DNA of 45,931 nucleotides from Deltaproteobacteria bacterium (lineage in GTDB: Bacteria > Desulfobacterota > Dissulfuribacteria > Dissulfuribacterales > JALVPX01): contig JALVVK010000058.1 of NCBI GenBank assembly GCA_027023445.1, positions 1-45,931 of the forward strand, in the 5' to 3' direction. The notes below the pieces were generated by a model that was not told the DNA's origin, did no database searches, and saw only the letters and a program-made list of their open reading frames with translations. Shown one piece after another: positions 1-45,931 of the stretch. The stretch's first letter is position 1; each line of letters starts with the position of its first letter. The position numbers and the translations under genes are program-made.

Positions 1-692
<692 letters not shown>

Positions 693-728
693 CTGAAATA
701 ATCTTTAATAGCGATAGTGAGATAGAAC

Positions 729-1148
729 ATGGCTAATAAGATTCTGCTGGAAATTGTTACGCCGAGCAGGCTGGTTCTCAGTGAAGAGGTCGATCTGGCA
801 ACTGCTCCAGGGACGGAAGGCGTGTTTGGTGTCATGGCCAATCATGCCCCCTTGCTGTCCACTCTTCAGATCGGAGAGATGAACTATACCAAGGACGGAA
901 ATTCTGTCAGGATGGCAGTGAGCGGAGGCTTTGTCGAGGTGTCCAATAACCGCATGACAGTTATTGCCGAAGCTGCCGAAAAGTCAGACGAGATAGATGT
1001 TGACAGGGCATTGAAGGCCAAGGAACGCGCGGAAAGAAGGCTTCAGGAAGCCCGTACAGCGGCAGAAAAAATAGACGTGGCCAGGGCGCACGCCGCAATG
1101 TTGAGGGCACTGACAAGACTGCGCGTGGCGGGTAAGCAGACCTCATAG
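729..1148 (+). CDS. atpC: ATP synthase F1 subunit epsilon
   Basis: Epsilon subunit of the F1 central stalk; it couples rotation to catalysis and can inhibit ATP hydrolysis. The 139 residues match the usual family length. The N-terminal beta-sandwich (about residues 1-85) contains the conserved run EGVFGVMANHAPLLSTLQIG. The C-terminal part (about 90-139) is a charged helical hairpin (ALKAKERAERRLQEAR). It is the last gene of the F1 operon, 36 bp after atpD, and a strong terminator follows 28 bp downstream. The F0 genes are not next to it but about 9 kb further on. Confidence 0.96.
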   Translation: MANKILLEIVTPSRLVLSEEVDLATAPGTEGVFGVMANHAPLLSTLQIGEMNYTKDGNSVRMAVSGGFVEVSNNRMTVIAEAAEKSDEIDVDRALKAKERAERRLQEARTAAEKIDVARAHAAMLRALTRLRVAGKQTS

Positions 1149-1176
1149 GCATTTCCCTTAATATTTATGTTAATTC

Positions 1177-1205
1177 AGGCGGCTAAATCACAGCCGCCTT
1201 TTTTA
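1177..1205 (+). terminator. Intrinsic terminator of the F1 ATP synthase operon
   Basis: An 8-bp perfect stem AGGCGGCT/AGCCGCCT with a 7-nt loop is followed directly by six T residues and A. It lies 28 bp after the atpC stop and before the separately started GlmU-like gene. Confidence 0.92.
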
Positions 1206-1251
1206 TTAACCAATTCACCTTTATGCTTGGTGCGTGTCTACAGGGGGCAGT

Positions 1252-2241
1252 ATGACGGATACAGGGGTTTCCGGTGTCCATAAATGGGCCGGGTTGGTGC
1301 TTGCGGCAGGTCAGGGCACCAGGATGAAATCCAGTTTTCCCAAGGTACTTCATCGGTTGCTCGGACGTCCACTGGTGGGTTATGTGCTTTCGCTCCTGGA
1401 TGCCATTGGTCTCAGGCGGAGTGTGGTGGTTATTGGGCACAAGGCCGAAATGGTACGCTCATATCTGGATTCTATAGGGATGCGATGGGTTATCCAGGAG
1501 GAACAGTTAGGTACAGGGCACGCGGTTATGGCAACCAGGCAGGCAATGAGGGATTTCCACGGCAATGCGCTTATACTCTGTGGGGATACCCCGTTGCTCA
1601 CAGTGGAAACCATCAGCAGGTTTATTAATGAACATGAAAAATCAGGGGCGGATCTGTCCATACTCTCTGCAAAAATGCCTGACCCCGCTGGATACGGCAG
1701 GATTGTCCGATTCAGTAAGGAGCCTGATCGGGTTGCTGCTATCATAGAAGAGAAGGATGCGTCAGATGAAGTCCGGGCAATAAGTGAGATAAACACTGGT
1801 ATTTACGCCGTTAATATTGATCGGCTTTATGAATGGCTGGAGAAGGTCGGGTGCGATAACGCCCAGAGAGAATATTATCTCACGGATATTGCCGGTCTTG
1901 CGGTTTCAGGTGGTCATCCAGTAAGGGCCTTTCCCTTTGCCAGTGCTGAGGAGGCCCTGGGGGTGAATTCCAGGAAGGAGCTCGCTGAAGCCGAGGGCAT
2001 TCTGCTTGAACGGATAAGGAGCCGATGGATGGGCGAAGGCGTAACATTCCGGATACCTTCCACGGTTTATATTGAGCCTGAGGTCCAGCTTTCATCTGAT
2101 GTTACAATTGCGTCCCACGTAGTTCTTGAGGGGAAAACCACGGTGGGCAGAGGCGCTTTTGTGGGGCCTTTCTGCCATCTTAGGAATGCCTCGGTAGCTC
2201 CCGGAGAAATTGTGCCACCTTATTCCCGTTTATCAGGTTAG
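1252..2241 (+). CDS. GlmU-like UDP-N-acetylglucosamine pyrophosphorylase without acetyltransferase domain
   Basis: Nucleotidyltransferase predicted to make UDP-GlcNAc from UTP and GlcNAc-1-phosphate for peptidoglycan and LPS. The N-terminal Rossmann-like domain carries the GlmU signature LAAGQGTRMKSSFPKVLH, then EEQLGTGHAV, LILCGDTPLL and NTGIYAV. After about residue 250 only a short left-handed beta-helix stub remains (VYIEPEVQLSSDVTIASHVV), and the protein ends after 329 residues. Full GlmU has about 450, so the acetyltransferase half is missing. The stop is TAG, and no homologous continuation was seen downstream. ATG 1252 was chosen over an upstream GTG at 1234 because AGGGGG sits just before it. 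It may be a natural single-domain enzyme or may serve another sugar nucleotide. Confidence 0.85.
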   Translation: MTDTGVSGVHKWAGLVLAAGQGTRMKSSFPKVLHRLLGRPLVGYVLSLLDAIGLRRSVVVIGHKAEMVRSYLDSIGMRWVIQEEQLGTGHAVMATRQAMRDFHGNALILCGDTPLLTVETISRFINEHEKSGADLSILSAKMPDPAGYGRIVRFSKEPDRVAAIIEEKDASDEVRAISEINTGIYAVNIDRLYEWLEKVGCDNAQREYYLTDIAGLAVSGGHPVRAFPFASAEEALGVNSRKELAEAEGILLERIRSRWMGEGVTFRIPSTVYIEPEVQLSSDVTIASHVVLEGKTTVGRGAFVGPFCHLRNASVAPGEIVPPYSRLSG

Positions 2242-2254
2242 ATCCAGGTCACAC

Positions 2255-2370
2255 ACTTTAAGTGTCTGAGAATAGGTCATGGCTCATAACATAGGTCAGG
2301 GTGGTAGGTGATAAGTTGTTCCTCTGTGGGCTTTGTGTCTTAAACGAAGCGGGTGTGAGGAAAAGCGTCT
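2255..2370 (+). repeat. Dispersed intergenic repeat, copy 1
   Basis: This degenerate element contains CTGAGAATAGGTCATGG near its start and AACGAAGCGGGTGTGAGG near its end. Related copies lie at 31982-32112 (minus) and 38240-38345 (plus), in the same internal order. It is part of the 300-bp gene-free stretch between the GlmU-like gene and zapB. The rest of that stretch holds an imperfect hairpin (GTAATCCG/CGGATTAT, about 2408-2440) and a possible promoter. Confidence 0.65.
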
Positions 2371-2467
2371 TGTAAAGTTGGATCAAAGATCCGAAGTGGG
2401 GCAGGCGGTAATCCGTATGAAAGGCTATTATCCCGGATTATACGGAGAATATTTGTGCAGGAGCTGC

Positions 2468-2496
2468 TTGACCAAGTTGAGCCTATGAGATTAAAT
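2468..2496 (+). promoter_or_regulatory. Candidate sigma-70 promoter for zapB
   Basis: TTGACC (2468-2473) is separated by 17 bp from TTAAAT (2491-2496), about 45 bp upstream of the zapB start codon. The match and spacing are reasonable, but nothing else supports it. Confidence 0.35.
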
Positions 2497-2542
2497 GCGC
2501 ATTGTAATAATAACATGAATTAATAATTGCCCGGAGGCATTA

Positions 2543-2827
2543 ATGGAAGTAAAGGAACTCCATTTGCTTGAAGAAAAGGTGCAGGCCCTTTTGGATTACT
2601 GCCGTACCCTTGAAGATGAAAAGGCGAGGCTTGAAGACGGCCTGGCAGAAAAAAACAGCCGTATCGAGGAACTCAAGGCACAGGTCGATTCCCTGAGGCA
2701 GGAGCGTGAGGCCGTGAGGGGCAGGGTTTCAAGCCTGATATCCAAGATAGATCAGTTGGGAACATTGGTACAACCTGAGGAGCCGGTCGGTACTCCTTCC
2801 GGATATCAGGAGCCGTTTCAACAGTAG
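2543..2827 (+). CDS. zapB: ZapB-like cell division coiled-coil protein
   Basis: Small cytoplasmic coiled-coil protein, predicted to stabilise the FtsZ ring together with ZapA. Nearly the whole of residues 1-75 is a heptad-rich, charged coiled coil (LLEEKVQALLDYCRTLEDEK, KNSRIEELKAQVDSLRQERE), and the last 20 residues are Pro/Gln-rich and probably disordered. The 94 residues are close to the family's usual length of about 80. The start has a good GGAGG ribosome site. Its position directly before zapA supports the call, since coiled coils alone are weak evidence. Confidence 0.78.
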   Translation: MEVKELHLLEEKVQALLDYCRTLEDEKARLEDGLAEKNSRIEELKAQVDSLRQEREAVRGRVSSLISKIDQLGTLVQPEEPVGTPSGYQEPFQQ

Positions 2828-2854
2828 AGTGAGTTGGCGTTTAAGCGGAGGTCT

Positions 2855-2922
2855 GATGCCGTTTCTCCCTGCTGTGAGCCTTGCAGACGGCGCTTCAGGG
2901 CTTGTTTGCGGCTGACGGCATC
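2855..2922 (+). other. Stem-loop in the zapB-zapA spacer
   Basis: The 127-bp zapB-zapA gap holds a perfect 8-bp inverted repeat, GATGCCGT (2855-2862) and ACGGCATC (2915-2922), enclosing GC-rich sequence with further short complementarity. There is no T-run, so it is not a typical terminator. It may be an mRNA processing or stability element. Confidence 0.45.
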
Positions 2923-2954
2923 TCATTCTAAGCAGTTTTTTCGTTTGGACGTAA

Positions 2955-3245
2955 ATGGAAAGTGTAAAGCTTGAATTCCTGGGGCAGGTTTATCATCTGA
3001 AATCTGATGATCCAGAAGTGGACATCCAGGAGATAGCAAAATACGTGGAGGCTAAGGCCAGGGCGCAGGAAAAGATTTATGGCAGCCTGCCACCTCATAA
3101 ACTTGTAGTGCTTACCGTGATGAATATCGGCAAGGATTATATCAAGGTGAGAGATCGGCTTCGAGCCCTGGAGTCTACCGTGTCCCATAAGACGAATGAA
3201 CTTGTGGCGCGCATTGAATCTGCCATAGATTTTACGGATAGATAG
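2955..3245 (+). CDS. zapA: Cell division protein ZapA
   Basis: ZapA binds FtsZ directly and promotes filament bundling at mid-cell. The 96 residues are typical. The N-terminal globular part holds VKLEFLGQVYHLKSDDPE and the YVEAKA segment, where ZapA folds and tetramerises. The C-terminal half is a coiled-coil helix (IGKDYIKVRDRLRALESTVS). It sits between zapB and the 6S RNA gene, and zapA next to ssrS is a widely conserved pairing in Proteobacteria. The ribosome site is weak. Confidence 0.93.
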   Translation: MESVKLEFLGQVYHLKSDDPEVDIQEIAKYVEAKARAQEKIYGSLPPHKLVVLTVMNIGKDYIKVRDRLRALESTVSHKTNELVARIESAIDFTDR

Positions 3246-3267
3246 TGTTATTATAAAATAAAATATA

Positions 3268-3452
3268 ATTTCCCCTGCGGTGTTGGTGTTTCGGTCAGGT
3301 AGTTCGTTGAGCCAACAGCCTGTACTAGGGAGTCTCCTCTCTGCATATGGTGGAAGATGAGAACAGCATCATCCCGGATATGCGGATGAGACGCCCACCT
3401 GAGTTTCTCAGGTTCAACAAACCCTGCCGACACGGCACATGCGGGGGAATTT
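3268..3452 (+). ncRNA. ssrS: 6S RNA
   Basis: 6S RNA mimics an open promoter and sequesters housekeeping RNA polymerase in stationary phase. The evidence is position (23 bp after zapA), length (about 185 nt) and fold. The ends pair as a long terminal stem, from TTCCCCTGCG near 3270 to TGCGGGGGAA ending near 3449. The 3-prime half contains CAGGTTCAAC, AACCCTGCCG and ACACGGCA, which resembles the GGTTCAAGGGTT and GCCTGCGGCGGCAT stretch of the E. coli RNA. No coding frame covers it. The exact ends are estimates. Confidence 0.85.
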
Positions 3453-3553
3453 AAGGCTATAACCCCGTCTGGGTTGACATATACGAAGAGGTTGGTCGCA
3501 TCCCGCCTGCGGGATGTATGGGACTTGATAAAGGTATTGTTTTAAGCAGCTAT

Positions 3554-3624
3554 GATTTGCCGGGGCCGTAAGCAAAGACTTCAAGCCTGTACTGGCTGAG
3601 TCCCCGGGAGTCTCAGGCGAAATC
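3554..3624 (+). other. Candidate structured RNA between ssrS and rny
   Basis: GATTTGCC (3554-3561) can pair with GGCGAAATC (3616-3624) with one bulged base. Inside, GGGG (3562-3565) can pair with CCCC (3602-3605), and AGCC/GGCT forms an apical hairpin. Two nine-base words, GCCTGTACT and GGGAGTCTC, also occur in the same order in the adjacent 6S gene. I do not recognise it as a known riboswitch. The remainder of the 425-bp ssrS-rny gap shows a 7-bp hairpin (CATCCCG/CGGGATG near 3500-3517) and nothing else I can name. Confidence 0.35.
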
Positions 3625-3877
3625 TATATTAATAGATGTATAAAATGTCTGATTTTGTTGTCAGGTGCTTATTGACACCTGCTGATGTTACAGCTTGATG
3701 CAGATAAATTTTGTTCAGTGGCAGCGTTTTGTAATGGTCGGCAATACATAAATATGGGCTGAGGGCTGCCAGGCTGTTTCGTCCCGTCTTTTCCCAGCCT
3801 CCGTGAGGGCAGATCCGTCCTCTGTCATAAATCAGAATGGGGTTGGCAATCCTGAATAAAAGGAGGTGCCACCCGTC

Positions 3878-5437
3878 ATGGATCCTATATATGTTATAAT
3901 TCTTCTGATAGTCGTGGCGATTGTTGGCGTGTTTGTGGGCATGCGCCTCAAGCGCCATACCGGGACGGATATGGGCCCGGTGCAGGCGGAAATTGAAAGG
4001 CTCAAAACTGAAGCCGCCCTGGAGGCTGAAAGGCTTCGAAAAGACGCGGTCCTGAAGGCCCAGGACGAGGCATATCGCCTGAAAAGGGAAGCCGAAGTCG
4101 AGATCCGGGAGCAGAAAGTCGAGCTGCAGAATCTTGAGCGCAGGCTGCATAATAAAGAGGAACAGCTTGAACGGAAAAACCAGCTTTTGGACCAGAAAGA
4201 GCTGGAGGTTTTTGAGCGCGAAAAACAGTTTCAGAAAAGGGACCGTAAACTCAAGGACAGGGAACAACAGATAAACAGTCTTGTTGAGGAACAACAGGCC
4301 ACCCTTGAAAAGATTTCCGGCATGTCCTCCAAGGAGGCCAGGGAATATCTGTTTAAGACAATCGAGGCCGATGTGCGTCAGGATGCAGCCCGCCTCCTGA
4401 AACGTGTTGAAACGGAGACCAGGGAGGCTGCGGATAAAAAGGCACGTGAGATTATTTCCCTTGCGATTTCAAGATATGCTGGTGATTATGTGGCAGAACG
4501 CACGGTATCAGTAGTGCCGTTGCCAAACGATGAAATGAAGGGCCGGATTATAGGCAGAGAGGGGCGTAACATCAGGGCCATAGAGGCCGCGACCGGAGTG
4601 GATCTCATTATAGATGACACCCCGGAGGCGGTTCTGCTTTCAGGTTTCAATCCGGTGCGTCGTGAAGTGGCCAGGATCGCCCTGGAGCGGTTGGTGGCCG
4701 ACGGAAGAATACACCCTGCGCGCATTGAGGAGATGGTCAAAAAGGTGGAGCGTGAGATAGACAATGCCATCAAGGAGGCGGGGGAGCAGGCCACCTTTGA
4801 TATAGGCGTTTTCGGTATTCATCCGGAGTTGATAAAACTTATAGGAAAACTCAAGTTCCGCACCAGTTTTGCCCAGAATGTCCTGCAACATTCTATAGAA
4901 GTGGCCTTTCTGTGTGGGATTATGGCGTCCGAGTTAGGCGTAAATGTCAAAAAGGCGAAGCGAGCCGGTATCCTTCACGATATTGGGAAGGCAGTGGACC
5001 ATGAGGTTGAGGGGCCTCATGCCATAATAGGCGCTGATCTTGCCAAAAAATATGGAGAATCCAAGGATGTTATCCATGCCATAGCGGCCCATCACGAGGA
5101 TGTAAAGCCGGAGACCGTGCTTGCCGTGCTGGTTCAGGCGGCGGACGCCCTTTCAGGCGCAAGGCCCGGGGCCAGGAGGGAGATGCTTGAAACCTATGTC
5201 AGGCGTCTTGAGGACCTTGAACGTATAGCGACCTCCTTCCAGGGGGTGCAGAAATCCTATGCCATTCAGGCAGGTCGCGAGATTCGTATCATGGTGGATG
5301 CCAACAGGATTTCCGATCCCAAGGCCGCGTTGTTGTCCAGGGATATTGCCAAGAAGATTGAAAGCGAGTTGAGTTATCCTGGCCAGATAAAGGTAACGGT
5401 GATTCGCGAGATGAGAGCGATTGAATACGCAAAATAA
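3878..5437 (+). CDS. rny: Ribonuclease Y
   Basis: Membrane-anchored endoribonuclease that starts mRNA decay. Its 519 residues match the family length of about 520. The order is: one N-terminal membrane helix (about 4-23), a long charged coiled coil (about 30-200), a KH RNA-binding domain ([20 protein letters not shown]), then the HD phosphohydrolase domain with the metal-binding motif [14 protein letters not shown] and a second conserved [13 protein letters not shown] 3878 was chosen because AAAGGAGG lies just ahead; an upstream GTG at 3866 overlaps that site. It stands alone after the 6S RNA gene. Confidence 0.97.
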
Positions 5438-5520
5438 ATCCTTTTACCGGGTATTGCCAGGCAGTTAGTTTTTTACTCTGAGCGGCGCCTTGCACCCCTG
5501 GGCGTGAAGGTTGGCTCTAT

Positions 5521-5604
5521 GCTCAAAGTGGGAAGCTCAAAGGGATAGTGCAAAATTATATCTTTAACCTGTTACTTTGAGCCTTGAGCCTTCAGCTTTG
5601 AGCT
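5521..5604 (+). repeat. Short heptad-like repeats before tyrS
   Basis: This segment of the rny-tyrS gap contains repeated AGCTCAAAG and GAGCCTT-type units (GCTCAAAG at 5521, AGCTCAAAG at 5534) and their complements (TTTGAGCCTTGAGCC, CAGCTTTGAGCT). The left and right parts can pair. Similar words occur at 12090-12120 and 31982-32000. No gene, terminator T-run or tyrosine T-box was seen in the gap. Confidence 0.5.
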
Positions 5605-5644
5605 ATTTTTCGGATAAAATACATGTCGGACAGGTGTTAAGGGA

Positions 5645-6859
5645 ATGGAACATAATACAGAAAAGGCTCTGGAGGCGATTCGCAGAGGGGCGGTAGAGAT
5701 AATTGACGAAGAGGAGTTGATCAAGAAGCTGAGAAGGGCCATATCCACGGGAAAACCCTTGAGGGTCAAGGCGGGTTTTGATCCTACCGCTCCGGATCTG
5801 CATCTTGGGCATACGGTACTTATCCAGAAAATGAAACATCTCCAGGAGCTTGGCCATAAAGTGATCTTTTTGATAGGTGATTTCACCGGCCTCATAGGTG
5901 ATCCCACGGGCAAATCCGAGACAAGACCGCACCTTACCCCTGAGGAGGTCCAGATCAATGCCAGGACCTACAAGGAGCAGATATTCAAGATACTGGATCC
6001 GGAGAAGACAGAGATCGCCTTTAACAGCCGTTGGATGAACGATCTTCGTTCCATCGATATGATCACTCTGTGCGCCAAGCATACTGTGGCGCGTATGCTG
6101 GAGCGGGATGATTTCAAAAAGCGTTTTCAGTCCAAAAGGCCAATTGGTATCCATGAGTTTATTTATCCCCTGATCCAGGGTTACGATTCCGTGGCCCTCA
6201 GGGCGGATATTGAGCTTGGGGGCACTGATCAGAAATTTAATCTTCTTGTGGGGCGGCATTTGCAGAGGGAATACGGGCAGGAGCCCCAGGTGGTGATAAC
6301 CATGCCTCTGCTGGAAGGTCTTGACGGTGTTCATAAAATGAGCAAGTCCCTGGGGAATTACGTTGGGATAAGCGAGCCCCCGGGCGATATGTTCGGTAAG
6401 CTGATGTCCATTTCCGATGATCTGATGTTCAGGTATATGGAGCTTCTGAGCGACAGGGGGCTTGAGGAGATCAGGGAACTGAAACGGAGGCTGGAGGAAG
6501 GCGCCCTGCATCCAAAGAAGGTAAAGGCTGATTTTGCCTGGGAGATGGTTGCCCGTTTCCACGGTCCGGAGGCCGCGGATAAGGCCAGATCCGGTTTTGA
6601 GGCACAGTTTTCCAGGAAGGAAATCCCTGAAGACATACCAGTCTATGAAGTCGGGGCCGGGGAGAGACATATTTTCCTGCCAACGGTGTTAAGGGAGGCA
6701 GGGCTCTGCAAGAGCGCCTCCGAGGCCAGAAGGCTGATAAAACAGGGAGCTGTGAGCCTTGACGGCCGGAAGGTCGCGTCCGAGGAGCTGGATGTGACCG
6801 GGTCTGATATGGTGTTCAAGGTAGGAAAACGCCGTTATCTGCGCGTTATCTCCCGGTGA
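5645..6859 (+). CDS. tyrS: Tyrosyl-tRNA synthetase
   Basis: Charges tRNA-Tyr with tyrosine. This is a class I synthetase of 404 residues, the length of the TyrZ-like group. HLGH is at 53-56 (the HIGH motif, within [12 protein letters not shown]), KMSKS at 231-235, and [14 protein letters not shown] about 191-204 contributes to substrate binding. The C-terminal 65 residues form an S4 RNA-binding domain ([18 protein letters not shown]). AAGGGA precedes the ATG. It is a single gene, convergent with the downstream nuclease gene and separated from it by 27 bp. Confidence 0.97.
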
Positions 6860-6886
6860 TGGTCCGGATGCCGGGATTTGTTTTCG

Positions 6887-8296
6887 CTACAGCCTGATTG
6901 TTTCTCCTCTGCGGGCCACATGTATCCGGGTGGAAGTAAGTTCTGTTTCCAGGGCCTTTTTCAGGGAATTTGCCGCTCCAGGCTCCCCGTGTACCAATAA
7001 GATTTTTTGTGGCCTGGCCTTACGGGCAAACCGGATCAGGTTTTTCCTGCCGGCATGGGCGGAAAAACCATTGATCGTATAGACCCTGGCTTTTACGGAA
7101 ACCGTTTCTCCGAAGATTCTTACCGTGTCCGCTCCTTCCACTAAGCGTCGTCCCAGGGTTCCCTGGGCCTGAAATCCGACTATGATAAGCGTTGTGTTTT
7201 CTTTCCAGAGCATATGCTTTAAATGGTGTTTTATCCTGCCTCCAGTCATCATTCCGCTTCCGGCCAGTATGATCTTGGGGCCGGGGATAGAATGAATGGC
7301 CTTGGATTCTTCCGCGGTTTCTGTGAAATGCAGGCCAGGAAAGGTAAAGGGCGAGAGACGCCCGCGGGAGGAATCAGATATTTCTTTTCTGCAGAATTGG
7401 CGGTGGCCGTTGTAGAGCCTTGTAAGATCTATTGCCAGAGGACTGTTCAGAAAGACAGGGACCCTTCGTGGCAGTTTTCCCGACCTTCTCATTGTGCCAA
7501 GGTGAAAGAGTATTTCCTGCGCCCTTTCCAGCGCGAACGTGGGTATAAGAACCGTGCCCTTTTTTTTGATGGTTTCCGTGACAGCCTCTTCCAGTTCTTC
7601 CACCGAGGCTTCGTATGAGCGGTGATCCCTGTCGCCGTAAGTGGATTCAAGGATCAGCGTGTCCACGGGATTCATGGGGTCCGCCGGATCTCCTTCAAGT
7701 GGTCTGCCACCGTCACCCAGGTCCCCTGTAAACAGCAGGCGTTTTTTCGTTTTTCCTGGCCCAGGATATTCCAGGTAGATCTGGGATGATCCAAGTATGT
7801 GGCCCGCGTTGGCGGCGCAGAATTTCAGCCTCATGTCCCGGTCAAGATCTATCCATTTGTTGTATTTTACCGGCCGGTCGAATCTGTCGAGGCAGTAATA
7901 GACATCTTCCAGGGAGTAAAGCGGCTGTTTTACCTTGATCCCGGCCCGTGTGAGCCTGCGTTGTTTCCAGAGAAATTCTTCTTTAAGGACGTGGGCCGAA
8001 TCCATAAGAATCAATCGGGCTATATCCCTTGTGGGGGGAGTGCAATGGATATGCCCTGTGAATCCCTGACGGGTGAGAAGAGGTATCCTGCCGCAGTGGT
8101 CCAGGTGGCCATGGCTGAGTATCAGGCCATCCAGCCTGGATGGGGCGAAACCAAAGGGTTCATAGTTAAGTCCCTCAACCGTCCAGTGTCCTTGATACTG
8201 GCCGCAGTCCAGGAGGTAACGTCTTTTGCCCGCGGTAATAAGATGACATGATCCGGTGACCGTCCCCGCTGCTCCGTGAAAACTTATGGTTGCCAT
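6887..8296 (-). CDS. Metallo-beta-lactamase/beta-CASP ribonuclease
   Basis: Predicted zinc-dependent RNA nuclease of the RNA-specific beta-CASP family (YSH1/CPSF73-like); a role in RNA processing or decay is inferred. The metallo-beta-lactamase motif SHGHLDH lies at 61-67. Further metal ligands are in FTGDLGDGGRPL and ESTYGDRDH, and the beta-CASP part has AGSGMMTGGRIKHHL and FSAHAGR. The C-terminus has KILLVHGEP, the RMMBL-type motif. Its 469 residues fit this group. It points towards tyrS and away from hemL. The substrate cannot be deduced from the sequence. Confidence 0.9.
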   Translation of the reverse strand: MATISFHGAAGTVTGSCHLITAGKRRYLLDCGQYQGHWTVEGLNYEPFGFAPSRLDGLILSHGHLDHCGRIPLLTRQGFTGHIHCTPPTRDIARLILMDSAHVLKEEFLWKQRRLTRAGIKVKQPLYSLEDVYYCLDRFDRPVKYNKWIDLDRDMRLKFCAANAGHILGSSQIYLEYPGPGKTKKRLLFTGDLGDGGRPLEGDPADPMNPVDTLILESTYGDRDHRSYEASVEELEEAVTETIKKKGTVLIPTFALERAQEILFHLGTMRRSGKLPRRVPVFLNSPLAIDLTRLYNGHRQFCRKEISDSSRGRLSPFTFPGLHFTETAEESKAIHSIPGPKIILAGSGMMTGGRIKHHLKHMLWKENTTLIIVGFQAQGTLGRRLVEGADTVRIFGETVSVKARVYTINGFSAHAGRKNLIRFARKARPQKILLVHGEPGAANSLKKALETELTSTRIHVARRGETIRL

Positions 8297-8516
8297 TTAA
8301 TTCTGCCCTCCCTTTACCCTGAAGACCAATGCCAGACAGGGGACAACTGTTACGATAATGTTCAGGGTATATGAGGAGATAAAATCTGTCGAGAGCCGAT
8401 TCTGGCCGCCGGTTTATGAACATTGCCTTTTCGACTCGGCGGGATGAGGGACAGGTGGTGGTTCTGTTTGAGTAACCTGGCCGGACCCAGATCGGACAAG
8501 GCATTACAGTACCTGA

Positions 8517-8612
8517 CGAAGCGAAGCGGAGTAGTAATCCTGTTGATCTCCTCTGCCCCGGCGGGACGAGAGGTAATCCTTTAAAACAGCGTAATCCTGG
8601 ATCAGGTATAAC
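8517..8612 (+). repeat. Degenerate GTAATCCT repeats upstream of hemL
   Basis: The 398-bp gap between the nuclease gene and hemL contains GTAATCCT three times (8534, 8573, 8591) and GACGAAGCGAAGCGG at about 8517. The short CGAAGCGG word also occurs in two copies of the dispersed family. A TATACT box at 8643 may belong to a hemL promoter, but no convincing -35 was found. No gene is supported here. Confidence 0.45.
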
Positions 8613-8694
8613 AGGTTGGTGGTATGTTTTATGATAATGTTGTATACTCGGCTGCACATTATGTTTACAGCCTGTCTGGAAGTAAGGAGGGTCC

Positions 8695-9990
8695 ATGCAT
8701 CATCATATCCTTTCAAAGGCCTATTTCCGTCGCTCGCAGGGGGTAATCCCGGGTGGGGTCAACAGCCCCGTCAGGGCGTGTAAGTCCGTGGGGTGCGATC
8801 CCGTGTTTATAGACAGGGCGCTTGGCCCTTATATCTTTGACGTAGATGGAAACAGCTACGTGGACTATGTATGCTCATGGGGCCCCATGATCCTTGGTCA
8901 TGCCCATTCAGAGGTTTCCGCTGCCGTGGCAGAGGCCCTGGAGGGCGGTACCAGCTTTGGCGCCCCGACCTGGAGAGAGGTGGCCCTTGCGGAAAAAATC
9001 GTTAACCTCGTGCCTTCCATAGAGCAGGTCAGGCTGGTCAGCTCCGGGACAGAGGCCACAATGAGCGCCATCAGGCTCGCGCGTGGATATACAGGCCGCA
9101 AAAAAATACTCAAGTTTGACGGCTGTTACCACGGCCATGCCGATTCCTTCCTGGTAAAGGCGGGCTCCGGGGTTGCAACTCTGGGTATTCCCGGCAGCCC
9201 CGGTGTGCCGGAGGATATTGTGGCCAACACCCTGGCCGTGCCATACAATGACCTGGAGGCGGTTAGGCAGGTGTTTGAACGCGAGGGCGCGGATATTGCC
9301 GCTGTTATCCTTGAACCCGTGGCGGCTAATATGGGAGTTGTGCCACCGGGGGAGGGCTTTCTCCAGGGCCTCAGGCAGTTGACCTCGGACAATGGCGCCC
9401 TTCTTATATTTGACGAGGTGATTACCGGGTTCAGGCTTGCCCTGGGCGGCGCGCAGGAATATTTCGGTATCACTCCTGATCTTACCTGTCTGGGCAAGAT
9501 TATAGGAGGGGGGCTGCCGGTTGGAGCCTATGGGGGAAGAAGGGATATAATGGAACATATCGCCCCTGTTGGTCCGGTTTATCAGGCCGGCACCCTCTCC
9601 GGCAATCCCCTTGCAACCGCGGCCGGGCTGGCTACCCTGGAGGCGTTGGACCGTCCGGGAATTTATGAAGCTCTTGAACAACGGGCGCAGGTTCTTGTGG
9701 CCGGACTAAATGATATTGCTTCAAGATACGGGATTCGGTGCATAATTCAGAGAATGGGTTCCATGTTTACCTGCTTTTTCGGCCTGGATAATCCTGTAAA
9801 GGATTTTAAGGGGGCTTCATCTGCGGATACGGATGCCTACGGCCGGTATTTCAGGGCCATGCTGGATGAGGGTATTTATATTGCCCCGTCCCAGTTTGAG
9901 GCGGCCTTCGTGTCCCTGGCTCATACATGGGACGTTATAGATGAAACTCTGGCTGCCGCTGAATCGGCATTCAAGACTCTGGCAGGTTGA
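8695..9990 (+). CDS. hemL: Glutamate-1-semialdehyde 2,1-aminomutase
   Basis: PLP enzyme that converts glutamate-1-semialdehyde to 5-aminolevulinate, the C5 route to tetrapyrroles. The 431 residues fit the family. Conserved blocks are SRRVIP-like [15 protein letters not shown] (14-28), [16 protein letters not shown] (117-131), the PLP-aspartate motif [10 protein letters not shown] (238-247), and the PLP lysine K268 in [19 protein letters not shown] strong AAGGAGG lies upstream of the ATG. It is followed about 220 bp later by the F0 ATP synthase genes, probably a separate transcript. Confidence 0.97.
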
Positions 9991-10043
9991 TGGCCCTTGT
10001 CCGGGTTAATGCATGTGCATGTGATATCTGTTACATAAATCCA

Positions 10044-10072
10044 TTGACAGTCAGGGCGCACTATGCTATTTG
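10044..10072 (+). promoter_or_regulatory. Candidate promoter of the F0 ATP synthase operon
   Basis: A perfect -35 box, TTGACA (10044-10049), is followed after 17 bp by a poor -10, TATTTG (10067-10072). It lies in the 219-bp gap between hemL and atpZ, about 140 bp before atpZ. Confidence 0.35.
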
Positions 10073-10209
10073 ATATTTCAATTATTAAGAAACTCTCAGG
10101 GGGAGAGGAATATTTCCTTGTCACGGAAATGAAGCGCTGTTCAGTTTTAAGGCGCTCAGAAGGCGGGCAATCTATAAAAGACCCATTAGAATTGTCGGAA
10201 GATATCTGA

Positions 10210-10491
10210 ATGGGCGGAATAAAAGAAGAACTTTCATCTCTCTTCCAGAGTTTCAGTACAGCCACTACGATAGCCCTTTCGGTGGTTTTTTCCACCTTTG
10301 CCGGGGTGTTGACGGGCTATTATCTTGATAATCATGTTTTTAAGGGGCGCACGACCCCATGGCTGACCTTGATTGGTCTGCTGTTCGGCCTTGCGGGAGG
10401 AGTTAATAACTTTTTTCTTCTGACCAAGAGGTTCAACCAGGAGAAAGAGAAGCAAGACAAGAAAAAGGGTGAAACAGATAAGGGAAAATAA
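10210..10491 (+). CDS. atpZ: AtpZ-like F0 accessory protein
   Basis: Small membrane protein of the AtpZ/AtpI group encoded at the head of many F0 operons, thought to help in c-ring assembly or in Mg/Ca transport for the synthase. The 93 residues hold two membrane helices (about 20-38 and 51-72). The family pattern appears as FAGVLTGYYLDNHVF and TLIGLLFGLAGGVNNFFLL. The tail is strongly basic and acidic (EKEKQDKKKGETDKG) and cytoplasmic. GGAAG precedes the ATG. It overlaps the start of the next gene by 23 bp. Confidence 0.82.
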   Translation: MGGIKEELSSLFQSFSTATTIALSVVFSTFAGVLTGYYLDNHVFKGRTTPWLTLIGLLFGLAGGVNNFFLLTKRFNQEKEKQDKKKGETDKGK

Positions 10492-10903
10492 AGGCATTAT
10501 CAACTCGATTCTTCGAGGTGAGCTGGATCGCCGGTTTGTAAGACTATATCTTACGGCAAACTGGCTGATGATGTTTTTTATCGTTTCGGTGTCGGCCTTT
10601 CTCATGTCTTCCAGGTTTGCCATAGGGGTTATGGTTGGTGGAGTAATAGCCAGTCTGAACTGTATAGGTCTGGATAGGGATTGTCAGCGAGTGGCTCGCT
10701 GGCGTTCAATGGCCGCTTACTACGGGGGGCTGGCAGTACGCATGGGGCTTATAACACTTGCGGTGACTTTTTTCCTGCTGGTGTTCCCAAAGGTTTTATC
10801 CCCGGTTGGTCTGTTTGTCGGTTTGTCAGTGGGGATAATCAATTTTTATCTTTTGGTATTGGCTATGGTTATTCATAGAGTTCGCTTCAAGGAGGCTGTT
10901 TAG
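10469..10903 (+). CDS. atpI: ATP synthase subunit I (AtpI)
   Basis: Membrane protein of 144 residues with four predicted helices (about 30-47, 50-67, 85-106, 111-135), matching the ATP synthase I family that assists c-ring assembly. The motif GLSVGIINFYLLVLAM near the C-terminus is typical of these proteins. The GTG start at 10469 overlaps atpZ by 23 bp, which suggests translational coupling; an internal GTG is an alternative. atpB begins three bases after the stop. Confidence 0.8.
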   Translation: MKQIRENKGIINSILRGELDRRFVRLYLTANWLMMFFIVSVSAFLMSSRFAIGVMVGGVIASLNCIGLDRDCQRVARWRSMAAYYGGLAVRMGLITLAVTFFLLVFPKVLSPVGLFVGLSVGIINFYLLVLAMVIHRVRFKEAV

Positions 10904-10905
10904 CC

Positions 10906-12067
<1,162 letters not shown>

Positions 12068-12089
12068 GCCAGGAGAGCAAAAGGGATTC

Positions 12090-12152
12090 TAAGCCAAGCA
12101 GAAAGCTAAAAGCTAATAGAAAGGCCTGCCCGTTGTCGGCAGGCCTTTTTTA
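12090..12152 (+). terminator. Intrinsic terminator of the F0 operon
   Basis: A perfect 10-bp stem AAGGCCTGCC (12121-12130)/GGCAGGCCTT (12138-12147), with a 7-nt loop, runs into T residues. It is preceded at 12090-12120 by AAGCTAAAAGCTAATAG-type repeats like those before tyrS and murI. It ends the atpZ-I-B-E transcript before the convergent UvrA-like gene. Confidence 0.93.
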
Positions 12153-12172
12153 TCTCAGGCATATTCCCTACT

Positions 12173-14518
12173 TCAGATACTGTGGGGAGGGCCTTCAAAG
12201 ACTATCCTGCCGCCTTTAGGGCCGCCTCCAGGGCCCAATTCAATAATCCAGTCAACGATCCCGGAAAGTTCCTTGAGGTTGCTTGCCATTATCACGCCGT
12301 GCCCCTTCTCAAGAAGCCCGGTCATTATTACCAGTAATCGTTGAATGTCACACAGGTGGAGGCCCTTTGTGGGTTCATCCAGTAGGTAAAGGCAATGCCT
12401 GTCTTGGGGGGCGGCCAGCTCTTTTGCAAGTTTCAGCCTTTGGTTTTCTCCGCCGGACAGGGTGCCCGTGGGCTGTCCAAGCCTGAGGTATCCAAGGCCT
12501 GTGGAGATCAATGCTTCAAGGGGCCGCCTTATGGACGGGATTCTTGAAAAAAATCTGGCCGCTTCCTGCACGGTTAACTGTAGGACCTCATGAATGTTGA
12601 GCCCCCTGTAACGGATGGCCAGCGCCTCCCTGTGGTATCTGCGGCCGCCGCAGATGTCGCAGGTTATCTTTACGGGAGGGAGGTATTTGAGGTCCATGAA
12701 ATAGAACCCGCGTCCCCTGCAGGCCTCACAGCGTCCACCTTTTTTTGCCAGGCTGAAATATCCTGGCCTGTATCCCCTGGATCTTGCGTCAGGAACGCTG
12801 GAAAAAAGCTCTCTGATCCTGGGGAATATACCTGTGTAGGTGACTGGAAGGGATACTGCCATTCCTGTTATGGGTGACTGTTCCATCATGTGCGCGGTGG
12901 GATTTTCAGGAGTGTTCAGGGCGGCGGATTTTATCGCTCTTAGAAGCGTGCTCTTGCCGCTGCCCGACGGGCCAGTAAGCAATATCATGGCGTTTTGAGG
13001 GATGTTAATTGATTTTGTCCGCAGATTGCGGGCAGGCTCAAGTTTCATGTGAAGAAAGTCCATCCTGGATTTGGAGGTCTTTCGTTGCGGCATGTTCAGC
13101 CTTTTTTTACCGGACAGATAGGGGCCCGTTATGGTTGATTCCGCCCTGAGAAGTCCTTCGGGAGCGCCTGTATACAGCACTTCGCCGCCCTTGTCTCCGC
13201 TTCCCGGGCCAAGCTCAATGACATGGTCAGCCCGGTTCAGCCAGGACAGCGTATGTTCGACGATTACCAGGGTGTTTCCCCTTGCCTTCAGTTGATTCAG
13301 TGCCTTTATAAGTTGTTCCTGTTCAGAGGGATGAAGGCCGATTGAGGGCTCATCCAGTATGTAAAGAACACCCGTGAGGTCTTTTCCCAGTTGCGCGGCC
13401 AGCCTGAGCCGCTGAAGTTCTCCTGTGGATACGTCTGAAGTTGCCCGGTCCAGAGGCAGATGGCCAAGCCCCATGTTCATCAATGGTGTAAGACGGTATA
13501 ACAGGGCATTGGTAATTTTTTCAGCGGCCCTGGGGTTTCTCAGTTTTTTGTTGTCCGGTACAGAGGCCTTTTCGCGGATTTCAGTGATGATGTCCTTTGC
13601 CCCGGCAATGGTGGATGAGATGGCGGACTGGTAATTCAGGTTAAGGATTGTGATGGAATCCAGAAATTTCAGCTCTGTCCCGCCACGTTTCCTGATCCGT
13701 CCCGCAAACATTCCGGGAGTTGGCTCGGGCAGGGTGATCCCGCATCGCTGGCAGGCCAGTCTGTCTGAAAAATAAAGCAAACCCCCTGTGTCCGGAGCTG
13801 GATCAAGGATTTCCACCATTACGTGCCCGTTTCCGATCCGCAGGGCAAGTGATACAGACTCCGCAATCCTTGACATCATGCCTTTCTTAAGCACGATCCG
13901 GTCCACCACAACCTCAAGGGAGGATGGTTTTTCGTCCTGTCCCGGGCTGGACAGGGATTCTATGAGCGTCACATTGCCATCTATGCGAACCCTGAGGAAA
14001 CCACTGGATTGGAGTGAGGATAATGTCTGCCCCAGATTTCCAGATCGTTTTACAGGTGCCAGGATATGCAGCTTTGATCCCTGCGGAAGACTCAGTATGC
14101 GGTTGACTATCTGGTCGATGGTGAGGGCGTCGAGCCTTTTGCCGCATTTTGGACAGTGAATAATTCCACAGGCGGCATAGAGCATGCGGATCAGGTTTGA
14201 AAGATCGGTCAGGGTAGCGACCGTGGACGCGGAGCCGGTACGGGGTGCCGCCTGACTGAGAGCGAGGGGTGGCGGCAGGTTCCTGATCCGGGCCGCATCC
14301 GGTCTTTTCCTGAGGCCAATGAGGGATTTCGCCTCCTGGCTCAGTGATTCAAGATAACGGTAATGTCCCTCGGCAAAAAGAACATCCATTGCCAGGCTGG
14401 ATTTGCCTGCTCCTGAAGGCCCGGTGATGATGGTCATTTTACCTATGGGAATTTTTACGTCGATCCCCTTGAGGTTGTTTTCCCTGATTTTTTTCAGGAT
14501 AATGTATAAATTGTCCAT
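12173..14518 (-). CDS. Short UvrA paralogue (ABC-type, lacks insertion domain)
   Basis: Tandem ABC ATPase related to the DNA-damage sensor UvrA. From ATG 14518 it has 781 residues, against about 940 in UvrA. P-loop 1 is GPSGAGKS (33-40). The zinc module HCPKCGKR (121-128) and the UvrB-binding-like segment (VDRIVLKKGM) are present. The region that normally follows, the SFNSPYGACP finger and DNA-contacting insertion domain, is reduced to a short linker. The first signature is STGELQRLRL instead of SGGEAQR. The second half is complete: GPSGSGKSTLL, the finger GRCEACRGRGFYFMD, TLSGGENQRLKLAKEL, LDEPTKGLHL. A TTG 48 bp upstream is an alternative start. Its function (repair or, as for some UvrA-like proteins, drug resistance) is unknown. 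Confidence 0.85.
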   Translation of the reverse strand: MDNLYIILKKIRENNLKGIDVKIPIGKMTIITGPSGAGKSSLAMDVLFAEGHYRYLESLSQEAKSLIGLRKRPDAARIRNLPPPLALSQAAPRTGSASTVATLTDLSNLIRMLYAACGIIHCPKCGKRLDALTIDQIVNRILSLPQGSKLHILAPVKRSGNLGQTLSSLQSSGFLRVRIDGNVTLIESLSSPGQDEKPSSLEVVVDRIVLKKGMMSRIAESVSLALRIGNGHVMVEILDPAPDTGGLLYFSDRLACQRCGITLPEPTPGMFAGRIRKRGGTELKFLDSITILNLNYQSAISSTIAGAKDIITEIREKASVPDNKKLRNPRAAEKITNALLYRLTPLMNMGLGHLPLDRATSDVSTGELQRLRLAAQLGKDLTGVLYILDEPSIGLHPSEQEQLIKALNQLKARGNTLVIVEHTLSWLNRADHVIELGPGSGDKGGEVLYTGAPEGLLRAESTITGPYLSGKKRLNMPQRKTSKSRMDFLHMKLEPARNLRTKSINIPQNAMILLTGPSGSGKSTLLRAIKSAALNTPENPTAHMMEQSPITGMAVSLPVTYTGIFPRIRELFSSVPDARSRGYRPGYFSLAKKGGRCEACRGRGFYFMDLKYLPPVKITCDICGGRRYHREALAIRYRGLNIHEVLQLTVQEAARFFSRIPSIRRPLEALISTGLGYLRLGQPTGTLSGGENQRLKLAKELAAPQDRHCLYLLDEPTKGLHLCDIQRLLVIMTGLLEKGHGVIMASNLKELSGIVDWIIELGPGGGPKGGRIVFEGPPHSI

Positions 14519-14560
14519 GGATCTGCCTGTGTATTGGTATCCTTTACCCCAGATTATGCA

Positions 14561-14686
14561 CTTCAAATGCCGAACAAAATAATTTTTTTTATAATTTCAG
14601 TAGATTATCGTTAATGTAATGCCAAAAAATATTCACCTGAATGGTGACAGGTTCCAATAGCAAGCAAAAACATTCGGCATTTGAAG
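14561..14686. repeat. 14-bp perfect inverted repeat upstream of the UvrA-like gene
   Basis: CTTCAAATGCCGAA (14561-14574) and TTCGGCATTTGAAG (14673-14686) flank 98 bp of AT-rich sequence. GACATTTGAAG recurs at about 14730, and GGCATTTGAAG recurs at the edge of the dispersed repeat near 32093. The rest of the gap up to selC (14687-14884) has an imperfect palindrome around CATAGTACGTCTGTATG and no supported gene. Confidence 0.6.
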
Positions 14687-14884
14687 CCACAAGGGGCTCA
14701 CAATTTCACCGAATTTGCTGCGTTGTCGGACATTTGAAGTCATAGTACGTCTGTATGCCCTCCGCCTTGCACCTTCGGCAAACTTGCGAGCTGCATAATC
14801 CGGGTTTACCGTTAATGATGGTCTGGAATTGCCGGTCTTGCTCTGCATGACGTGCCGAGAATGCCCCTTGGTATTTCCATTGCC

Positions 14885-14913
14885 TTGACAATTTATTATA
14901 AAGCACTTACACA
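14885..14913 (+). promoter_or_regulatory. Promoter of selC
   Basis: TTGACA (14885-14890), a 17-bp spacer, then TACACA (14908-14913). The predicted start is within a base or two of the tRNA 5-prime end at 14921. Confidence 0.65.
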
Positions 14914-14920
14914 TACCTGC

Positions 14921-15018
14921 GGAAGCGGAAAGGGCACTGGTGGCCCTCCCGGACTTCAAATCCGGTGCACGGGGTGAGGAGCCTCGTGGGTGGGTTCGAT
15001 TCCCATGCGCTTCCGCCA
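14921..15018 (+). tRNA. selC: Selenocysteine tRNA (anticodon TCA)
   Basis: 98-nt tRNA that carries serine, converted to selenocysteine, to in-frame UGA codons with SelB. The 5-prime GGAAGCG pairs with CGCTTCC before G and an encoded CCA (15016-15018). The D stem is AGGGC/GCCCT. The anticodon arm is CCGGA-CTTCAAA-TCCGG with anticodon TCA at 14956-14958. The long variable arm CACGGGG/CCTCGTG has seven pairs, and the T arm is GTGGG-TTCGATT-CCCAT. The eighth acceptor pair typical of bacterial tRNA-Sec is a G-G mismatch in my alignment. No selA, selB or obvious selenoprotein is in the window. Confidence 0.97.
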
Positions 15019-15430
15019 TTTCGCTATGATTAGCGCTGCGCTTGGATTACCGCTCGTCCCGCCGAGACGGGACATCGCTCTGATTACTATACCCTGTCCG
15101 GGGCTCGCCTGGTTTGTATCACACAGGGCCGGGAGGGGCAGGAGGCTCTATTTTCGGACCTGGCTCAAGGCTATTCCCTTTTTTCTCTCCGCAGGCATTC
15201 TTCCCGCAATTTTTCTGCGGGCGACGCCTCATTTGTTGCCCCGGGGGCTAAGAGCCAGGCTCCTCAAACAGAACCCCCTGTCCCTTCCTCACAATCCCCC
15301 AGGCTGAATTTATGGAAATGTTGAATGGCGAATTGTGAATGTTGAATGAAAGAAAGGCATTTCGTTCCTTGTTTCCTGTCGACAGGCAGGTTCTTTGCAG
15401 GGTACAAATCGCCTGCAGCATTTGAGAGGT
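15019..15430. other. Gene-free stretch downstream of selC
   Basis: There is no supported gene in these 412 bp. It holds several small inverted repeats: CGCTA/TAGCG at 15022, GTCCCG/CGGGAC near 15057, CCCGCA/TGCGGG near 15203, and the 12-bp palindrome CCTGTCGACAGG at 15376. It also contains TTGAATG-type direct repeats around 15310-15350. None has a terminator T-run. The stretch after the inverted-repeat element (15623-15858) shows only a related ATTCACCATTTATCATTCAA run and nothing else I can name. Confidence 0.5.
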
Positions 15431-15622
15431 TTGGCGCGCCGGGTGGCCCGGGAGGGCGGCGGAAGCGGAAAAGGCTCGACTGACGTAGCTGAACAGCCCC
15501 GTAAGGGTTCGGGGCATGACGCCCCGAACCGGCAATCAGGCCATGGACGGCCTGTTTGCCGGGCCAGCGGAGTCTGTCGAAAGCCTGAGCGTGCAGCCCT
15601 CCCGGGCCACCCGGCGCGCCAA
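15431..15622. repeat. 192-bp element bounded by a perfect 27-bp inverted repeat
   Basis: The arms are 15431-15457 and 15596-15622; they match exactly in reverse complement and are very GC-rich (TTGGCGCGCC at the outer edge). Inside are a 10-bp hairpin GGTTCGGGGC/GCCCCGAACC (15506-15530) and a nested hairpin CCGGCA..CAGGCC/GGCCTG..TGCCGG (about 15529-15562). Just inside the left arm, 15459-15475 repeats the selC 5-prime end with one mismatch. No clear target-site duplication or coding frame was seen. It could be a small non-autonomous mobile element or a structured RNA gene. Confidence 0.75.
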
Positions 15623-15858
15623 GCCAACCGCGCCCGTGAGTATGAACCATGAGCTATTTCAAAGGGGTGGTTCCGTGTTAGTGCCCCTGAAGAGCATGTG
15701 TGGCCCCTGCCTTTTGCAATTCACCATTTATCATTCAATATTTTCATGCTCAGGGATGCGGAGCACCATTTAGCATGTGAAAGTTTGAGCAAGGGCGACG
15801 GAATAGATTGTGGCTTGATATAGGTTTATTGCATGGGTGGTGTTCAGGGCCTGAAATG

Positions 15859-15889
15859 AAATGCCGGGGGTAATATCCCCCCGGCATTT
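15859..15889 (-). terminator. Hairpin terminator of the PEP-CTERM gene
   Basis: AAATGCCGGGGG (15859-15870) pairs with CCCCCGGCATTT (ending 15889). It lies 21 bp past the stop on the minus strand and runs into a T-rich TTTCATTTC. The very stable GC stem and T-rich flank fit an intrinsic terminator. Confidence 0.75.
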
Positions 15890-15910
15890 GAGCCCTAACC
15901 GCGTTTGTTC

Positions 15911-16699
15911 TTATGACTGGCGGCGTCTTTTGCCCCAGCCCGCAAGGCCGACAAGTCCCACTCCCATGAGCATTATGCTGGCAGGTTCCGGAACAGGCTG
16001 CATGGATTCTGTACGTACAACGATTTCGTCAAAGTCAAAGGGGGTTGTGTCGTTCGCCTCCGCGGCGATGTACCAGTGCTGAGGGGTATCCTGGTAGGAG
16101 GAGGTTCCAAGGGAAACCGTGTCCCCCAAGATGCCCTGGTAAGTCAGGAAATAGTCCAGGCCGTTGGGGTTTTTGTCGCTCTGGCTGAAGTAATACGTGC
16201 CGCCCACGTTGAGGTAAAAGCCAAAGGCAGGCATGTAATCAGCGGTGTCGATCTCTGTGTTGTAGGGAATGCCCAGTTTGAATGATATAAAGGTACCATT
16301 CCCATCATCATAAACGAATTTCAGGTCCCCCGTTACTGAGTAAGCGCTGTTGAAAAGCGTCAGCAGGTCGTTATCTCCAAGACTGTTGAGATCTGCATTG
16401 ATGTTATACAGCCCGAATTCAACTGCGGATGTGCCTGAATAGTCGTAATGCATGAGCCATGCGCTGCTTCCCGGCCCTGTAACCTGAAATATTTCTGCTC
16501 CCCGTTCATCCGTATAGGGATTGATACTTGATCCTATAGAGGAAAATACTGTCGCAAGACTGTCCAGTTGGCCTGGGGCCGCATCTGTCACAGGATTAAA
16601 CGGGGTCGCGTTGCCAGGGGAGTACCAGGCGAATAACGCCAGGAGCAGGTTTGCCACAATTACCACAATCAGTTTTCTTTTCTCCATCTGTTTCTGCAT
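15911..16699 (-). CDS. PEP-CTERM sorted secreted protein
   Basis: Secreted protein of 262 residues with an N-terminal signal peptide (basic start, then LIVVIVANLLLALFAWYSPGNA). The C-terminal exosortase signal has VPEP at 236-239, a hydrophobic helix (IMLMGVGLVGLAGW) and KRRR at the end. PEP-CTERM proteins are processed by exosortase at the inner membrane and are associated with exopolysaccharide. The body is Asn/Asp/Tyr-rich, and DFDEIVVRTES before the signal is reminiscent of DUF4114-like proteins; its role is otherwise unrecognised. AGGAGGG lies just before the ATG. A sigma-54 promoter lies upstream and a terminator downstream, so it is a single-gene unit. No exosortase is in the window. 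Confidence 0.9.
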   Translation of the reverse strand: MQKQMEKRKLIVVIVANLLLALFAWYSPGNATPFNPVTDAAPGQLDSLATVFSSIGSSINPYTDERGAEIFQVTGPGSSAWLMHYDYSGTSAVEFGLYNINADLNSLGDNDLLTLFNSAYSVTGDLKFVYDDGNGTFISFKLGIPYNTEIDTADYMPAFGFYLNVGGTYYFSQSDKNPNGLDYFLTYQGILGDTVSLGTSSYQDTPQHWYIAAEANDTTPFDFDEIVVRTESMQPVPEPASIMLMGVGLVGLAGWGKRRRQS

Positions 16700-16735
16700 C
16701 GTCCCTCCTAAAAAAATATTTATAATTTTTCTTAT

Positions 16736-16751
16736 AGCAATTGCAATGCCA
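16736..16751 (-). promoter_or_regulatory. Sigma-54 (-24/-12) promoter of the PEP-CTERM gene
   Basis: On the minus strand, TGGCATTGCAATTGCT matches the sigma-54 consensus TGGCAY-N5-TTGCW, with exactly ten bases between GG and GC. It predicts a start near 16724 and a 5-prime leader of about 25 nt with the ribosome site. The sequence further upstream (16752-16800) is AT-rich, as expected for a bendable region between enhancer and promoter. Confidence 0.75.
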
Positions 16752-16974
16752 TTAAAAAAATATTTTTTTTGTGTTTTTTTAGCGAAAAATCCTGTTTTAT
16801 GTGCGTTAACTTCCGGTTAATGGAATCTTTCTTCTTATCAGGGAAATAATTTTCCATCAAATTTATGAAAAAAAGTCATTAGGTTTTTGGCTTTTTCAGC
16901 CTGGTTTACATATCTTTTGACATGGGTGTTGGATATATGGCAGACCTGTATGTGAATTCTTCCGGTTCATGATT

Positions 16975-17002
16975 TTGCAATGGCAGGGAATAGTTGTATA
17001 CT
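16975..17002 (+). promoter_or_regulatory. Sigma-70 promoter of the riboflavin genes
   Basis: TTGCAA (16975-16980), a 16-bp spacer and TATACT (16997-17002), 55 bp before the ribE start. The 55-nt leader is too short for an FMN riboswitch, and none of its conserved words is present. Confidence 0.6.
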
Positions 17003-17057
17003 CAGGACCGCGATAAATTTCAGGGGATTAAACATTTTTTAAAGGGGTTCAGGGTTT

Positions 17058-17711
17058 ATGTTTACCGGGATTGTTCAGGGGCTTGGCACCATAACCGGCA
17101 TAAGGCGATCGGGCACCGGGGCGCTGCTTGATATCAAGGCCGGATTCGTCCTTGAGGAGCCTCAGGTCGGGGAAAGCATAGCTGTTAACGGAGTATGTCT
17201 TACGGCAGTTTCCATATCTGCGGATGCCTTTACCGCGGATGTGTCTCCGGAAACCCTGTCCCGTTCTACTCTCGGACGGCTGAGGCCCGGGTACCGGGTC
17301 AACCTGGAACGCGCACTGAGGCTGTCTGACAGGCTGGGCGGTCATCTTGTGAGTGGCCATGTGGACGGTGTGGGTAGGATCATGGGAAAGCGTGTCCTGA
17401 GCCAGTTTAACCTTTATACTATATCTGTGCCTGACGGCCTTGACAGGTACATAATCGAAAAAGGCTCCGTGGCGGTGGATGGTATAAGCCTTACGGTGAA
17501 TTCATGCTCCAGGGGCCGGTTTCAGGTGGCGGTGATACCGCATACGGCGGATATTACCACCATGGGGTTGAGAGATGTCGGGCACGAAGTCAACATTGAG
17601 GTTGACATCATTGGGAAGTATATTGAAAAGTTACTTGCCTCAGGCAAGAGTGAAGAGATGCCCCGGGGCGGGATAAGCCTGGACCTTCTGGCCAGAAATG
17701 GTTTTATCTGA
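17058..17711 (+). CDS. ribE: Riboflavin synthase, alpha subunit
   Basis: Makes riboflavin by dismutation of two 6,7-dimethyl-8-ribityllumazines. The 217 residues contain two similar lumazine-binding barrels: the first opens with MFTGIVQGLG (1-10), the second with LGGHLVSGHVDGVG (about 94-107). Conserved IAVNGVCLTAV and VAVDGISLTVN occupy equivalent positions in each half. A good ribosome site (AAAGGGG) and a promoter lie upstream. It opens a ribE-ribBA-ribH-nusB order. ribD, which usually joins this set, is not in the window. Confidence 0.97.
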   Translation: MFTGIVQGLGTITGIRRSGTGALLDIKAGFVLEEPQVGESIAVNGVCLTAVSISADAFTADVSPETLSRSTLGRLRPGYRVNLERALRLSDRLGGHLVSGHVDGVGRIMGKRVLSQFNLYTISVPDGLDRYIIEKGSVAVDGISLTVNSCSRGRFQVAVIPHTADITTMGLRDVGHEVNIEVDIIGKYIEKLLASGKSEEMPRGGISLDLLARNGFI

Positions 17712-17945
17712 CAGGCAGTCATGTTTTTGTCTGTTAGCCCCTGGTGTTTACAGTGGAAATAATATTGAAGGTCGATATTTGGTGGCAGGTGCTGCATGTT
17801 AAATTAAGGCGATCGCGCAGTTATGACGTCTTGAATTTAATAGTAAATCCGTTTGCCGCAATTTAACATTTAGTTAATATTTCAGCATTTAACATTATTC
17901 ATGTCCAGGCGCCGCCCGGCATGAATGTTTGAGAGGTGAAAAACC

Positions 17946-19172
17946 ATGCCAGTAGCCAAGATTGAAGATGCCATTGAGGATATCCGGGCCGGCAAAATGG
18001 TCATTTTAGTGGATGACGAAGACCGGGAGAACGAGGGTGACCTCACAATGGCCGCGGAAAAGGTCACGCCAGATGCCATAAATTTCATGGCCAAATATGG
18101 CAGGGGCCTTATCTGCCTTACCCTCACGGGTGAGCAGGTTGATAAACTGCGTCTGCCCATGATGTCCGAGAGAAACACCTCCAGGTTCGGAACGGCCTTT
18201 ACCGTTTCTATTGAGGCCAAGCATGGTGTCACCACGGGTATTTCCGCGCATGACAGGGCCAGGACCATACAGGTTGCCATTGCGGATGGCGCAGGTCCGG
18301 AAGACATTGCAACACCAGGTCATGTATTTCCTTTAAGGGCAAGGGATGGCGGGGTGCTGGTCAGGGCCGGCCAGACCGAGGGGTCTGTGGATCTGGCAAG
18401 ATTGGCCGGGTTAAAGCCCTTTGGCGTAATCTGTGAGATCATGAAGGATGACGGTACAATGGCCAGGATGCCCGATCTGCGTGTGTTTGCCAGAGAGCAC
18501 GGTCTTAAAATTATATCTATTGCCGACCTGATTGCCTATCGGCTTCGCACAGAAAATTTTGTTAAGAGAGAGGTCGAAACCAGGTTGCCTTCGCGTTTTG
18601 GCGGAGAGTGGAAACTTATTGCCTACAGCAGCGTTCTGGATTCCCATGAGCACCTTGCTCTGGTCCTGGGAGACCCGGAAATAGGGCCGGAAGAGGAGGT
18701 GCTTGTGCGTGTGCATTCCGAATGCCTTACCGGGGATGTTTTTGGTTCCCTGAGGTGTGATTGCGGCCCGCAGCTTCAGCAGGCAATGAGTCAGATCGCG
18801 CGTGAGGGGAGGGGGGTTTTTCTCTATATGAGGCAGGAGGGCCGGGGGATAGGCCTGCTTAACAAGTTGCGTGCTTACTGTCTCCAGGATAAGGGACGGG
18901 ATACAGTGGAGGCCAACAGAGAGCTTGGTTTCAAGCCTGATCTGCGGGATTATGGAATAGGGGCGCAGATTCTTCGGGATCTCGGGATAAGAAAAATGCG
19001 TCTTATGACCAATAATCCAAAGAAAATCGTTGGGTTGGAGGGATATGGGCTGGAAGTCGTAGAGAGAGTGCCCATAGAGATTCCACCTCACCAGGAGAAT
19101 CTTAAATACCTCAGGTGTAAAAGGGAAAAAATGGGTCACCTGCTTCATCTGGATGACGCGTTGAACAGTTAA
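17946..19172 (+). CDS. ribBA: Bifunctional DHBP synthase/GTP cyclohydrolase II
   Basis: Supplies both riboflavin precursors. The N-terminal half (about 1-200) converts ribulose-5-phosphate to 3,4-dihydroxy-2-butanone-4-phosphate ([26 protein letters not shown]-like [20 protein letters not shown]). The C-terminal half opens the GTP ring (zinc cysteines in [20 protein letters not shown], then [17 protein letters not shown]). The 408 residues are the normal fused length. Upstream (17712-17945) is a 234-bp gap with ATTTAACATT-type repeats and a short ATTCATG/CATGAAT inverted repeat before a GAGAGGTG ribosome site. Confidence 0.97.
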
Positions 19173-19197
19173 TTTCAGATCCAAGGGAGAGGAAGAT

Positions 19198-19668
19198 ATG
19201 CCGCGACAGTTTGAAGGCCATCTGAAGGCCGATGGCCTTAAGATTGGAATGGTAGTGGGGCGTTTTAACGAATTTATTTCCAGCAAGCTTGTGGGCGGGG
19301 CCATGGATGCCCTTATCAGGCACGGGGCATCTGAGAACGATATTGACATCGCCTGGGTTCCCGGCGCCTTTGAGATTCCTCTGACCGCCAAGCTCATGGC
19401 CGAATCCGGCCGGTACGACGCTATTGTATGTCTTGGATGTATAATCAGGGGAGCTACTTCCCATTTTGAATACGTGGCGGCCGAAGCGGCCAAGGGAATT
19501 GCCCATGTCGCCCTTGAGGCCAGTTTGCCTGTAGCCTTTGGTGTGCTTACCACGGAAAATATAGAGCAGTCCATAGAACGGGCTGGCTCCAAGGCTGGGA
19601 ACAAAGGCTGGGATGCGGCTCTGGCAGCAGTGGAGATGGCCAACCTTTTCAGACAGTTCAAGGACTGA
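19198..19668 (+). CDS. ribH: Lumazine synthase
   Basis: Condenses the RibA and RibB pathway products to 6,7-dimethyl-8-ribityllumazine, the penultimate riboflavin step; the family forms hollow capsids or pentamers. The 156 residues are typical. Visible motifs are [19 protein letters not shown], the VPGAFEIPL substrate loop, [14 protein letters not shown] and [17 protein letters not shown]. The start has a GAGAGGA ribosome site. It lies 25 bp after ribBA and 13 bp before nusB. Confidence 0.97.
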
Positions 19669-19681
19669 AAAATCCTTTTTT

Positions 19682-20119
19682 ATGACCATACGCCGAAAGG
19701 GACGTGAAATAGCCCTCCAGATCCTGTACCAGTCAGAATGGGGGACCATGGATAATGTGGAATCCGCGATCCGGGAATATGCCCGGGGGCTGTCCGCAGG
19801 AGGCGCCAAGGTAAAGAAGGACACCTTGGCCTTTGCAAAGAGCCTGCTTGAGGGGGTTCTCAGGCGCAAGGAGGATCTGGATCTTGTGATTGCCCGCAAT
19901 GTCCACGGGTGGCGTCTTGACAGGATGGCCAGAGTGGACCGGAATATTCTGCGTATGGGTGCGTATGAGCTTTTGTACTGCTCGGATATTCCTCCAAGGG
20001 TGGCCATAAACGAGGCGGTGGAGCTTGCGAAGATGTTTGGCAGTGAGGAGTCCAGGGCCTTTATAAACGGGGTTTTGGATGGCGTCCTCAGGGAATCAGT
20101 CAGACGAAAGGAAAATTGA
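19682..20119 (+). CDS. nusB: Transcription antitermination factor NusB
   Basis: RNA-binding protein that, with S10/NusE, prevents premature termination in rRNA operons. The 145 residues are typical and all helical. Conserved segments are [17 protein letters not shown] (N-terminus, RNA-binding arginines), [14 protein letters not shown] and [34 protein letters not shown] 19682 was chosen because the family starts at this point; no clear ribosome site precedes it, so coupling to ribH is likely. The ribH-nusB order is common in bacteria. Confidence 0.95.
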
Positions 20120-20127
20120 GCATTAAC

Positions 20128-22638
20128 ATGGCATCACGGTATAATTTTGCTGCTATAGAGGAAAAGTGCCAGAAGACCTGGGAAGAACTGGGGGTTTTCA
20201 GGGCAGGAAAAGGCGATGCCCGGCCCCGCTACTATGTGCTGGAGATGTTCCCGTATCCTTCCGGCCGGATTCATATGGGGCATGTGCGCAATTACACCAT
20301 AGGGGATGTTGTCGCCAGATATAAACGCATGAACGGTTTTAACGTGCTTCATCCCATGGGTTGGGATGCTTTTGGGCTTCCCGCGGAAAACGCCGCGATA
20401 AAGCACAGGACACATCCGGCAAAATGGACATACGAAAACATTGATTACATGCGCACCCAGTTAAAGCGCCTGGGCCTTTCTTATGACTGGAGCAGGGAGC
20501 TTGCCACATGTGATCCTGAATATTACCGCTGGGAACAGCTGTTTTTCCTGAGGCTCATGGAAAAGGGCCTGGTCTACCGCAGGCTTTCAAAGGTCAACTG
20601 GTGTGAAAGATGCCAGACCGTGCTTGCCAATGAACAGGTGGTGGATGGGAAGTGCTGGCGGTGCGATGAAGATGTGGTGGAAAAGGAACTACCTGGATGG
20701 TTTTTCAGAATAACAGACTATGCAGAGGAACTTCTCCAGGGTTGCGACCGTCTCAGGGGATGGCCGGAGAAGGTCCTGACCATGCAGAGAAACTGGATAG
20801 GCAAAAGCGTGGGGGCGGAGGTCAGTTTTCCTCTGGAGCATGCCGGTGGCGGAGATATCAAAATATTTACCACCAGGCCTGACACCCTTTTCGGGGTGAC
20901 GTTCATGAGCCTTTCACCTGAGCATCCCATGGCCATGGCCCTGTCCGAGGGCACTGGCCAGGAGAAGGATGTCCGTGAATTTATTGAAAGATGGAAAAAG
21001 CTTCCGGCCCAGGAAAGAAAGGGTGAGACAAAGGAAAAGGAGGGGGTCTTTACCGGGAGCTATGCCATTAATCCCCTCACTCGGGAAAAGGTCCCCATCT
21101 TTGTGGCCAATTTCGTGCTCATGGAATACGGAACCGGCGCGGTCATGGCAGTGCCTGCCCACGATCAGAGGGATTTTGAGTTTGCCAGAAAGTACAATCT
21201 CCCGGTAAAGATCGTGATTCAGCCTGATGGCGAAAGGCTTGATCCCGCAATAATGGAACAGGCCCATGAGGGACCGGGGCGGCTGGTGAATTCCGGGCAG
21301 TTTGATGGGATGCCTAATGATGAGGCGAAAAAGGCCATCATTGAATATCTTCATGACAGGGGGGTCGGAAGCAGGAAGATCTCTTACAGGCTGCGGGACT
21401 GGGGCATTTCAAGGCAAAGGTTCTGGGGCGCTCCAATTCCTGTGATTTTCTGTGATAACTGCGGGACAGTACCCGTGCCGGAGCAAGACCTGCCAGTTAC
21501 CCTGCCCACAGATGCCAGGCTTGATGAGCAGGGCCGTTCCCCCCTTCCAACGCTTGAGTCCTTCTGGTCAACAACCTGTCCCAGATGTGGGAGGGCTGCC
21601 CGCCGCGAGACAGATACCATGGATACCTTTGTGGAGTCTTCGTGGTACTTTGCCCGTTACACCTGTCCGGATGAGAAGACCATGCCACTGGACAGGAAGA
21701 GGGTGGACTCGTGGCTTCCGGTTGATCGTTATATCGGTGGTATAGAACACGCGATTCTTCATTTATTGTACGCGAGATTTTTTACCAAGGCGCTGAGGGA
21801 TCTTGGATACCTGTCGGCGGATGAACCATTTCTGAACCTGCTTACCCAGGGCATGGTGCTCAAGGACGGGGCCAAGATGTCCAAGTCCAAGGGCAACGTG
21901 GTGGACCCTGACGCCATGATAAAGGCATACGGAGCGGATACCGTAAGACTCTTTATCCTTTTTGCCGCTCCTCCGGAAAAGGATCTTGAATGGAGCGATC
22001 AGGGAGTGGAAGGCGCTCACAGGTTTCTTCACAAGGTCTGGCGGCTGGTAACGGATTCCCTGGATGGCTTGAAGACAGCGTCTGTGGATGCGGATCTTCT
22101 TTCAGGTTCAGCGGAGCGTCGGGAATTGAGCTCACTGAGAAACAAGACACATAATACAATAAAGAGGGTCACTGATGACATTGAGAAAAGGCTTCACTTT
22201 AATACGGCCATAAGCGCGCTCATGGAATTGACCAATGAGGTCAACGCGTTTATCGCGGCAGAAGGACTTCCTTCCACGGAAGACAGGCCCGCGTGGGCCG
22301 TGTTTCGTGAGGCCATTGAGACAATCCTGGTGTTGCTTTCACCCATGGTGCCCCATATGACAGACGAGCTATGGCGAATGCTGGGGCATGAAAAACCCAT
22401 CTGTCTTGAGCCCTGGCCTGAGGTGGACACGAAGGCTGCGCGCGCCGATCTTCTTAAGATCGTCATCCAGGTAAATGGAAAGGTTCGGGGTCAGATTGAG
22501 GTGGATCGCGACATGCCAGAGGCGCAGATAGAGAAGGCCGCCTTTGATGAGCCTAATGTGAAAAGACATGTGGAGGGCAAGGAAGTGAGAAAAGTCATCC
22601 ATGTTCCGGGAAAACTTGTAAATATTGTGGTAAAATAA
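20128..22638 (+). CDS. leuS: Leucyl-tRNA synthetase
   Basis: Charges tRNA-Leu. This is a class I synthetase of 836 residues from ATG 20128 (a TTG at 20116 overlaps nusB). HMGH lies at 49-52, and the KMSKS motif is in [15 protein letters not shown]. The editing domain has [16 protein letters not shown] and [17 protein letters not shown]. Zinc-type cysteines occur in [14 protein letters not shown] and [10 protein letters not shown]. The C-terminus ends in [14 protein letters not shown] as in the family. It begins 8 bp after nusB and ends 4 bp before lptE, so it is probably co-transcribed with both. Confidence 0.97.
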
Positions 22639-22642
22639 CAGG

Positions 22643-23215
22643 ATGAGTACGCTGTTTTTTCTTAAAGATAGACGTTCCCGTGTTTTCTGCGGCAGCGTTT
22701 CCCGGTTCCTGTGGATTATTGTGGCCTGTCTTTGCCTGTGGATATGTAGTGGTTGCGGTTATCATCTGGGGGAAAGAACAGCAGAGCTTCCCTCCTGGAT
22801 ACAGACAATATATGTTGAGCCATGGGATAACAGAAGTAATGAACTGCTTCTTGGACCCTGGCTTACTACTGAACTGCGCCAGGAATTTATGAGGGGAAAC
22901 AGCCTTGAACTGGCCCCGAGGAACGAGGCGGACGTGATTTTGAGCGGCAACGTGGTCCAGGTCAACACGGGCGGCCTTTCCTACACACGTTACGATACCT
23001 CGGTTGAGCGTCGTGTTTCCGTAATATGTTCTGTTACCCTGAAAGACAGGCGGACAGGCAGAGTGCTCTGGACAACGAGCAATATCCGGAGGGAAGAGGC
23101 CTTTTGGGTAGGCACAAGTGCCATAAAAACAGAGGGCCTGAAAAATCAGGCCCTGAAAAAATTAAGCCGCGATGTAGCGGAAACTATCTACCATCGAGTT
23201 TCCGGGGTGTTTTGA
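22643..23215 (+). CDS. lptE: LPS-assembly lipoprotein LptE
   Basis: Outer-membrane lipoprotein that plugs the LptD barrel and helps insert lipopolysaccharide. The 190 residues have an N-terminal hydrophobic signal (about 20-37) ending in the lipobox SGC with lipidated C38, then GYHLGERTAELPSWIQTIYV, the characteristic start of mature LptE. Later ILSGNVVQVNTGGLSYTRYD fits the family. leuS-lptE adjacency is widely conserved. It is convergent with rpsT, with 11 bp between the stops. Confidence 0.9.
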   Translation: MSTLFFLKDRRSRVFCGSVSRFLWIIVACLCLWICSGCGYHLGERTAELPSWIQTIYVEPWDNRSNELLLGPWLTTELRQEFMRGNSLELAPRNEADVILSGNVVQVNTGGLSYTRYDTSVERRVSVICSVTLKDRRTGRVLWTTSNIRREEAFWVGTSAIKTEGLKNQALKKLSRDVAETIYHRVSGVF

Positions 23216-23226
23216 GGTTATGCCCC

Positions 23227-23496
23227 CTATGCAGCCGTTAACTTGTTTACCTTTCTGCTGAGCAGGGAGATCTTTCTGGCTGCAGTACGCCTGTGGATGG
23301 TTCCCTTGGAGGCCGTCCGGTCAATAATTTTCTGGGCTAATTTCAGCTGTTCCCTGGCCTTCTCAGGTGAATTTTCCGCAATGGCGGATTCTATTGCCTT
23401 TACCAGATTTTTGATCCTGGTTTTTCTGGATTTGTTGCGCAGTTGACGTTTTTTGTTTTGACGGTCTCTTTTGAGAGCGGATTTATGATTGGCCAA
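23227..23496 (-). CDS. rpsT: Ribosomal protein S20
   Basis: Small-subunit ribosomal protein that binds 16S rRNA. It has 89 residues, is very basic, and begins MANHKSALKRDRQNKKRQLRN. Later KGTIHRRTAARKISLLSRKVN is the typical S20 end. It is a single gene on the minus strand, divergent from the MscS gene and convergent with lptE. A 5-prime AAAGACCTTGGCC-side ribosome site (GGAGGAAAGACC on the coding strand) precedes the ATG. Confidence 0.97.
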   Translation of the reverse strand: MANHKSALKRDRQNKKRQLRNKSRKTRIKNLVKAIESAIAENSPEKAREQLKLAQKIIDRTASKGTIHRRTAARKISLLSRKVNKLTAA

Positions 23497-23574
23497 GGTC
23501 TTTCCTCCATTTACATATATGGACTTTTTAGTTTATTCTATAATAGCGCATTTTTATAATATGAACCCCTTGTG

Positions 23575-24675
23575 ATGTCAATAATGTCTTTTTCTGTTCC
23601 CATGGAAATTTCGACCTTTCTGAACAAGTTCAACGAGTTGAGCAGCATCCCCTTTTTAAGGGGCCTGGTAGTTCTGGTATTTTACCTGCTCCTGGCAAAG
23701 ACAGTTGATCTTTTGATGGATAAGCTATTGAAACGCTTGGCTAAACGAACAAGCGTTTCCTTTGATGACCAGCTGATACTCTTCCTTCATACGCCTGTTT
23801 GCTGGACCATTGTGTTCGTGGGGATGCTTCACGCCCAGATGTATCTGGATTTGTCTTCACCCTGGAGTGTTGTCTGCCCCAACGTGGTAAAGAGCCTGAT
23901 TCTGTTTGTGTGGTGGGCGGCATGTATGCGATTTGCTACCTGGGCCACGGAACGCTCCTATCCTCTGCTCGCCAAGGGGGACAGGGTGGGACAGGACATC
24001 TTTTACCTATTCAAGAATATACTGCGCGTGCTGGTCCTGATCGTTGGCATCCTGTGGTTGCTGACCATATGGGGCATAGATTTGACCCCGCTTTTTGCAT
24101 CCGCAGGTATTGCCGGTATCGCGGTGGCTCTGGCCGCCAAGGACACTCTCTCCAATTTTTTCGGTGGAATCAGTATCTTTGTTGATAAGCCCTTTAAGGT
24201 GGGAGATTATATAATCCTTGACAGTAGCGAGCGCGGAGAGGTGGTAAATATCGGGATCAGATCTACCAGGATCAAGACGAGAGACGATGTACAGATAACG
24301 ATTCCGAATTCCATACTCTCAAACGCCAAGATTATAAATGAAAGTGCCCCTATACCCAGGTTCAGGATCAGGGTCCCTGTGGGAGTAGCCTATGGAAGCG
24401 ATCTTGAGCTTGTGGAAAAATGCCTGGTAGGCATAGCCAGGGAGAATCCGCTTGTTTCGGATACCCCGGAACCAAGGGCCAGGGTCAGGGCCTTTGCGGA
24501 TTCCTCTATCAATTTCGAGCTGCTTTGCTGGGTGAACGATCCCAGAGAAAAGGGGCTTACGTTGCACCGCCTTTTTAATGAGATTTATCGTGTTTTTGAG
24601 GAAAAGAATATATCTATTCCTTTTCCGCAGAGGGACGTGCATATCTATCCGCAGGACAATGGTTTGCCGTCCTGA
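23575..24675 (+). CDS. Small-conductance mechanosensitive channel, MscS family
   Basis: Inner-membrane channel that opens on osmotic downshock. The 366 residues have about four hydrophobic segments in the first 150. The pore helix and following loop, PLFASAGIAGIAVALAAKDTLSNFFGGISIF, have the Gly/Ala packing typical of MscS TM3. Then comes the beta domain (FKVGDYIILDSSERGEVVNIGIRSTRIKTRDD, TIPNSILSNAKIIN) and the C-terminal cytoplasmic cage. The exact start is uncertain: GTG 23572, ATG 23575 and ATG 23584 are all possible, and no ribosome site decides. Confidence 0.93.
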   Translation: MSIMSFSVPMEISTFLNKFNELSSIPFLRGLVVLVFYLLLAKTVDLLMDKLLKRLAKRTSVSFDDQLILFLHTPVCWTIVFVGMLHAQMYLDLSSPWSVVCPNVVKSLILFVWWAACMRFATWATERSYPLLAKGDRVGQDIFYLFKNILRVLVLIVGILWLLTIWGIDLTPLFASAGIAGIAVALAAKDTLSNFFGGISIFVDKPFKVGDYIILDSSERGEVVNIGIRSTRIKTRDDVQITIPNSILSNAKIINESAPIPRFRIRVPVGVAYGSDLELVEKCLVGIARENPLVSDTPEPRARVRAFADSSINFELLCWVNDPREKGLTLHRLFNEIYRVFEEKNISIPFPQRDVHIYPQDNGLPS

Positions 24676-24699
24676 TGTAAAATCATCACTCGAAAAGTC

Positions 24700-25704
24700 A
24701 TGTATCTTGCCCACAAAAAAATATCAGGCGAAGAAACCAGATTTTATATACGTCAATCATACAGGGATGATAAGGGGCGCTGGCTGTCAAGGGATCTATT
24801 CGATCTTGGAACCGATCCTGAGCGTTACATCGTATATGAGGGTACCAGGGGATATTATTTCCATCCCAGATTGGAAGACGCGCTTGATTCCCATGGGGTA
24901 GAGTATTCAGTGGATGATCTGGAGGACATCTTCTGGCCCTTTCTTGATCCTGAAATTCGCCGTGTCATTGATAATTTCGGCGGCCGGGAAAGGGGCAGGA
25001 GGCGCGCCCCAAGGTTCAGCCGGCAGGAATTAGAGGAGATGCAACGTAATCTTCATCCCTTTGACAAAAGGCGGCTGTGCTTCCTGAGGTTTTGCCAGAT
25101 CAACATGGATCGCCTGATGAGCAGACCCATGTCTTTTCTGAACAGGCTTCTGGATAAATCAAGGGACGAGATCGAGCAGATGATCTGGTTTATGGAGCTG
25201 GATCTTAAGCCCTTTTTTATGCGGGGTTATCTGTATGCTATTTTTGATCTGCCAAGGCGTTTTTCTCCAAGGATGACCAGGTTTATACCCGAACAGCAGG
25301 ACCGTGACCTGATAGATCGTTATTTCCTGGAAGAGATATGCCTGCTAAACAGTGATTCCTACTACCTGACCCCGGGGGCTGTACCCAATAATTTTCCATG
25401 CCTGCACCCTTATCTTCAGAAATATCTCTTCTGGTATTTTGATGTCTTTTACAAGGGGGGGTGGCCCGGGCAGGGCGGCTTCCCGGGTGGATCTTCGTCC
25501 AGTATTATCGGCTCTGGTTATGATCAATATCTTGAGACAATGGGGCTTACCGCTGAGGAATTTTCCCAGATGAGTCAAGAGGAATTTAAGTCACATTTCC
25601 GCAAAATGGCCCAAAAAATTCATCCGGACAAGGGCGGGGAACATGAGGCCTTTATATCCCTGCAGAGGGCGTATCGGGTTCTTTTGGTCAGAAAGATTGG
25701 TTAG
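24700..25704 (+). CDS. Protein with C-terminal J domain and unrecognised N-terminal region
   Basis: The 334-residue protein has a J domain at its end: the HPD triad at 308-310 in RKMAQKIHPDKGGEHEAFISLQRAY, with a preceding helix FKSHF. J domains recruit DnaK-type Hsp70 and stimulate its ATPase. The first 260 residues are soluble, Arg/Asp/Phe-rich, with YDQYLETMGLT as linker and no G/F-zinc region of classical DnaJ. I do not recognise that part. The order is reversed from DnaJ, so it is probably a client-specific co-chaperone. It follows the MscS gene by 24 bp and may share its transcript. Confidence 0.8.
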   Translation: MYLAHKKISGEETRFYIRQSYRDDKGRWLSRDLFDLGTDPERYIVYEGTRGYYFHPRLEDALDSHGVEYSVDDLEDIFWPFLDPEIRRVIDNFGGRERGRRRAPRFSRQELEEMQRNLHPFDKRRLCFLRFCQINMDRLMSRPMSFLNRLLDKSRDEIEQMIWFMELDLKPFFMRGYLYAIFDLPRRFSPRMTRFIPEQQDRDLIDRYFLEEICLLNSDSYYLTPGAVPNNFPCLHPYLQKYLFWYFDVFYKGGWPGQGGFPGGSSSSIIGSGYDQYLETMGLTAEEFSQMSQEEFKSHFRKMAQKIHPDKGGEHEAFISLQRAYRVLLVRKIG

Positions 25705-25848
25705 AGGATATTTTAGTCCGATGAGGCGCAATGAGCGGACCTTTTGATGTCAGGTCGGCAGGCTTGCTTATTGCCGTGTTAAAACGTATATTAATTACAG
25801 GGAGTTTAGGGGGCACAATGCAGATTTGTCAGGCCGGTTTCCTTTATG

Positions 25849-25889
25849 CGGGCATGAAATAACCATGTATTTGCCCTTCATGCCCGTTT
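25849..25889 (+). terminator. Hairpin after the J-domain gene
   Basis: CGGGCATGAA (25849-25858) and TTCATGCCCG (25877-25886) form a perfect 10-bp stem with an 18-nt loop, followed by only three T residues. It sits in the 282-bp gap before the kinase-like gene, 145 bp after the J-domain stop. It may be a weak terminator or an RNA control element. Confidence 0.5.
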
Positions 25890-25986
25890 AATCCGTAAAA
25901 ACTATTTTCTGCCGGTAAAATTGCCAGTCAATGTCCATTATGGGCAATACCGTGTCGAAGTGTTTATAGGCCTCCTCTTACGAAAA

Positions 25987-27090
25987 ATGCATAAAAAAAA
26001 GGCCGAAACAGAAAAGACTGACAGGGAAAGGATAGTTATAAACGCCGCCTTTGTGGGAGGTGGCAAGGGGTGCCGTGATGTCCTGAGGCTTCTTACCACA
26101 TATCCCCTTCGAAACCTTACCTTGAACGTCATAGGTGTGGCTGATCCCAGGCCCGATGCGCCGGGCAGAATTTTTGCCGAGGAGCTTCATGTTGAAACTA
26201 CCTCGGATTACAAGGAATTCTACAAGCATCCTGAGCTTGATCTGCTCATAGAACTCACTGGCGATGACACGATCCTGGAGGAAATACTTGCTACCAGGCC
26301 CAGGGGGGTAAAGGTCCTGGACCATCTGAGCGCGAGGCTCTTGTGGGAATTGATAGAGATTCAGGAGGAAAAGCTGATTCTGGAGGAACGATTAAGCGCT
26401 TCAGAGAAGATGATAGCCGTGGGAGAGATGGCCTACCGCCTGACGCATGAGCTGAGAAATCCCCTGATGTGTATTGGTGGGTTTACCAGGCGCCTCATAC
26501 TGAATCCTGATACCCCGCATTATCTGCGCAAGCAGATGGAACAGATCATTTCCTATGTGGAAAAAATAGAAAAGACCGTATCCAATATCTGTGACGTGGC
26601 CAAACCAATCTATCCTCATTTTCTGCTGACCGACCTGAGGGAAACCCTTAATTCATGGTGCAAAGGGGTGCGTTATGAGGCGAGGAGATATAATGTTGAG
26701 GTGGAATGCCATATAGAGGATGATTTGCCTGAACTCGTAATGGATAAGGAACTCATAGCCCAGGTGCTCTGGCATGTTGCTGAGCACGCCATGGAAACCA
26801 TACCAGAGGATGACAGGCGCCTTTACATACAGGCCAGGCTGTGCTGGGATGAGGTTCTTATAATAATAGAACAGAGTGGCACGCAGCATGAGTGCTCGGC
26901 CGGGAAGCAGGAGACCGGGCACGAGAAGCCGGGCGAACCCACCAAACGCTCAAGCCTCTGGCTGGCCATGTGCAGGAAAATAATGTTTGATCACGGTGGA
27001 GATATCCGGGTTGAGACCAGGGATGGCAAGCTTCTTGTGATAATCGAACTTCCCGTCAGGTTTGAATTGCCATCGGGGCCTCCCATTTAA
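25987..27090 (+). CDS. Rossmann-HisKA fusion with degenerate histidine-kinase ATPase domain
   Basis: From ATG 25987 the protein has 367 residues and no membrane segment. Residues about 16-115 form a Rossmann-like NAD(P)-binding unit (INAAFVGGGKGCRDVL, then VIGVADPRPDAPG and LLIELTG), as in dehydrogenase N-domains. A coiled coil follows, then a HisKA dimerisation segment with the phospho-acceptor motif LTHELRNPL (H154). The ATPase region is eroded: the N-box asparagines are histidines (LWHVAEHAMETI, 261-272), and the G1 and G2 glycines are lost (IEQSGTQ, RSSLWLAMCRK). It may sense a dinucleotide and act as a scaffold or phosphatase. The start is uncertain, since a TTG at 25921 is also open. 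It overlaps convergent rlmN by 4 bp. Confidence 0.75.
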   Translation: MHKKKAETEKTDRERIVINAAFVGGGKGCRDVLRLLTTYPLRNLTLNVIGVADPRPDAPGRIFAEELHVETTSDYKEFYKHPELDLLIELTGDDTILEEILATRPRGVKVLDHLSARLLWELIEIQEEKLILEERLSASEKMIAVGEMAYRLTHELRNPLMCIGGFTRRLILNPDTPHYLRKQMEQIISYVEKIEKTVSNICDVAKPIYPHFLLTDLRETLNSWCKGVRYEARRYNVEVECHIEDDLPELVMDKELIAQVLWHVAEHAMETIPEDDRRLYIQARLCWDEVLIIIEQSGTQHECSAGKQETGHEKPGEPTKRSSLWLAMCRKIMFDHGGDIRVETRDGKLLVIIELPVRFELPSGPPI

Positions 27091-28109
27091 ACAGAACTGC
27101 CGCCGAGCTGTCCGCATGCCGCTGCTATATCCTGTCCCTTGCTCTTCCTGATCATGGCCGTATAACCCGCGTCTGTAAGAATGCGCTGAAATGCCTGTAT
27201 TTCCGCGTCTCCCGGCCTGTTAAACGGCAGTCCTGAGGACGGATTAAAGGGAATCAGGTTGATCTTGGATGGAATGCCCCGAAGAAGTTCTGCAAGCCGC
27301 ACAGCGTGTTCAGGCCGATCATTTTCCCCGGCCATGAGAAGATATTCAAAGGTGATCCTGCGTCTTTTGGAAAGGGGATAACGCCTGCAGGCATTCATCA
27401 GCTCCGCAAGGGGATAGCGTTTGTTTACCGGCATGAGCCGGTTTCTCGCCTCGTCATCAGGCGCGTGCAGAGAGATGGCAAGCCCCACATCCCATTCATG
27501 GCCAAGTCTAAGGATTTCAGGCACGAGTCCACAGGTGGAAACAGTGATGCGGCGTTGTGAGAAATTCAGACCCAGCTCGTCCGTAAGTATGGACAGTGCG
27601 GTGGTGAGCCCTCTGTAGTTCGCAAGGGGTTCACCCATGCCCATGAAAACAAGATTTCTGACATGTCGTCTGTCCCCAAGGTTTTCCACGACGGACAGCA
27701 CCTGCCCCGCAATCTCTGACGGGCGCAGATTTCGCCTGAAACCCATCCTTCCTGTGTGGCAGAAACGGCAGCCCATGGCGCATCCCACCTGGGTGGAGAT
27801 ACAGATGGTGTTATGGTCCCGTTCAGGGATCAATACCGTTTCTATTATCATCCCATCTCTCAGGGTCCATGCGTATTTAACCGTCCCGTCCGCAGAACGC
27901 TGGATTTCATGAGGAGCAAGCGAGACCATGGCGCCGATTTTGGCCAGGCGGCGCCGAAGATCTGCCGGCAGGTTCATCATCCCGGAAAAATCCCTTACCC
28001 CGGGCCTCCACAGCCACCTTAATAACTGTCTTGCCCTGTATGCCGGCTGCCCCATTTCCTGCATGAGGGCCTCAAGCCGGGAAGGGGTAAAGGAACGGAA
28101 ATCCAGCAT
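27087..28109 (-). CDS. rlmN: Dual-specificity 23S rRNA/tRNA methyltransferase RlmN
   Basis: Radical-SAM enzyme that methylates C2 of A2503 in 23S rRNA and A37 in tRNAs. The 4Fe-4S cysteines are C110, C114 and C117 in GCAMGCRFCHTGRMGF. The second catalytic cysteine is near the end in QDIAAACGQLGG. GMGEPLANY and ISLHAPDDEARNRLMP are also typical. ATG 28109 was chosen over 28265 because AAGGG precedes it, the length (340) then fits the family, and the longer frame would overlap the TPR gene by about 100 bp. It lies 52 bp after the TPR gene. Confidence 0.95.
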   Translation of the reverse strand: MLDFRSFTPSRLEALMQEMGQPAYRARQLLRWLWRPGVRDFSGMMNLPADLRRRLAKIGAMVSLAPHEIQRSADGTVKYAWTLRDGMIIETVLIPERDHNTICISTQVGCAMGCRFCHTGRMGFRRNLRPSEIAGQVLSVVENLGDRRHVRNLVFMGMGEPLANYRGLTTALSILTDELGLNFSQRRITVSTCGLVPEILRLGHEWDVGLAISLHAPDDEARNRLMPVNKRYPLAELMNACRRYPLSKRRRITFEYLLMAGENDRPEHAVRLAELLRGIPSKINLIPFNPSSGLPFNRPGDAEIQAFQRILTDAGYTAMIRKSKGQDIAAACGQLGGSSV

Positions 28110-28161
28110 GGATAGCCCTTCAATATCCAGCCGAAAGGCGCTCAGGACGCTGTCCGGATTA

Positions 28162-30441
28162 TCAAAGTTCCTCAAGGAGTTTCCTGGCATCAGCCCTTTC
28201 CGGGAATTTCCCCTTGGCGCTAAGTGCCTTTTCAAGCTCTTTTTTGGCCTCTTCTTTTTTCCCAAGGCCCTTCAGGGCCACTGCCATATGATAATGGATG
28301 GTTGGCTGGTCCGGCCATTTTTTCAGGGCTTCCTCGAAATTCGAGATGGCCAGCTCAAAATTACCCTTTTGGGTCATGATCCACCCCACGGTGTCCAGTA
28401 TTGACGGCTGTTCGGGAGCCGCGCTCTTGGCCTTCTGCGCGTAAATAAATGCCTGGTCCAGGTCTCCCTTTTTCTCTGCCAGGAGCCATGCAAGATTGTT
28501 GGCTGCGGGCGCGAAATCAGGCTTGATATCCAGGGCCTTTCTATAGGCCTTCTCCGCCTCGTCCGTGTTGCCAAGCTGATCCTCAATGGTGCCGACAGCC
28601 ATGTAGGCAAAGACCAGATTCGGATTTTTCTTCAGCATGGCCCGGTACTCGTTCAGGGCCTTTTCAGCCTTGCCGGTTGACATATACAGGCGCGCCAGGC
28701 TTACATACGGCCCTATCAGGTTCGGGTTGATATCCATGGCGTGCTTGAAGGATTTTTCCGCTTCATCCCATTTATCAAGCATGGCGAGGATCTTGCCCTG
28801 GATCAGGGGGATGGTCGCGTTTTTCGGAGATCTGGCAGCCAGGTCCTTGCAAAGGGACAGGGCCTTTTCCGAGTCGCCACGTCTCATGTACATGGCCACA
28901 AGGGTGGTCATCGCGGGCAGATGGTTGGGCTGTGCTGCCAGCACCTTTTTGAACAATGCCTCGGCCTCTTTTATCTTTTTGTTGCCAAGGCACGCGCGTC
29001 CAAGCAGATAAAGCACACCGACATTTTCAGGAGATTTGTCAAGAGCGTGGCGCAGATCCTTTTCCGCGGTCTTCCAGTCCTTTTCCATCATGCAGGATAC
29101 GGCATGCAGGGTCAGGGCCTTGATGTTGTCCGGCATGTTTTTCAAGACTACGCTGGATTGTTCCCTCGCATCATCGGGCTTCCTCATCCTGATTGAGACC
29201 TCGGCGAGAAGCAGCCGCGCCTTCATAAAACCGGGCATGCGTGATATCAGATCGGCAAGGTCTGACTGGGCCTTGGACAGTTTCCCTGTTATGAAATATG
29301 CCAGGGAACGCAGATAAACCGCTTCTGGATTATCCGGCGTCCTTTTGAGTAATTCGTTCAGGGTGTTGATGGCATCGTCGGCCTTTTTATCCCTTAATTC
29401 CAGCTTGGCCTTGACCAGTAGGGCCAGCGGCATAACAGCGTTTTTATCAAGCGCCTCTTTCGAAAATTTCGCAGCCTCCCTGTATTGTCCCATGTCGTAT
29501 TTAAGGGCTGCCAGTTTGGCCAGAACCACTGGATCGTCCTTGGCGATCTTGAGGGCCTTTTCCAGATTTTCAAGGGCCTTTTCCCTGTCTCCCTGTTTGA
29601 TCTTAAGGGCAGACATTGCTATGAGGGGCCTTGGAGATTCCGGAAAGCGTTTTATTGCCTGGCGCAGGGTGTCTTCCGCCTCCTGTATCTTGTTGTTTCT
29701 GGCGTAAAACCCGGCCATGACCATCATCGCGTCCACCTTGTCCGGGTTTGCCTTTACCACATGTTTCAGCTCCTGTTCGGCCTTATCCTTTTGTCCAGTG
29801 GACTCGTAAAGCCCTGCCAGGGCCAGCCTGGACCTGGTTTTGTCATTATCCTTTTTGCTGACCTCCACTGCCCTTTGAAGCAGGGTTTCGGCCTTGGCCG
29901 CATTCTTTTTTCTTGCGTAGGCGTTTGCCAGGGCCATGTACACGCGATTATCCGCAGGCCCTGCCTTTTTTGCCTTGTTCAAAACATCAATGGCCTTGTC
30001 GAGCTGTCCCTTATCCAGCAGCACAGCGCCCTTTATCAGGAGTGCGTCCACGTTGTCAGGGTGTTTTTTGATTATGTAGTCTGCCTGTTTTTCAGCCTCA
30101 TCTGTTTTTTTTGCAAGAAGCAGGATCTGTGCGAGTTTGATCCTTGCATCGTTGTTGTCCGGCTCCACGTCAACGGTTTTTCGCAGCTCGATATAGGCAT
30201 CTTTCAGGCTGCCAAGCTTGAGATAGGCAAGGGCCATCCGGTAGTGTCCCGGGCCATACTTTGGATCGGCCTGGACCGCGTTCTTGAATTCAATAATCGC
30301 CTTCCTGTACTTGTCCTGGTCCATATAGGCCATGCCGCTCTTGAAGTGTTTATCACGCTTCTCCTGCGGAGAGCTGCAGCACAGAAGAAATAATGCTGAT
30401 AAAAAAATCCCTCCCATTATCAGGATGCCTTTACACCGCAT
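28162..30441 (-). CDS. TPR-repeat lipoprotein, PEP-CTERM system PrsT-like
   Basis: Long periplasmic-side lipoprotein of 759 residues. A signal peptide ends in LLCCSSPQ with the lipidated cysteine near residue 21-22. The rest is about twenty tetratricopeptide repeats (for example ALAYLKLGSLKDAYIELRKT, NLAWLLAEKKGDLDQAF). The architecture matches the TPR lipoprotein often encoded with exosortase and EPS genes (PrsT). That function is an inference, because other TPR lipoproteins look similar and the exosortase locus is not here. A strong AAGGAGG precedes the ATG. It follows pfk by 19 bp and precedes rlmN, so a pfk-TPR-rlmN operon is likely. Confidence 0.8.
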   Translation of the reverse strand: MRCKGILIMGGIFLSALFLLCCSSPQEKRDKHFKSGMAYMDQDKYRKAIIEFKNAVQADPKYGPGHYRMALAYLKLGSLKDAYIELRKTVDVEPDNNDARIKLAQILLLAKKTDEAEKQADYIIKKHPDNVDALLIKGAVLLDKGQLDKAIDVLNKAKKAGPADNRVYMALANAYARKKNAAKAETLLQRAVEVSKKDNDKTRSRLALAGLYESTGQKDKAEQELKHVVKANPDKVDAMMVMAGFYARNNKIQEAEDTLRQAIKRFPESPRPLIAMSALKIKQGDREKALENLEKALKIAKDDPVVLAKLAALKYDMGQYREAAKFSKEALDKNAVMPLALLVKAKLELRDKKADDAINTLNELLKRTPDNPEAVYLRSLAYFITGKLSKAQSDLADLISRMPGFMKARLLLAEVSIRMRKPDDAREQSSVVLKNMPDNIKALTLHAVSCMMEKDWKTAEKDLRHALDKSPENVGVLYLLGRACLGNKKIKEAEALFKKVLAAQPNHLPAMTTLVAMYMRRGDSEKALSLCKDLAARSPKNATIPLIQGKILAMLDKWDEAEKSFKHAMDINPNLIGPYVSLARLYMSTGKAEKALNEYRAMLKKNPNLVFAYMAVGTIEDQLGNTDEAEKAYRKALDIKPDFAPAANNLAWLLAEKKGDLDQAFIYAQKAKSAAPEQPSILDTVGWIMTQKGNFELAISNFEEALKKWPDQPTIHYHMAVALKGLGKKEEAKKELEKALSAKGKFPERADARKLLEEL

Positions 30442-30460
30442 GAATAAAACCTCCTTGGAT

Positions 30461-31849
30461 TTAAGTGTTTTTCAGCGGAGACTGGCCGGTGGACTCCAGA
30501 ACACTCAACCAGAAACGACCGTTCAAATTGACCTGTTTCCTTCTTTTTATGGCAGATAAGATAGGAACATGTACATAGCGCCCATTCCACAGGCTGACCA
30601 TCATACCGGTTTTACCCGCCATGGCGGCGTGAACGGCATTCTGGCCCAGGTTGGCGCAATAAAGCCTGTCATCCACGTTGGCAGGCACGCTTCTTACAAT
30701 ATAACTTGGATCTATATACTTTACAGAGGCCTCCATGCCTATCTTTTTGAAATATTCCTTAAACCTATCACGCATTAACAGGCCGATGTCGCCCAGTTTG
30801 AGGTTTCCAGATGGATCCTTCTCCATTTTTTCAGTCCTTACGTATTTCTGCCCCGCCCCTTCGGCGATCACCACCACCGCATGTTTTCTCTGGCGCAGAC
30901 GCTCCTCCAGCGCCTTCAGCAGTCCGTTTTCTCCCTCAAGATCAAAGTCGCTTTCGGGTATCAGGCAGAAATTCACCTCTCTCAGCGCGTTTGTGGCGGC
31001 AGCGGCAATAAAGCCGGAATACCTCCCCATCACCTTTACCAGGCCGATACAGTTGGGGGCGCCAACGGCCTCGGTGTGGGCGCATCTTATGGCCTGGCAG
31101 GCCATCTCCACTGCCGTATCAAATCCGAACGTCTTCTGGACCAGGTAAATATCGTTATCAATGGTCTTTGGTATGGCAACCAGGCTGATTTTGAGCCTTC
31201 GTTTGCGGATCTCCTCGCATATTTTGGCACCTGCCCTGAAGGTGCCATCTCCGCCGATCATGAACAGGATCCCGACATTCATCCGCTCAAGTGCGTCCAC
31301 TATGGCCTCTACAGGCTGGTGTCCTCTGGATGAGCCTAATATCGTGCCTCCGTACTCATGGATGCGTTCAACCGCCTGTGGCGTCAAATCCACCATCGGC
31401 AATCCATATTCGGGCATGAACCCTTTCAACCCGTATCTTATTCCAAAGATGGAAGTAACACCATAGCCGTAATACAACGAAAGCACTATGGCCCTTATGA
31501 CGTCATTGATCCCGGGGCACAGTCCGCCGCAGGTCACTATGGCGCAGCGCAGTTTCGTGGGGTCGAAATAGATCCTGTTTCTTGGCCCGGCAAACTCAAA
31601 GGACAGAGGATCCTTTTTCTTGTTGATATTGTTTTTCAACGTGGAATGGGATACCCTGATCAGTACCCTGTCATTATCGCTCACAAAGCACGAGTACCCC
31701 TTCTGTGCCAGGGGTGATTGTATCTTTGGTTCTCCAAGGGAGGGGATCCGGGTGTCTATCTCTTCGCCTGAGCAGATTTCGTCTATCATGTCCGTGCCTT
31801 CACAGTACTCCGGTATAATGGGATTTTCTGGAGACCGGGATTCCTGCAT
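30461..31849 (-). CDS. pfkA: 6-phosphofructokinase, long plant/spirochaete-like type
   Basis: Phosphorylates fructose-6-phosphate at the committed step of glycolysis. The 462 residues belong to the long PFK clade. Motifs are VTCGGLCPGINDVIRA (nucleotide site), GGDGTFRAG, PKTIDNDIYL, KVMGRYSGFIA and IPESDFDLEG. The donor-determining positions read as Gly in GGDGT and Lys in PKTIDND, as in plant-type ATP enzymes, whereas pyrophosphate enzymes usually carry Asp in GGDD. ATP as donor is therefore likely but unproven. A first block of about 90 residues is a family-typical N-terminal extension. AGGAGGTG precedes the ATG. Confidence 0.9.
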   Translation of the reverse strand: MQESRSPENPIIPEYCEGTDMIDEICSGEEIDTRIPSLGEPKIQSPLAQKGYSCFVSDNDRVLIRVSHSTLKNNINKKKDPLSFEFAGPRNRIYFDPTKLRCAIVTCGGLCPGINDVIRAIVLSLYYGYGVTSIFGIRYGLKGFMPEYGLPMVDLTPQAVERIHEYGGTILGSSRGHQPVEAIVDALERMNVGILFMIGGDGTFRAGAKICEEIRKRRLKISLVAIPKTIDNDIYLVQKTFGFDTAVEMACQAIRCAHTEAVGAPNCIGLVKVMGRYSGFIAAAATNALREVNFCLIPESDFDLEGENGLLKALEERLRQRKHAVVVIAEGAGQKYVRTEKMEKDPSGNLKLGDIGLLMRDRFKEYFKKIGMEASVKYIDPSYIVRSVPANVDDRLYCANLGQNAVHAAMAGKTGMMVSLWNGRYVHVPILSAIKRRKQVNLNGRFWLSVLESTGQSPLKNT

Positions 31850-31981
31850 GCCGTCACCTCCTGTATTTTTTTAGGCTTATCGCATAACCTGTAAAAAAAC
31901 TGTAGCGTTAATTAATGAAGCGTGTCAACGAATGTCTTTTCCCCGGAATATACCGCTCGCAAATTTGCCGAAAATCGCACC

Positions 31982-32112
31982 AATAGCTCAAAGCTGAAAG
32001 CGAATTTTTTCACGCCCGCTTCGCTCAAGACGCAGAGACCGCAGAGAAATAAGTGCTATCACCCATGACCCATCACCCATGACCTATTCTCAGGCATTTG
32101 AAGTGTATAATT
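31982..32112 (-). repeat. Dispersed intergenic repeat, copy 2
   Basis: Read on the minus strand, it contains CTGAGAATAGGTCATGGG, the tandem GGTCATGGGTGAT, TGCGGTCTCTGCGTCTTGAG and CGAAGCGGGCGTGAAA, in that order. It ends in an AGCTTTGAGCTATT run like the repeats before tyrS. It fills most of the 338-bp pfk-murI gap. No gene is supported there. Confidence 0.7.
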
Positions 32113-32187
32113 CGGGTTTGTACGTAAAAATTATTGTTGCACGCTCTAAAGTAATGTACAAGGGCCTTTATCACCGGAGGTATAAAA

Positions 32188-32973
32188 ATGGGTTTAACCA
32201 TAGGCATATTTGATTCGGGCGTCGGGGGGCTCACAGTGGTAAGGGAGCTGAAAAGGCTTATGCCCCGGCAGCCTGTTGTTTATTTCGGAGATACCGCAAG
32301 AACCCCTTACGGGACCAAGGGCCCGGACACGATCGTGAGTTATGCAAGGGAAAACGCGGAATTTCTGCTGGAAATGGGCGCGCGGGTTATTGTAATAGCC
32401 TGCCACAGTGCGGCGAGTGTGGCCACGGATACCCTGAGAGCAACCCTTGATGTGCCGGTATTCGAGGTCGTAACTCCGTCTGTCCAGCAGGCGGTCAGGC
32501 TTACAAAAAACAGGCGCATAGGCCTTATGGGAACCAGGGCCACGGTTTCAAGCGGAATATATCCCAGGCTTATAGGCCGGGAAGACCCTGAGATACGGGT
32601 GTTTGGACAGCCCTGTCCGCTCCTTGTGCCCCTTGTTGAAGAGGGCTGGCTGAGGTGCAGGGAAACCAGGATGATAATAAGGAGATACCTCAGACCATTG
32701 AAAATGCAGCAGGTGGACACTCTGGTTCTGGGATGCACGCACTACCCCCTGCTGAAGGATATCATCAGTAAAAAGGCGGGCAGGCGGGTAAAAATAGTTG
32801 ACCCTTCCGCACAGGTAGCCGAGGATGTCTGCCTGCATCTTGCGCAAAACGGATATGGAAAAACTACCGGATCACAGGACGAAGACCGCTACTTTGTCTC
32901 GGATATAGCCCCCGCGACCGCCGGCATAGTAAGGACTTTCCTGGGCAGGGAGGTTGAGCTGCTGGTGCCTTAG
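32188..32973 (+). CDS. murI: Glutamate racemase
   Basis: Makes D-glutamate for peptidoglycan. The 261 residues are typical. Motifs are IGIFDSGVGGLTV (5-17), YFGDTARTPYG, and the two catalytic cysteines C72 and C183 (LGCTHYPLL). The first catalytic motif reads IACHSAAS rather than the usual ACNTAS, so the residues after C72 are His-Ser instead of Asn-Thr. A good CCGGAGG ribosome site lies upstream. The stop overlaps the stop of convergent kdsB by 4 bp. Confidence 0.94.
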   Translation: MGLTIGIFDSGVGGLTVVRELKRLMPRQPVVYFGDTARTPYGTKGPDTIVSYARENAEFLLEMGARVIVIACHSAASVATDTLRATLDVPVFEVVTPSVQQAVRLTKNRRIGLMGTRATVSSGIYPRLIGREDPEIRVFGQPCPLLVPLVEEGWLRCRETRMIIRRYLRPLKMQQVDTLVLGCTHYPLLKDIISKKAGRRVKIVDPSAQVAEDVCLHLAQNGYGKTTGSQDEDRYFVSDIAPATAGIVRTFLGREVELLVP

Positions 32974-33731
32974 CCCTGTTCATCCTGGCGGGCGATCAAC
33001 TCCCTTGCCATGTCCAGGTCTTCTTTTGTATCCACCTCCACAGGGGCTTTTTCAACCTGTATCACCTTGATATCAAATCCGTTTTCAAGAGCCCTCAGTT
33101 GTTCCAGCCTTTCCGCCTGCTCCAGCTCCCCGGGTTCCAGGGAAACAAAGGTCTGCAGAAAACTGTTCCTGTAGGAATAAAGGCCGAGATGGCGCAGGTA
33201 GCATCCTCTGGCCTCCCACGTACCGTCCCTGTCGTAGGGGATTTTTGACCTGGAGAAATAAAGCGCTCTGCCCTGTCTGTCCGTAACGACCTTCACCCGG
33301 TTGGGATTGCGCGCCTCATCAGGATCAAGCGGACAGGCAACCGTAGCCATGGATACAGACCGGTCCTCGTCAAGGGCCCTCAAAAGAGGGATTACAGTGC
33401 CCTGCTCAAGGAGGGGCTGGTCACCCTGGACGTTGACCACGATATCGTCCTGGGCAAGGCCCATTTTGCGGGCAACCTCGGCTATCCTGTCCGTTCCTGA
33501 GGGATGGGAGGGATCGGTCATAAACGCGGTGCCTCCCGAGTTCCTGACACACTCAAGGATACGCGCGTCATCCGTTGCAACCGCCACCTGTTCCACCCCC
33601 GGAACCTTTAGCGCCCTTTTGTAAACCTGAAGTATCATCGGGCTTGATCCAATGGGCAGAAGGGGTTTGCCGGGCAGTCTGGATGAGCCGTAACGGGCAG
33701 GAATGATAATGGTTACCTTATGATTTTTCAT
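32970..33731 (-). CDS. kdsB: 3-deoxy-manno-octulosonate cytidylyltransferase
   Basis: Activates Kdo as CMP-Kdo for lipid A-core assembly, so the organism makes LPS. The protein has 253 residues from ATG 33731. Motifs are VTIIIPARYGSSRLPGKPL at the N-terminus, VNVQGDQPLL and PSGTDRIAEVAR, with IPYDRDG in the middle. ATG 33731 has GAGGAAAG upstream; the longer frame from 33782 would overlap rsmI further. It overlaps rsmI by 14 bp, so it is translated from the same transcript. Confidence 0.96.
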   Translation of the reverse strand: MKNHKVTIIIPARYGSSRLPGKPLLPIGSSPMILQVYKRALKVPGVEQVAVATDDARILECVRNSGGTAFMTDPSHPSGTDRIAEVARKMGLAQDDIVVNVQGDQPLLEQGTVIPLLRALDEDRSVSMATVACPLDPDEARNPNRVKVVTDRQGRALYFSRSKIPYDRDGTWEARGCYLRHLGLYSYRNSFLQTFVSLEPGELEQAERLEQLRALENGFDIKVIQVEKAPVEVDTKEDLDMARELIARQDEQG

Positions 33732-34605
33732 GTCTTTTTCTTTCCTCAAGGGCCAATTCGTAAATTTTTTTCCTGGGCGCACCGCTCAGTTCTGCCAGCA
33801 GGTCCACTCTGTCTCTCAGTGAAAGGGGGCCGGATGACAGGAGCCTGAGGGCACGGACGAGCATGCCCGTGTCAGGCCTGTTCTGTTCGGAAACGGATTC
33901 GGCCCCTGCCACTACAAGCGTTATTTCCCCCTTTATCTTTTCCCGGTCGGACAGATCCTGCAAAAGCGTGGAGATTCTGTCGCGTGATATTTCTTCATGG
34001 ACCTTGGTAAGTTCGCGGCCCATCAGGGCATCCCTGTCCCCGAGTATGTCAAGCATGTCACGCAGGGTCTCTGTCAGCCTGTGAGGGGCCTCGTAAAACA
34101 CAAGCGTGCACGGCATGGCCCTCAGGGCCTCAAGGGCGCTTTTGCGTTCCACCTTTCTGGAGGGCAGGAACCCCCTGAAAAAAAAACTGTCGGCAGGCAT
34201 GCCGGCCACACTCAGCGCGGTGGCAACCGCGGATGGCCCCGGGATGGGCACAACCCTGCACCCCGCCCGCCACACCTCCCGCACCAGTCTGGACCCGGGG
34301 TCTGAAAGGCCGGGGGTTCCCGCGTCACTCACAAGGGCCACGTCCTCGCCCCGCATCAGGAGCTCAAGCACCTTTTCCAGCCGTTCCATCTCGTTGTGTT
34401 CATGACAACTTACAAGAGGCGTCTTCAGGCCTGAATGCGACAGAAGTTTCCTGGTCCTGCGTGTGTCCTCGGCGGCCACGAGGGAGACGGCGCCCAGGAC
34501 ATCTACTGCCCTGCGGCTGAGATCCCGGAGATTTCCAATGGGAGTTCCAATCACGTAGAGACTGCCGCGTTCAGCGGCATGGTTACGGACACGCGCCTTT
34601 GGCAT
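33718..34605 (-). CDS. rsmI: 16S rRNA 2'-O-ribose C1402 methyltransferase RsmI
   Basis: SAM-dependent methyltransferase that modifies C1402 in the ribosomal P site. The 295 residues are typical for RsmI (about 280). Motifs are GSLYVIGTPIGNLRDLSRRA, AAEDTRRTRKLLSH, LVSDAGTPGLSDPG and VPIPGPSAVATALSVAG. A good AAGGGGG ribosome site precedes the ATG. The start codon touches the stop of the upstream CDP-alcohol transferase (TGAATG), and the end overlaps kdsB, so the genes form an operon. Confidence 0.96.
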   Translation of the reverse strand: MPKARVRNHAAERGSLYVIGTPIGNLRDLSRRAVDVLGAVSLVAAEDTRRTRKLLSHSGLKTPLVSCHEHNEMERLEKVLELLMRGEDVALVSDAGTPGLSDPGSRLVREVWRAGCRVVPIPGPSAVATALSVAGMPADSFFFRGFLPSRKVERKSALEALRAMPCTLVFYEAPHRLTETLRDMLDILGDRDALMGRELTKVHEEISRDRISTLLQDLSDREKIKGEITLVVAGAESVSEQNRPDTGMLVRALRLLSSGPLSLRDRVDLLAELSGAPRKKIYELALEERKRHEKS

Positions 34606-35235
34606 TCAGTCCCCCTTTGACTGGGAAAGTACGTGAAAAACGCGCTGGATGGCCGTTACGTGGGTCAGGACCGCGAGAATCCACAGGACAGGATAGATCC
34701 AGTTGAAAATCAGGCCGACCGCCAGGATGAAAAGCCTTTCAAACCTGGTAAGAAGCCCCACCTTGCATGAATACCCCAGGGCCTCGGCCCTGGCCCTGGT
34801 ATAACTGACCAGGAGTGAACCGGTCATGGCGGAAAGGATCAGGCATGATTCCTCCCATCCTGCCCCCTGATACCGGAAAAGATACACCGTAAGCCCGGAA
34901 AACAGAAAAAATTCCGCGTAACGGTCTATGGTCGAATCAAGGAAGGCCCCGAATCTGCTTGTCAGGCCCTTTTCCCTGGCAAGCAGCCCATCGACCACGT
35001 CAAGGGGGCCGAAGACCGCAAGCAGCCAGCCGGCCGCCGCCGGGTGTCCAAGTGCCAGGACCAGGCCGCATACACCGTAAGCCGCAAGACCCAGCAGACT
35101 TACGGTGTTTGGGGTAAGCCCCAGGGATCCCAGGAATTTTGCCACAGGCAGATAAATCGGCCTGGACCAGCCCCTGCACCAGTCGCTGAAGGACCACGTC
35201 CTGCGGCGGGTGTCTGTTTTTTTGTCAGGGGTCAC
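34606..35235 (-). CDS. CDP-alcohol phosphatidyltransferase family protein
   Basis: Integral membrane enzyme that transfers a phosphatidyl group from CDP-diacylglycerol (or a similar donor) to an alcohol in phospholipid synthesis. The signature D-x2-DG-x2-AR-x8-G-x3-D-x3-D is complete in DVVDGLLAREKGLTSRFGAFLDSTIDR. There are about five or six hydrophobic segments. The acceptor (glycerol-3-phosphate as in PgsA, or inositol-type) cannot be told from the sequence. GTG 35235 was chosen because AGAGGT lies 9 bp upstream and it leaves ileS free. It lies 14 bp after ileS and abuts rsmI. Confidence 0.85.
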   Translation of the reverse strand: MTPDKKTDTRRRTWSFSDWCRGWSRPIYLPVAKFLGSLGLTPNTVSLLGLAAYGVCGLVLALGHPAAAGWLLAVFGPLDVVDGLLAREKGLTSRFGAFLDSTIDRYAEFFLFSGLTVYLFRYQGAGWEESCLILSAMTGSLLVSYTRARAEALGYSCKVGLLTRFERLFILAVGLIFNWIYPVLWILAVLTHVTAIQRVFHVLSQSKGD

Positions 35236-35249
35236 GATTACAGGACCTC

Positions 35250-38078
35250 TTAATCTTTCAACTCCCGCAACACACCCGCGCATCTGCCACATACATCAGG
35301 GAAATCCGGATCATGGCCCACATCCTCGCTCCATGTCCAGCAACGGCTGCACTTGGCGCCCAGGGCAGGGAGAACCTGGACCGCAAGGCCTTCTATTTCG
35401 TCAGATTTCCATAAAAACTGCCTTTCCGCGTCAAGTGGCTGGTCCGCTACCCTGAACTGGGAAACAATGCTTATGGTCCTGAACGTCTCTTCATGGGCAC
35501 TGGCAAAATTTTTCAGCTCCGCGGGAGGAATCAGCACCACCAGGGCGTCCAGGGCAAGGCCTATGAGTTTTTCCTTTCTGGCAAGCTCCAGCGCCTTGGT
35601 GATCTCCGAACGGATCTCCCAGAGCCGCTCCCATTCCCTTAAAAAATCTTCCGGAAGCTCAAGGGCCCCGGCATCCGGGAACAGGCCGGAGAATATGCTG
35701 TGGTTTTCCTGCTCCTCATGGCTGTTCAGATAAGTCCACCCCTCCTCGGCCGTAAAAGACAGCACCGGAGCCATAAGTATGAGCAGGTCATGGGCCAGGC
35801 GGTGAAGTACTGTCTGGGCGGAACGCCTCAGCCTGCCGTCCGTGGTTTCGCAGTAAAGCCGGTCTTTCAGGATATCCAGGTAAAGAGCGCTCAGGTCAAC
35901 CGTGCAGAACCTGTGCAATTGATGGAAAACCACGTGAAAGCGGTAATCTTTGTATGCCTGGATCACCCTGGCCGCGACCTGGTCAAGCCTCCACAGCGCC
36001 CACTTGTCCAGGGGTTCCAGGTCCTCGAAGGCAAGGGTGTCAGTGGCAGGGTCAAAATCGTTCAGGTTGCCCAGGAGATACCGGATGGTGTTTCTGATCT
36101 TTCTGTACGCCTCGGTCAGCCGGTTGAGGATCTCGTCAGAAATCTTGATGTCATCCTGATAATCCTCTGCTGAGACCCAGAGCCTCAGGATCTCGGCCCC
36201 GTATCTCTTGATTACCTTGGATGGGGGGATGACATTGCCCACGGATTTTGACATCTTTTTGCCTTTGCCGTCCACAACAAAGCCATGGGTCAGCACAGAT
36301 CTGTAGGGTGGCCTGTTCCTTGTAGCCACACTTGTGAGCAGGGAACTCTGGAACCAGCCCCTGTGCTGATCACTTCCCTCAAGGTACATATCCGCCGGAG
36401 ACGAAAGACCCGGACGCTGTTCAAGGACCGCGGCATGGCTGACACCAGAATCAAACCAGACATCCAGGATGTCCATTTCCTTTTTTACACGGGTGCTCCC
36501 ACAGCCCGGGCATGAGGCGCCTGAGGGCAGGAAATCCTCAGCGGGCCTCGCAAACCAGGAATCCGCTCCCTCCTTGGCAAAGATATCCACTATATGGTCA
36601 GCGATTTTCTGATCCATCACAGGGGCGCCGCAATCAAGGCATGTAAGTATGGTTACGGGAACACCCCAGGCCCTCTGCCTGGAAATGCACCAGTCCGGCC
36701 TGGATTCCACCATGCCGTGGATACGGTCCCTGCCCCAGGAGGGAATCCACTCCACCTGGTCGATGGCCTCAAGCGCTTTTGCCCGCAGACCCTGCTTTTC
36801 CATGGATATGAACCACTGGGCCGTGGCACGGAAGATGACCGGCCGTTTGCAGCGCCAGCAGTGGGGATAGCTGTGCTCCATGGTTTCAGAGGCCACAAGC
36901 ATGCCGCGTTTTTTGAGGAGATCCACGATTCCCGGATTGGCATCGAACACATTCATGCCGGCATACTCCGGCACATCCTTGGTGAATCTGCCGTTGTCAT
37001 CCACCGGAGAATATATGTCCAGACCATAACGAAGCCCGGTTTCATAGTCCTCCAGCCCGTGGCCCGGGGCGGTGTGCACACAGCCGGTTCCGGCGTCCAG
37101 TGTCACATAGGGCGCCTGGACCAGAAGGGATTTCCGGTCCAGAAACGGATGAACGGCATGAAGCCCTTCAATCTCTCCACCCCGGAACCTGTGAAGGATT
37201 TTGACATCCCCCTGTTCAAGGCCAATGGAGGCCAACACCTGGTGCAGACGGCCTTCCGCCAGGATCCACAACTCACCACCCCGCACATTGACCACGAGAT
37301 AATCAAAATCCGGGTGAAGCGCGATTGCCAGGTTTGCCGGCAGGGTCCAGGGCGTAGTGGTCCAGATAAGAACATAAACCTGTCCGCTGCTGTCAGGGGC
37401 CTTGTCCCTGACCCAGCCTGCGAGATCGTCGTCCGCCTTGAACTTCACGGTGACAGACGGGGACCTGTGCATCGCGTATTCGACCTCGGCCTCTGCCAGG
37501 GCCGTCATGCAGGAAGGACACCAGTAAACCGGCTTTTTACTCTTTGTGACATGGCCCTTCAGAAAGGTCGCGCAAAATTCCCTGGCGATAGACGCCTCAT
37601 AGTCGCACGTCATGGTCAGATAGGGGTTTTCCCAGTCTCCCAGTACACCGAGGCGCATGAATTCTTCCTTCTGAAGTCTCACGTATTTTTTTGCGTACCT
37701 GCGGCACGCCTTTCTCACATCAAGTTGGCTCAATTCCCGTTTACGGGGTCCCAATTCCTTTTCCACATTGTGCTCAATGGGAAGCCCGTGGCAGTCCCAG
37801 CCTGGCACATAGGGGGTGTCAAAGCCCATGAATCCCCTGGATTTATTGATAATATCCTTCAGTACCTTGTTTACCGTGTGCCCCAGGTGCAATCGTCCGT
37901 TGGCATAGGGAGGCCCGTCATGCAGCAGGAATCTCGGTCTTCCCCTGCCTTCATTTCTCAGGATATGATACAAATCCATCCTGGCCCATCGCTTGAGTAT
38001 CTCAGGCTCCCTCCGGGCCAGGTTGGCCTTCATCGGGAAGCGGGTTTTGGGCAGATTTAGGGTCTTTTTGTAGTCCAT
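35250..38078 (-). CDS. ileS: Isoleucyl-tRNA synthetase
   Basis: Charges tRNA-Ile and edits valine. This class I synthetase has 942 residues. The HIGH motif is HLGH (64-67) in GPPYANGRLHLGHTVNKVLKD. KMSKS is in VVDGKGKKMSKSVGNVIPP. The editing domain has WTTTPWTLPANLAIALHPD and GTGCVHTAPGHGLEDYE. The C-terminal zinc region (CSRCWTWSEDVG, CGRC) is present, as in bacterial-type IleRS. It starts the minus-strand run ileS, CDP-alcohol transferase, rsmI, kdsB. The upstream 275-bp gap holds repeat copy 3. Confidence 0.97.
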   Translation of the reverse strand: MDYKKTLNLPKTRFPMKANLARREPEILKRWARMDLYHILRNEGRGRPRFLLHDGPPYANGRLHLGHTVNKVLKDIINKSRGFMGFDTPYVPGWDCHGLPIEHNVEKELGPRKRELSQLDVRKACRRYAKKYVRLQKEEFMRLGVLGDWENPYLTMTCDYEASIAREFCATFLKGHVTKSKKPVYWCPSCMTALAEAEVEYAMHRSPSVTVKFKADDDLAGWVRDKAPDSSGQVYVLIWTTTPWTLPANLAIALHPDFDYLVVNVRGGELWILAEGRLHQVLASIGLEQGDVKILHRFRGGEIEGLHAVHPFLDRKSLLVQAPYVTLDAGTGCVHTAPGHGLEDYETGLRYGLDIYSPVDDNGRFTKDVPEYAGMNVFDANPGIVDLLKKRGMLVASETMEHSYPHCWRCKRPVIFRATAQWFISMEKQGLRAKALEAIDQVEWIPSWGRDRIHGMVESRPDWCISRQRAWGVPVTILTCLDCGAPVMDQKIADHIVDIFAKEGADSWFARPAEDFLPSGASCPGCGSTRVKKEMDILDVWFDSGVSHAAVLEQRPGLSSPADMYLEGSDQHRGWFQSSLLTSVATRNRPPYRSVLTHGFVVDGKGKKMSKSVGNVIPPSKVIKRYGAEILRLWVSAEDYQDDIKISDEILNRLTEAYRKIRNTIRYLLGNLNDFDPATDTLAFEDLEPLDKWALWRLDQVAARVIQAYKDYRFHVVFHQLHRFCTVDLSALYLDILKDRLYCETTDGRLRRSAQTVLHRLAHDLLILMAPVLSFTAEEGWTYLNSHEEQENHSIFSGLFPDAGALELPEDFLREWERLWEIRSEITKALELARKEKLIGLALDALVVLIPPAELKNFASAHEETFRTISIVSQFRVADQPLDAERQFLWKSDEIEGLAVQVLPALGAKCSRCWTWSEDVGHDPDFPDVCGRCAGVLRELKD

Positions 38079-38239
38079 TTTGTGATTCCTTTTTCATTAT
38101 CGTCTTATATGTCGCCCATCTTACAACAGGGTATGAGTAGTGCAACACCCCAGATATACAGAAAAGTTTGCCACGGACGCAAGGCATTCCCCTGGAACCC
38201 TGAAATTTAATGAATCGCAGGGCAGTTCAGGCCGGATTA

Positions 38240-38345
38240 TGACCTCCAAATGATTGGGAATAGGTCATTGGTGACAGGTAATGGCCTTATGTTTCTGTGG
38301 CCTCGGTGTCCCGGGCGAAGCAGGCGTGAAAGAGGCCTTCTCAGT
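38240..38345 (+). repeat. Dispersed intergenic repeat, copy 3
   Basis: It contains GGGAATAGGTCATTGGTGA, TTTCTGTGGCCTCGGTGTC and GGGCGAAGCAGGCGTGAAAG, in the same order as the other copies but more diverged. It lies between ileS and tonB, both on the minus strand. Confidence 0.65.
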
Positions 38346-38353
38346 ATGCAAAT

Positions 38354-39262
38354 TTATTTTGAGTTGGAGGCCAGCCTGTAAGTAATAGGTATCACAATCT
38401 CCGCTTCCTCAGGAGGGCGTGGAAATGGAGCCACTTTTTTGACCGCCGCCATCGCATAACGGTCCAGGATGGCGTGTCCTGAGCTGGACACTACCTTGAT
38501 GTCCCTGACGCTTCCGTCATTGTTGATAATGAATTTTATTTTTGTCTGGCCGCTCCATCCCATTATCCGGGCAAGATGTGGATATCTCAGGCACCGCATG
38601 ATTCGTTCCCGGATATATTCGAACTGTGCATTTATATATTGCTGCTGACCGTCTCTTTTTATGTGGCCGGTACCCTGTTTTATGTGGCCGGTACCCTGGC
38701 TGTTGCCTGTCGCCAAAGGGCAGGGCTGCTTTGCAGCTAATTTATCCGGTTTTGTTGATTTGGCTTTGGATTCGGAGCTACCTGTGTTTTTTAGCTTTTC
38801 TGTGCCTGTCTGCCGGGTTTCAGCAGATGGCACCGGTGTGTTCGATGCCACCAGGGTTTTCTTCAGGAAATTTTTTTTCGGTCTATCATGCCTTGTGGGT
38901 TTGATGGCCGCCTTCTGCACATGGCCGCTGCTTTTTGCTTCCTTGTGTTTTTTCCTGTGGAAGGGGGGGCTGGTGGATTTTGAGCAATGGACATGGCGCA
39001 GGTTCCTGGTGTAAGTTGTACGGGACTTCCGGACCGCCGCGTTTTTCAGGCGTGCGCGTTTAGGGGCCTGTCCCGGCGATTTCCCTTGCCTTTGTATTTT
39101 CCCCGGTTGCGAGGAGGCGGTTTTCGCCGCTCCGGGCAGTATGTTGAAGTCAACCTGCAAAATATGCTGCCGCCTGCCGCAGGTCCAGGTCATTCCCAGT
39201 ATACCCAGCAGAAGAATCATATGTATGATAAGGGAGGTCAGTGTATATCTACCCTGTATCAT
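38354..39262 (-). CDS. tonB: TonB-like energy transducer
   Basis: Transfers inner-membrane proton-motive force to outer-membrane transporters. The 302 residues have one N-terminal membrane helix (about 8-27) with the S10-x3-H14 pattern of TonB. A long Lys/Pro/Ser-rich linker follows (about 35-215), including a short tandem GTGHIK repeat. The C-terminal TonB domain is KIKFIINNDGSVRDIKVVSSSGHAILDRYAMAAVKKVAPFP. It overlaps exbD by 4 bp. No TonB-dependent receptor lies in the window, so the substrate is unknown. Confidence 0.9.
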   Translation of the reverse strand: MIQGRYTLTSLIIHMILLLGILGMTWTCGRRQHILQVDFNILPGAAKTASSQPGKIQRQGKSPGQAPKRARLKNAAVRKSRTTYTRNLRHVHCSKSTSPPFHRKKHKEAKSSGHVQKAAIKPTRHDRPKKNFLKKTLVASNTPVPSAETRQTGTEKLKNTGSSESKAKSTKPDKLAAKQPCPLATGNSQGTGHIKQGTGHIKRDGQQQYINAQFEYIRERIMRCLRYPHLARIMGWSGQTKIKFIINNDGSVRDIKVVSSSGHAILDRYAMAAVKKVAPFPRPPEEAEIVIPITYRLASNSK

Positions 39263-39645
39263 GTTTCCCGCCCGTCCTGGGTCTGGAGATTGATTTTGTG
39301 AAATCCAAGGTCTTTTATTTTCGTAATGACATCCACAAAAATCTGAAGGGTAATATCCTTGTCAGCCCGGATAAGCACCGGGGTCTCACGTCCAATTTTT
39401 TCCATTGCCATTGTAAACTGCCCCATGCTGAGCGGATGCCCCCTGAGGTAGATGGTGCCATGACGGTCTATAGTGATAGTAAGTGTCTTTATGGCCGGGG
39501 CCTTTTCAGTTTGTGCCCTTGGTAAAGAGACGTGGATGGATCCGGTTGCGATGAATGTGGATGTGACCAGTACAATGGTCAGCAATACGAGCATGATGTC
39601 TATGAATGGGATGAAATTGATCCGGGTGAATTCCTTTTCATCCAT
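39259..39645 (-). CDS. exbD: ExbD biopolymer transport protein
   Basis: Proton-channel partner of ExbB and TonB. The 128 residues carry a short cytoplasmic start, one membrane helix (about 11-33) with the essential aspartate D16 in NFIPFIDIMLVLLTIVLV, and a periplasmic domain ending in QIFVDVITKIKDLGFHKINL. It overlaps exbB by 8 bp and tonB by 4 bp, so the three are translated together. Confidence 0.95.
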   Translation of the reverse strand: MDEKEFTRINFIPFIDIMLVLLTIVLVTSTFIATGSIHVSLPRAQTEKAPAIKTLTITIDRHGTIYLRGHPLSMGQFTMAMEKIGRETPVLIRADKDITLQIFVDVITKIKDLGFHKINLQTQDGRET

Positions 39646-40060
39646 TTTTGCTCTCCCATCTGAGCATTGTTTCCTTGACTCTTCTCATGGCCAGGTTGTA
39701 CATGGTGGCCGATGGGATCGCAACCAGCAGGCCGGCTGCCGTCGCCTTGAGCGCAAGCGCCAGGCCTTTCATGATCTTTGCGCTTTCCACGATGCCCTGC
39801 TGTCCAATGGTGTAGAATGTTAATATGATGCCGAGTACCGTGCCTAACAGCCCGATATACGGGGCATTATGGCCTATAATAGCAATGATATGCAGTCTGC
39901 GGGTCAATTCCAGTTCAAGTGTTTTTTTATCAGTAAAATCGTTGAGAGTGAGGTTTTTATAATAATTGCGGCGTTCCAGGGCGATGGCCACTGATATGAT
40001 GCTCATGATTAAAAGCAGGCCGAGTACGCCGTAATCAATAGTAAATTTTAACCATTCCAT
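39638..40060 (-). CDS. exbB: ExbB/MotA-TolQ-family proton channel protein
   Basis: Pentameric inner-membrane channel that powers TonB. The 140 residues are shorter than E. coli ExbB (244) but fit the compact ExbB2-like type. Three hydrophobic helices are visible (about 8-28, 66-90, 105-126). The conserved stretch APYIGLLGTVLGIILTFYTIG and GLALALKATAAGLLVAIPS contain the family's packing glycines and the channel threonine. It is the first gene of exbB-exbD-tonB, with GGAGAAAAC before the ATG. Confidence 0.93.
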   Translation of the reverse strand: MEWLKFTIDYGVLGLLLIMSIISVAIALERRNYYKNLTLNDFTDKKTLELELTRRLHIIAIIGHNAPYIGLLGTVLGIILTFYTIGQQGIVESAKIMKGLALALKATAAGLLVAIPSATMYNLAMRRVKETMLRWESKNG

Positions 40061-40530
40061 ATTGTTTTCTCCTTCAGTACGGCGCCGTTCCGGACAGTGT
40101 AGCCGCTTAACCCTTAAATGACAAAGGTTGGAGATGTTATCCTGCCTGGAAGGGTACAGGCAGGGTTATGTTATTAATTTTATTTATGTGTTATTATATT
40201 CAGGTGTTGGATGTTCGGCAAGAGGACATAATCCCGGATAATGAACAGACAGAGAATGCGTCCGGGTCAGGGGGCAGGCATAGTTGCTTCTGTGGAGCCT
40301 GGAGTGCCGGTGGAATGTGGTTTGCTGCCGCGGTGTGTGCCTGTGGGGGTGGTTAGTATGATTTGTTGGGCAGATAATCTACGGCGGAAAGAGACCGAAA
40401 ACACGAATCTGCGCCTTTTGTTTCTGCGTGTTGAATTCTCGGCTAATTCCCGTGCCAGATGGTGTGGTGATCCTTCTACGCGAAAGCCTGGCGTGAGGGG
40501 AGGACCTGAAGAAGGCCCTCCCCGGAATGC
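40061..40530. other. Gene-free stretch upstream of exbB
   Basis: 470 bp without a supported gene. A GGGGAGG/CCTCCCC inverted repeat (40497-40523) lies 8 bp beyond the stop of the minus-strand mini-gene and could weakly terminate it, though no T-run follows. A CCTGCCT/AGGCAGG pair occurs near 40141-40164, followed by AT-rich sequence (40165-40200). I found no cobalamin, FMN or other riboswitch words and no certain iron-box operator. Confidence 0.45.
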
Positions 40531-40731
40531 TCAAAGCATTTTTCCTGTGGGCGCCATGTTGTCCGCAGGGGGCTTGCCGGTTTTTAGCCGGATTTCCTTT
40601 CTCTTGCATTTCATTGATTTTTCCTTGGAGGAACAATACATCTGAATCCAGCCCTTTTTCAGGACCTCTGTATTGCCCTTGTAGTTTAGAAAAAATCCAC
40701 ATTTGTTGATGAGTTCACATTCGCCAGCCAT
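40531..40731 (-). CDS. Small four-cysteine protein
   Basis: The 66-residue basic protein has four cysteines at 5, 11, 33 and 42 (MAGECELINKCGFF, IQMYCSSKEKSMKCKRKE) and ends in GKPPADNMAPTGKML. The spacing suggests a metal or Fe-S ligand set. It resembles small proteins of similar layout found in anaerobes, but I cannot name a family. A strong AAGGAGG precedes the ATG, which supports that it is real. It lies on the same strand as exbB, 470 bp upstream of it; a functional link is speculative. Confidence 0.75.
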   Translation of the reverse strand: MAGECELINKCGFFLNYKGNTEVLKKGWIQMYCSSKEKSMKCKRKEIRLKTGKPPADNMAPTGKML

Positions 40732-40915
40732 GGGGTTCCTCCTTAATTGGTGTCAATCTGTGTCGGGTGCCTGGGGGCACCGTTTAATTTGTTCCGCATG
40801 AAATATATCGGATTGATGTCCGGGGTTCTTTAATAGGTGGTCATTTGATCATTACGTAAGGACGTCTTTGGGATGGGAAATGGCTTTAAATTTAAAAAAA
40901 CCGGTAAATTGCAGA

Positions 40916-41386
40916 TCAGGAGCGCAATGTGGCGATAATGCGCAGGGGATTTGTAAACATGTCCAGGGCTGAAATTATGCTTGTACAGACAATATCGGCA
41001 GAGGAGATGGCCCTGGCCGATGCGCCTTCCTCCAGCACCACCGCAATGCCAAGGGCGGCTTCACTGAGCATCAGGCGATCATTCATCCCGTTTCCAATGC
41101 ACGCGGTGTGGTCCGGGCCAAGGCTGCGCACAAACGAAAGTTTGCCCTTGTCCTGCTTTCCAGGCGGGAGGATGGTCAGCCTGCATGGGACTTCCTGCAG
41201 GTTTGAGCGAGCAGCCCCGAAGGTGTCGGCGGTCAGGACATGGATCTGCAGCTGTCTGGCCAGGGCCGTAAGCCTTTCTTTTACTCCATCCAGGATTTTT
41301 CCGTCACGGGCAATGGTACCGTTGTAGTCCAGTACGAGATGTTCAATCGTTAATCGTTTATATGAAGGGATATCTATTGTTATCAT
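40916..41386 (-). CDS. Small HAD-superfamily protein (soluble P-type-ATPase-like)
   Basis: The 156-residue protein has HAD motif I as LVLDYNGT (nucleophile D20), motif II in HVLTADTF, and a motif III/IV end in CIGNGMNDRLMLSEAALGIAV. It lacks a cap domain. The usual second aspartate of motif I (DxD) is asparagine here (DYN), and the fold resembles the soluble P-type-ATPase-like HAD group (DKTGT-like). The substrate is unknown. It is divergent from mdh with a 219-bp gap and a single gene on this strand. Confidence 0.82.
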   Translation of the reverse strand: MITIDIPSYKRLTIEHLVLDYNGTIARDGKILDGVKERLTALARQLQIHVLTADTFGAARSNLQEVPCRLTILPPGKQDKGKLSFVRSLGPDHTACIGNGMNDRLMLSEAALGIAVVLEEGASARAISSADIVCTSIISALDMFTNPLRIIATLRS

Positions 41387-41433
41387 GTTGTTTCCGCCCA
41401 GGTATCTTTAAGAAATTTGTAGCGCGGTGGGGT

Positions 41434-41439
41434 ATAATT
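41434..41439 (+). promoter_or_regulatory. Candidate -10 box upstream of mdh
   Basis: A perfect TATAAT preceded by G-rich sequence, without a convincing -35. If used, it gives mdh a leader of about 160 nt, containing CCTGA/TCAGG and CGAGGCCTCG inverted repeats at 41465-41495. Confidence 0.35.
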
Positions 41440-41605
41440 TTCAATATATTCCTTTATGTTTCCCCTGACATTTTTTCAGGACGAGGCCTCGCTTATCGTC
41501 CAGGGCGTGATGTCCGGGTTCATCGGGCAACTCCCTGTCCGAGTGGTGGCAATCCCGTTTCAGATATTGCCAATGCCGGCCAAAAAAGATATGATTTCTG
41601 CCATT

Positions 41606-42544
41606 ATGAAAAAGGGTAATACAAAACTGACTGTTGTAGGGGCAGGCGCCGTGGGAACTTCCGCGGCCCAGTGGGCCGTGCAGAGAAATGCGGCGGAGCA
41701 TGTGGTTCTTGTGGATGTGGTGGAGGGCCTGCCTCAGGGCAAGGCGCTTGACATGGCCCAATCGGCCCCTGTGTGTGGTTATTCCGGCAGGATAACGGGT
41801 ACCAACGATTATTCTGAAACCGCTGGATCGGACGTGGTAATAATAACCGCAGGGCTTGCCAGGAAGCCGGGCATGAGCCGGGATGACCTTCTTGGTAAAA
41901 ACGTCCGGATTATAAAGGATGTCACCAGGCAGGTGGCCAGATACAGTCCGGACGCATGTCTTATTGTGGTGACAAATCCCATTGACGCCATGGTTTATAC
42001 CGCCTTCAAGGTATCAGGTTTTCCCAAGCAGAGGGTAATAGGCATGGCGGGGGTGCTGGATTCCGCCCGGTACAGGACTTTTATCGCCCAGGCCCTGGAT
42101 GTTTCCCCGTCTGACGTTACTGCCCTTGTCATGGGCATACATGGTGATAACATGCTTCCCCTGGTCCGCCTGGCAAGCGTTGGCGGAATACCCCTCCAGG
42201 AGTTGCTTCCTGAGGAGGAGATAAAGGCTATTGTGAACCGTACCCAGAATGGAGGCGCGGAGATAGTTGCCCATTTAAAGACGGGAAGCGCCTTTACAAC
42301 CCCCGGGCTTGCCTCTGTGGAGATGGCCCAGTCCATACTCCAGGACCAGAAAAGGGTTCTTGCCTGTGCCGCGTATCTGGAGGGCGAATTCGGCATAGAC
42401 GGTGTGTTCCTCGGGGTGCCGGTGGTCCTTGGCGCCGGGGGCGTGGAAAGAATCCTTGAATTCCCCCTTAACAAGGAGGAGCGGGCGGCCCTTGAATCAT
42501 CGGTAAAGGCCGTAAAAAGGCAGGTGGAGGCTACTGGTTTGTAA
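41606..42544 (+). CDS. mdh: Malate dehydrogenase
   Basis: NAD-dependent interconversion of malate and oxaloacetate. From ATG 41606 there are 312 residues, the length of the LDH-like MDH group. The NAD site is [12 protein letters not shown] (10-21). Substrate-binding arginines are R86 and R92 (ARKPGMSR, the MDH form) and R155, and the catalytic histidine is H179 in [18 protein letters not shown] is also conserved. The frame is open back to 41456, but the extra 50 residues do not resemble the family. No strong ribosome site marks the start, so it may be a few codons upstream. Confidence 0.93.
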
Positions 42545-42629
42545 CCTCGGCGTTCTCCCCGGTTTCTGGCAGCAGGTATGTCTGGGATATTTCCTTGAAT
42601 AACCGGTCTGCTGTTTTCAGTGGGTTATT

Positions 42630-43844
42630 GTGACTTTCTATAGAGGAATTCTTGCCTGCGTTCTGGCTGTTCTTGCGGCCTGCGTGTTGCTGGCATGGTG
42701 GTGGCATGTTCATGTCCGGCCGACCCCTGAATACAGGCTTGTTCCACGGGATATCTCTGTTCTGAAGAGCAGGTTCCCTGGTCCTGAGGGGGGCGTAAGG
42801 CCCGGTCTGGGTGATGCCCTGCGCGCCAGCCTGAAGTTTCTTAATAAAAGGGATCCTTCCTTTGAATTTCCTCTTGGCGCCGGAAGGGTGACTGTCGCCC
42901 GCCTGAAGAAAAGTCTTGAATCCTTTGCGAGTTTGGTTGATAAGCATCTTCCCCCTGATGACTTTTTTGAAAGGTTCCAGGATGAATTCCAGTTGTTTGA
43001 GGTCGTTTCTCCGGATAATTCCTTTCCCGTGCTTGTTACCGGATACTTTCAGCCGGTCATCAAGGCACGTCTGACCAGGGATTCCTTTTTTACATATCCC
43101 ATATATGGCGTGCCTGGGGACCTGGTGCGGGTCAGCCTGCGTGATTTTGATCCATCTCTTCCTGAGCAGACCCTCTGGGGAAGGGTGGATGGGCACAGGC
43201 TGGTTCCATATCCTGTCCGCAGGGAGATTGATTCCGGAGATCGGTTCCCCCATGCCCCTGTTCTGGCCTATCTTCCAGGCCTGGTGGACGGATTGATGCT
43301 TCAGATTCAGGGCTCCGGCATACTGGACCTGGGAAATGGAACCAGGAGATTCATACATTACGCGGCGAGTAACGGCAGGCCATACAGTAGCATAGGGAAA
43401 TGGCTCGTAAGACAGGGAGTGTTGAACGAGTCCGATGCGGATTGGCCCGGTATAAAGGCCTGGGCGGAAAAGCATCCTGATGCCTTCAGGCAGGCGGCCG
43501 CCCATAACCCCAGATATGTTTTTTTCAGGTGGGAGGAGCGGGGTCCTATTGGTAGTATGGGCGAGATTCTGAGTCCCATGGTTTCCGTGGCTCTTGATCC
43601 CGGAGTTTATCCCCTCTCAGGCCTTTTTTTTCTTGATGTCTCTCCTCAGGTTTCATCAGATGGGGCGGGAGGGGGCGGCTTCAGGGGTTTTGTGCTTAAC
43701 CAGGATGCAGGGAACGCCATTAAAGGTCCATTCCGCCTGGATCTTTATTGCGGAGACGGTGACAAGGCGGGCCGGCTTGCCGGCAGGCTGAGAAACAGGG
43801 CACGACTCTTTATTATCCTGGCGCGTCAGCAGAAACAACCATAA
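42630..43844 (+). CDS. mltA: Membrane-bound lytic murein transglycosylase A
   Basis: Cleaves peptidoglycan glycan strands to anhydromuropeptides. The 404 residues have an N-terminal hydrophobic signal (LAVLAACVLLAWWW, a possible lipobox LAAC near residue 18). The MltA fold shows VLVTGYFQPVIKARL, FTYPIYGVP, LMLQIQGSGIL and the C-terminal 3D domain with the catalytic aspartate in LNQDAGNAIKGPFRLDLYCG. The start is a GTG at 42630 with a weak AGTGGG site. It is a single gene, 85 bp after mdh. Confidence 0.92.
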   Translation: MTFYRGILACVLAVLAACVLLAWWWHVHVRPTPEYRLVPRDISVLKSRFPGPEGGVRPGLGDALRASLKFLNKRDPSFEFPLGAGRVTVARLKKSLESFASLVDKHLPPDDFFERFQDEFQLFEVVSPDNSFPVLVTGYFQPVIKARLTRDSFFTYPIYGVPGDLVRVSLRDFDPSLPEQTLWGRVDGHRLVPYPVRREIDSGDRFPHAPVLAYLPGLVDGLMLQIQGSGILDLGNGTRRFIHYAASNGRPYSSIGKWLVRQGVLNESDADWPGIKAWAEKHPDAFRQAAAHNPRYVFFRWEERGPIGSMGEILSPMVSVALDPGVYPLSGLFFLDVSPQVSSDGAGGGGFRGFVLNQDAGNAIKGPFRLDLYCGDGDKAGRLAGRLRNRARLFIILARQQKQP

Positions 43845-44189
43845 AAAATTTTCATTATTCTGTGAATTGAGCGAATGAACATATAACGACCTTAAAACAC
43901 AAGGTGTTTTATGTCGATATTCTTCAGGAAACCCACTGGAAGATGATTTTTTGAAAAAGGGATTGAAAAGAATCCCCTGCTGGCACAAAGAAGGATGGAG
44001 GTGGGTATGTTGGTCGTCTTTGTTGGAGATGGTACAGAGGGACCAGCAGGGGAAATTGATTTGCTGATTAATTGTAGGTTTCTTATATCCTTTTTATGAC
44101 ACGTTGTCAACGGGGTTATAATTTTTTTGTTTTTGCCGGTGTTCTTGCTTTTCAGGTGTTGAACCATTAAGGTCATTGGCCAGGTTTGT
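43845..44189. other. Gene-free stretch between mltA and the DUF4390 gene
   Basis: 345 bp without a supported gene. A short hairpin AAAACAC/GTGTTTT (43894-43910) may end mltA transcription. A perfect 10-bp inverted repeat CCCCTGCTGG (43974)/CCAGCAGGGG (44043) encloses 59 bp. A 34-codon frame here (MEVGMLVVFVGDGTEGPAGE...) is a possible gene remnant, not a supported gene. Confidence 0.5.
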
Positions 44190-44849
44190 ATGATGTACAG
44201 GACCCTTTTTGCCAAATACGTTCAAGGCATCGGGATGCCGCTCTTTCAGGGGAAGAGACCGCGTATGGTGTTGGCCATGGTCTTCATCTGTATATGTGTC
44301 GTTCCCTTTTGTCTTGCACTGGTTTTACCCTCTGAAGATACGACTGGCGCCTCTGAAAAAGGCCCTCCCGAAATACACGATCTGTCCATTATTAATTCGG
44401 ATCAGCGGCTGCTTGCCTATTTTTCCCTTAAAAACGGCTTTACCCCCGAGGTGGTAGAGGCACTTAAAAGCGGGATTCCTGTGAGATACACGTTTGACGT
44501 GGAGCTGCTTGCCCCGGGTTTCCTCTGGAAAAAACAGCTGCTGAGTCTCCAGGTGCCACGGGTGGTTTCCTTTGACAGCCTGAAGGGGGAGTACAGGGTC
44601 ATGTTCGGTCCGGTGGTCCACAGGGTCGTAACCGTGAGAACCCTTAATGAGGCAAAGCGTCTGGTGTGCGATGTAAATGACGTGCCGCTCATCCCTCTTG
44701 GTGATCTCGAAAAGGGGGTCCAGTATACTTTGAGGGTCAGGGCCAGGGCGGAGAAATCTGTTTCCTCCCTTCCATTTGAGGGTCTTATGAAGATTTTTTC
44801 ATCCTGGGGGATTGAGACCAGCTGGTATGAGATCCACTTTAGCTATTAG
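44190..44849 (+). CDS. DUF4390-like protein
   Basis: Protein of 219 residues with an N-terminal membrane/signal segment (about 25-46, MVLAMVFICICVVPFCLALVL) and a beta-rich extracytoplasmic domain. IHDLSIINSDQRLLAYFSLKNGFTPEVVEALKSGIPVRYTF and SLPFEGLMKIFSSWGIETSWYEIHF fit the DUF4390 family, which has no established function and is often encoded before an NtrY-type kinase. The downstream kinase gene starts inside its last codons, so the two are translationally coupled and may work in one signalling unit. The start could also be the ATG at 44265. Confidence 0.8.
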   Translation: MMYRTLFAKYVQGIGMPLFQGKRPRMVLAMVFICICVVPFCLALVLPSEDTTGASEKGPPEIHDLSIINSDQRLLAYFSLKNGFTPEVVEALKSGIPVRYTFDVELLAPGFLWKKQLLSLQVPRVVSFDSLKGEYRVMFGPVVHRVVTVRTLNEAKRLVCDVNDVPLIPLGDLEKGVQYTLRVRARAEKSVSSLPFEGLMKIFSSWGIETSWYEIHFSY

Positions 44850-45931
44850 TGAATCCAGGAGGCGCCGCCGGGAACGTGTGATGATGGCGGTTGCCGCGAT
44901 CATCATTCTTTTCCTTTCCTGGGCAGAGTACAGGTTGGTTTCCGGAGGAAGCCCCTTTCCCGTAAGTACCAATGTCCTTATCTTCGTTGTAATAAACCTG
45001 AATACCCTGCTCATACTTCTACTGACTTTTCTTATAATAAGAAACCTGGTCAAGCTGGTCTTTGAAGACCGGAAAAATATCATGGGGGCCAAGCTGCGGA
45101 CCAAACTCGTCGCGGCCTTTGTGTCTTTGTCCATACTTCCTACAGGGATGCTTCTGCTGGTTTCGTTCCAGTTTCTTACCGCAAGCCTGAACTACTGGTT
45201 TGACAGCAAGGTGGAACAATCACTCCAGGGTTCCCTGAACCTTGGAAGGGAGTATTACCAGGAGAAGACCCGGAAACTTGGAAAGATTTCTTTACATCTG
45301 GCAGAGGAAGCAGAAAACCAGTGTATTGACCCTTCCGGGAAACTTGATACCGGATGCCTGAGGGAGATTGCCCAAAAAGCCCCCTCCGGGTCGTCATTTT
45401 GTACTCTTGAGGTGGTTGATGCCACTAATGTGCCGGTCTTGAGCTTCCCATCCGGTTTTAAGCCTCCCAGGCTTTCCGCCTCAATTCTTTCCAGGGTTTT
45501 TGCGGGCAAGGTCGCGCAGGTGTCCACTGATACGGTGGAGGGCGGTGAGCTCGTGCGTGTACTTTCTCCTATCAGGAATCCGGGGGGACGGACCATTGCC
45601 GTTGTTGCGGTAGGGGATCTCATCCCTGAACGTATCCTTCATCTGCTTGATCAGATTCGCCTGGGGCATGATGAATACAGCAAGCTCATGTTGGTGCAGA
45701 AGCCCATAAAGTCCACGCTTATTATAACGCTGTTTCTCACGGCCCTGCTTATTATCTTTGTTTCCATATGGTTTGGTTTCCGGTTGGCCAAGGGAATTAC
45801 AGAGCCCGTGCAGATGCTGGCAGAGGCGACCCACAGGGTCGCGCAGGGAGATCTCGATTTCAGGCTTGAGGCGGAGGGCAGGGATGAGTTGAGTTCCCTG
45901 GTTCGGGCATTTAACACCATGACGCAGGATC
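44827..45931 (+). CDS. NtrY-like sensor histidine kinase, N-terminal part
   Basis: Partial gene, open to the window end (368 codons). The protein begins MRSTLAISESRRRRRE with basic residues. Two N-terminal membrane helices (about 18-36 and 45-70) are followed by GAKLRTKLVAAFVSLSILPTGMLL, the typical NtrY segment. A large extracytoplasmic domain follows, then a membrane helix (about 300-322) and a HAMP domain (GITEPVQMLAEATHRVAQGDLDF, DELSSLVRAFNTM). The kinase core lies beyond the window. ATG 44827 overlaps the DUF4390 gene by 23 bp; a GTG or ATG at 44878-44881 after AGGAGG is also possible. NtrY-type kinases usually act with sigma-54-dependent regulators. Confidence 0.88.
   Translation, partial: MRSTLAISESRRRRRERVMMAVAAIIILFLSWAEYRLVSGGSPFPVSTNVLIFVVINLNTLLILLLTFLIIRNLVKLVFEDRKNIMGAKLRTKLVAAFVSLSILPTGMLLLVSFQFLTASLNYWFDSKVEQSLQGSLNLGREYYQEKTRKLGKISLHLAEEAENQCIDPSGKLDTGCLREIAQKAPSGSSFCTLEVVDATNVPVLSFPSGFKPPRLSASILSRVFAGKVAQVSTDTVEGGELVRVLSPIRNPGGRTIAVVAVGDLIPERILHLLDQIRLGHDEYSKLMLVQKPIKSTLIITLFLTALLIIFVSIWFGFRLAKGITEPVQMLAEATHRVAQGDLDFRLEAEGRDELSSLVRAFNTMTQD

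Follow-up and report, generated by a model that had tools for sequence, protein, structure and literature searches.

A covarying, multi-copy inverted-repeat element downstream of selC resembles the TwoAYGGAY RNA motif and is predicted to bind CsrA

The window analysed here is a stretch of 45,931 nucleotides (contig JALVVK010000058.1) from a deltaproteobacterium of the order Dissulfuribacterales (assembly GCA_027023445.1). At curated cut-offs, Rfam named only a 6S RNA gene at 3269–3451 (RF00013, 78.8 bits) and tRNA-Sec in the whole window. The latter gene, selC (14921–15018), is the only tRNA gene in its region and is followed by a convergent PEP-CTERM gene at 15911–16699. The interval between them, called a gene-free island in an earlier note on this DNA, indeed contains no gene from 15019 to 15910. 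Within it, an inverted-repeat element begins about 410 bp after selC, inside the 500 bp given in that note, with its 3' side pointing at the convergent PEP-CTERM gene. In G001, the sole genome of the same family with a readable selC locus, a different gene follows selC and no element was found in the available ~700 bp. A link with selenocysteine, considered for a 16/17 match between the element and the 5' end of selC, was rejected, the match (E = 1.8) being attributed to chance.

The interval also holds other repeats. Directly after selC (15020–15087) lies one unit of a short-hairpin array known from contig C118 (L092, 480–690), in which short, differing hairpins have GGTAATCC between them. 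An intergenic repeat of ~190 bp, present in more than 30 copies in the genome (loci L012–L038; window 15311–15351 and 15713–15790), is built from heptamers of the AATGTTA / ATTCACC type, which make up a long AT-rich hairpin; a conserved hairpin, TTTCATGCT..GGTGCGAAGCACC..AGCATGAAA, comes after it. In the second match of L028, the stem heptamers of this repeat are swapped for the unrelated, mutually complementary gctcat / atgagc. The window element sits between the two halves of one such heptamer repeat.

The features of the element and its upstream flank are as follows.

15353..15427, + strand: upstream flank, also present at the truncated C84 copy (78% over 148 nt, including the first part of the element)
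15428..15625, + strand: whole element, two adjacent hairpins enclosed by a long outer stem that has purine-rich internal loops; full relatives on contigs C101 and C29
15428..15460, + strand: 5' arm of the outer stem (15431–15457 perfect); two-sided compensatory changes relative to C101 and C29
15506..15530, + strand: core hairpin 1, loop AUGAC at 15516–15520; covarying pairs
15531..15560, + strand: core hairpin 2, loop AUGGAC at 15543–15548; covarying pairs
15593..15625, + strand: 3' arm of the outer stem (15596–15622 perfect); complementary to the 5' arm

The arms at 15431–15457 and 15596–15622 are perfect reverse complements over 27 bp, as first reported, and lengthen to 33 nt (15428–15460 and 15593–15625, 94%) when two imperfect pairs are included. 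This is the longest perfect inverted repeat with arms within 250 bp anywhere in the window. Since the longest perfect repeat found over the same range in 50 second-order Markov simulations of the window was 14, the description of the match as far beyond chance is borne out. The element strand has a folding energy of -155 kcal/mol, with z = -12.7 relative to dinucleotide shuffles, and the two strong internal hairpins noted previously are real and correspond to core hairpins 1 and 2.

A nucleotide search of the genome revealed two further copies, one on C101 (90%) and a truncated one on C84. A covariance model (R1) built from the window and C101 copies then detected one more full copy, on C29 (113.9 bits), which had been missed by BLAST; the genome contains the window copy, two more full copies and one truncated copy. 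Exact-pattern scans of the genome contigs and a distant BLAST search against plasmids and phages gave no match, and a 17-mer scan of viral contigs, which picked out 41 of them, gave none longer than 25 nt. The C101 copy has perfectly complementary arms of 33 nt that are unlike those of the window in sequence, 11 pairs being changed on both sides, and its fold is as strong as that of the window copy (z = -12.6). When the three full copies are compared, compensatory changes on both sides are seen at 26 of 65 pairs, and pairing is kept in 99.5% of cells, a level reached in 0/500 shuffles and approached by no slid register. The sequence of the outer stem differs among copies while the arms stay complementary. 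The copy on C101 lies 22 bp beyond the stop codon of the upstream gene, that on C29 just upstream of the RNase P RNA gene, and that on C84 upstream of trpE. Homology between the C84 copy and the window covers 148 nt, starting at 15353 and reaching into the element, and breaks off ahead of the core. This copy (L003/L011, C84:15003–15150) has lost the core, yet has a new outer stem made from other flank sequence, GGTCTGGAGG/CCTCCAGACC.

R1 also gave matches in three other genomes of the order (G006, G014 and G004), the common core being the two adjacent hairpins. A nucleotide search of 40 relatives gave no match; such relatives were found by covariance models only. A core model (R2), trained on other genomes only with the own copies left out, recovers all three full copies of the genome under study. 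In the R2 cores across relatives, 13 of 20 pairs are compensated and 97.8% are paired, and covariation in the short internal hairpins extends over different families within the order. R2-positive genomes account for 13 of the 46 in the order, with 1 to 14 copies each; at the phylum level, under strict filters and with 19 candidates scored per genome, matches occurred solely inside the order (6/297 genomes). The earlier note had proposed searching for further copies and testing the fold and covariation, naming a single-copy, non-conserved element with no transcript and no empty-site polymorphism as the adverse outcome; the searches instead gave several copies, conserved in relatives. In genus g11 and on contig C17 of G006 (L158–L167), the outer end of the element is followed on the 3' side by a second conserved hairpin, TTTTCTTTGGTTC.TTTCTTTTG..CAAAAGAAA.GAAC.

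In a permissive Rfam scan, the window core (15507–15562) matched the TwoAYGGAY motif (RF01731) with 35.4 bits (E 4e-4), below the curated gathering cut-off of 43 bits. Copies from relatives, including those of G006, scored 31–39 bits (31.3–38.7), also below this cut-off, while G010, another genome of the order, scored 44.3. One G004 copy (L106) matched RsmW (37.1 bits), a member of the same Rfam clan as RF01731 (CL00106). Matches to sR40, DUF3268 and miRNA families in the permissive scan were taken as chance.

The window element has the TwoAYGGAY layout, in which two hairpins are directly joined within an outer stem, but does not have AYGGAY in both terminal loops. Hairpin 2 carries AUGGAC, the sole ANGGA in the window copy; the hairpin 1 loop, which is AYGGAY or AGGAC in relatives, is AUGAC in the window and lacks one G of GGA. 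The C101 and C29 copies and most relatives have GGA in two loops, and nearly all distinct cores from relatives keep it in both, mostly as AUGGAU/C, while their stems vary, a count biased by the training of R2 on such loops, although the own-genome copies were outside the training set. Because the window copy falls short of both the cut-off and the loop motif, we do not file it as a member of RF01731; to judge from sequence, it is a putative divergent, multi-copy structured RNA of the TwoAYGGAY type.

A role as a CsrA-binding sRNA has been put forward for TwoAYGGAY (PMC4333381), and CsrA preferentially targets ANGGA in hairpin loops (PMC7366521). For delta-proteobacterial CsrA, sponges have been predicted only, with none confirmed (PMC11934962). 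The genome studied here encodes CsrA (73 aa, C12:12652), the gene being located between flgL-like (flagellar) and fliW-like ORFs, as the neighbours were named from their sequences. Of the 46 genomes of the order, 32 have a csrA gene, among them all 13 that bear the element (hypergeometric 0.003, ignoring kinship); the other 19 have csrA with no element detected. In genus g19, the element is present solely in the csrA-bearing member. The association is suggestive but not decisive, because the genomes are related.

The family is most likely one of predicted CsrA-binding elements, and we think it probable, as the best explanation, that the window element is a CsrA-capturing RNA of TwoAYGGAY type, divergent and present in several copies. 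The long outer stem, free to vary provided that it stays complementary, would present two side-by-side hairpins whose ANGGA/GGA loops may be spaced so as to hold one CsrA dimer; the RNA, transcribed alone or within a 3' UTR, would sequester CsrA. Transcription, CsrA binding and the sponge role are inferred from the features described above. In the window copy, GGA/ANGGA is exposed in one hairpin loop, and a crude scan revealed neither a sigma-70-like promoter nor a terminator-like site at its end. With an intact loop in hairpin 2 and a damaged one in hairpin 1, which lacks GGA, this copy may therefore be weak or partly decayed. FliW is the other known CsrA antagonist, and since csrA adjoins a fliW-like gene, a sponge is not required. 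The perfect arms could alternatively be maintained by DNA-level correction between the repeat arms.

Copies in relatives are also found in close pairs. Among 11 pairs with copies within 4 kb, 9 face outward, 2 are in tandem and none face inward (p ~1e-4 under random orientation). At locus A, G035 and G023 have in common both flanking genes and an inverted pair, which is ~97–98% identical within each genome, and the cargo is an Mrr-type nuclease in G035 and two unknown proteins in G023 and G021. In G011, G033 and G037, the flanking genes are adjacent, with neither element nor cargo (filled loci L158, L159, L161 and L160; empty sites L172–L174). On contig C59 of G023, a pair encloses a type IIG restriction enzyme (restriction-methyltransferase). 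A narrow literature search found no description of outward pairs around exchangeable restriction genes.

These arrangements, together with the patchy multi-copy distribution, raise the possibility that the elements form the structured termini of gene cassettes that can move. An outward pair would then bound cargo inserted and exchanged between convergent genes, the hairpins being recognised by a recombinase or transposase or merely providing homology for exchange, and single copies such as that of the window would be solo remnants. However, none of the own-genome copies was seen as a pair in the flanks examined, some close pairs enclose no cargo, no transposase or recombinase was present among the ORFs scanned between pairs, and no target duplication could be shown. 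Conserved loops combined with free stems are also more in keeping with an RNA-binding protein than with a DNA end, and we regard this explanation as possible but unlikely. The position of the C101 copy and the orientation of the window copy fit one half of the outward-pair arrangement. The RNAs may travel as cassette edges, or may instead accumulate where convergent genes end, at places that receive cassettes as well. That a CsrA-type RNA family doubles as a cassette boundary, its outward pairs marking spots between convergent core genes at which defence and other genes are exchanged, is a speculative proposal to which we attach a rather low probability; if it is true, cassette turnover would be tied to a global regulator that binds RNA.

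A MITE-type or other palindromic DNA repeat without RNA function, in which hairpin replication errors copy one arm onto the other, would account for terminal inverted repeats of this length in several intergenic copies with no coding frame, and for the truncated C84 copy having a different outer stem of its own. Such repeats should, however, have the same ends in several copies, and here the extent of the flanks and the outer-stem sequence differ, the homology of the window to C101 and C84 continuing 7 to 78 nt past the stem. No flanking direct repeat indicative of target-site duplication was found at the window, C101 or C84 copy. The arms differ between copies yet remain complementary, the short internal hairpins covary too, and the loops are conserved while the stems change. 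Since there are neither target duplications nor sharp ends, a simple MITE is unlikely, and the broader palindromic-repeat explanation is judged improbable. Among the three readings offered in the earlier note, the structured RNA is the best supported, by compensatory helix changes and by the sub-threshold match to a known motif; the MITE-like one fails in its simple form, although the idea of mobility survives in the inverted pairs around exchangeable cargo in relatives, and a recombination site was not demonstrated. Sites of the attC type have R' and R'' boxes (GTTRRRY/RYYYAAC), neither of which was seen by eye at the element ends, and this candidate was rejected. A strong bidirectional terminator of transcription, or an insulator, placed where convergent genes end, with the loops incidental, would agree with the many copies just beyond the 3' ends of convergent genes (such as that on C101) but is very improbable, given that no T-run follows the window stem, that the C29 and C84 copies are upstream of genes and that the GGA loops are left unexplained.

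Compared with known systems, the elements share with MITEs and other bacterial palindromic repeats the intergenic location, inverted-repeat ends and several copies, and differ from them in having no target duplication or fixed ends and in arms that vary between copies but remain complementary. CsrA RNA sponges are established in Gammaproteobacteria, and the occurrence in csrA-bearing genomes of a covarying family whose stems differ while its GGA loops stay fixed makes the prediction of a CsrA sponge testable outside that class. Like the CsrB/CsrC and RsmX/Y/Z/W sRNAs, the elements have GGA in hairpin loops as putative bait for CsrA, and L106 matches RsmW itself; in contrast to these sRNAs, which have five or more sites, they have two core sites and occur as dispersed copies, that of the window having no recognisable promoter or terminator. 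The closest likeness is to TwoAYGGAY (RF01731), with which they share a pair of neighbouring hairpins whose loops are of A(Y)GGA(Y) type, set in a poorly conserved outer stem, the strand, core order and spacing all agreeing, whereas the window element has a score below the cut-off, a hairpin 1 without GGA and a very long, perfect outer stem. TwoAYGGAY was described from gut metagenomes, Gammaproteobacteria and Clostridiales (PMC2864571); the elements reported here belong to another lineage and reach up to 14 copies per genome.
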